The notes under the pieces were generated by a model, which was not told the origin of the DNA, ran no database searches, and saw only the letters and a list, made by a program, of their open reading frames with translations. A stretch of 36,602 nucleotides of DNA. Origin: an uncultured Treponema sp. (GTDB taxonomy: Bacteria; Spirochaetota; Spirochaetia; Treponematales; Treponemataceae). Shown piece after piece: positions 1 through 36,602 of the stretch. The stretch's first letter is position 1. Each line of letters starts with the position of its first letter. Location: contig CAMBMW010000006.1 of NCBI GenBank assembly GCA_945868875.1, forward strand, positions 1-36,602. The letters run 5' to 3'. The position numbers were made by a program, and so were the translations under genes.

Positions 1-37
1 ACATTGTTTATTTCATCTTCCATAAAATCCTTTTTTT

Positions 38-46
38 TGGTAAAAT
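38..46 (+). promoter_or_regulatory. Extended -10 promoter of purB
   Basis: TGG followed by TAAAAT forms an extended -10 element that ends 7 bases before the purB ATG. No convincing -35 box and no Shine-Dalgarno are present. Transcription would start at or next to the A of the ATG, giving a leaderless or nearly leaderless mRNA. The same layout recurs at several other genes in this window. Confidence 0.5.
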
Positions 47-53
47 TAATTTT

Positions 54-1478
54 ATGGAAACTCGTAATATTTTTGAAAATTTGTCTTGTATCGATCACAG
101 ATACTCTTTGTCGGAAGCCGATGTTTTTGCTGGCCTTTCTAAATATATTTCAGAAGAAGCTTCTATTCGTTCTTGTGCAAAATGCGAAGCAGCTCTTGTA
201 AAGGCTCATTTGAAGCTTCGCGGAAAACTGACTGACCAGATTGCTGCTGAACTTGATTCTGTTGCAGAAAATATTGATCCTCAGGAAGTTTATACAGAAG
301 AAGAAAAAACAAAACACAATATTCGTGCTCTTGTAAACGTAATGAAAACAAAAGTTAATGCTGAAATTGGACCTTTCATTCATTTGGGTGCAACTTCTGT
401 TGATATTCTTGACACTGCTTTAAGCTGCCGCATGCGCGATGTTACTCAAAATGTTGTTCTTCCAGAACTAAAAAAACTTGAAAACTATCTTTGTGATATT
501 GCTGAACGCGAATCCAGCACTCCGCAAGTTGGTCGTACTCACGGTCAGCATGCTGTTCCTATTACTTTTGGCTGGTCAATTGCTGAATTTGTAAGCAGAC
601 TTGGAAAATCAATTCTCCGCATTGAAGAACTTTCAAATCAACTTGTAGGAAAACTTGCTGGTCCTGTTGGTTCGTACAATGGTCCAAGTATGATTGTAAA
701 AGATCCTGAAGAATTAGAAAGAATGTATACATCTTATCTGGGCTTGCAGCCAAGTGAATATTCTAATCAGCTTGTTGAACCTGAATATGTTCTTCGCCTT
801 TTGCTTGAGATGAATGTTGCTTTTGGAATTATTGCTAATCTTGCTGATGATTTGCGCAATCTCCAGCGTTCAGAGATTGGTGAAGTTTTTGAATATTTTG
901 CTTCTACACAAGTTGGTTCTTCAACTATGCCTCAAAAACGAAATCCATGGAATTCTGAACACGTTAAATCTTTGTGGAAAGCTATGTGTCCGCGTGTTAT
1001 TACTTTCTATATGGATCAGATTTCTGAACATCAGCGTGATTTGACAAACTCTGCAAGTCAGCGTTTTATTGCTGATTATGTTTCAGGTTTTACAATGGCT
1101 GTTGCACGCATGAATAGTGTTGTAAAAGGTTTGCAGGCTGATAAAGAAGGAATGGCAAAAAATCTTCAGGGAGCTGGCGGAAAAGTAAAAGGTGGTGTTC
1201 TTGCTGAACCTGCTTACATTTTGCTTGGCGAAGCTGGATATAATGATGGTCATGAGATTATCCGTAATATAACATTGGAAGCTGAAAAATCTGGTAAAAC
1301 TTTCTTTGAAGTTCTCAAAACTCACGAAAAAGAATTTGCAGATATTACTGCTCAACTTGAAAAACTTGGAATTGAAAATCCTGCAAATTTCTTTGAAAAT
1401 CCTGCAAATTATTGTGGTCTTGCTGCTGTTAAATCTAAAAGACTTGCACAAAAATATCGTGATTTGATGAAAAAATAA
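54..1478 (+). CDS. purB: Adenylosuccinate lyase
   Basis: Cytoplasmic purine-biosynthesis enzyme of the fumarase/aspartase superfamily. It cleaves SAICAR to AICAR plus fumarate and adenylosuccinate to AMP plus fumarate. The protein is 474 residues, normal for the longer PurB group. The superfamily signature GSSTMPQKRNP lies about residues 289-299, and the catalytic-region motif VGRTHGQHAVP lies about 158-168. HLGATSVD, which precedes the catalytic helix, is at about 105-112. The ATG at 54 is preceded by a -10 box rather than a Shine-Dalgarno, so initiation may be leaderless. A hairpin terminator follows the gene, so it is probably transcribed alone. No key residue looks lost. Confidence 0.96.
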   Translation: METRNIFENLSCIDHRYSLSEADVFAGLSKYISEEASIRSCAKCEAALVKAHLKLRGKLTDQIAAELDSVAENIDPQEVYTEEEKTKHNIRALVNVMKTKVNAEIGPFIHLGATSVDILDTALSCRMRDVTQNVVLPELKKLENYLCDIAERESSTPQVGRTHGQHAVPITFGWSIAEFVSRLGKSILRIEELSNQLVGKLAGPVGSYNGPSMIVKDPEELERMYTSYLGLQPSEYSNQLVEPEYVLRLLLEMNVAFGIIANLADDLRNLQRSEIGEVFEYFASTQVGSSTMPQKRNPWNSEHVKSLWKAMCPRVITFYMDQISEHQRDLTNSASQRFIADYVSGFTMAVARMNSVVKGLQADKEGMAKNLQGAGGKVKGGVLAEPAYILLGEAGYNDGHEIIRNITLEAEKSGKTFFEVLKTHEKEFADITAQLEKLGIENPANFFENPANYCGLAAVKSKRLAQKYRDLMKK

Positions 1479-1493
1479 GTTTTCGATTGATGA

Positions 1494-1576
1494 CTCCACA
1501 GCGCACCGAGCATGGAGCCACCGCCGCAGGCGGGTCCGTAGGACTGAGCGGCTAGCGAATGGCGTAACGCGACTTG
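1494..1576. repeat. GC-rich intergenic element, possible dispersed repeat
   Basis: This block of about 80 bases is strikingly GC-rich between AT-rich genes. It includes a small perfect inverted repeat (CCGCC gca GGCGG) and the string TAGCGAATG at 1553-1561. TAGCGAATG recurs at 7996-8004, inside another structured intergenic stretch that shares the same order of landmarks (ATG, CCAC, GCGG, TAGCGAATG). It has no coding appearance. A dispersed intergenic repeat is the best guess. It lies inside the purB-proC gap, before the purB terminator hairpin, so it would be part of the purB transcript. Confidence 0.4.
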
Positions 1577-1630
1577 GAAGAAGAATTTTGCTGAAATCAT
1601 TAAAAAGCAGAAAATTTCTTCCATGTTTTT
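1575..1630 (+). terminator. Rho-independent terminator after purB
   Basis: Long imperfect hairpin: TGGAAGAA at 1575-1582 pairs with TTCTTCCA at 1616-1623. Inner AATTTT/AAAATT and GCT/AGC pairings follow, and a T-run lies at 1625-1629. It separates purB from proC. Confidence 0.6.
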
Positions 1631-1651
1631 GAATATTTAAATAGGAAGAAA

Positions 1652-2440
1652 ATGAACAATATTGGTTTTATTGGCATGGGAAATATGGCTCAAGCCATTG
1701 CGTCTGGTTTTTTGAAATCTGGCAAAATTAGTGGAAAAAATCTTTTTGCATATGCGCCAAATCAGGAAAAATTGCAGAAAAATGCTGAACTGATTGGTTT
1801 TTGTGCGGAAAAAAGTCTTGTGGATATGGTCAAAAAATGTGACACGTTGATTATCGGATGCAAACCGTATCAGATTGAAGGCGTGCTTGTCCAAATTGGC
1901 GAATTTCTGCCTGGTAAAGCGCTTGTTTCTGTTGCCGCTGGTTGGGTTCATTCTACTTTTTTTGAAATTCTTGGTGAAAAGGTTCGCATTCAGTGTATTA
2001 TGCCGAACACTCCTGCTATGGTTGGTGAAGGCGTGATGCTTTTTGAACAAAAAAATTCGCTTTTGCCGGATGAGCTTTCTGAATTGAAAGATTTGTTCAG
2101 TTCGCTGGGACTTGTGGAAATGCTTCCAACTGAGTTGATGGGAATTGGCGGTGCTGTAAGTGGCTGCGGTCCTGCATTTATGGATTTGATTATGGAAGCT
2201 TATGCTGATGCTGCTGTAAAATACGGCGTTTCGCGTGAAGTTGCTTACCGCATTGTTTCCCAGACTATGCTTGGAAGTGCAAAACTTCAGCAGGTTACTA
2301 AAAAGCATCCTGGTGTGTTAAAAGATGAAGTGTGTTCACCTCGAGGAACGACTATCCGCGGTGTAGATTCTCTTGAAAAAAACGGTGTTCGTGGAGCACT
2401 TATTTCGAGTATTGACGTGATTATGGATATGAAAAAGTAA
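1652..2440 (+). CDS. proC: Pyrroline-5-carboxylate reductase
   Basis: Final step of proline synthesis: NAD(P)H-dependent reduction of 1-pyrroline-5-carboxylate to L-proline in the cytoplasm. The protein is 262 residues, normal for ProC. The N-terminal Rossmann fold carries the dinucleotide motif GFIGMGNMAQAI (about 4-15), and MPNTPAMVGEG follows at about 117-127. The C-terminal family signature (about 163-246) includes SGCGPAF and SPRGTTIRG, with GTT contacting substrate in known structures. A Shine-Dalgarno (AGGAAG) sits 5 bases before the ATG. The gene is bracketed by hairpin terminators, so it is probably monocistronic. Confidence 0.96.
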   Translation: MNNIGFIGMGNMAQAIASGFLKSGKISGKNLFAYAPNQEKLQKNAELIGFCAEKSLVDMVKKCDTLIIGCKPYQIEGVLVQIGEFLPGKALVSVAAGWVHSTFFEILGEKVRIQCIMPNTPAMVGEGVMLFEQKNSLLPDELSELKDLFSSLGLVEMLPTELMGIGGAVSGCGPAFMDLIMEAYADAAVKYGVSREVAYRIVSQTMLGSAKLQQVTKKHPGVLKDEVCSPRGTTIRGVDSLEKNGVRGALISSIDVIMDMKK

Positions 2441-2490
2441 TCGAATTGTGTTGAAGGTTTAAATTATTGCATAAAAAAAATCTTTATTGC

Positions 2491-2524
2491 GTCCGCACAG
2501 AAATAAATCTGGCGGACTTTTTTT
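2491..2524 (+). terminator. Rho-independent terminator after proC
   Basis: GTCCGC (2491-2496) pairs with GCGGAC (2512-2517). An inner CAGA/TCTG stem closes an AATAAA loop, and seven T follow at 2518-2524. The T-run overlaps the metA stop codon, so proC termination is packed against the convergent gene. Confidence 0.88.
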
Positions 2525-3440
2525 ATTTGATTTCGTCGATTGCAAACGGTGTTGCCTGGTAAACGTAATAATTCAGCCAGTTTGAATAAAACAAATGGGC
2601 TGTTGCTCTCCAATAACTTGATGGCATTCTGTTTACGTTATTTGTGGGGAAATAGTTTTTTGGAAGCGGAACTTTCATTCCTTTTCCGATGTCGCGATAA
2701 TATTCTTCTGCCAAAGTTAAAGTGTCATATTCCAGGTGTCCTGTCATAAAAATTTCACGGTTGTCTTTTGATTTTATAATTGTAACGCCGGCTTCTGCAC
2801 TTTCTGCTAGAATTGTCAAATCAAAAACTTTTAGAACATCTTCTTTTTTGAGTGTTGTGTGACGGCTCTGAGGAATTGGAAAAGTGTCGTCAAAACCACG
2901 TAAAAGAGGTTCGCCTTCCACCGAACGTTCATTCATAAAAATGCCAGAAAGTTTTCTTTCAAGAGGATATTTTGGAATGCCATAATGATGATAAAGCCCT
3001 GCAAAACTTCCCCAGCAGACATAAAGTGTGGAAAAAACATTTTTTCTTGCATAATCCATAATCTGGCAAAGTTCTTCCCAATAGTCTACATCTTCAAAAG
3101 GAAGCTGTTCAACCGGCGCACCTGTAATTATCATTCCGTCGAATTTATGTTTAAAAACTTCGCTTGAAGGAATGTAAAACTTATCAAGGTAGGAATCATC
3201 TGTGTTTTTGCTCTGGTGATTTTCCATTCGCACAAGAGATATTTCAATCTGAAGCGGTGTATTTCCCAAAAGACGCAAAAGTTGTGTTTCTGTCACTTCT
3301 TTTGTGGGCATTAGATTTACAATTGCAATTTTTAGTGGACGAATATCTTGAGTGCTTGCCCGTTTTTCTGTCATCACAAAGATGTTTTCTTTTTCAAGAA
3401 TCGAGCAGGCTGGCAGTTCTGATTGAATTTTTATTGGCAT
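2523..3440 (-). CDS. metA: Homoserine O-acyltransferase (MetA family, probably acetyl-CoA specific)
   Basis: Activates L-homoserine by O-acylation at the entry to methionine synthesis, in the cytoplasm. The protein is 305 residues, the usual MetA length. The nucleophile is Cys142 in VCWGSFAG, and His235 and Glu237 lie in TGHLEYD, giving the family's full catalytic set. Residue 111 is Glu (GAPVE). Published work on the family links Glu111 to acetyl-CoA and Gly111 to succinyl-CoA, so O-acetylhomoserine is the likely product. The ATG is 6 bases after a TACAAT -10 box with no Shine-Dalgarno, suggesting a leaderless mRNA without a SAM riboswitch. It is divergent from the hydrolase gene and convergent with proC. 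Confidence 0.94.
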   Translation of the reverse strand: MPIKIQSELPACSILEKENIFVMTEKRASTQDIRPLKIAIVNLMPTKEVTETQLLRLLGNTPLQIEISLVRMENHQSKNTDDSYLDKFYIPSSEVFKHKFDGMIITGAPVEQLPFEDVDYWEELCQIMDYARKNVFSTLYVCWGSFAGLYHHYGIPKYPLERKLSGIFMNERSVEGEPLLRGFDDTFPIPQSRHTTLKKEDVLKVFDLTILAESAEAGVTIIKSKDNREIFMTGHLEYDTLTLAEEYYRDIGKGMKVPLPKNYFPTNNVNRMPSSYWRATAHLFYSNWLNYYVYQATPFAIDEIK

Positions 3441-3446
3441 GGTTGC

Positions 3447-3455
3447 ATTGTAGCA
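3447..3455 (-). promoter_or_regulatory. Extended -10 promoter of metA
   Basis: On the minus strand TGC plus TACAAT ends 6 bases before the metA ATG. The predicted start of transcription falls on the start codon. No good -35 and no ribosome-binding site are visible. Confidence 0.6.
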
Positions 3456-3470
3456 GAAAAAAAGAAAATT

Positions 3471-3479
3471 TGCTATAAT
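3471..3479 (+). promoter_or_regulatory. Extended -10 promoter of the hydrolase/U32 operon
   Basis: TGC plus a perfect TATAAT ends 8 bases before the ATG at 3488, and the interval is almost all T with no Shine-Dalgarno. It is back-to-back with the metA promoter in a 47-base gap, and both mRNAs are predicted to be leaderless or nearly so. Confidence 0.65.
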
Positions 3480-3487
3480 ATTTTTTT

Positions 3488-4504
3488 ATGGATATTGTAA
3501 ATGACAGAAAATCGGCAATAAAAAAAATTAAGACTTTGCTTTTCGGAGCAAAAGGAACGCCAAAATCAAATTATGAAGCTTTTCGTGCAAAAATTGATGA
3601 TGAGTTTAAAACTGTTTTTTTGCCAAACGGAGTGGAATGTTCTGAAAATAATTACGGCGGAGTTCTTTGCGATGTTCTTGCGCCCGAGATTTATTCTTCC
3701 AACAGAGTGATGATTTACATTCACGGCGGTTCTTTTGTGGGAGGTTCACGTGAAGCTTATAGAAGTTTTTGTTCTTCCCTTGCAACAAAATGTTTTTGTC
3801 GTGTTGTAGTTCCTGAATATCGGCTTGCGCCAGAGTTTCCTTATCCTGCTGCAAACGAAGATTTGCAAAATGTTTTTAAAAATCTTTTTACTGAAGAACA
3901 GGTTGCATGTGCTCTAAATGCAGAAAAAGGAGCAAAGCCAAAGCTTCCTGAAATTTTGATTGCGGCAGATGGAAGTGCGGCTAGTATTGCGTGTTCCTTA
4001 ATTTTTAATCTCCGCGACCGCTACCGAAACTGTATAAAAAAAATTATTTTATTTTCACCCTGGCTTGATTTTTCTGATAATTCCATCATTTTGAGTTCCA
4101 AAAAAAAATCTGATGAATTGATTACACCTGAAATCATCAGAAAATGTCGTGATATTTACACTTATAAATCAAATGCTTCAAATCCTTTTGTTTCTCCTCT
4201 TCTGGCCAGTGAGGAAGATTTTAAGAATTTTCCATCAGTTTTCATTCAGATGGGTGCAAAAGAAGTTTTGCTTGAGGATGCGAAAACTTTTAAGGAAAAG
4301 CTTAATAGAGCAGGAACAGAATGTGAACTTGATATTTGGCCAGATATGATGTTTATGTTTCAACTGGCAGATGAATTTTTGCATGAATCACATCTTGCAG
4401 TTGATAAAATTGGCAGAATGGTAACTGGTGTAAACAGTGGTGATGAAACTTTGCAGATAGAAAACAAGCCAAAACTTGAAAAAAGTTTGTATTCGGAGGC
4501 ATAA
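3488..4504 (+). CDS. Alpha/beta-hydrolase-like protein with degenerate catalytic triad
   Basis: 338-residue soluble protein of the hormone-sensitive-lipase-like (alpha/beta hydrolase fold-3) family. It shows the oxyanion-hole motif IHGGSF (about 78-83), the following PEYRLAPEFPYPAANED block (about 109-125) and a nucleophile-elbow-like DGSAA with Ser163. The usual pattern is GDSAGG. The acid position reads GAKEVLLED, with Glu259 where Asp is normal. The region that should hold the catalytic His (WPDMMFMF, about 284-291) has no His. It may therefore be a weak or non-catalytic member. The family is recognised from motifs; the substrate is unknown. The U32 gene starts 1 base after its stop, with its ribosome-binding site inside this gene, so the two are co-expressed. 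Confidence 0.75.
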   Translation: MDIVNDRKSAIKKIKTLLFGAKGTPKSNYEAFRAKIDDEFKTVFLPNGVECSENNYGGVLCDVLAPEIYSSNRVMIYIHGGSFVGGSREAYRSFCSSLATKCFCRVVVPEYRLAPEFPYPAANEDLQNVFKNLFTEEQVACALNAEKGAKPKLPEILIAADGSAASIACSLIFNLRDRYRNCIKKIILFSPWLDFSDNSIILSSKKKSDELITPEIIRKCRDIYTYKSNASNPFVSPLLASEEDFKNFPSVFIQMGAKEVLLEDAKTFKEKLNRAGTECELDIWPDMMFMFQLADEFLHESHLAVDKIGRMVTGVNSGDETLQIENKPKLEKSLYSEA

Positions 4505-4505
4505 A

Positions 4506-5999
4506 ATGGAACTTTTATCTCCTGCAGGAAATGTTGAAAAACTGAAATATGCTTATGCTTATGGTGCAGACGCTGCTTACATCGGACTCAAAAAATTTTC
4601 TCTGCGTGTCAAAGCTGATAATTTTTATGATGACGAATATAAAAAGGTAATAGAACTTAAAAAAAAATATCCACAAAAGCGTCTTCATTGTGCGCTGAAT
4701 ATTTCTTTTCATGATGAAGAAATTGATTCGCTGAAAGAAAATCTTGATTATTTTAAACAATACCCTATCGATGCTTTTATTGTGCAAGATATCGGGATTG
4801 TCCCTCTTTTACAAAAAGAATTTCCTCACGCCCAGCTGCATCTTTCTACTCAGGCAAGTTGTGTAAATTCCGAAGCTGTGAAAATGTATCAGAAAATGGG
4901 ATTTAGTCGTGTTGTTTTAGGACGCGAGATTTCTATAAACCAGATAAAAAGAATAAAAGATTCTGTTCCTGATATGGAGATTGAAACTTTTGTTCACGGA
5001 GCGATGTGCATTGCTTATGCTGGACGATGTTTGATGAGTGCGTATCTTACAGGTCGCAGCGCTCAAAGCGGATTTTGCAGTCACACTTGCCGCTGGAATT
5101 TCAATCTTTCTACTGATAAAGTTTCTGTACCTGATAAAAAAATTCTGACGCTGAAAGAAGCAAAAGAGATTGCACAAAGTGGTACACTTCAGATTGAAGA
5201 AGAACAGCGTCCAGGTGAATATTTTCCGATTTTTGAAGGAGAAGATTTTACAGCCATTTTATCTTCCAAAGATTTAAGGATGATTGAACATCTTGATGAT
5301 TTGAAAAAAGCTGGCGTTGATTCTTTGAAAATCGAAGGGCGCATGAAAAGCATTTATTACGTTGCAATGGTTACTCGTGCGTATCGAAAAGCTTTGGATG
5401 CATTGGATGGAAAAATTTCTGTTCAGCAGGCAAAACCATTCATCGATGAACTAGAAAATGTAAGTCACCGCGAAAGTACGACAGGTTTCTACTATAATAA
5501 AGCAGATGCGGACAAAACAACGATTGGTGCCAGCGACAGTAAATATCAACTTGCTGCCCAGATTGGTGAGCAGGTGCAGGGACAGACCTTTGAGGATTTG
5601 TATAACGAAGGTCAAAAAAGATATTCAGACTTTTGCGAAAACCTTGAGAAAATGCATCCTGCAGCACGTGAAGCCCGCCTTAAAGATTTGGAAATTCATA
5701 CTGACCGAAAACTAATTCCTTTTGAAAAAAAAGACGGCTGGAAGATGTATTACTGTACTGCAATGAACATGATTAAAGCTTCAGACGAAATAGAACTTGT
5801 TTCGCCTGATTTTTGCTGCATCAAAGTTTCACCTTCCGATTTTGAAATCATAAGTTTGGAAACAGGATTAAAACTCAACTGGATTTGCGATGGTCATCCG
5901 GCTGTGATTTATCTGAATCAAAAGTTACCTGAGGGAACTCTTCTAAGAACAATTGATCCAGATTACGTTGAAGGAAAAATTCGCGACACTGGAAGGTAA
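4506..5999 (+). CDS. U32 peptidase-family protein (TrhP/RlhA-like RNA hydroxylation factor)
   Basis: 497 residues. It begins MELLSPAGN and shows the AYGADAAYIG opening typical of the U32 family. The family signature region (about 158-190) contains VHGAMCIAYAGRCLMS followed by a Cys cluster (GFCSHTCRW). Conserved LKIEGRMKS lies at about 271-279. Members once called collagenases are now known, in Escherichia coli, to be RNA hydroxylation factors (TrhP for tRNA U34, RlhA for 23S rRNA). The tRNA role is the better guess here, but this is inference. The ATG at 4506 is chosen because GGAGG at 4495-4499 lies 6 bases upstream and the protein start matches the family. An in-frame ATG at 4476 would overlap the previous gene. 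The gene ends 4 bases from the end of the convergent relA. Confidence 0.85.
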   Translation: MELLSPAGNVEKLKYAYAYGADAAYIGLKKFSLRVKADNFYDDEYKKVIELKKKYPQKRLHCALNISFHDEEIDSLKENLDYFKQYPIDAFIVQDIGIVPLLQKEFPHAQLHLSTQASCVNSEAVKMYQKMGFSRVVLGREISINQIKRIKDSVPDMEIETFVHGAMCIAYAGRCLMSAYLTGRSAQSGFCSHTCRWNFNLSTDKVSVPDKKILTLKEAKEIAQSGTLQIEEEQRPGEYFPIFEGEDFTAILSSKDLRMIEHLDDLKKAGVDSLKIEGRMKSIYYVAMVTRAYRKALDALDGKISVQQAKPFIDELENVSHRESTTGFYYNKADADKTTIGASDSKYQLAAQIGEQVQGQTFEDLYNEGQKRYSDFCENLEKMHPAAREARLKDLEIHTDRKLIPFEKKDGWKMYYCTAMNMIKASDEIELVSPDFCCIKVSPSDFEIISLETGLKLNWICDGHPAVIYLNQKLPEGTLLRTIDPDYVEGKIRDTGR

Positions 6000-6003
6000 T
6001 TCA

Positions 6004-7809
6004 TTATTCATCTCCTTTATCCCATTGCACTTCCACAACCCTTGCTCCTTTATTTGGAATGCGGTGATAAATCAAACAATCTGCTTTGTGAATTGTGACA
6101 CCTTTTGAACGTGTTACATAACCTACAATAAGATCGGGATAATGAGGATGACAGCACTGCGCCAGATTGTAAAGTACATTTTTATCGCCTTGTACGAGAA
6201 CTTTACAGTTTTTTACAATCTGCGGCTGATCTTCTTTTTTTCCAGCTTTAGGACGTCGTTTTTGAGGAAATTTTTGTTCATTATTGTGACTTTGAGTGGC
6301 TAGAATTTCGGCTTCCTTTTGGAGCGTAATTTTTTCACTGAAAGTCGGGTCATTTGTCATGAGCCATGAATGAATTTTCTGATGTGCTTTCGAAGTTTTT
6401 ACAAGTTTAAGCTGATTTTCCGTCGGATGAGCCTGAGGATTTGTGATGATTTCGATAATCTGTGTATTCGCAAGAGGTTTTGAAAGTGGAATTATTTTTC
6501 CGTCCGCTTTTGCCGCAATTATTTTTTCACCGATTGCCGAATGAATTGAGTATGCAAAATCTATTGCTGTGGCGCCTGCCGGCAGTTTTCTTACATCCCC
6601 TTTTGGCGTAAAAACATAAATTTCATCGCCTAAAAGTTCATTTTTGAGAGTATTGAAAGTTGCTTCATCAGTGAGAGAATTTTCTTTAAACTGCTGCAAT
6701 TTGTTGAAAATATCAAGTTTATCAGCTTCTACTAAATCGTGGTTTGTCCCCTTTTTATAAAGCCAGTGAGATGCAATTCCGTGTTCTGCCATGTTATGCA
6801 TTTCGTAAGTGCGGATTTGAATTTCAAGAGGTTTTCCTTCACAAATCACAGTCGTGTGCAATGACTGATAACCGTTTGATTTTGGCATTGCAATATAGTC
6901 TTTGAAACGTCCGTCCATAGGTTTCCACAAACCGTGAACAATTCCAACCAAAGTGTAACATTCTGCCTGAGTATTGCACAAAATTCGCAAAGCAAGTAAA
7001 TCATAAAGTTCACTGGCCTCTTTGTTACGTTTGCGCATTTTTTGATAAATCGAATAAAAATGTTTTGCGCGGCTTTTTATCGTCACAGAAATTCCCATTT
7101 TTTCTGCCGATTTATAAATGCTGTTAACAGCCTTTTCAAGATAAGCAGCTCTTTCTTCCTGCGATTGCGAAACAATTTCTTCTATCTGTTTATACACTTT
7201 TGGATTAGTGTATTTCAAACTCATGTCTTCAAATTCATTTTTTTCTTTCTGCATTCCAAGTCGGTCTGCAAGCGGTGCCCAAATTTCAATAACCGCTTCA
7301 GCCAGTGCATGCTGCTGTTCTTTTTCCAGACTTGAAATGTTTCTGATGCGGTCAAGTCTGTCAGAAAGTGTAAGCAAAATTACTCTTGGATCATCACACA
7401 TTGCAAAAAGCATTTTTCTGATGGCGTCAGATTCGTGAAGCGTTTTGGAATTCATAGGAAGTGTGATGATTTTGTTTGTCGTAATTAAAATTTTTGCTAC
7501 ATTTTCACCAAACTCCTGTTTTATCATTTCTGGAGAAACTTCAAATTTATGAATTGGATGCAAGATTCCAGCGACAATTGTATCTGCATCAAGTCTATTT
7601 GCCGCAAGAATATAAGCAACTCTCAAAGGATGAAAATAATAAGGTTTTCCACATGCGCGAACAATTTTTTCTGTCTTTGAAATGAGTAAATCCCATGCTT
7701 TAGTGATTTTTTGTCTGTCAGAATCTGAATAAGAATCGTTCGTTTTAAAAAAATCAGAAAGTAATTCGGCAGGAGTTTTGTCCATTGGTAAATCAAATTC
7801 GTTTCTCAT
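6004..7809 (-). CDS. rel: RelA/SpoT-type (p)ppGpp synthetase with degenerate hydrolase domain
   Basis: Makes the stringent-response alarmone from ATP and GTP/GDP. Domains in order: a hydrolase-like domain (about 50-195), a synthetase (about 235-350), TGS (about 394-458) and a Zn-finger-like Cys/His segment (CCHPHYP) near the C-terminus. The synthetase keeps YSIYQKM, RFKDYIAMPKSNGYQSLHTT (about 301-320) and EIQIRT, so it looks active. RFKD is the motif of bifunctional enzymes. In the hydrolase part His60 is kept, but the HDxxED signature reads HPIHKF (84-89), so hydrolysis is probably lost. At 601 residues it is shorter than the usual ~720 and has no room for the C-terminal ACT domain. The Shine-Dalgarno is AAAGGTG. 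Whether a separate hydrolase exists cannot be seen here. Confidence 0.9.
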   Translation of the reverse strand: MRNEFDLPMDKTPAELLSDFFKTNDSYSDSDRQKITKAWDLLISKTEKIVRACGKPYYFHPLRVAYILAANRLDADTIVAGILHPIHKFEVSPEMIKQEFGENVAKILITTNKIITLPMNSKTLHESDAIRKMLFAMCDDPRVILLTLSDRLDRIRNISSLEKEQQHALAEAVIEIWAPLADRLGMQKEKNEFEDMSLKYTNPKVYKQIEEIVSQSQEERAAYLEKAVNSIYKSAEKMGISVTIKSRAKHFYSIYQKMRKRNKEASELYDLLALRILCNTQAECYTLVGIVHGLWKPMDGRFKDYIAMPKSNGYQSLHTTVICEGKPLEIQIRTYEMHNMAEHGIASHWLYKKGTNHDLVEADKLDIFNKLQQFKENSLTDEATFNTLKNELLGDEIYVFTPKGDVRKLPAGATAIDFAYSIHSAIGEKIIAAKADGKIIPLSKPLANTQIIEIITNPQAHPTENQLKLVKTSKAHQKIHSWLMTNDPTFSEKITLQKEAEILATQSHNNEQKFPQKRRPKAGKKEDQPQIVKNCKVLVQGDKNVLYNLAQCCHPHYPDLIVGYVTRSKGVTIHKADCLIYHRIPNKGARVVEVQWDKGDE

Positions 7810-7825
7810 ATTTTCACCTTTCTTA

Positions 7826-7834
7826 TTTATAACA
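7826..7834 (-). promoter_or_regulatory. Extended -10 promoter of rel
   Basis: On the minus strand TGT plus TATAAA lies 16 bases before the rel ATG. The -35 is weak. The predicted start leaves a leader of only about 10 bases that still contains part of the AAAGGTG ribosome-binding site. Confidence 0.45.
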
Positions 7835-7846
7835 ATTTTTTCTATT

Positions 7847-7861
7847 AAATAACAGTTATTT
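7847..7861. promoter_or_regulatory. 15-base perfect palindrome, candidate operator
   Basis: AAATAAC-A-GTTATTT sits between the divergent rel and tolC-operon promoters. It lies just upstream of the tolC-operon -35 (7863) and around the expected -35 of rel. The position and perfect symmetry suit a dimeric regulator. The regulator is unknown, and AT-rich DNA makes chance palindromes more likely. Confidence 0.35.
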
Positions 7862-7862
7862 T

Positions 7863-7892
7863 TTGAATTTTATTACAATTTTTTTGTATAAT
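7863..7892 (+). promoter_or_regulatory. Promoter of the efflux operon
   Basis: TTGAAT (7863-7868), an 18-base spacer and a perfect TATAAT (7887-7892). The predicted start near 7899 leaves a leader of roughly 150 bases before the TolC-like gene, unusually long for this window. Confidence 0.6.
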
Positions 7893-7899
7893 TAATAAT

Positions 7900-8045
7900 A
7901 GCTCAAATGTGAGTTTTTTATTTTTATATTTTGGGTGGTATTTTAAGGTACAAACTGATTTTGTACCTGCATGCACCACTACTATTGCGGTGATTTAGCG
8001 AATGAGCTACATTCACCATCGCTATCGTAAAAATTTTGGAGATAT
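7900..8045 (+). promoter_or_regulatory. Structured 5' leader of the efflux operon
   Basis: Three hairpins can be drawn. A weak CTCA/TGAG stem is followed by six T at 7902-7919. A perfect 9-bp hairpin at 7946-7968 has AGGTACAAA and TTTGTACCT around a 5-base loop. A two-part stem at 7989-8017 has GGTGA/TCACC outside TAGC/GCTA. The 7970-8017 part shares landmarks with the GC-rich element at 1494-1576. The stretch may act as an attenuator, hold an operator or be a repeat insertion; it matches no riboswitch I recognise. Confidence 0.4.
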
Positions 8046-8047
8046 GA

Positions 8048-9355
8048 ATGAAAAAAAAAGTACATTTTGTTCGTGCCAGGCGGTCGTTTTTCTTTTCAGC
8101 ATTTTTGTTTTTTTGTGGATTTTGTTTTGCCCAACAAAAGGAAACAAGAATCATCACTGTAGATGACGCAGTTTCGCTTGCTTTAGAAAACAACATTTCC
8201 ATAAAAAGAAATCAAATCACGCTGGAAACTCTTGAACTAAAAAATAAATATTCATGGAACTCAGTAAGTCCTTCTATCAGTGCCTCTGCAAATTATAATC
8301 AGCCTCTTGGGAATGGGAAAAATGATAATTATTCGTTGAATGCTTCAGGCTCAGTTTCCATTCGTCTTTCACCTTCTGTTTACACTTCCATTCAGAGTGC
8401 AAAACTTAATTACGAAATGGGAAAAATTTCTTATGAGCAGGCAGTTAAATCTGTAGAATTGGAAGTGCGAAATGCTTTTTATCAGATGTTATATGCAAAA
8501 GAAAATCTTTCACTTTTGGAACGAAATCTTGAAACTGCAAAACAGCGCTATAATCTTAATCTCGAAAAATATCAAAAAGGTCAACTCTCCGAACTTGATT
8601 TACTTTCTGCCCAATATAGTTATGAAAGTTTGATTCCAAATATCGAAGCCTCACAAATAACAATGGAAAACAATATGTCAACTTTCAAGCAGTTGCTTGG
8701 ACTTAATCAAACTGAAAGTATTGAATTGTCAGGCAGCCTTGATGATTTTCTTTCTTCTTTTGATTTTACATTTTCTTTTGATATAAATGAAATTCCTTCT
8801 ATGAAAAATTTGAATTATCAAATTGAGAGTGCAAAAAATCAGCTTTTGGCAACGCGCTTTTCAGCTTATGGTCCAAGTTTAAGTTTCGGTTTTTCAGCAG
8901 GCAAAGATTTGAAAAACACTGATTCAGATTTTACGTTTTCATTGTCTGCAGGAGTTTCTGTTCCTCTTGACGGATTTTTGCCATGGTCAAGTGGAGCATT
9001 AAGCATTGCCAATCAGAAAGCAACTTTAGAAGATTTAAAACTTCAGCTTGAAAACCAGAAAACAACACTCGAAATCCAAATTCAAAATTCTACAAAAAAA
9101 ATCATGCAGGCTCAAAGTCAGCTTGAATTACTTGAAAAAAATGTTGACCTTGCCCAAAAAAAATATGATATGACACAAACAGCTTACTCTCACGGTTCAA
9201 AAGATTTTCTGACACTTCAAGATTCAGCAAATTCTTTATTAAACGCGAAAATTTCTCTTATGAGTCAAAAGATTACACTTTTAAATGCTGTTTTATCTTT
9301 GGAAAACACTTTGGGCATTCCTTTTGGAACTCTGATGGATTCAGAATCTAAATAA
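8048..9355 (+). CDS. TolC-family outer membrane efflux protein
   Basis: 435-residue outer-membrane channel of a tripartite efflux system. A signal peptide (basic MKKKVHFVRARR, hydrophobic core, probable cut after Ala28 in CFA) is followed by the two-fold repeated helical arrangement of OEP proteins. Long polar helices lie around 105-180 and 310-420, with alternating beta-type segments such as SASANYNQ and FSLSAGVSVPL. There is no lipobox, so it is the non-lipidated type. The Shine-Dalgarno GGAG lies 6-7 bases before the ATG. It is first of four genes in one direction (this, fusion protein, RND pump, PII-like), so it should be the exit duct of that pump. The substrate cannot be read from sequence. 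Confidence 0.9.
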   Translation: MKKKVHFVRARRSFFFSAFLFFCGFCFAQQKETRIITVDDAVSLALENNISIKRNQITLETLELKNKYSWNSVSPSISASANYNQPLGNGKNDNYSLNASGSVSIRLSPSVYTSIQSAKLNYEMGKISYEQAVKSVELEVRNAFYQMLYAKENLSLLERNLETAKQRYNLNLEKYQKGQLSELDLLSAQYSYESLIPNIEASQITMENNMSTFKQLLGLNQTESIELSGSLDDFLSSFDFTFSFDINEIPSMKNLNYQIESAKNQLLATRFSAYGPSLSFGFSAGKDLKNTDSDFTFSLSAGVSVPLDGFLPWSSGALSIANQKATLEDLKLQLENQKTTLEIQIQNSTKKIMQAQSQLELLEKNVDLAQKKYDMTQTAYSHGSKDFLTLQDSANSLLNAKISLMSQKITLLNAVLSLENTLGIPFGTLMDSESK

Positions 9356-9393
9356 ACTTGACAAATAAAATATTAATATATTGAGGGAAAACG

Positions 9394-10557
9394 ATGCAAA
9401 AAACTACAAAGATTATTGTAACTCATGTAATTGTGGGAGTTATTTTGATACTGACTTTTCTTGCAGTCAAAATGATTGGCTCTTCAAAAAAAAGTGCTTC
9501 TGGAATGCCTGGAATGATGCCGCCTGCAAATTCTATGGCAGGAGGAGGCGCTGGTGGTGGAGGTGCCGGGAATGGCGGTACCGCTAAACCTGGTAGCAGT
9601 ACTTCTAAAGAAGCGGCAGCTGGTAACGGCACATCGGGTGCTGGCGCAGGAAATGCAAACGGAGGCACTGGAATGGGTACCAATGACGCTGGTAAAAATG
9701 GGATGGCAGCTGCTGGAAATACAATGCCTGGTAATGCTAATTCAAATACCAGCGGTAAAAAATCACAAACTGTTACACCGGTGCGAACAGTTGTTGCTAA
9801 CGAAGTCATTTTGCAAGATTACGTTATGACAAGTGGTGATATTCAAACTCAAACATCAATAGAAGTTTTCCCTTCGATTGGTGGAACAGTAGTTCAAATG
9901 AATGTTTCACTTGGTTCTCCAGTCAAAAAAGGGGAAGTCATCGGATACATTGATCCTTCAGAACCGGGAAGTTATTATGCAAAATCTCCGATTACTTGTC
10001 CTATTAGTGGAAGCATCTTGTCTGCTCCAGCAAAACCTGGTCAAAAAGTGCAAGCCAGTTCTGTCATTACAAAAATCGGTGATATCGAAAATCTTCAGAT
10101 TTCTGCAAAAATTCCAGAACGTTATGTTGCTGAACTTGCAGTTGGACAAAAAGCCGAAATCAAACTGGAAGCGTATCCTGATGTCAGCTTTTCTGCTTCA
10201 GTTGTAAGAATTTCTCCTGTCGTAGATTCAGCAACTCGCACAAAAGAAATAATTTTAAATTTTGATAAAAAAGACAGTCGCATAAATGCCGGAATGTTTG
10301 CAAAAGTCAAACTTTTTACATCAGCTTATAAAGGTACATTTGCTATCGGACAAGATTCCATCGTTTCGAATTCTGACAAAAATTATCTGTTTGTTGTTAA
10401 TGATGATGATACAGTTTCTAAGCGGGAAGTAACACTTGGAAAAAATGTTGACGGATATTATCAGATTTTAAGTGGAATCGAATTTGGCGAAACAGTTGTA
10501 ACAGAAGGAATGCTCACTTTGTACGAAGGTGCAAAAGTGCGTGATATTGGAAAATAA
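9394..10557 (+). CDS. RND efflux membrane fusion protein with Gly/Ala/Asn-rich linker
   Basis: 387-residue periplasmic adaptor. An N-terminal membrane anchor (about 7-28) is followed by a low-complexity Gly/Ala/Asn/Met/Pro/Ser stretch (about 38-122). The HlyD-type core comes next: lipoyl half-motif VFPSIGGTVVQMNVSLGSPVKKGEVIGYID, its partner PISGSILSAPAKPGQKV, and the beta-barrel and membrane-proximal domains up to TEGMLTLYEGAKV. The alpha-hairpin between the lipoyl halves is nearly absent, as in some short adaptors. The linker is GC-rich and much longer than usual. It probably spans periplasmic distance to the TolC-like partner. The Shine-Dalgarno GAGGG is clear. It lies 38 bases after the TolC-like gene and 31 before the pump. 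Confidence 0.88.
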   Translation: MQKTTKIIVTHVIVGVILILTFLAVKMIGSSKKSASGMPGMMPPANSMAGGGAGGGGAGNGGTAKPGSSTSKEAAAGNGTSGAGAGNANGGTGMGTNDAGKNGMAAAGNTMPGNANSNTSGKKSQTVTPVRTVVANEVILQDYVMTSGDIQTQTSIEVFPSIGGTVVQMNVSLGSPVKKGEVIGYIDPSEPGSYYAKSPITCPISGSILSAPAKPGQKVQASSVITKIGDIENLQISAKIPERYVAELAVGQKAEIKLEAYPDVSFSASVVRISPVVDSATRTKEIILNFDKKDSRINAGMFAKVKLFTSAYKGTFAIGQDSIVSNSDKNYLFVVNDDDTVSKREVTLGKNVDGYYQILSGIEFGETVVTEGMLTLYEGAKVRDIGK

Positions 10558-10588
10558 TTTATTTGAATTTTTATAGGATGAAAAAAAT

Positions 10589-13500
10589 ATGAGTCTTTCA
10601 AGAAAAACAATGGATCACCCGATTCTTGTACTTATGATTTTTACACTTTTGGGACTTTTGGGAATTTTTACATTCAGCAAGATTGCCATCGCTTTGTTTC
10701 CAGAAACAGAAAACCCAGTTCTGCAAATAATGACAACTTATTCAAATGCGGGACCTGAATCAATAGAAAAAACAATCACAAAACCTATAGAAAGTGCAGT
10801 TGCCAGCGTAAACGGATTGCAAAGCATATCTTCCACTTCAAGCGAAGGTTCTTCATCAGTTCAACTCATTTTTGATTACGGCACAGATTTAGATGTTGCA
10901 GTTGATGATATAAGGCAAAAACTCGAAAGAGTTACAAGAAGCCTGCCAGATGCAGCAGGTTCTCCTTCAATCATGCGTTTTGGAAGTGACAGCATGCCTA
11001 TAATGAGAATTCTTGTACGCGGAAATCGTTCCGCAGACGATCTTAAAAAAATCGCTGAGAATTCGATTATTGATGTTCTCGAGCAGGCAGATGGAGTTGC
11101 AGAAGCTGATGTAATGGGCGGACGAGCAATTCAGGTGAATATTGAACTTGATTCAAGTAGACTTCAAGCTTATGGTTTTACAATTCCAACAATTACTTCA
11201 GCACTTTCCAAACAAAATCTTGAACTTGGTGGCGGAAAAGTTCAAGAAGGAACAAAAAATTACATTGTAAGAACAACCGGAGAATACACAAGCATAGATG
11301 AAATCAACGATACTGTTATTGCCACAGTAAACGGTTACAATGTAAAACTTCGCGATGTCGGAAATGCTTATTTGGGATATGCTCAAACATCACAAGAAAG
11401 TTACATCAATGGAGAACAAGGTGTTTATGTTTCCATCACAAAACAGTCAGGTTCAAATTCTGTAAATGTTGCAAACAGCGTTTATAAAAAAATCGACCAG
11501 TTGCAGGAAACACTGCCATCAGACATCACTTTGGAAATCATTTCAGATGACACAGAATCAATTCGTGAAACAATTAATATTCTCGTGGAATCTTTGTTGC
11601 AAGGTTTAATTTTATCGATTGTGATTTTGTGGGTTTTCCTTCAGAGTTTTAAATCTACGATAATAATCGGCATTTCAATTCCATTGTCCATGATTGTAAC
11701 TCTTTTTGCAATGAGTATGTTTGGCATCACTTTGAACATGATGACATTGACAGGACTTATACTTGGACTTGGTATGGTCGTTGATGCATCCATCGTTATG
11801 ATAGAAAACATTTATTCATACAGACAGCGTGGTGCAAGACCAAAAGTGGCGGCAATTCTTGGAAGTCAGGAAATGCTTATGTCTGTCATTTCGGGAAACC
11901 TTACAACAATTTGTGTTTTCGTACCATTTTTATTCTTCATAGAAGATTTAGGAATGATGGGACAGATGTTTCAAGGAATTATTTTCACAATCGTAATTGC
12001 CCTTGTTTCATCTTTACTTGTTGCAATTTTCCTTGTACCTGTTCTTGCAGGAAAATTCCTTCCACTAACAAACAGAAATGAAAAACCAGTAAGAAATCCT
12101 GTTTTTAAATTTCTGTACGGAATTTTCCAGAAAGTTATCAGTATTTTTACAAACGGATATGCAAAACTTTTAAAACTTTGTCTTAATAACCGTCTGATTA
12201 CTCTGGTTGCAGCTTGCGCTGTTTTAGTAATCGCATTTGCAATGATTCCTACAATGAAAATCAATTTGATGCCAGGCGGACAATCAGATTCAGTAACACT
12301 CAATATTACATTACCAGTTGGAACAACTTTTGAAGAAACAAAAAAAGTCTTACTTGCATTCGAAAATTATGTTAATACAGAAATTCAGGGTGCAAAAAAC
12401 ATAACAACTTCTATTGGTTCAAGCGGTAGAAACAGTTCCACAAACAGAGGTTCCATTCAAATTTCTTTGCCAGATTCAGAAAATCAAATAGATTCAGCTC
12501 AGGTAATGGAACAAAAACTTCGTGCTCATTTTGATGAATTTCCAGGTGCAACATTCAGCTTTAGAGGTGGAATGCGAAGTCAGATGTTTGGAGCGGATAT
12601 TGATATAGTTTTACGTTCAAATGATTTGGACGCTGCTTTGGACACAGCAGATAAAATTGCCGAAGTTATCAGTGCAAATGCAGAATGTGGCGAACCTTCT
12701 ATCAGCATGGACAAAGGACTTCCACAAGTTGAGGTTGTAATTGATCGTCAGCGTGCTTATGATTTTGGGGTTGATATTACAACAGTTGCCAGAGAAATAA
12801 ACTATGCAATCAACGGAACAACAGCATGTGTTTATCGTTCGAATGGTGAAGATTACGATGTTGTAGTTTCTTATCGCCCAGAGGACAGAAAAACAATAGA
12901 CGATTTGGAATCAATATACGTGCGCGGTTCAAACGGAATGGTTAGCGTTGCAAATTTTGCTACCCTCAAAAAAGGACTAGGACCAGTTTCTATCAATCGC
13001 GAAAATCAATCGAGAATTATTCACGTAACTGCTAGCATTTTAACAGACACAAATGCAAATATTATTGAAGACCAGATAAAAGAAGGCATAAACTCATCTT
13101 TCATCATTCCAGATTCTGTAAGCGTAACTTACGAAGGTTCATGGGGCGACACAATGGAACAGATGAGTCTTTACTTGAAAATCATTGCAATGGCTGTAAT
13201 TCTCGTTTTTGGCGTAATGGCTGCAACTTACGAAAGCTGGAAGGCTCCACTTATCAACCTTGCCACAATGCCGTTCCTCGTAATTGGTGTAATTTTCCTT
13301 TATAAAATAATCGGACAGGCAATTTCTTTGATGTCAATGGTCGGAATTATCATGCTTGTTGGAATTGTTGTAAACAACGGAATCATTCTTGTTGACTACA
13401 CAAACCTGCTTGTGGGACGCGGTGTTCCACTAAAAGATGCGTGTTATCAGGCTGGAAAAAGTCGTTTCCGACCAGTTTTGATGACCACTTTGACGACAAT

Positions 13501-13729
13501 TCTTGGAATGCTTCCTATGTGTTTTGCTTCCGGCGGACAGTCAGAAATGGTTCAGCCAATTTCACTTGCCGTTGTAGGAGGACTTATTTCAAGTACGTTC
13601 ATTACACTGCTTGTAATTCCAGTATTATACAGTCTTGTGATGAAATCATTTAAAAAGAAAAAACGAATGATAAAACTTGAAGGAATTGAATATAATCAAA
13701 AAGAGACAGTAGAACTAAACACAAAATAG
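10589..13729 (+). CDS. RND-family efflux permease (AcrB/HAE1-like)
   Basis: 1046-residue inner-membrane proton-driven pump, full length for the family. The N-terminal TM helix is followed by the SIEKTITKPIESAV porter start, and two large periplasmic loops (about 40-330 and 560-870) separate the TM bundles. In TM4 the pattern is VVDASIVMIEN: one Asp of the AcrB Asp-Asp pair is kept and the second is Ala. In TM10 the AcrB Lys position falls in VVNNGIILVDY, an Asn. These replacements fit the non-proteobacterial RND subclass rather than a broken pump. Export of hydrophobic drugs or other amphiphiles is plausible, and metal export less so, since no Met-rich metal path is obvious. The Shine-Dalgarno is AGGATG. 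The PII-like gene follows 10 bases later. Confidence 0.93.
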   Translation: MSLSRKTMDHPILVLMIFTLLGLLGIFTFSKIAIALFPETENPVLQIMTTYSNAGPESIEKTITKPIESAVASVNGLQSISSTSSEGSSSVQLIFDYGTDLDVAVDDIRQKLERVTRSLPDAAGSPSIMRFGSDSMPIMRILVRGNRSADDLKKIAENSIIDVLEQADGVAEADVMGGRAIQVNIELDSSRLQAYGFTIPTITSALSKQNLELGGGKVQEGTKNYIVRTTGEYTSIDEINDTVIATVNGYNVKLRDVGNAYLGYAQTSQESYINGEQGVYVSITKQSGSNSVNVANSVYKKIDQLQETLPSDITLEIISDDTESIRETINILVESLLQGLILSIVILWVFLQSFKSTIIIGISIPLSMIVTLFAMSMFGITLNMMTLTGLILGLGMVVDASIVMIENIYSYRQRGARPKVAAILGSQEMLMSVISGNLTTICVFVPFLFFIEDLGMMGQMFQGIIFTIVIALVSSLLVAIFLVPVLAGKFLPLTNRNEKPVRNPVFKFLYGIFQKVISIFTNGYAKLLKLCLNNRLITLVAACAVLVIAFAMIPTMKINLMPGGQSDSVTLNITLPVGTTFEETKKVLLAFENYVNTEIQGAKNITTSIGSSGRNSSTNRGSIQISLPDSENQIDSAQVMEQKLRAHFDEFPGATFSFRGGMRSQMFGADIDIVLRSNDLDAALDTADKIAEVISANAECGEPSISMDKGLPQVEVVIDRQRAYDFGVDITTVAREINYAINGTTACVYRSNGEDYDVVVSYRPEDRKTIDDLESIYVRGSNGMVSVANFATLKKGLGPVSINRENQSRIIHVTASILTDTNANIIEDQIKEGINSSFIIPDSVSVTYEGSWGDTMEQMSLYLKIIAMAVILVFGVMAATYESWKAPLINLATMPFLVIGVIFLYKIIGQAISLMSMVGIIMLVGIVVNNGIILVDYTNLLVGRGVPLKDACYQAGKSRFRPVLMTTLTTILGMLPMCFASGGQSEMVQPISLAVVGGLISSTFITLLVIPVLYSLVMKSFKKKKRMIKLEGIEYNQKETVELNTK

Positions 13730-13739
13730 GAGTGATTTT

Positions 13740-14096
13740 ATGGCAGAAAGTAATGAAAAAAATAATGAAAATATTTCTGATAAACAAGATAATCAAAATC
13801 AGATTGAATATCGTGTGGAAATAATCTGTAATCAATCAATACAAGATGATGTGATTGAACTTTTGGAACAAGAAATACAAGATATTCAATATACGGTTAT
13901 TGAAAATGTAAATGGAAAAGGCTTAAGTTCAAAAAAACTTGGAAACACAACGTGGCCGGAAATGAATTTTTTGCTTTTTGCCTATACTGATTTGTCTGGA
14001 GCAAAAAAAATCAAAATTATTGTTGAAGCACTAAAAAAGAAATTTCCAAAAGAAGGAATCAGCATATTCTTTTCAAAATGCGAAATTCTTGCATAA
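13740..14096 (+). CDS. PII-like small protein encoded with the RND pump
   Basis: 118 residues. A polar, disordered-looking start (about 1-22, rich in Asn/Glu/Asp) precedes one compact alpha/beta domain. The pattern is beta YRVEIICN, helix DDVIELLEQEI, beta QYTVIENVNGKG, loop, beta MNFLLFAYTD, helix AKKIKIIVEALKKKF and beta GISIFFSKCEI. This is the ferredoxin-like order of the PII/CutA superfamily and resembles DUF3240-type proteins found beside RND efflux genes. Its AGGAG ribosome-binding site and 10-base spacing after the pump gene put it in the efflux operon. A regulatory role on the pump is inference. There is no typical PII T-loop signature. No strong terminator is seen in the 63 bases after it. 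Confidence 0.6.
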   Translation: MAESNEKNNENISDKQDNQNQIEYRVEIICNQSIQDDVIELLEQEIQDIQYTVIENVNGKGLSSKKLGNTTWPEMNFLLFAYTDLSGAKKIKIIVEALKKKFPKEGISIFFSKCEILA

Positions 14097-14159
14097 AAAA
14101 AATTGACTGAACATTTGCTCTTGAACATTTTAATTTGTCCATTTGCAATAAAAAACAAA

Positions 14160-15122
14160 TTAAAGCGGATTGAAAGCCCTGTCTTTCCAACATTCCACAA
14201 CACGAAGTTGCCCTTCCAAATCTTTGTGGAGTGTTGTTTTAAAATGATGGGAACTGGCAATTTTTTGGGCATCCAAAGCATTATATTCGCCAGTTTCCAT
14301 CAAGATTACACCTTCAGGACAAAGATGATTATAACACTGTGGCAAAAGTGAACGGATGATTTCAAGTCCGTCATCAGTCTGTGAAAAATCACCGGGCATG
14401 AAGCCGTTCTTTTTTTGAGTACAAACATCGCCGTCAAGTGCTAAACGTGGTTCATTTCTTCCATCCCGTAAGAGTTCTTCTACCATTTCATGGGGAACAT
14501 AAGGAGGATTTGTCAAAATGACATCAAAAGTCCATCCTCCATCATTTGAAAACTGTTCAAAAAGATTTGAACGCACAAAACGCACTTTATCAGACGGAAT
14601 TCCAAGTTTTTTTGCATTCTGCATAGCAATTTCCAAAGCTGCAGGAGAAATATCCGCGAGAGTAAATTTTGGAAGATTAGCGGATGAAATCTTATATATA
14701 TCGATTAATGCTTTTGCAACAGAAAGCCCAATGCATCCCGAACCAGTGCACATATCACAAACAGTCAAAATCAGATTTGGATGATTTTCCATTTTTTCCA
14801 GAATAATCTCAATCCCGCGTTCCACAAGAATTTCCGTATCAGGTTTTGGAATCAAAACAGCGGGCGAAACATCAAATTCATACCCAAAAAAATCTTTTTT
14901 TCCAGTGATGTAAGCAATAGGAAGACCTGTTTTACGTTTTTGAACAGCCTGAAGAAGTAAGTTTTCCTGCTCAGGCAAGATTTCCTTTTTATAATTCAAA
15001 AGAATCTGCGTTTTATTAAAATCCAAAAAATGTTCAAGTAGAACATTTACATCAAGCATAGGAGAAGGCGAGTTTTTTAATTCATTTAATGCATACTTTT
15101 TAAAATCTTCAATTGTCATCAT
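14160..15122 (-). CDS. prmC: Peptide chain release factor N5-glutamine methyltransferase
   Basis: SAM-dependent cytoplasmic enzyme that methylates the Gln of the GGQ motif in release factors. The protein is 320 residues, slightly longer than the usual ~280. A helical N-terminal domain (about 1-80) precedes IPKPDTEILVE (91-101). Next come the SAM-binding motif DMCTGSGCIGLSVAKA (123-138) and the catalytic NPPY at 205-208 in TNPPYVPHE. Two adjacent ATGs (15122 and 15119) are possible starts, and neither has a Shine-Dalgarno. It lies 37 bases after the GGDEF gene that follows prfA, so enzyme and substrate gene are still in one minus-strand cluster. A rare insertion (YKISSANL, about 143-150) sits after the SAM motif. 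Confidence 0.92.
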   Translation of the reverse strand: MMTIEDFKKYALNELKNSPSPMLDVNVLLEHFLDFNKTQILLNYKKEILPEQENLLLQAVQKRKTGLPIAYITGKKDFFGYEFDVSPAVLIPKPDTEILVERGIEIILEKMENHPNLILTVCDMCTGSGCIGLSVAKALIDIYKISSANLPKFTLADISPAALEIAMQNAKKLGIPSDKVRFVRSNLFEQFSNDGGWTFDVILTNPPYVPHEMVEELLRDGRNEPRLALDGDVCTQKKNGFMPGDFSQTDDGLEIIRSLLPQCYNHLCPEGVILMETGEYNALDAQKIASSHHFKTTLHKDLEGQLRVVECWKDRAFNPL

Positions 15123-15159
15123 TCAAAGTTAGTAAATAAAATACCATATTTTCAAAAAA

Positions 15160-17067
15160 TTATTTCCTGCGGTTTTTCTTTGCAATTTTTTTCTTGTACA
15201 TCAATTCGTCGGCAAAAGAAAGCATAGCATCAAAATTTTTGTCACAAGATGAATGAATGCCAATGCTTGCAGAAACTTTATAAGGATTGCCTGAATTCAC
15301 ATTATATTCTTCTATATAATTATTGATTTTATCTTCGATAGACTTGGGGTCAACTTTTTTTGTGAATAGAGCTAGAATTTCATCTCCACCATAGCGGCAA
15401 CAAATACATTCATTTGAATCGAATGAACTCAAAAAAGCATTTGCAACAGTTTTAATGGCAATATCACCATGTGCATGACCGTAAGTATCGTTGATTGTTT
15501 TAAGATTGTCTAAATCACACATCATAAGCGTCAAAAACTCGACTTTATCATTCTTTTTGAGCGCTTCAAACATTTTCAAAAAAGCTGTTCTGTTGTAAAG
15601 TCCTGTTAAAGCATCTAGACTGTACATTCTTTCAATGCGATTTTGAAGATAATGCTGATATTGTAACGTTCTGAACCCAAAAAGTGCATTGCTAATCCAA
15701 GTCGTAATCTGAGAAACTCTGTTAAAATTTTCTTTATGATAAAAATCAAAATAAAAAACAAGATAACCAAGCGTCAAATCAATATGATTAAGTGGAGAAA
15801 AAATCAAAGGTTTTTTAATATCAAAAAGTTCATCAATATTATAAACTAAATCTTTTGTATCAAAAAGTTTTTTTTCGTTCTGAGGAGAAGTTGGATCAAA
15901 AAGTACGTACATCATATCGCCATAAACAGACTGCGTGTGAGAAGTATTTGGACAGTTTTCATCAGAAATACATTCTGCCTTCAAAAAACATTTCACATTA
16001 ATTTTTAAAGTTTCGTGCATTTTTTGCGCAACTTCATCAAGACTGGAACATTCCTGAATAGAAAAAGAAAGCTGGCTGTAAATATATTCTTCGTCTCGGA
16101 AAAGATTATAGTAAGTTCCTAAACTAGTGATAAATTCCAAAGATTGATTTGAAAAAGATTTAGAAAAACTGCTTAAAGATGAGTTTGAAGCACAGCCGCA
16201 GGATTCAGAAATGATTAAATTCGGTTCAATAAATTTTGAAAACGGTTTAAGTTGTGGATTTTCTTTTATCTCATTGTCTATCTGTAAAATGAATTTTGCA
16301 ACTTCAATTCCAAGCATCTGGAAGCTGCACAAAGCCGAAGTAATTTTTGGATTTGAATAAAAAATGTACTCAATGCCGTCAAACCCCGTAACAAGCACAT
16401 CACGAGGACATTTATATCCATTTCGTCGAAGTACAGAAACAGCCGCAATCGCCATAGAATCATTTGCACAAATAATCGCACCAGGAACACGTCCTTCATC
16501 AACAAGTTTTTGAACAGCTTTTTTTGCAGGTTCTTCCCAAAAATCACCGAAACTTATCATAGACTCATCAAAATGAATTTTATGTTCGGCAAGAACTTCC
16601 TTAAAAGCTTCAAGACGTTCATTTGAAACATCACTGTCCTGACGACCACACAAAAAATGTAAATCAGTTACATTATGCTGCTCAATTATATGTTTTGTAA
16701 TTTTTCGGATTCCAAGTTTGTGATTAAATCCAATATTAAAATATTCAGAATTTGTTCCACCAAAAACAAACGTTGGAATATTGTGAGCTTTTGCTTTTTG
16801 GAGGATACCGTTTTTAACCTCAGCATTTAACAGATTTTCATTTGAAACAAAAACTGCATCAGCAATTTCGTAATTTATAAGGTCAAAAATTTTTGCTTCA
16901 CCTTTGGAATTATCTGTTTTTAAAAATAAATCAGTTAATGTTGAAAAAATTAGAATTCTCCAACCATGAAGAACCAAATCATCATTCAATGCGGAAATAA
17001 AATAATTAAAATTGCTTTCGTGAATCCTAGAAGTACAATAGACTAAAATTTTATATCCGTTTAGCAT
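15160..17067 (-). CDS. Diguanylate cyclase with LacI-type ligand-binding sensor
   Basis: 635-residue cytoplasmic protein with no signal peptide or TM segment. Residues about 1-285 form a periplasmic-binding-protein/LacI-like sensor without the DNA-binding helix-turn-helix. Typical phrases are GAIICANDSMAIAAVSVLRR and VLVTGFDGIEY, and it ends at ESCGC (about 291-295). A middle GAF-like or linker region (about 310-460) follows. The C-terminal GGDEF domain starts DALTGLYNRTAF and carries CDLDNLKTINDTYGH and the active-site loop RYGGDEI, so it should make c-di-GMP from GTP. No RxxD inhibitory site precedes the loop. It starts 3 bases after the prfA stop, so it is probably translated from the prfA mRNA, and prmC follows. 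The ligand is probably a small molecule such as a sugar or nucleoside, but this is inferred only from fold type. Confidence 0.88.
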   Translation of the reverse strand: MLNGYKILVYCTSRIHESNFNYFISALNDDLVLHGWRILIFSTLTDLFLKTDNSKGEAKIFDLINYEIADAVFVSNENLLNAEVKNGILQKAKAHNIPTFVFGGTNSEYFNIGFNHKLGIRKITKHIIEQHNVTDLHFLCGRQDSDVSNERLEAFKEVLAEHKIHFDESMISFGDFWEEPAKKAVQKLVDEGRVPGAIICANDSMAIAAVSVLRRNGYKCPRDVLVTGFDGIEYIFYSNPKITSALCSFQMLGIEVAKFILQIDNEIKENPQLKPFSKFIEPNLIISESCGCASNSSLSSFSKSFSNQSLEFITSLGTYYNLFRDEEYIYSQLSFSIQECSSLDEVAQKMHETLKINVKCFLKAECISDENCPNTSHTQSVYGDMMYVLFDPTSPQNEKKLFDTKDLVYNIDELFDIKKPLIFSPLNHIDLTLGYLVFYFDFYHKENFNRVSQITTWISNALFGFRTLQYQHYLQNRIERMYSLDALTGLYNRTAFLKMFEALKKNDKVEFLTLMMCDLDNLKTINDTYGHAHGDIAIKTVANAFLSSFDSNECICCRYGGDEILALFTKKVDPKSIEDKINNYIEEYNVNSGNPYKVSASIGIHSSCDKNFDAMLSFADELMYKKKIAKKNRRK

Positions 17068-17070
17068 CTT

Positions 17071-18165
17071 CTAAGCATTACTCTCCAATGAAGTAACATC
17101 AGCAGCAAGTTGCTCTTCTTTTGCATAAACATTCAAAGCGTCCAGCATATCGTCCATTTCACCCATCATAAATGAAGGAAGATTATGAGCTGAATAGTTA
17201 ATTCTGTGGTCCGTCACTCTGTCCTGAGGAAAATTATAAGTCCTGATTTTTTCAGAACGAGCTCCAGAACCTACCATACTGGAACGAGCTGCAGCACGCT
17301 CCGCCTGTTTTTTACTTTCTTCCAAATCAAACAAACGAGCACGTAAAACACGGAAAGCCTTTTCCTTATTCTTTATCTGAGATTTTTCATCCTGCTGGAT
17401 TACGACAATACCTGTTGGAATATGTGTAAGTCGCACAGCAGAGTCTGTTGTATTAACACACTGTCCACCAGGACCACCGGCACGCATAACATCAACACGA
17501 ACATCATTCATATTAATATTGATTTCAGTTTCTTCAGCTTCAGGCAAAACAGCCACTGTTGCAGTTGAAGTTTGAAGACGTCCCTGACTTTCTGTTTGAG
17601 GAACACGCTGAACACGATGCACACCACTTTCCCAACGCAAAGTCCCATAAACAAATTTTCCAGAGATGGAAGTTACAATTTTATTAAAGCCACCAACTTC
17701 AGTTTCCTGAGCTTCCATAGTTTCAGTTTTCCAGCCTTTTCTATCGGCAAGATGAGTGTACATTTCCCACAAATCACGAACAAAAAGAGAAGCTTCATCG
17801 CCACCAGCAGCAGAACGAATTTCAAGAATAATATTTTTTTCATCAAGAGGATCAGGGGGAACAAGTTTTAACTTAATCTCTTCTTCCAATGCAGGCTGAC
17901 GTTCTTCAAGTTCTTTGAGTTCTTCACGTGCCATTTCACGCATGTCAGCATCATCTTCTGCAGTAATCATTTCTTTTGCATCTTGAATGCCATTCAAAAC
18001 TTTTTTATATTCATCATAAAGCGCACAGACTTCACTCAAATAGCCATGTTCGCGCATTGTATCTTTATATTTTTTTGCATCTTTGACCAGGTTAGGGTCC
18101 ATAACAAGCTCGCTCACAACTTTAAAGCGATTTTCACATTCATCAAGTTTTTTAATCAAATCCAT
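17071..18165 (-). CDS. prfA: Peptide chain release factor 1
   Basis: Recognises UAA and UAG stop codons on the ribosome and triggers peptide release. The protein is 364 residues, the normal length. The codon-recognition tripeptide is PQT (189-191) in RVPQTESQGR, which fits the RF1 PxT pattern and not the RF2 SPF. The catalytic GGQ is at 233-235 in RAGGPGGQCVN, and its Gln is the target of PrmC. The following basic segment (GIVVIQQDEKSQ) is standard. The ATG comes 7 bases after a strong extended -10, with no usable Shine-Dalgarno, so the mRNA is probably leaderless. Transcription continues into the GGDEF gene (3-base gap) and probably prmC. Confidence 0.97.
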   Translation of the reverse strand: MDLIKKLDECENRFKVVSELVMDPNLVKDAKKYKDTMREHGYLSEVCALYDEYKKVLNGIQDAKEMITAEDDADMREMAREELKELEERQPALEEEIKLKLVPPDPLDEKNIILEIRSAAGGDEASLFVRDLWEMYTHLADRKGWKTETMEAQETEVGGFNKIVTSISGKFVYGTLRWESGVHRVQRVPQTESQGRLQTSTATVAVLPEAEETEININMNDVRVDVMRAGGPGGQCVNTTDSAVRLTHIPTGIVVIQQDEKSQIKNKEKAFRVLRARLFDLEESKKQAERAAARSSMVGSGARSEKIRTYNFPQDRVTDHRINYSAHNLPSFMMGEMDDMLDALNVYAKEEQLAADVTSLESNA

Positions 18166-18172
18166 ATCTCAA

Positions 18173-18201
18173 ATTATAACATTTTTTCTAACTTTTTTCA
18201 A
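18173..18201 (-). promoter_or_regulatory. Promoter of the prfA cluster (leaderless type)
   Basis: On the minus strand TTGAAA (18196-18201), exactly 17 bases, then TATAAT (18173-18178) preceded by TGT. The -10 ends 7 bases before the ATG, so +1 falls on or beside the start codon. This is the best-formed promoter of the leaderless set. Confidence 0.78.
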
Positions 18202-18217
18202 TGAACGTTTTTTTTAC

Positions 18218-18346
18218 GTAAACTTTTGTTTGTGTAAACGTTTTGTTTACAAACCTGAAGTTTCAGGGCAAACCCATTATTGCACGTTTTTGACCTGTGA
18301 ATCACGACCGGTAGCCAGAGTTTACTATTTTTTATAATGCGTTTAC
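18218..18346. promoter_or_regulatory. Cluster of GTTTAC/GTAAAC motifs between prfA and gph
   Basis: Five copies of GTTTAC or its complement lie at 18218-18223, 18234-18239, 18245-18250, 18320-18325 and 18341-18346. Two of them form the inverted repeat TGTAAAC-gtttt-GTTTACA (18233-18251). The first overlaps the palindrome TTTACGTAAA (18213-18222). A separate palindrome, CCTGAA-GT-TTCAGG, and a TATAAT (18333-18338) flanked by two motif copies are also present. The density suggests operators for a DNA-binding protein. TGTAAACG resembles half of a LacI/CcpA-type operator. Confidence 0.4.
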
Positions 18347-18368
18347 CCTGCTCCTCTTTCCTCTCCAC

Positions 18369-18397
18369 TTTAAAAAAAAATTAAACAGTGCTATTAT
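18369..18397 (+). promoter_or_regulatory. Promoter of gph
   Basis: TTTAAA (18369-18374), 17 bases, then TATTAT (18392-18397) preceded by TGC. This gives a leader of about 27 bases that holds the GGCGGA ribosome-binding site. Confidence 0.55.
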
Positions 18398-18431
18398 CTT
18401 TCAAAAGATTTTTTTACTGGCGGAATGAAAA

Positions 18432-19079
18432 ATGAAATACAAAATTGCGATTTTTGATTTGGACGGAACAATCTTAAATACTTTAGATGATTTAGCAGAT
18501 TCATTGAATGTCGTGCTTCAAGAATTTCAAATGCCACTCCACACTTATGAGCAGGTTCGATTTATGGTTGGAAACGGCATACCCAAACTGATAGAAAGAG
18601 CCATTCCTGATGGTATTACAAATCCAAAATATCAGCAGGTTTTGAGCGAATACATCAAATATTATGAAACACATTGTGCCAAAAAAACTGCGCCTTATGA
18701 CGGAATCTTAAATATTCTCGCTCAAATGAAAAGTCATGGTATGAAACTTGCTGTAAATACAAATAAAGTTGCTCAGGCTGCAATTGAACTTTGCAACCAT
18801 TATTTTCCATCAACATTCGACTATGTTTGCGGCAATTGTCCTCAAATGCCTGTAAAACCTTCACCAGATGGGGTTTACAAAATTCTACATCATTTTAATC
18901 TTCATAAAGAAGATGCAGTTTATATCGGTGACTCAGATGTAGACATTCAGACAGGAAAAAATTCTGGCATAGATGTGATTTCTGTCGCTTGGGGATTTCG
19001 TGGAAAAGATTTTCTTTTACAAAATGGAGCAGAAAAAATTGCACAAAATGCACAGGAACTGCTCAAAATGATTCTGTAA
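18432..19079 (+). CDS. gph: HAD-family phosphatase, phosphoglycolate phosphatase-like
   Basis: 215-residue cytoplasmic haloacid-dehalogenase hydrolase. Motif I, FDLDGTILNT, is at residues 7-16 with the nucleophile Asp8. The helical cap follows (about 16-80). Motif II is VNTNK (about 104-108), the motif III Lys lies in MPVKPSPDGV, and motif IV is IGDSDVDIQTG (about 164-174). The size and cap type match Gph/PGP, which clears 2-phosphoglycolate from DNA repair. Pyrophosphatase (PpaX-like) activity is the main alternative. GGCGGA precedes the ATG. The gene is convergent with the 192-residue gene, 23 bases away, with no clear terminator between. Confidence 0.85.
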   Translation: MKYKIAIFDLDGTILNTLDDLADSLNVVLQEFQMPLHTYEQVRFMVGNGIPKLIERAIPDGITNPKYQQVLSEYIKYYETHCAKKTAPYDGILNILAQMKSHGMKLAVNTNKVAQAAIELCNHYFPSTFDYVCGNCPQMPVKPSPDGVYKILHHFNLHKEDAVYIGDSDVDIQTGKNSGIDVISVAWGFRGKDFLLQNGAEKIAQNAQELLKMIL

Positions 19080-19102
19080 AAGTTTAAGACAAATCAAAAA
19101 AT

Positions 19103-19681
19103 CTAAAAGTTTTCAGATATATAAAAATTCAGAAGATTATCGTAAGAATATTTTCCTCGTGGCATAAAAGTCCAGCTGCAGCCTATTGCAGGAAGCCATT
19201 TATGTTCACTGTCATAAGCAAAATCATATTCACATAAAAATTTAAATCCATTTCCCCACGAACTTGCAGTATTTCTTTTTGGATAAGAATCAGCTCTGTA
19301 AAAATTTGCACGAAATCCAAGTGCATAGGCAACACCAAGATTTAAACCTCCAAGATTTGGATAAAACCTGAATCCCACCGGAAAACAAAGATGTATAAAA
19401 TTCTTATATTCATCATTTTTCCAGGCAAAATCTGTGAACAGCTCAATTCCTGCAAAAAATCTGGCTTGATTAATCACATTGAAATTTATATTCGCAAAAC
19501 TATCCAGGACAATTTTGTTTTGAGTTGAAATGCTATCAAATTCCTGAAATTCTTCCTCCATTTTGCCATAAAACGGAATTCCAGAGCCAAGTCCTACGGT
19601 GAAACTTACAGGTTTTTCGGTAGCAAAAAAGGAAAATTGAAATATCGTATAAAACAAACAAACAAAGAAAAATTTTTTCAT
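19103..19681 (-). CDS. Predicted small outer-membrane beta-barrel protein
   Basis: 192 residues, not recognised as a named family. A Lys-Lys start and hydrophobic stretch (MKKFFFVCLFYTIFQFSFFA, 1-20) form a signal peptide. The rest alternates polar and aromatic or hydrophobic residues in short strands (FRFYPNLGGLNLGVAY, ALGFRANFY, AIGCSWTFMPRG). It ends in Phe, the usual last residue of outer-membrane barrels. This suggests an eight-stranded or similar small barrel in the outer membrane; the function is unknown. GGAAAC is a fair ribosome-binding site. It lies 15 bases after the TraB-family gene in the same direction and may be the last gene of that operon. Confidence 0.6.
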   Translation of the reverse strand: MKKFFFVCLFYTIFQFSFFATEKPVSFTVGLGSGIPFYGKMEEEFQEFDSISTQNKIVLDSFANINFNVINQARFFAGIELFTDFAWKNDEYKNFIHLCFPVGFRFYPNLGGLNLGVAYALGFRANFYRADSYPKRNTASSWGNGFKFLCEYDFAYDSEHKWLPAIGCSWTFMPRGKYSYDNLLNFYISENF

Positions 19682-19696
19682 AATCTGTTTCCAGCA

Positions 19697-20887
19697 TTAT
19701 TTCTTAAATATAGAAAGAAGTTTTGCAATCACGTTTGAACCACCAGCAAAAGTTCCAAGTGCACTTCCGAGTGTTGACAGAATAAAAACAAGGAGAACTC
19801 TTAGAATTCTGTTCTTATAAAATGTTTTTACAGAGCCAACATCATCCTGCAAAGATTCCATATCAGAAACTTTTGGTTTACAGACAAGAGCCTGCACAAT
19901 CGCAGTGCAAAAACCTATTCCAATAAACGGACAAAGTGATGTAAATGGAGCTGCCACAAAAGCAACAAGAATTGTAATCGGGTGAGCCAGCGCAATAATA
20001 GAAAGTAAAGCTGCTGGAATTGCATTCCACAAAAACCAGGTTGTCAGAAGTTGTGCACCAGCTTTTCTTCCACCATACACAAAGCCAGCCCCAATCAATC
20101 CGATAATCAAAGCAGGAATAATCCATGCTGCAATTTTTGATAACACGCTTTTTGGAGGAATTGCTGAAATATCATCTACATCTGATGTTTTTTCTCCAGC
20201 TGCCAGTTTTTGAAGATGTTTTTCAACTCCAGGAAGATGTCCTGCTCCTAAAACTGCAACTATATTTTCACCCTTTGCATCCCAAATCTTTGAAGCAAGA
20301 TATTCATCACGTTCGTCAATAAGCACTTTTTTGATGACAGGCATTTCTTTTGCAAGTTCTTCCATCATCGAATCCATTTCACTGCTATTTTTTAGATTTT
20401 CTATTTCAGCTGGATCTACTTCTTCTTTTGAAAACGCACTCGAAATCAAAAGTGCAAAAAGTTTACATTTTCCCCAAAAGGAGTTTTTTGCCCATGCACG
20501 TTTGAGAGTAATCTGAATTGGGCGGTCAACCATTACAGAAGATATGTTCATCTGGTTTGCAGTGTTAATAGCTGCAAGCATTTCATCACCAGGTTTGACA
20601 CCAACATTCAAGCCCATTCTTCTTTGAAACGAAGATAAAATCAAATTTGCCAAAAGCAAAAAACCTTCGTGACGTTTAAGCACTTTTATAATGTCAAGTT
20701 GACTGTATCGCTCAGCATTTTGAATAGAATCCGCACGTTTTTCATCCAATTCTATTGCAACGCAATCTGGACTTAATGTTTTTATAGTTTGTGTTACTTC
20801 TTCAATACTTTCTTTTGAAACATGCGCCGTTCCAATCAAAGTGATTTTTCTTCCATTTAATTCTAAAACTTTTTGAGTCTGACTCAT
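19697..20887 (-). CDS. TraB/PrgY family membrane protein
   Basis: 396 residues from the chosen start. The N-terminal soluble TraB domain (about 1-225) has LIGTAHVSKESIEEV with the conserved Thr-Ala-His, CVAIELDEKRAD with the conserved Glu, and VAVLGAGHLPGVEKHL with a second conserved His. These belong to the TIKI/PrgY/TraB metalloprotease-like fold. The C-terminal part has about four hydrophobic segments (about 250-395), anchoring it in the inner membrane. Enterococcal PrgY/TraB reduces peptide pheromone activity; the role here is unknown. The start at 20887 makes an ATGA overlap with the TPR gene stop, typical of translational coupling. An ATG at 20902 would add five residues but has no ribosome-binding site. 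Confidence 0.83.
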   Translation of the reverse strand: MSQTQKVLELNGRKITLIGTAHVSKESIEEVTQTIKTLSPDCVAIELDEKRADSIQNAERYSQLDIIKVLKRHEGFLLLANLILSSFQRRMGLNVGVKPGDEMLAAINTANQMNISSVMVDRPIQITLKRAWAKNSFWGKCKLFALLISSAFSKEEVDPAEIENLKNSSEMDSMMEELAKEMPVIKKVLIDERDEYLASKIWDAKGENIVAVLGAGHLPGVEKHLQKLAAGEKTSDVDDISAIPPKSVLSKIAAWIIPALIIGLIGAGFVYGGRKAGAQLLTTWFLWNAIPAALLSIIALAHPITILVAFVAAPFTSLCPFIGIGFCTAIVQALVCKPKVSDMESLQDDVGSVKTFYKNRILRVLLVFILSTLGSALGTFAGGSNVIAKLLSIFKK

Positions 20888-22335
20888 TCCTGAATACCCC
20901 ATTCTGCAAGTCTATATTCAAAAAACATCGGAGCCTGCATACTAGTTACGCGTGCATAATATTCTTTTGAAAGTTCAGATGCTTTTTTGATTTCGCAGTA
21001 TAAACCCATATAAAATAGCATTTTTCCTTTTTTGTTGCTATTAGTTTCTTTATCAATTTTTTGTTTTAGTGTAGTTTCTGCATTTTTACTGTAATTATCA
21101 AGAAAAAATCTGACAAGTTCATATTCCACAGTTGCCCTGTCCATTTTTTTTAATTGTGTTTGCAAAACATTTTTTGAACCGTTTGTATTTCCAAGTTTTA
21201 GATAACAAGCCGAAATCATCAAAGCATAAGACCATTGTGCATTATATTCATAAGCTTTTGCAAACATTCTAATTGCTTCTTCATAGTTTTTTGCATGATA
21301 TTCCAGCACAGCAGCTGATTCATAAGCGTAATAATATTTTGGATTAGTTTCAATAACTTTATGATAATTTTCCAACGCTTTATCAAACTGCCCTAAATCG
21401 TCAAAACTTCCTGCAAGATAAGCATAAGCCAAAAAATATGATGGATCTAGTTGAGTTGCGTAAGTCCATGCTTTTTCTGCTTCTTCAAATTTTCCCTGAT
21501 ATCGCAAGGCTTTTCCATAATCCAGCCAGTAGTCATAATTTGAAGAATCATTGTCTATTGCCTGTTTGAAAAATTTGGAAGCTCTCAAGTAATTTTCTTC
21601 GTCGTAAGCAATTTTTCCCATATAAGCGAGTGCAGAAGCATTATTTGGATTTTTGTTCAGTATTTTTTCCAGATAAGTTTGGGCAGTTTTTAAATCATCA
21701 GTATAAAAACACATTTGTGCATAACCAAACATTGCATCTTCATTTTCAGGATTTCCTTTCAATGCTTTTCTGTAACTGTCTTTCGCCATTTTATATTTTT
21801 TTGCAAGAACATATTCTTCTGCTTTTTGAATATTAACAGTAGGATTATATGGATCTACAGCAAGAATTTTATTTGCATTTTCGTTAAATGCGGCTTTATC
21901 TCCCATAGCATGCTTAGAAAGCGTAACCAGTTCAAGTGCATCAATATTATCCGGCTCAATTTCAAGAATATCGTATGCAATTTCTATAGCTTTTTCATAC
22001 TGACAATCAGAATAATAAAGTGCACCTAAAATAAATTTCAATTCCAAATCATCTTTTAGTTCTTCAGGCAGATTATTAAAGTGATTGATTGCAGCTTTTA
22101 TATCACCTTTATCCAAAAACTCTCTGAGCTGTTTAGCAAATTTTACATTTACAGGTTCTTCGGGCTGTTTTACGATTTCTTTTTTTTCACTTTTTTGTTC
22201 CTGCTGCTGGATTTGTGGCGAAACAATCTGTGTTTCTGTTTTTTCTTTTTGACTTTCCACTTTATTTGAAGCACAACTAAAAATCACAAAAGTGATACAA
22301 AGCAAAATAAACGGAATAATAATTTTTTTAATCAT
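20884..22335 (-). CDS. TPR-repeat lipoprotein
   Basis: 483 residues. A lipoprotein signal (MIKKIIIPFILLCITFVIFSC) places Cys21 as the lipidated residue, so the protein is anchored to a membrane. A Gln/Glu/Lys-rich spacer (about 25-65) leads into tandem tetratricopeptide repeats from about 70 to 470. They are visible as repeated A..Y...G and P-N-N/S-A/Y patterns, for example YRKALKGNPENEDAMFGYAQ and ASKFFKQAIDNDSSNYDYW. TPR arrays bind partner proteins; no enzyme motif is present. The Shine-Dalgarno AAGGAA is good. The gene overlaps the downstream TraB gene by 4 bases and is divergent from the 650-residue membrane-anchored gene. A scaffold role in envelope assembly is inference. Confidence 0.85.
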   Translation of the reverse strand: MIKKIIIPFILLCITFVIFSCASNKVESQKEKTETQIVSPQIQQQEQKSEKKEIVKQPEEPVNVKFAKQLREFLDKGDIKAAINHFNNLPEELKDDLELKFILGALYYSDCQYEKAIEIAYDILEIEPDNIDALELVTLSKHAMGDKAAFNENANKILAVDPYNPTVNIQKAEEYVLAKKYKMAKDSYRKALKGNPENEDAMFGYAQMCFYTDDLKTAQTYLEKILNKNPNNASALAYMGKIAYDEENYLRASKFFKQAIDNDSSNYDYWLDYGKALRYQGKFEEAEKAWTYATQLDPSYFLAYAYLAGSFDDLGQFDKALENYHKVIETNPKYYYAYESAAVLEYHAKNYEEAIRMFAKAYEYNAQWSYALMISACYLKLGNTNGSKNVLQTQLKKMDRATVEYELVRFFLDNYSKNAETTLKQKIDKETNSNKKGKMLFYMGLYCEIKKASELSKEYYARVTSMQAPMFFEYRLAEWGIQE

Positions 22336-22422
22336 TTTAAATTCCTTATAAAATTTTTAATTTTTTCAGATATTTTATCATAACAGGTCATTTGAAAAAC
22401 TTAAGATTTCTGTTTCCTATTA

Positions 22423-22451
22423 TTGAAAATATACCATTAATAAGTTAAAAT
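22423..22451 (+). promoter_or_regulatory. Promoter of the 650-residue gene (nearly leaderless)
   Basis: TTGAAA (22423-22428), exactly 17 bases, then TAAAAT (22446-22451). It ends 9 bases before the ATG at 22461, and the interval has no Shine-Dalgarno, so a leader of only two or three bases is expected. Confidence 0.68.
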
Positions 22452-22460
22452 GACAAAACA

Positions 22461-24413
22461 ATGAACATACGAATTATTAGAAAGGCAATTAGTCTGCTGA
22501 TTGTTGATGTCATTATAATAATCGGCATTTTTGTTTTACAATTTAGAACAGATTCAAGCATTATTGAAAAAATCGGAAATTTGCAACTCACTTTTTCTCA
22601 AACAGAAGATGCTGAAAAAGGAATGATTCTGCAAAATAAATTCCGCCTTACATACAACGGCATAAATTTCTATTTTGACAATCAAAACCCTGTGACTGTT
22701 GTAAAATCTGATGAAACAAAATCATCTTTAACGCTCGAAAGCTGGCAGAAAGATGATGACCTTTCCTATACATTAAACTTTAGTGATGATGTAAAAGTTA
22801 CATTTAACCTCGATTCTACAGAAGAAAATTCTTCACTTTTTATAAACACAGTTCTTCCTGCGAAAATCCACAGCGTTTTCCTTCCATTTAATTATTCTTC
22901 GAACATAAAAATTGAACAGCAGGAAAATCATAGTCTTGTTTTAAACAACAAAAATAATTCTTGGGAACTCCAAGCAGATTCTATAGATTCAGGACTTTTT
23001 GCACTCAGTAATAAAAAGCCAAAGGGCATCTATTCAATTTACCAGGAAGAAACAAAATTTACGTTTGACGTTCTGCATGACTCTCCGCTTGCAGATTTGT
23101 CTTTGTTCCAGAAAAACATTGCAGCTTTAAAAGTAAATCTTATTTCATCGTTTAAATCAAATACAAATAATGCAAATATTTCTGAACAAGTTATTGTTTC
23201 ATATATTGCTGCACAGGCTGAAAGGGGAAATTACTCAGTTGCCATCGACGAAATTCCTTCTAGCCTGAAAAAAAGTTCAAAAAGAACATATCTTTCAGCT
23301 CCATATTTAAATACTTTGAGCGATATGAATGAACTTCTTGAAAAATCAATTTCAGATTATGAATCAAAGATTTCTACAAATGTAAATGCTGAATCTTTGG
23401 ACATCTTTACAATTCATAATATTTCAAATTACATGGCAATCCATTCAAAACCAAAGGATGTAAAATCTCTGCTTGAAAACACTTCTAAAAAAGATTTAAC
23501 AAACGCTTCCATTTCTCAAGTTTCTGGTATTCTGCAGGTTTATATAAATCTCGCAGATTTAATGCCATCTTATGCTAAAATTCTAGAACCGATTTTACCT
23601 TCTTGTATCGAAAAAATTACGCAGGCTTGTTCTTATGATAATAATAAACTTACTATTTCAGAAAACGGAACGTTCCTTTCTGTTATGCAGGCTGTTGAAA
23701 TTGGTTTTGCAGTAATGCGTTACGGAATTCAGATAAACGATAATTCTCTGCAAAATGCAGGCTATGTTCTTGTAAACTCTTATCTCTCTGAAAATTCTTC
23801 TTTTGATTTAAGAACGCTTGCAAATCTTTACCCGGTTATTGCTTATGATAACTGGTATTATCCTCATCTTCAGATAATAAACAAAGGTTCTGATAATATT
23901 ATGTGGGCATGGACTTGTGCAAGAACAATTTCTTACGAAAAAGAATCTGATGATATTTTGAATTTGACAATAGATTTCCCTGAAGGTTACACTCATTATA
24001 TTATTTTAAAGGGACTTCCTCATTTTTCTACTATTTATATTTATGATATGGCATTTAGAACAGATCCAAGATTTGAAACTTACAATTCATCTGGATATGT
24101 TTATAAACAACAATCAAAAACGCTTCTTTTGAAATCCCGTCATAAGACAAGAAAAGAAAATATCCGTTTTGATTTTACTGAACCAGAAAAGAAAAAAACT
24201 ACTGAACAAAAAAATAATAACTTGAAAGAAACTGAAGGTTCAATTACTTCAGATAAAACTACTGAAAGTGACACTTCTGGAAATGACACTTCAAAAAATT
24301 CAGTTAATACAAAAATCGAACAAAAAGAGATTTCAAATACTCAGGAAACAAATATCAGTAATGAACTCTCTGAACATAAAGAAACGAACAATGAAAGTGT
24401 CGAATCTGAATGA
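22461..24413 (+). CDS. Membrane-anchored protein of unknown function
   Basis: 650 residues; no family recognised. One N-terminal hydrophobic helix (about 8-27, in ISLLIVDVIIIIGIFVL), with basic residues before it, points to an inner-membrane anchor and a large periplasmic part. Residues about 35-230 look beta-rich (LTFSQ, FRLTYNGINFYFDN, YTLNFSDDVKVTFNL). Residues about 240-470 look helical (NISNYMAIHSKPKDVKSLL). A short beta domain follows near 490-560. The last ~85 residues are a charged, Lys/Glu/Thr/Asn/Ser-rich tail that looks disordered. It is divergent from the TPR lipoprotein, so a joint envelope role is possible but unproven. The start is set by the promoter: there is no Shine-Dalgarno. 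Confidence 0.7.
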   Translation: MNIRIIRKAISLLIVDVIIIIGIFVLQFRTDSSIIEKIGNLQLTFSQTEDAEKGMILQNKFRLTYNGINFYFDNQNPVTVVKSDETKSSLTLESWQKDDDLSYTLNFSDDVKVTFNLDSTEENSSLFINTVLPAKIHSVFLPFNYSSNIKIEQQENHSLVLNNKNNSWELQADSIDSGLFALSNKKPKGIYSIYQEETKFTFDVLHDSPLADLSLFQKNIAALKVNLISSFKSNTNNANISEQVIVSYIAAQAERGNYSVAIDEIPSSLKKSSKRTYLSAPYLNTLSDMNELLEKSISDYESKISTNVNAESLDIFTIHNISNYMAIHSKPKDVKSLLENTSKKDLTNASISQVSGILQVYINLADLMPSYAKILEPILPSCIEKITQACSYDNNKLTISENGTFLSVMQAVEIGFAVMRYGIQINDNSLQNAGYVLVNSYLSENSSFDLRTLANLYPVIAYDNWYYPHLQIINKGSDNIMWAWTCARTISYEKESDDILNLTIDFPEGYTHYIILKGLPHFSTIYIYDMAFRTDPRFETYNSSGYVYKQQSKTLLLKSRHKTRKENIRFDFTEPEKKKTTEQKNNNLKETEGSITSDKTTESDTSGNDTSKNSVNTKIEQKEISNTQETNISNELSEHKETNNESVESE

Positions 24414-24475
24414 TCAAATAACAGAAAACTGACTTAAGTCTAACAGTAATCACAATTACAAAAGGAGATTTCTAA

Positions 24476-25150
24476 ATGAAAATATCCGAAAAAAAGGCAA
24501 AAGAAAATAACAGAGACTACGCATTTAGAATTATAAAAGAAAATATTATAAACTTGGAATTAAAACCTGGCAGCATGATAAGTGAACAGGATATTGCAAA
24601 TGAATTGAATCTTTCGAGAACTCCAGTTCACGAAGCTTTGCAGGAATTATCAACAACAAAGATTATTCAGATTTTACCACAACGAGGAAGTTATGTCAGT
24701 TTGATTGACCTTTCTCTTGTTGATGAAGCAATTTTCATGCGTTCAACAATTGAAGTTGCCGTAGCTGAACTTGCTTGCGACAAGGCTTCGGAACAAGATT
24801 TGATAAATATGGAAGAAAATCTTAATCTTCAGAATTTTTTCCTGGAAAAACAAAATATTGACAAACTTTTTAATTTAGATGATTCTTTTCACAAAAACTT
24901 ATACAAAATCACAAATAAATTACAATGTTATCAGATGATAAAAACTATGAATATTCATTTGGATAGAATCAGGGAACTTCATTTGCAATCTACCAATCCA
25001 TCTTCTGTGGTTGATGAACATAAAAAAATTTTTATTGCTTTGAAGAATAAAGATAAAAATGGAGTAAGAAATCTTTTGAATGAACATTTAACTAAACTTT
25101 ATTCTCAGGAAAATGAAATAAAGAAAAAGTTTTCAAATTATTTTGAATAA
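24476..25150 (+). CDS. GntR-family transcriptional regulator (FCD subfamily)
   Basis: 224 residues. The N-terminal winged helix-turn-helix has SEQDIANELNLSRTPVHEALQEL (about 37-59) and the wing RGSYVS. The C-terminal all-helical FCD ligand domain (about 80-215) keeps the likely metal or carboxylate-binding residues: Asp and His in LDDSFHKNL, His in VVDEHKKIF and His in LLNEHLTKL. Such regulators usually repress and are released by small organic acids, but the ligand cannot be told. AAGGAG is an excellent ribosome-binding site. The palindrome GACTTAAGTC at 24431-24440, 35 bases before the start, could be an autoregulatory operator. No obvious target operon is adjacent; tRNA genes follow. Confidence 0.88.
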   Translation: MKISEKKAKENNRDYAFRIIKENIINLELKPGSMISEQDIANELNLSRTPVHEALQELSTTKIIQILPQRGSYVSLIDLSLVDEAIFMRSTIEVAVAELACDKASEQDLINMEENLNLQNFFLEKQNIDKLFNLDDSFHKNLYKITNKLQCYQMIKTMNIHLDRIRELHLQSTNPSSVVDEHKKIFIALKNKDKNGVRNLLNEHLTKLYSQENEIKKKFSNYFE

Positions 25151-25175
25151 ATTTAAAAAAAATAAGTTTTACTTA

Positions 25176-25204
25176 TTGACACAAAATGTGATTTAATATA
25201 TTAT
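25176..25204 (+). promoter_or_regulatory. Promoter of tRNA-Asp
   Basis: Perfect TTGACA (25176-25181), exactly 17 bases, then TATTAT (25199-25204). It places the start about 6 bases before the mature tRNA 5' end. It is the most consensus -35 seen in the window, as expected for a stable RNA. Confidence 0.7.
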
Positions 25205-25216
25205 TAAACACATCGA

Positions 25217-25290
25217 GCGGGCATAGCGAAGCTGGTTATCGCGCTGGCCTGTCACGCCGGAGATCGCGGGTTCGAGCCCCGCTGCTCGCG
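25217..25290 (+). tRNA. tRNA-Asp (anticodon GTC)
   Basis: 74-base cloverleaf. The acceptor stem is GCGGGCA with TGCTCGC (one G-U pair). The D stem is GCGA/TCGC, and the anticodon stem CTGGC/GCCGG carries loop CTGTCAC, hence anticodon GTC. The T stem is GCGGG/CCCGC with TTCGAGC. Discriminator base 73 is G, the identity base for tRNA-Asp. The CCA end is not encoded and must be added after transcription. Confidence 0.96.
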
Positions 25291-25325
25291 AAAAGCTTTC
25301 TGATTCTTCAGAAAGCTTTTTTTTT
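25291..25325 (+). terminator. Strong rho-independent terminator after tRNA-Asp
   Basis: A perfect 13-bp stem (AAAAGCTTTCTGA pairing with its complement at 25308-25320) around a four-base loop ends in a run of nine T. It separates the two tRNA genes. The A-run on its 5' side makes it potentially bidirectional. Confidence 0.92.
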
Positions 25326-25337
25326 CAATTTTTTTTA

Positions 25338-25410
25338 CGGGTATTAGCGCAGCTGGTAGCGCGCGACGTTCGGGACGTTGAGGTCGCTGGTTCGAATCCA
25401 GTATACCCGA
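25338..25410 (+). tRNA. tRNA-Pro (anticodon CGG)
   Basis: 73-base cloverleaf. The acceptor stem is CGGGTAT pairing perfectly with ATACCCG, with A73. The D stem is GCGC/GCGC, and the anticodon stem CGACG/CGTTG carries loop TTCGGGA, so the anticodon is CGG (reads CCG). The T stem is GCTGG/CCAGT with a terminal wobble. C1-G72 and A73 are the usual bacterial tRNA-Pro identity features. CCA is not encoded. Broken mobile-element-like DNA begins right after it, so its 3' end may have served as an integration site. Confidence 0.96.
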
Positions 25411-25442
25411 TATCTAATCCTTATATTATAAAGAATTAGATA
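25411..25442 (+). terminator. Weak hairpin after tRNA-Pro
   Basis: TATCTAAT (25411-25418) pairs with ATTAGATA (25435-25442), with an inner CTT/AAG and one mismatch. No T-run follows, so it may be an inefficient terminator or a processing signal. Confidence 0.35.
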
Positions 25443-25452
25443 AATCGTTTAA

Positions 25453-25713
25453 CTTTCAGGTTATTTTGCTATCACCAAAATATCATCTAAGGGTAGTTAT
25501 TATTCTTTTGTCGATCCAGCGACAGGAGTAAAAAAACAGCGTGTAATTTCCGACTGTCACAACAGAGCAGATGCTTATACTTATACTTACATACAAACTC
25601 TTCCAGTAACCGCTGTAGACAATTTTCTTAGAGACGACACAAAGCACAAGGGAAGTTGGAAAAATGCTTTTTTAGAAACACTTAATTATGTTTATAAAGA
25701 AGCACCATTCTTT
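25453..25713 (+). pseudogene. Remnant of a coding gene, possibly a tyrosine integrase N-terminus
   Basis: An open frame with protein-like composition but no start codon. It reads AITKISSKGSYYSFVDPATG, then VKKQRVISDCHNRADAYTYT and so on to NYVYKEAPFF. The pattern of a short strand, YY.F.DP.TG, a basic stretch, then N-R-A-A..Y resembles the N-terminal arm/core-binding region of phage-type tyrosine recombinases. Its location just after tRNA-Pro fits an integrase scar. The frame stays open to 25851, but beyond about 25713 it runs antisense to the DUF2971 fragment and stops looking coding. Both ends are missing. The family call is tentative; the remnant status is firmer. Confidence 0.4.
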
Positions 25714-25928
25714 GGTTGTACTGGCATTGTAAAGCCACCCTCGGTTTCTGGATCATGTCGGAAAAGTTCTTTAATTTCCTCATTTGTTTTTAAAGTATCA
25801 ACCGGCGTATACATATCAAAAGGATCATCCAATTGTTCTTGCCGGCTGTAATAAAAATATTTATTCTTTAAGGAATCTAGAGTAAAGTCATTAATTGGTT
25901 TATATTTATAAAAAGTATTATTCTGCAT
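25692..25928 (-). pseudogene. Truncated DUF2971-family gene (N-terminal part only)
   Basis: From the ATG at 25928, overlapping the hsdR end by 11 bases, the product is 78 residues. It begins with the pattern typical of DUF2971 proteins: YKYKPINDFTLDSLKNKYFY, then a Q-L-D-DPFD motif (here RQEQLDDPFDMYTP). Full members are roughly 250-300 residues and often sit in defence or mobile regions, so about three quarters is missing. The frame ends where it meets the opposing integrase-like remnant, pointing to a deletion junction near 25700-25735. It may once have been the last gene of the hsdR operon. The product is probably non-functional. Confidence 0.6.
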
Positions 25929-28900
25929 ACTTCTTAAAATTCTCTGCCTGTTCAAAGACCTCATTGTAAACTTCGTTTCTTGGTACTGGTGGGTATCCAT
26001 TATCATCCAGAAGAATCATTAAGTCAGCTTCCATTTCAGCTTTTACATCAATTCTCTGGTCCCAATCAGTATACTTTGTCTTATCATCAACAAGAGCTTT
26101 AACTTTTTTCGCAAGATCTTTCATTTTGTCATCTGGATATTGATTTTCAAAATGGAATTTCTGTGCGCAGCTAACAAGAATATCGTAGAAAGCTTTTTCT
26201 TCAAAGCTGATTCCTAGTTCCTTAAAGTGCTCTTTGTCTTTCTGAATATCATTTAGCAATTCGTTCAACTGTTTTGTAACTTCATCAAGAACCTGTGCCG
26301 TAAAATCATCAAGATGTCGGTTGTTATAATCCTCAACAAGTTTTTTAAGCCGCTCACTGAATTCCATGGCTTTGATTTTATTTGTACGTTTGTAATCAGC
26401 AATTACTTGCTGTAAAAGCTGCTGCAGGATTTTGATTTTTGTATTCGGCAGCTGAATTGCATTTATCTTTTCAAGATATTCAGGAGTAAAAATATCAAAG
26501 TTTACATTCTTTCCAATCTGGAATAGTTCTTCTACTCCGTCAGCTTTTATTGCTTCATTTATAAGCTGTGCAACATGATGATTCATTGTTGTAATATCAG
26601 GAGCGTCACCTTTTGTAAGTTTGAACAAAATGGAACGAATTGCAATGTAAAAGTTTATTTTATCTTTATCACTCTTTGTAATGCTCTCGCTGGAAGAACA
26701 AAGATTGAATGCCTTTTTCATTCTGCGAACTGCATCCATAAAACGCTTTTCTAATTCTTCACTTGCCTGAATAAACTCAACAGCTTTATTCAAACATTCA
26801 AGCTGTTTAAGTGGGCTTCCATTGTAATAGTCAGAAAAATCAAACTCATTGAACATTGCATCCAGAACGCTAATCTGGTCTTTTACAATTACAACGGCCT
26901 TGTCTGTATCTTCAAACTCTTCGTTATCATCGCCGGTATATTTTTTGAGGGCTTCGTTCATAGCCCGCTTGATTCCGATGTAGTCTACAATCAAACCGCG
27001 GTCTTTTCCTTTGTAAGTTCTGTTTACACGGCTGATTGTCTGAATCAAAGTATGCTTTTGTAATGGCTTGTAGATGTAGATTGTATCAAGTGATGGAACA
27101 TCAAAACCTGTAATCCACATATCAACTACAATCGCAATCTTAAAGTTTGATTCTACCTTCTTAAACTGACGGTCCAACTCTCTTCTGTATTCATGATTGC
27201 CAAGAAGTTCATAAAGTCCTTTTGTATCTTTTGCCTTGTTCTCGGTCATTACCATTTTGATTTTTTCAATTGGCTTATAATCTTTGTCACTCACTTCGAC
27301 ATGCTCAGGGAGCGCACGAGGAACATTCCATTCAGGACGAAGCTCTACAATCTTCTGCCAGAGCTTATAGGCAATCTCTCGATTTGAACAGACAAACATC
27401 GCTTTACCTTCAACGGTAGCGCCTTCACGAACTCGAGTTTCATAGTGATTAATAAAATCCTGGGCAACTTCTGCAACTACATCATCATCACCAATAATTG
27501 CATCAAGGTTTGCAACTGCCTTTTTACTTGCGGCAATCTGAGCTTCGTTTGCGCCTTCATCCTCGCACTGAGCATAATACTCTTCAATCTCGCGGACTTT
27601 CTTCTGGTCAAGAATTACCTTAGCGGCACGGCCTTCATAAACAAGATTTACTGTAATTCCATCGGCAACAGATTCTTTCATTGTGTAGGATTCAACAACA
27701 TCCCCAAAGACCTGAGTCATTTCATCAATAGGAGTTCCTGTAAAACCCACATAAGTTGCATTAGGAAGTGAATCATGCAGATATTTTGCAAAACCATATT
27801 TGTGTTCAACGCCCTTATCTGTAATTACAGTTTTTTCTTCAAGGTTATTCTGACTACGGTGAGCTTCATCACTTATGCAGATAATATTTGAACGCTCAGA
27901 AAGAAGCTTTATATCTTCACAGAATTTCTGAATTGTAGTAAGAAAAACACCTCCACTTTTTCTGTCCTCAAGTTTTTCTTTCAACAGGGCTCGACTTTCA
28001 ATACATTCAACATTTTCATCGCCAATATAGTTTTTGCTTTCAATAAAGATTTTACTAAGCTGGGCATCCAGATCTGTTCGGTCAGTAATTACAACAATAG
28101 TCGGGCTATTCAAATCGCGAGACTTCATCAAAAGCCTGCTCAAGAAAACCATTGTATAGCTTTTACCGCAGCCTGTAGCACCAAAGTAAATACCACCTTT
28201 ACCATTTCCCTTTGGACGGATTGCAGAACCAATGCTTTTATACAAAGATTCAGCCGCGAAGAACTGAGGATAACGGCAGACTATTTTTATTTCCTTATCG
28301 CTGGAATCTGGAAAGTAAACAAAATCTTTTATAACCTTTACAAGCCGGTCTTTACGGAATAGTCCTTTTACCATTGTGATAAGAGAAGAAATTCCATCTA
28401 CTTCCTTGTCTGTGCTCTCAACTTTACGCCATGCATAAAAATATTCATAAGGGCTGAACAGAGAACCAATCTTATTATTCACTCCGTCGCTGATTACAAC
28501 AAAAGCATTGTATTTGAAAAGCTCCGGAATATCGCGGCGATAGCGGATTGTAAGCTGTTTATAAGCATCTTCAATTGTTGTGTTTTCTTTGATTGCCGAC
28601 TTAAACTCAAGCACAACAAGCGGAAGTCCGTTTACATAAACAATTCCATCTGGAATACGAAGCTGCTCCCGCCCCTGAATTTCAACCTGATTTACTATTT
28701 CAAAGAAGTTTCTTTCAGGTTCTTCAAAATCAATAAGTTGAATAAAAAGGTCCTTCTGAGTTTTGTCTTCCCTGCGGAAAGTAAAGCCGTTGCAGATTAA
28801 GTCCAGCATCCGCTTGTTGGCATCGTAATCAGAACCGCTTATGTTTTTAAGTTGAGTAATGATTGTTGCAATTTCAGATTCAGTAATTCCATCAGCAGCA

Positions 28901-29049
28901 TAACGATGAAGAAGAGAAGCACTAAGCAATTCAGGTAGCAGAACATCAGTCTTTTCACGGTGAATATCCTGTCCAGTCTGGTGAGTATATCCTTCGTTTT
29001 CAAAGAGCTCCATTATCGAAAGTTCAAGACTGTGTTCGGTGAATTGCAT
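25918..29049 (-). CDS. hsdR: Type I restriction endonuclease subunit R
   Basis: Motor and nuclease subunit of a type I restriction-modification complex (HsdR2M2S1). It cuts unmethylated DNA at a distance after ATP-driven translocation. The protein is 1043 residues, full length. The N-terminal PD-(D/E)xK nuclease has Asp134 (RIPDGIVY) and Glu148-x-Lys150 (VVLEFKSA). The SF2 helicase has Walker A GATGCGKS (290-297), DEAH (394-397), the TGTP motif III (VGFTGTPID) and motif VI QTISRVNRTYKGK. A helical C-terminal region for binding the methylase follows. AGGAG precedes the ATG. It follows the 71-residue gene by 12 bases and is expressed from the promoter near 30080. Nothing essential looks missing, but no HsdM gene is in the window. 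Confidence 0.97.
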   Translation of the reverse strand: MQFTEHSLELSIMELFENEGYTHQTGQDIHREKTDVLLPELLSASLLHRYAADGITESEIATIITQLKNISGSDYDANKRMLDLICNGFTFRREDKTQKDLFIQLIDFEEPERNFFEIVNQVEIQGREQLRIPDGIVYVNGLPLVVLEFKSAIKENTTIEDAYKQLTIRYRRDIPELFKYNAFVVISDGVNNKIGSLFSPYEYFYAWRKVESTDKEVDGISSLITMVKGLFRKDRLVKVIKDFVYFPDSSDKEIKIVCRYPQFFAAESLYKSIGSAIRPKGNGKGGIYFGATGCGKSYTMVFLSRLLMKSRDLNSPTIVVITDRTDLDAQLSKIFIESKNYIGDENVECIESRALLKEKLEDRKSGGVFLTTIQKFCEDIKLLSERSNIICISDEAHRSQNNLEEKTVITDKGVEHKYGFAKYLHDSLPNATYVGFTGTPIDEMTQVFGDVVESYTMKESVADGITVNLVYEGRAAKVILDQKKVREIEEYYAQCEDEGANEAQIAASKKAVANLDAIIGDDDVVAEVAQDFINHYETRVREGATVEGKAMFVCSNREIAYKLWQKIVELRPEWNVPRALPEHVEVSDKDYKPIEKIKMVMTENKAKDTKGLYELLGNHEYRRELDRQFKKVESNFKIAIVVDMWITGFDVPSLDTIYIYKPLQKHTLIQTISRVNRTYKGKDRGLIVDYIGIKRAMNEALKKYTGDDNEEFEDTDKAVVIVKDQISVLDAMFNEFDFSDYYNGSPLKQLECLNKAVEFIQASEELEKRFMDAVRRMKKAFNLCSSSESITKSDKDKINFYIAIRSILFKLTKGDAPDITTMNHHVAQLINEAIKADGVEELFQIGKNVNFDIFTPEYLEKINAIQLPNTKIKILQQLLQQVIADYKRTNKIKAMEFSERLKKLVEDYNNRHLDDFTAQVLDEVTKQLNELLNDIQKDKEHFKELGISFEEKAFYDILVSCAQKFHFENQYPDDKMKDLAKKVKALVDDKTKYTDWDQRIDVKAEMEADLMILLDDNGYPPVPRNEVYNEVFEQAENFKKYAE

Positions 29050-29061
29050 AAAAATCTCCTA

Positions 29062-29277
29062 CTATTTTTGATTTTTAAATTCCTCAGCAACGGCAGACGG
29101 ACCATCCCACCAGAGTTTTGTTGAATCATCATAAAGCATTTTTGCAGTATTAGATTTCATAAAATCAAGAAGGACTTTTTCCTGCGGCTGATTTGTTTCC
29201 AAAGCAAGCTGTTCAACAGCCATTTTTGCAGTCAAATCCATGGCAAACAAAGTTTTATCACTGGGCTTATTATCCAT
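29062..29277 (-). CDS. Small protein of the DUF3791/DUF3990 cluster
   Basis: 71 residues, no firm family name. It is helical and acidic, with the phrase LYDDSTKLWWDGPSAVAEEF at the end. I associate that pattern with small genes that accompany DUF3990 genes in Firmicutes, Bacteroidetes and spirochaetes. GGAG lies 7 bases before the ATG. It starts 4 bases after DUF3990 ends and stops 12 bases before hsdR. A likely role is partner or antitoxin to the ADP-ribosyltransferase-like protein, by position only. Confidence 0.6.
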   Translation of the reverse strand: MDNKPSDKTLFAMDLTAKMAVEQLALETNQPQEKVLLDFMKSNTAKMLYDDSTKLWWDGPSAVAEEFKNQK

Positions 29278-29281
29278 TTTT

Positions 29282-29848
29282 TTACTCCAAAGCTACCTTT
29301 TCGCTTTTTAAGAACTCTAAAGCAGAAATTGCTTTTTCACTTCTAAAACAAAACTGGTCTTTTAAGCGTTCTGGCAGCAATAAACTGATGCACATTTTAT
29401 CAGCCTGCTCACTTCCCATCTTGCCAAAAACATTATCCATATATGCAATAATCGTTGCGTTAGTATCATCATTTGCAATCTTACCGGAAATCACATCATA
29501 ATCCTGCATAGATTTTCGAACCTCAGAAAATGAACCTTCTTTTCTATGAGCAACAATACAATGAAGCCAATCTATATCTGCAGTTTCAAATGCAAAAAAT
29601 TTTAAATCATCAATGTTATCAACTTTGAAAAAAGATATATATGCAAACTTCTCATCATAAGGAATAATTCCTCTAGATTTTGCTTTAGTTGCAGAAATCT
29701 TTGCAAAAGACTTAGCTTGTTCTTTAGAAGTTGTAAGATAAAAGCCTCGTCCAAAATCCTTAAAAACAGCACATTTTTCCAAATCAGGATTTTCTACGAC
29801 ACAATAACTTCCGTGATACAAGACCATTCTATTTTCCAAGTTTTTCAT
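29282..29848 (-). CDS. DUF3990 family, ADP-ribosyltransferase-like putative toxin
   Basis: 188 residues. The start, MVLYHGSYCVVENPDLEKCA, then DFGRGFYLTTSKEQAKSFA matches the DUF3990 pattern. DUF3990 has been placed by others in the ADP-ribosyltransferase (PARP/toxin) superfamily: His-Gly after the first strand binds NAD and the GFYLT segment is the second strand. A later conserved block is DWLHCIVAHR (about 94-103), followed by YDVISGKIANDDT. Enzymatic activity is inferred from the family. It overlaps the DUF3791 gene by 4 bases (ATGA-type coupling) and precedes the 71-residue gene, an arrangement like a toxin-antitoxin unit. GGGG precedes the ATG. Confidence 0.75.
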   Translation of the reverse strand: MKNLENRMVLYHGSYCVVENPDLEKCAVFKDFGRGFYLTTSKEQAKSFAKISATKAKSRGIIPYDEKFAYISFFKVDNIDDLKFFAFETADIDWLHCIVAHRKEGSFSEVRKSMQDYDVISGKIANDDTNATIIAYMDNVFGKMGSEQADKMCISLLLPERLKDQFCFRSEKAISALEFLKSEKVALE

Positions 29849-30063
29849 AATGATGCCCCTTTAGATTTCAGAAAGCCTTTAACTTCTTCAAAAACAGCTT
29901 CATCACCTTCTACATGAAATATTCCAAATCCCTCGCGGATAAAAGGCAGCACATTGTATGCTGCAAAAATTTGGGCAGCCTGCTTCAAAGTAAGCCCATA
30001 CTTTTCTGCCATCATGCGTAAAAGTCGAATCTGCATAAATAAAATCTGTTCACTTTCGTTCAT
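29845..30063 (-). CDS. DUF3791 family small protein, putative antitoxin or partner of DUF3990
   Basis: 72 residues from MNESEQILFM. DUF3791-like: helix ILFMQIRLLRMMAEKYGLTL, then KQAAQIFAAYNVLPFIREGF, the F-x-x-x-x-V-x-x-I pattern of the family, and a short C-terminal strand/helix. The ATG at 30063 is preferred because GAGGAAACC lies just before it and the predicted transcript begins near 30073. An in-frame ATG at 30075 lies upstream of that start. First gene of the DUF3791/DUF3990/71-residue/hsdR operon. Confidence 0.7.
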   Translation of the reverse strand: MNESEQILFMQIRLLRMMAEKYGLTLKQAAQIFAAYNVLPFIREGFGIFHVEGDEAVFEEVKGFLKSKGASL

Positions 30064-30079
30064 TGGTTTCCTCATAAAT

Positions 30080-30088
30080 ATTATAGCA
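30080..30088 (-). promoter_or_regulatory. Extended -10 promoter of the DUF3791-DUF3990-hsdR operon
   Basis: On the minus strand TGC plus a perfect TATAAT, with no good -35. It gives a short leader of about 10 bases with a GAGGAA ribosome-binding site. It separates hsdR transcription from the fic-hsdS-NTPase genes. Confidence 0.6.
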
Positions 30089-30103
30089 CAAGTTTTTCAT
30101 TTA

Positions 30104-30186
30104 GGAGGGGAAAGTCTTCCCTTCCCTTCACTCCAGCCCGTTTGAGGTCTTCTGCTATCCCTTCTGCGGGAGAGGCCCTCATGTAG
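30104..30186. other. GC-rich spacer between the NTPase gene and the DUF3791 operon
   Basis: About 80 bases that are clearly richer in G and C than the very AT-rich gene on its right. It contains small inverted repeats (GGGAA-agtc-TTCCC at 30109-30122; GAGAGGCCCTC near 30170). It has no open frame with a coding look and no T-run, so it is not a standard terminator. It could be a repeat or a recombination scar left when the NTPase gene entered. Confidence 0.35.
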
Positions 30187-30196
30187 CATTAACTTT

Positions 30197-33100
30197 TTAT
30201 TCCCGATAATCATTCTCGTCTTCAAAATTTATAAGATATTGATATTTCTTACCATCGAAACATAATAAGATTCTTTTATTATGTAAGCTACTATTAAAAC
30301 CTGAATCTGGAACATACATCTTTTCCTTATATATTCTAAAAAGCAATCTTTTTTTTGTTTTGATTAGAAATTCTATTAAACTTTTTCTTCGAATAAATAA
30401 ACATATGTGCTCTTCAAACGATTGACAAAAAATTTGTACTTGACCTTTTTTATCTATCCAACCTGAATCACAGTCCCAAGAAAGATTCAAATTTTCAATA
30501 AGTAGTTTTGCAGGTTCCAATAAATTTTCAGAGTCAAAACTACAATCATATTCCCATTCGTGACCACGTAAAAGTTCAAAAGAAGTAGGATATAATTTTA
30601 TTTCATCATCTCTATATTCAATTTCTTTAATGTATTTCCGTTCTTCATATTCATTATAAGCTCTTGATTCTGTATATTCTCCTAAGAATAATCTATAATC
30701 ACGAGTTATATTGTCATAAACATTACCATTAACTAATTCTTTCATTTTCTCATTTGATATTTTTTCTAAATCTGTTAAGTCAATTATTGAAGAAGACAAT
30801 AATATACATGATTCACGATATGGATATTCTGAATCCAATTCTTGAACTTTTACCTTTTGTATAAAATTTAAGGGTATCCATTCTTCACCAGCTTCATCTC
30901 TTATATTTTGTATTAAAACTTCTTCCTCAAAAAAATCTTCTTCATCAGTAATCCACTCCTTCGGATCTTTTTCCATATTTATTACAATATCTTCACTGTA
31001 AATTTTTGGATACTTATTCTTTATAGAAAATCTTTGATCAGACAAATCTATATCACGCAAAGGAATGCTGTACAAGAGAGGATATAATGATTCTTCTTCA
31101 TCATCATATTTTATTGGTTTCAATTTACAAGTATTACTTAATAATCCAATTAATCTATGTAATAAAATCCAATAATATTTCTTTGAAAGTCTTTCAATAT
31201 AAATAGGTTTCCCTCGTCCACTTCCATAAGTTCCTCTTAAATAATTATCAAAATGATAAGCTCTTTTATCTTGTCCTGGGTAACCCAATTCATATAAACA
31301 AACTACAAACCACTTATAGATATCATCAATTGATATGTTTGCGGCTTCTAAATCAAATATATCGATTTTATTTTTCAATATATATCTTTGAAAATCCGTA
31401 TACCAATGTCCAACAAAATTTATATCAGAATCATTAAATGGTTCTTCTTTTATTAAATCGCAAAATAACGATTCTTCAACTTTTTCAAATTTAAGTGATG
31501 ATGTAATATTTATTACTTTATTATACTCATTCTTTGACAAAAATGTTGGATTGTATAAATAAGCCAATTCAATTATCAATCTATGCGAATCATGAATAAT
31601 AATATTTGAATATTGCTCAAAGAATTTATTGTCAATTATATACTTTGCGAAATTCTCAATATTAGTTTTATTCTTTGATAATAAGAAACTAGAATAGATT
31701 GCCTGAATTAATCTCTCAATAATATAATCATCATCCACATTTCTGAAAAACTCATAAACTCTTTTGCATAAAACTGGACAAGACCATAAAATTCTAGTCA
31801 ACGCTTTACTGCTTTGATCTCTAACTCTTCTATCAGAAGATGAACAAAACCAACACAAGATGATACACCATAAAAATAGAGCTTCTTCTGTATAATTAGT
31901 AAGATCTGAAAAACAGGCTCTATTTATAAGTTGCCATGCAGAGTTTTTTGATGAATAATCTGATATTAAATAATATACAAAAAAAGCATCTCTTTCACAC
32001 ATTGAATTTTCAGATAATAAATCACTAACAAACATAGAATTAAGTTGATTATTTGGAGTAACAGACATAGATATCAAAGAACTCATTACTTTCAGAGAAT
32101 AATCATTTGAGGATAATAATTTTCTAACATAAAAAATTGTTTTTCTTGTTATCGAATTAGGACTACGCCAACAAAGCCCATTTATAAATGTGTCAGAAAA
32201 AACTTTAGTTGATGAATAATCTAATATTTCAACATATTGATTTATTTCAGGTAACAATATGGACAACATTTCTATTATAGACGGATTCGTTTCTGTAAAT
32301 TCTACATTTTTTAGATATTCTTCATAACCAGATGATATAATACTTTCTGCAATATAATAATCTGTCAATTTGTCATAGGAAAATCTAATTCTAATTTGAT
32401 TTTGAAATTTCGTTTTTGTTATAATAGATTCTTTTTCCAATACATTCATCAATGATTTTGAAAATGACTCTGTTGAATAAATAGAAGCTAAAATTTGCTT
32501 AAAATCTGTATATAATAAAGAGCGAGATTTATTTTCTAACATTTTATTGGTAATAAGCAAAAATACTTTTTCCAAAATATTATCTTCTTCATCTATATCA
32601 CATTTTTTTGATATCTTCCTATTTTTCATTTTTGTAAAATTTTTAAATATATTTAATAATCCAATCTGACCTTTAGGGAAAAATTTATCTTTACTATTTG
32701 AAATAGTTTCACAAAGCAAATGCAGAAATAAAGGATTGCCAAATTCTGAATTAAACAAAGGATATGACGGCGGAATTATTTTATAATACTCACAAAATGA
32801 ATTTATCGCTAAATATTCATTTCCAATAAAACCATTGTGTTTAAAAATAAACAAATCTGAAAACTCATCTTCAAATTCACTTATAAAAGTGTCTCTACAA
32901 GAAATGCATAATTTCAAATTAGGATAATATAAAATTTCTTGTATTAGAATAGGAATCCATATATGCCATTTATTTATATCAAAACTCTCATTAATTGCAT
33001 CAATAAATATAATTCCTATAGATTTTTTTGATTCTGCATTTATAGAGAAAATTTGAAATAATTCTTCTTTTGAAATTTCGTTTGAAAAACCTAATTTATC

Positions 33101-34285
33101 TCGAAAAACAATCCAAGGTTCTTGTGTATAAAAATCTTCTCCAAAAAATACAAAATCTGTGTTTAAGGAATTATTTCTCATATAGTCAACAATACTATGA
33201 GTTTTACCTATACCAGCAGGACCTGTTATTATCAAAGTCTTAGAGCAATAAGCTTTTATATTTTCACTATTAAGAAATTCTTTTGAATCATATATGTCTT
33301 TTTTTAAATCTCGAATTTCATCCAATAATGCACATGGGAATTCACACATATATTCAGCCATGAATTGTCTAAAATTTGGACTATCATGAAATTTTTCACC
33401 ATATTTTTTTTCTAATTCTGAAAGTGCATTCTTTTCTTCTGCGTAAATATAATCCAAAAAGGTATCAATAATTTGATTTATTTCAATTAATATATTTTCA
33501 TCCTTTTTGTGAAAAAGGATTTTCATTCGAGCTAAGATAAGCTCGATACTTTTTTTAATACTTAAATAAAACTCTTGATTACTTTCTTTTAGAGTATAAC
33601 TATTTAAATATTTTGACAGAGATTCCAAAATATTTTTGTAATCTGAATTTAATACCTCTTTTTCTGAAAAATAGTTTAAAACTTTATATAAAGGAACCTC
33701 AATATTTAATTCAGGTGTATATCTTTTACCAGCTTGAGCAATTATTTCATCTGTATATCTAAGATAACTTTCATAAGAAAGACAATTTATATCAAACCAA
33801 TAAGTATACAAACCACCAGAATTATCATGTTTATGTAATAAATCAGATAGTACTGTCGAATTCCATAAAATTATTTTTATAGAATAACTGTTTTCATTTT
33901 TTGTTTTCCATTCTTCAAATTTTTCAGTTTGACTTTTACCTCGATGACCGTTTGATACTTTTCCTGTTAAATTAAACGGAATTGAAATATAATATTGTTT
34001 TAGATTTGGATGATTCGCAAGAGCGGTAGTAAGAGAATCTGATAATTGGGATAGTTCTGATGTCCCAAATGAATTATTTTCCCAATACTTAGACTGTAGT
34101 CCAACTTCAGACAAATCTTCGTTTATATAAACAGCTTCAACACCACCATCGCCACCATCACCTCTATATCTTTGAAAGTTTCTTTCAGCTGAATAGAGTT
34201 CTCTACGGAACAATTGACATGATAATTCTTCGAAACTATCTCGTTTTCCTTTTAATCCCGATTTTATATCATAAAAATTTTCCAT
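30197..34285 (-). CDS. Mrr-like nuclease fused to a STAND NTPase (Avs4-like antiphage protein)
   Basis: 1362 residues. N-terminus (about 14-165): restriction-endonuclease-like domain with DSFEELSCQLF, GDGGDGGVEA (Glu50) and LQSK (Gln64-x-Lys66). This is the acidic-Xn-QxK arrangement of Mrr-type nucleases. A helical linker runs to about 345. NTPase: Walker A GPAGIGKT (355-362), Walker B IIFIDAINE (Asp429), sensor-like LCISCRD (459-465) and GNPL (516-519), the GxP-type motif of STAND ATPases. The remaining ~800 residues have no known repeats and probably form the ligand sensor. In known Avs4 proteins, a Mrr-STAND fusion senses a phage protein and degrades DNA; that role here is inference. AAAGGAT precedes the ATG. 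It starts 12 bases after hsdS, so it is co-transcribed, and it is visibly more AT-rich than its neighbours, which suggests separate acquisition. Confidence 0.75.
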   Translation of the reverse strand: MENFYDIKSGLKGKRDSFEELSCQLFRRELYSAERNFQRYRGDGGDGGVEAVYINEDLSEVGLQSKYWENNSFGTSELSQLSDSLTTALANHPNLKQYYISIPFNLTGKVSNGHRGKSQTEKFEEWKTKNENSYSIKIILWNSTVLSDLLHKHDNSGGLYTYWFDINCLSYESYLRYTDEIIAQAGKRYTPELNIEVPLYKVLNYFSEKEVLNSDYKNILESLSKYLNSYTLKESNQEFYLSIKKSIELILARMKILFHKKDENILIEINQIIDTFLDYIYAEEKNALSELEKKYGEKFHDSPNFRQFMAEYMCEFPCALLDEIRDLKKDIYDSKEFLNSENIKAYCSKTLIITGPAGIGKTHSIVDYMRNNSLNTDFVFFGEDFYTQEPWIVFRDKLGFSNEISKEELFQIFSINAESKKSIGIIFIDAINESFDINKWHIWIPILIQEILYYPNLKLCISCRDTFISEFEDEFSDLFIFKHNGFIGNEYLAINSFCEYYKIIPPSYPLFNSEFGNPLFLHLLCETISNSKDKFFPKGQIGLLNIFKNFTKMKNRKISKKCDIDEEDNILEKVFLLITNKMLENKSRSLLYTDFKQILASIYSTESFSKSLMNVLEKESIITKTKFQNQIRIRFSYDKLTDYYIAESIISSGYEEYLKNVEFTETNPSIIEMLSILLPEINQYVEILDYSSTKVFSDTFINGLCWRSPNSITRKTIFYVRKLLSSNDYSLKVMSSLISMSVTPNNQLNSMFVSDLLSENSMCERDAFFVYYLISDYSSKNSAWQLINRACFSDLTNYTEEALFLWCIILCWFCSSSDRRVRDQSSKALTRILWSCPVLCKRVYEFFRNVDDDYIIERLIQAIYSSFLLSKNKTNIENFAKYIIDNKFFEQYSNIIIHDSHRLIIELAYLYNPTFLSKNEYNKVINITSSLKFEKVEESLFCDLIKEEPFNDSDINFVGHWYTDFQRYILKNKIDIFDLEAANISIDDIYKWFVVCLYELGYPGQDKRAYHFDNYLRGTYGSGRGKPIYIERLSKKYYWILLHRLIGLLSNTCKLKPIKYDDEEESLYPLLYSIPLRDIDLSDQRFSIKNKYPKIYSEDIVINMEKDPKEWITDEEDFFEEEVLIQNIRDEAGEEWIPLNFIQKVKVQELDSEYPYRESCILLSSSIIDLTDLEKISNEKMKELVNGNVYDNITRDYRLFLGEYTESRAYNEYEERKYIKEIEYRDDEIKLYPTSFELLRGHEWEYDCSFDSENLLEPAKLLIENLNLSWDCDSGWIDKKGQVQIFCQSFEEHICLFIRRKSLIEFLIKTKKRLLFRIYKEKMYVPDSGFNSSLHNKRILLCFDGKKYQYLINFEDENDYRE

Positions 34286-34297
34286 CTAATTATCCTT

Positions 34298-35452
34298 TTA
34301 CATTCCGCTTATGCAAGAAATTACCAGTTGCCTAAAAGATTGCAATTGTATAATCTCTTCCAAATTATTTGAAATACAAGTGAAAGTTTTTCTCAAAAAA
34401 TCATTGTATCCTTTCATAATCGAATCTTCAAAAAATGGAAGATCCAAATTCTGAATATTTTTCAAAGGTAACTTTGCTTGAACAGCTCCTACTGTTGCTT
34501 GTAAAATTGCAGATTGTCCAGCCTTAGTTCTTAAATAAATAAGAACATATTCTGGAATAAGATTTTTCATCTTTGTAAGTTTTACACAATTTTCTGTAAG
34601 ATTTGCTTTATCAAGCGATTTATGAACTAGCACGGTAAGTCCAATTGTACCTACAATCGAAATCAATAAATCGTTAGTTTCTGTTATATATCTTGCAATT
34701 TCTTTTTGGGTTTCATCATCAACATATAGAAATTCATTGTTCAGCATAACAAAACAATTCTCTTTTATATCACGGATTCTTATATACGGATGTGAATTCC
34801 TGTTTTCTATTAAGTATGAATCTAATGGTAATCTCTTGCCACCTTTTACTTCACAAATTGATTCAATCTTAATACTTTTCTTTTCAAGAGACTCATTATC
34901 AAGCATATTCTCAAATTTGAGAATTGCCGTCTTTTCTAGATTTTCATTTATCTTCTGCTTAAGCTGGATGCGTTTTGTGATGGCTTTGTAGGTGTTTACG
35001 ATTTTTTCTTGTTCTTTTAGGTCGGGAACTGGAAGTTCTATTTCGCAGATATCATTCCATGTAATTCCGCCGCGAACACTTCCATCAGTTCTAAACCAGC
35101 AGTTTCTATCAAAATCATTTCGCTTAAAAATCAGCATCAAGAAATCTGGCAAAACTTTATTTTCATCTTTTACCCTAAACATAAAATATGCAGGAGAAAC
35201 AATTGCTGGAATATCTTTCTTGTACAAAGAAACAGGCAATCGTTCATCACGACCAACATGCATCGGATTACAGGCAAATGTATTCATCCTGAGAAGTTTG
35301 TAATTGCTTAAATCAGTTCCAATTGTATTTGCAACTGATGGCATAAATTCTTTATCAATACTTATTCCAAGCACTTCCGAACTTTCAAGAGCTTTATTTC
35401 GTTCATCAATGAGTTCTACAATTTCTCCAAGCTTTCTATAATTCGCACTCAT
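34298..35452 (-). CDS. hsdS: Type I restriction-modification specificity subunit S
   Basis: DNA-recognition subunit that sets the target of the methylase and the restriction complex. The protein is 384 residues, normal length. Two target-recognition domains (about 5-150 and 195-345) are each followed by a conserved helix: LPVPDLKEQEKIVNTYKAITKRIQLKQKINENLE after the first, DLPFFEDSIMKGYNDFLRKT after the second. The first domain has the GSVRGGITWNDI block. The two halves are not similar enough to suggest a recent duplication. Its ATG overlaps the fic stop (ATGA), so the two are translationally coupled. Which methylase it serves is unknown here because hsdM is outside the window. Confidence 0.93.
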   Translation of the reverse strand: MSANYRKLGEIVELIDERNKALESSEVLGISIDKEFMPSVANTIGTDLSNYKLLRMNTFACNPMHVGRDERLPVSLYKKDIPAIVSPAYFMFRVKDENKVLPDFLMLIFKRNDFDRNCWFRTDGSVRGGITWNDICEIELPVPDLKEQEKIVNTYKAITKRIQLKQKINENLEKTAILKFENMLDNESLEKKSIKIESICEVKGGKRLPLDSYLIENRNSHPYIRIRDIKENCFVMLNNEFLYVDDETQKEIARYITETNDLLISIVGTIGLTVLVHKSLDKANLTENCVKLTKMKNLIPEYVLIYLRTKAGQSAILQATVGAVQAKLPLKNIQNLDLPFFEDSIMKGYNDFLRKTFTCISNNLEEIIQLQSFRQLVISCISGM

Positions 35453-36525
35453 TTTAAAATCTCCCAGTGTCCGCCTTTTGGGGAGCCTTCGCGTTTTATA
35501 AATCCTTTTTCAACAAGTGAAGCAAGCTGTTTTTCTACTGCTCGGCTTGTTATGCCGATTTTTTCTGAAAGCTTTTTGGCAGAGAGTTTTGGATTTTCTT
35601 TTAAAAGTTCTAGAATTATCTCCGAACTTTTTTGATTATCTCCGAACTTTTTCTCCGAACTTATAGCTTTTTCTCCGAACTTTTTGATGTATTCATCATA
35701 ATCAATATGGGTGTAACGGTTTTTAAGCTCGTTGTTTTCGCCTAAAATAAGGTTTCGGAAAAAGCGTTCCAGAAAGACAGGATTTTCTTCTATTCCTTCT
35801 TTAAGATTTTTGTAATTGGCACGCACAAGGGCATTTCTAAAATACCAGCTGTTTTGGGCAAAAATATCATTATCAACTTTGTAGCCCATTGAACGAAGAT
35901 ACTTGATTGTAAAAACGGCAGTTGTACGAGTATTTCCTTCTCCAAATGCGTGAATCTGCCAGAGCCTTGAAACAAAGAAAGTAATATGCTTTATGATTTC
36001 ATCTGTAGAAAGCCCTTTATACTTAAAATTACGTTCCATCTCAAAATCGTAATCAAGAGCAGCCTTAAGTTCAAAAGAAGCTCCGTACATTACTGTATCG
36101 CCATTTAATACCCATTCTTTTTTTGTAATATCGTAATCGCGGATTTTACCGGCAAACTTAAAGATTCCTTCAAAAAGTCTTTTGTGAATTGCAATCAGAT
36201 GAGAAGGACTAAAATTAAAAGATGGCTCGCTGAGAATCTGTGCAATACGGCTGGAAACTTTATCGGCCTCCTCAGTTCTTTCATCATCCTGAGTTCGGGC
36301 TGTACGGCTTTCATAATAAGAATCAATCAGTCTTTTTGCTTCATCAAAAGAAAGCTCGCCTTCTATATTCTTTTTGGCTGTTTCATACAAATATGAAGAA
36401 GGCTTAAGACCATCAACCTGCTGCAAACCAATAGCTGTAGACCAGGCAAGAGTTTTGTCTTTTTTGCTTGCATCTGTATGGCGGATGTATTCTTCAAAAT
36501 CAATTTCGTACGGATTCTTTTCCAC
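35449..36525 (-). CDS. Fic-domain protein with C-terminal winged helix
   Basis: 358 residues, GTG start with AGAGGA 6 bases upstream. Fic proteins transfer AMP or related groups to protein side chains. The Fic_N region (about 35-160) carries an IEGE segment where an inhibitory helix is expected. The catalytic loop is HAFGEGNTRTTA (192-203): His, Phe, acidic, Gly-Asn and first Arg are kept, but the usual second Arg is Ala. After the Fic core come two 11-residue tandem repeats (281-302). A winged-helix domain follows (about 303-356, LSAKKLSEKIGITSRAVEKQLASLVEKGFIKREG). Genes of this architecture often sit beside hsdS in type I loci. A regulatory or toxin-like role in the island is inference. 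Confidence 0.9.
   Translation of the reverse strand: MEKNPYEIDFEEYIRHTDASKKDKTLAWSTAIGLQQVDGLKPSSYLYETAKKNIEGELSFDEAKRLIDSYYESRTARTQDDERTEEADKVSSRIAQILSEPSFNFSPSHLIAIHKRLFEGIFKFAGKIRDYDITKKEWVLNGDTVMYGASFELKAALDYDFEMERNFKYKGLSTDEIIKHITFFVSRLWQIHAFGEGNTRTTAVFTIKYLRSMGYKVDNDIFAQNSWYFRNALVRANYKNLKEGIEENPVFLERFFRNLILGENNELKNRYTHIDYDEYIKKFGEKAISSEKKFGDNQKSSEIILELLKENPKLSAKKLSEKIGITSRAVEKQLASLVEKGFIKREGSPKGGHWEILK
35619..35684 (-). repeat. 33-bp tandem repeat in the fic gene
   Basis: TCTCCGAACTT occurs four times (35619, 35639, 35652, 35672). This makes two 33-bp units that encode KKFGEKAISSE and KKFGDNQKSSE in the linker between the Fic core and the winged helix. Copy-number change would alter linker length by 11 residues without a frameshift. 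Confidence 0.8.
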
Positions 36526-36562
36526 TTTTATCCTCTGCTTATTAACAAGCGGATTTGTTCAG

Positions 36563-36602
36563 GTCTAACGACCTTCACTTTTTAATGTGAGCATCGTTAG
36601 AT
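36563..36602. repeat. Imperfect palindrome with attC-like ends
   Basis: GTCTAAC...GTTAGAT at the tips match the integron R-box consensus RYYYAAC...GTTRRRY on both strands. The stem is 9 bp with one G-T pair, then a 3x3 mismatch, then TCAC/GTGA around an 8-base loop. It lies 38 bases upstream of the fic GTG. At 40 bases it is shorter than most attC sites (usually above 55), and the window ends exactly at its edge. A plain hairpin or other repeat is the alternative. Confidence 0.35.

Follow-up and report, generated by a model that had tools for sequence, protein, structure and literature searches.

The DNA analysed here (the window, a stretch of 36,602 nucleotides from an uncultured Treponema sp.) carries a four-gene operon on the forward strand, in the order tolC-adaptor-RND-PII. 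The first gene (8048-9355) encodes a TolC-like outer-membrane channel of 435 aa and the second (9394-10557) a periplasmic adaptor of 387 aa (HlyD/CusB-like, RND_mfp), both assigned by profile matches. They are followed by an HAE-like RND pump of 1046 aa (10589-13729) and, as the last gene, by a PII-like protein of 118 aa (13740-14096, NCBIfam NF045581, with its core at residues 23-112). The operon is bordered by a convergent prmC-like gene (14160-15122) and by a divergent gene (6004-7809, reverse strand), which was judged by eye to be RelA/SpoT-like. Past the prmC-like gene, a reverse-strand gene (15160-17067) combines, also as judged by eye, a LacI/periplasmic-binding-like part with a GGDEF motif. 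Behind the membrane anchor of the adaptor, at about residues 35-125, about 90 residues form a low-complexity stretch rich in Gly, Ala, Asn and Ser that diverges fast among close relatives.

The pump matches PF00873 (ACR_tran) with 789.6 bits and, among solved structures, is nearest to MdtB, CmeB and MexB, being closer to these than to ZneA. It reaches 678.5 bits against the NCBIfam subfamily of multidrug RND permeases and 461.8 bits against that of metal RND pumps, both below the respective cut-offs (1250 and 701.45); the term "drug-type" for this pump expresses a leaning.

The open reading frame of the PII-like protein comprises 118 codons and starts with an ATG 10 bases after the TAG stop of the pump gene (13727-13729). 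A ribosome-binding site, AGGAG (13728-13732, forward strand), overlaps this stop and lies 7 bases from the ATG. The frame, its spacing from the pump gene and the AGGAG site, together with the reading as a PII-like protein encoded by the fourth gene of an RND operon, had been proposed in a first-pass annotation made from the letters alone, and were confirmed. The core of the protein is under strong purifying selection (dN 0.042, dS 0.82, and dN/dS about 0.05 in comparison with the nearest relative), and 11 related loci retain the gene, with identities of 45-81%. Thus, the frame at 13740-14096 is more than a chance ORF.

Family and fold of the PII-like protein

The protein scores 82.9 bits against NF045581 (PG0541 family transporter-associated protein; curated cut-off 45), with a match that extends over positions 2-90 of the 91 in the profile, and a transporter gene adjoins it; on these grounds it is assigned to the family. 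NF045581 is a curated family model without a function, in which fusion to a pump is not mentioned, and in the open papers found, PG0541 is listed only as a hypothetical protein. The only plausible Pfam match is to P-II (PF00543), which at 21.3 bits stays below the gathering cut-off of 25, and a similarly weak match is found in 9 of 11 family members. An assignment as canonical P-II (GlnB/GlnK) was rejected, given this sub-threshold score and the missing ATP-binding loops: in an alignment with the canonical PII domain of the genome's own Amt-PII protein, both the B-loop (TGxIGDGK) and the C-loop (RxR/RTG) are absent. Membership in DUF3240, CutA1 or DUF190 was discarded as well, as none of the 11 members has a Pfam match to them at E <= 1; DUF3240, which the first-pass annotation had named for comparison, therefore gives way to NF045581, which matches clearly.

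The beta-alpha-beta-beta-alpha-beta order read from the sequence was borne out by structure prediction. An AlphaFold2 model (monomer, 11 sequences) confidently gives a betaalphabeta-betaalphabeta ferredoxin-like core, with a T-loop equivalent between strands 2 and 3 as in the PII superfamily. The pLDDT is about 86-92 in the core and below 50 at residues 1-19 and 60-70. Fold comparisons gave PII-like proteins throughout as the closest solved structures, most often SbtB and CPII, while sequence searches of the PDB (phmmer and profile searches) gave chance matches only. The kinship to PII proteins is thus drawn from the fold and, in addition, via SbtB-like proteins of spirochaetes: two loci (L100 and L101) encode P-II proteins next to SbtA-type transporters (Sbt_1, 391-395 bits), and these P-II proteins reach 33-39 bits with the PG0541 model, so that the relationship to SbtB-like proteins is visible by sequence too. 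Such SbtA-SbtB-like pairs (Sbt_1 plus P-II) of Spirochaetota genomes are located at 2868-4192 of L100 and 1309-2592 of L101.

The T-loop equivalent of the window protein (residues 58-75; 13911-13964, forward strand) is flexible in the model and reads G59-x-G61 ... [KR]-[LM]-G68 ... W72-P73-[EQ], with a further motif residue, N76, just beyond it at the start of the next strand. Across 60 domain sequences, G59, G61, G68, W72, P73 and N76 are invariant and T52 and E105 never or hardly vary, while no invariant Cys or His is found. An alignment of the family with the spirochaete SbtB-like proteins reveals a YT...GxG motif and a G-x-x-W-x-E...N stretch in common. The polar N-terminal tail noticed in the first-pass annotation (residues 1-22; 13740-13805, forward strand) is present and is probably disordered, as predicted by the model, but did not hold as a conserved feature: similar sequence is found in the two nearest relatives only. 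The tail is lineage-specific, and its candidacy as a functional feature was rejected.

The protein can be compared with several known systems. SbtB and CPII are the best structural matches and share the YT...GxG motif, a short B-loop and a gene position directly after that of a trimeric transporter; the spirochaete SbtB-like proteins also have a similar G-x-x-W-x-E...N stretch. The partners differ, an SbtA-type (Sbt_1) or similar inorganic-carbon transporter there and an RND exporter here, and the C-terminal redox R-loop CGPxGC, known from some SbtB only, is absent from the window protein, which ends in SKCEILA. GlnK/GlnB with AmtB likewise combine the same fold with a transporter partner, but the window protein has neither their ATP-binding B- and C-loops nor their long T-loop with Tyr51. 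PII-NG is a PII-type protein in an RND operon, as is the case in the window (PMC7726332); going by its description, it is set apart as a GlnB/GlnK-derived clade beside heavy-metal pumps, whereas the window protein belongs to another family and accompanies an HAE-like pump. The small proteins AcrZ, YajC and WatS1 modulate RND pumps (PMC10710835) and, unlike the window protein, are not PII folds, AcrZ being a membrane helix.

Further pairings of membrane proteins with PII domains were observed in the source genome. The ammonium transporter (Amt) mentioned above forms one fused protein of 580 aa with an entire canonical PII domain (L057 100-1842) and represents a second transporter-PII pairing, and a third is formed by a DUF1538 membrane protein followed by a protein of 215-235 aa with two tandem PII-like domains (L058 3-1797).

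Linkage to one pump clade and pump-PII fusions

Matches to NF045581 above cut-off were found in 176 of 200 genomes of the genus, 140 of 197 of the order and 117 of 296 of the phylum; the family is absent from the 14 control genomes and gave no match on plasmids. Its name shows, as we take it, that it also occurs in Porphyromonas. The surroundings of about 90 family members across Spirochaetota were read. The conservation beside RND genes on which the first-pass reading would hinge was indeed found: among 93 above-cut-off domain ORFs (which include a few places fetched twice, 90 pairs being left after identical ones were dropped), 81 are adjacent to an RND gene and 10 are fused to one, that is, domain and pump occur together in 91 of 93. 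The adjacent ORFs follow the RND gene directly and in the same orientation, mostly at a distance of -4 to +20 bases. As for the two exceptions, one PII-like gene (L093) is located one gene further on, with a gene judged by eye to be FliM-like in between, and the other sits at a contig edge with the pump out of view.

This linkage is restricted to one pump clade. Within the genomes of 15 relatives, 17 of the 18 pumps that belong to the clade of the window pump have a PII-like gene, versus none of the 10 pumps of other clades, three of which run off the locus end so that absence there rests on the genome-wide family tally. The sole exception in the clade (L129) has no downstream reading frame for a PII-like protein and has lost the gene. 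The window's own genome, a draft that is 85% complete and from which a further copy could be missing, encodes a second pump, which falls in another clade and is without a PII-like gene. Distances on the pump tree and the PII tree are correlated with r = 0.89 (maximum 0.17 in 2000 permutations), a value that linked genes could reach through their shared descent by itself.

Some variation was seen around these pairs. In many Treponema genomes, 2-5 pump/PII pairs are present. They fall into two subfamilies (NQSVE...WPE and SQALEED...WPQ; L013-L042, L059-L077), and the PII of each goes with a pump clade of its own. The PII-like protein of one family of the order (L059, L060, L064-L068) has a C-terminal low-complexity extension of about 90-240 residues, often Pro- and Ala-rich. 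A tract of roughly 700 bases over the PII gene (window 13600-14300) is about 100% identical between the relatives L002 and L003, which otherwise share about 88%, while the window and L002 differ by 20% there and by about 3% otherwise. It looks, from these identities, as if the PII allele had been swapped by recombination without the pump in the two nearest relatives, although MAG chimeras would also be possible; such a swap would mean that a close co-adaptation of pump and PII is not required.

At ten distinct places, the PII-like domain is fused in frame to the pump C-terminus after TM12. Five of them were found in T. socranskii (L008 and L009), in Treponema sp. Marseille-Q4130 (L010) and in two MAGs of rumen Treponema (L011, L012). 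Three more genomes of the genus contribute L047, L049 and L094, and the last two come from another genus of the family (L050) and from a different family of the phylum (L092). Where complete, the fused ORFs span 1131-1158 aa with a linker of 27-55 residues (L049 is cut by the contig end), and fused domains score 77.0 and 69.5 bits in NF045581. Given that several isolate genomes are included, T. socranskii among them, and that the lengths agree, the fusions are not assembly slips. The AlphaFold2 model of a fused pump, with a mean pLDDT of 54, is too poor to place the domain and was read only for the order TM12 - linker - betaalphabetabetaalphabeta. In a tree built from the pump part only, the fused pumps form two groups, a single fused clade being rejected (p-AU 0.0009), and the split pumps of the window are sister to one of these groups with support of 100/99. 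The pump tree therefore calls for at least two changes of fusion state, and two origins of the fusion, or one origin that was undone in the lineage of the window, are equally parsimonious. Other apparent extra domains were dismissed: those at the C-terminus of two pumps (L115, L121) consist only of an upstream frame and a low-complexity tail, and those in four long frames (L041, L061, L062, L063) mostly of an upstream open frame overlapping the pump gene.

The arrangement extends to Borrelia-type genomes (family f7), in which the PII-like gene is found behind the pump too. In one of them (L090), it starts 8 bases after the pump gene; the Borrelia-type protein scores 73.4 bits in NF045581, and the adaptor of the L090 operon matches PDB 4kks, the entry for BesA of B. 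burgdorferi, with 340 bits. As published, the Bes system comprises three genes, besC-besA-besB (PMC2279261), and no fourth component is mentioned in the open PMC papers searched.

Part of this picture is already known. The PG0541 family name and its transporter link are catalogued, and PII-NG beside CzcABC has been published (PMC7726332); the first-pass annotation had regarded a small-molecule gate on a drug-type RND pump as unusual, and PII-like proteins beside RND pumps do have precedents (PII-NG and the NCBIfam label "transporter-associated"). What is new is a family spread across Spirochaetota that is near-always behind, or fused to, one RND clade. In the open PMC literature, we found nothing on the function of PG0541 or BB0139, on a PII-RND fusion, or on the Borrelia gene.

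A candidate regulatory subunit of the pump

What the computation shows is the gene with its fold and family, a near-obligate linkage to a single pump clade, the fusions, and a history that pump and PII-like protein have in common. These results strongly support a physical association, and the PII-like protein is almost certainly an integral pump component. By analogy with other PII systems, it would most likely act as a gate that answers to the metabolic state of the cell. Our preferred reading, which we consider probable, is that the protein works in the cytoplasm as a PII-like regulatory subunit and is dedicated to the pump of its own operon.

RND pumps are trimeric with cytoplasmic C-termini (as in AcrB), and PII proteins are trimers as well. 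When trimers of SbtB and GlnK dock on their transporters, which are trimeric too, the T-loops are inserted and the threefold axis is common to both partners (PMC8352866, PMC10710835). The same geometry would fit an RND trimer, and a fusion would place three PII domains under each pump. Three copies of the PII-like protein would form a PII-type trimer that lies beneath the pump trimer on its cytoplasmic side, sharing its threefold axis, and the conserved T-loop equivalent (GxG...G...WP[EQ]xN) would contact cytoplasmic loops of the pump. A small ligand in the clefts between the PII subunits may then alter this contact, so that efflux is either allowed or restrained, in a working mode like that of SbtB on SbtA or GlnK on AmtB. 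The trimer, the docking site, the ligand and the sign of the effect (inhibition or activation) are all parts that we infer, as is, by analogy, the small-molecule gate suggested in the first-pass annotation. Kinship to SbtB/CPII would make an adenyl nucleotide the first guess for the ligand, though the loss of the loops that bind phosphate in canonical PII calls for caution; a metal is a less likely ligand, as the family conserves neither Cys nor His and matches neither CutA nor DUF3240.

Other roles have to be weighed against this regulatory one. The PII-fold trimer might instead be a structural or assembly subunit that stabilises the pump or aids its trimerisation with no ligand sensing. The missing canonical nucleotide-binding loops speak for such a role, and being fused to the pump would be as useful for stability as for control. 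However, trimerisation is established for the RND family, pumps of other clades trimerise without a PII-like protein, and the near-invariant residues (T52...E105) lie largely at GxG/T-loop and B-loop positions, which are ligand or partner sites in PII; we therefore regard a purely structural role as rather unlikely. A role as metal sensor for a metal-exporting pump, in the manner of CutA, PII-NG or DUF3240, is quite improbable. PII-NG proteins, proposed to be metal sensors, do cluster with CzcABC metal pumps (PMC7726332), and the RND and adaptor proteins of the window match metal-pump models too, below cut-offs; yet the protein has no Pfam match to CutA1, DUF3240 or DUF190, invariant Cys or His are lacking, and the pump scores best on drug-type models (678 vs 462 bits) and structures.

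Finally, signalling might run in the reverse direction, the pump capturing the PII-like protein at the membrane and releasing it to some other target, by which the state of the pump would be reported to the cytoplasm. GlnK is comparably sequestered by AmtB, and the PII-like gene is a separate one in most genomes, but the domain of the fused pumps cannot leave, to which pump control is the better fit, and we hold reverse signalling to be very improbable.

Control of RND pumps is usually thought to act through expression and through small membrane proteins such as AcrZ. PII-type regulators have been reviewed for Amt, SbtA and ABC importers and seem to be limited to trimeric transporters, with none named for RND pumps (PMC10710835). 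In its widest form, our proposal of a dedicated regulatory subunit would be that the spirochaetal RND class, Lyme-group Bes included, has a built-in cytoplasmic PII trimer that gates drug or lipid efflux by an adenyl nucleotide or another metabolite, which we put forward only tentatively. If the PII-like domain does gate the pump, efflux would be directly responsive to metabolites and not governed by expression alone. A fourth component that has gone undescribed would be added to the Bes pump, and the fused forms would offer a ready single-polypeptide target for structure work.
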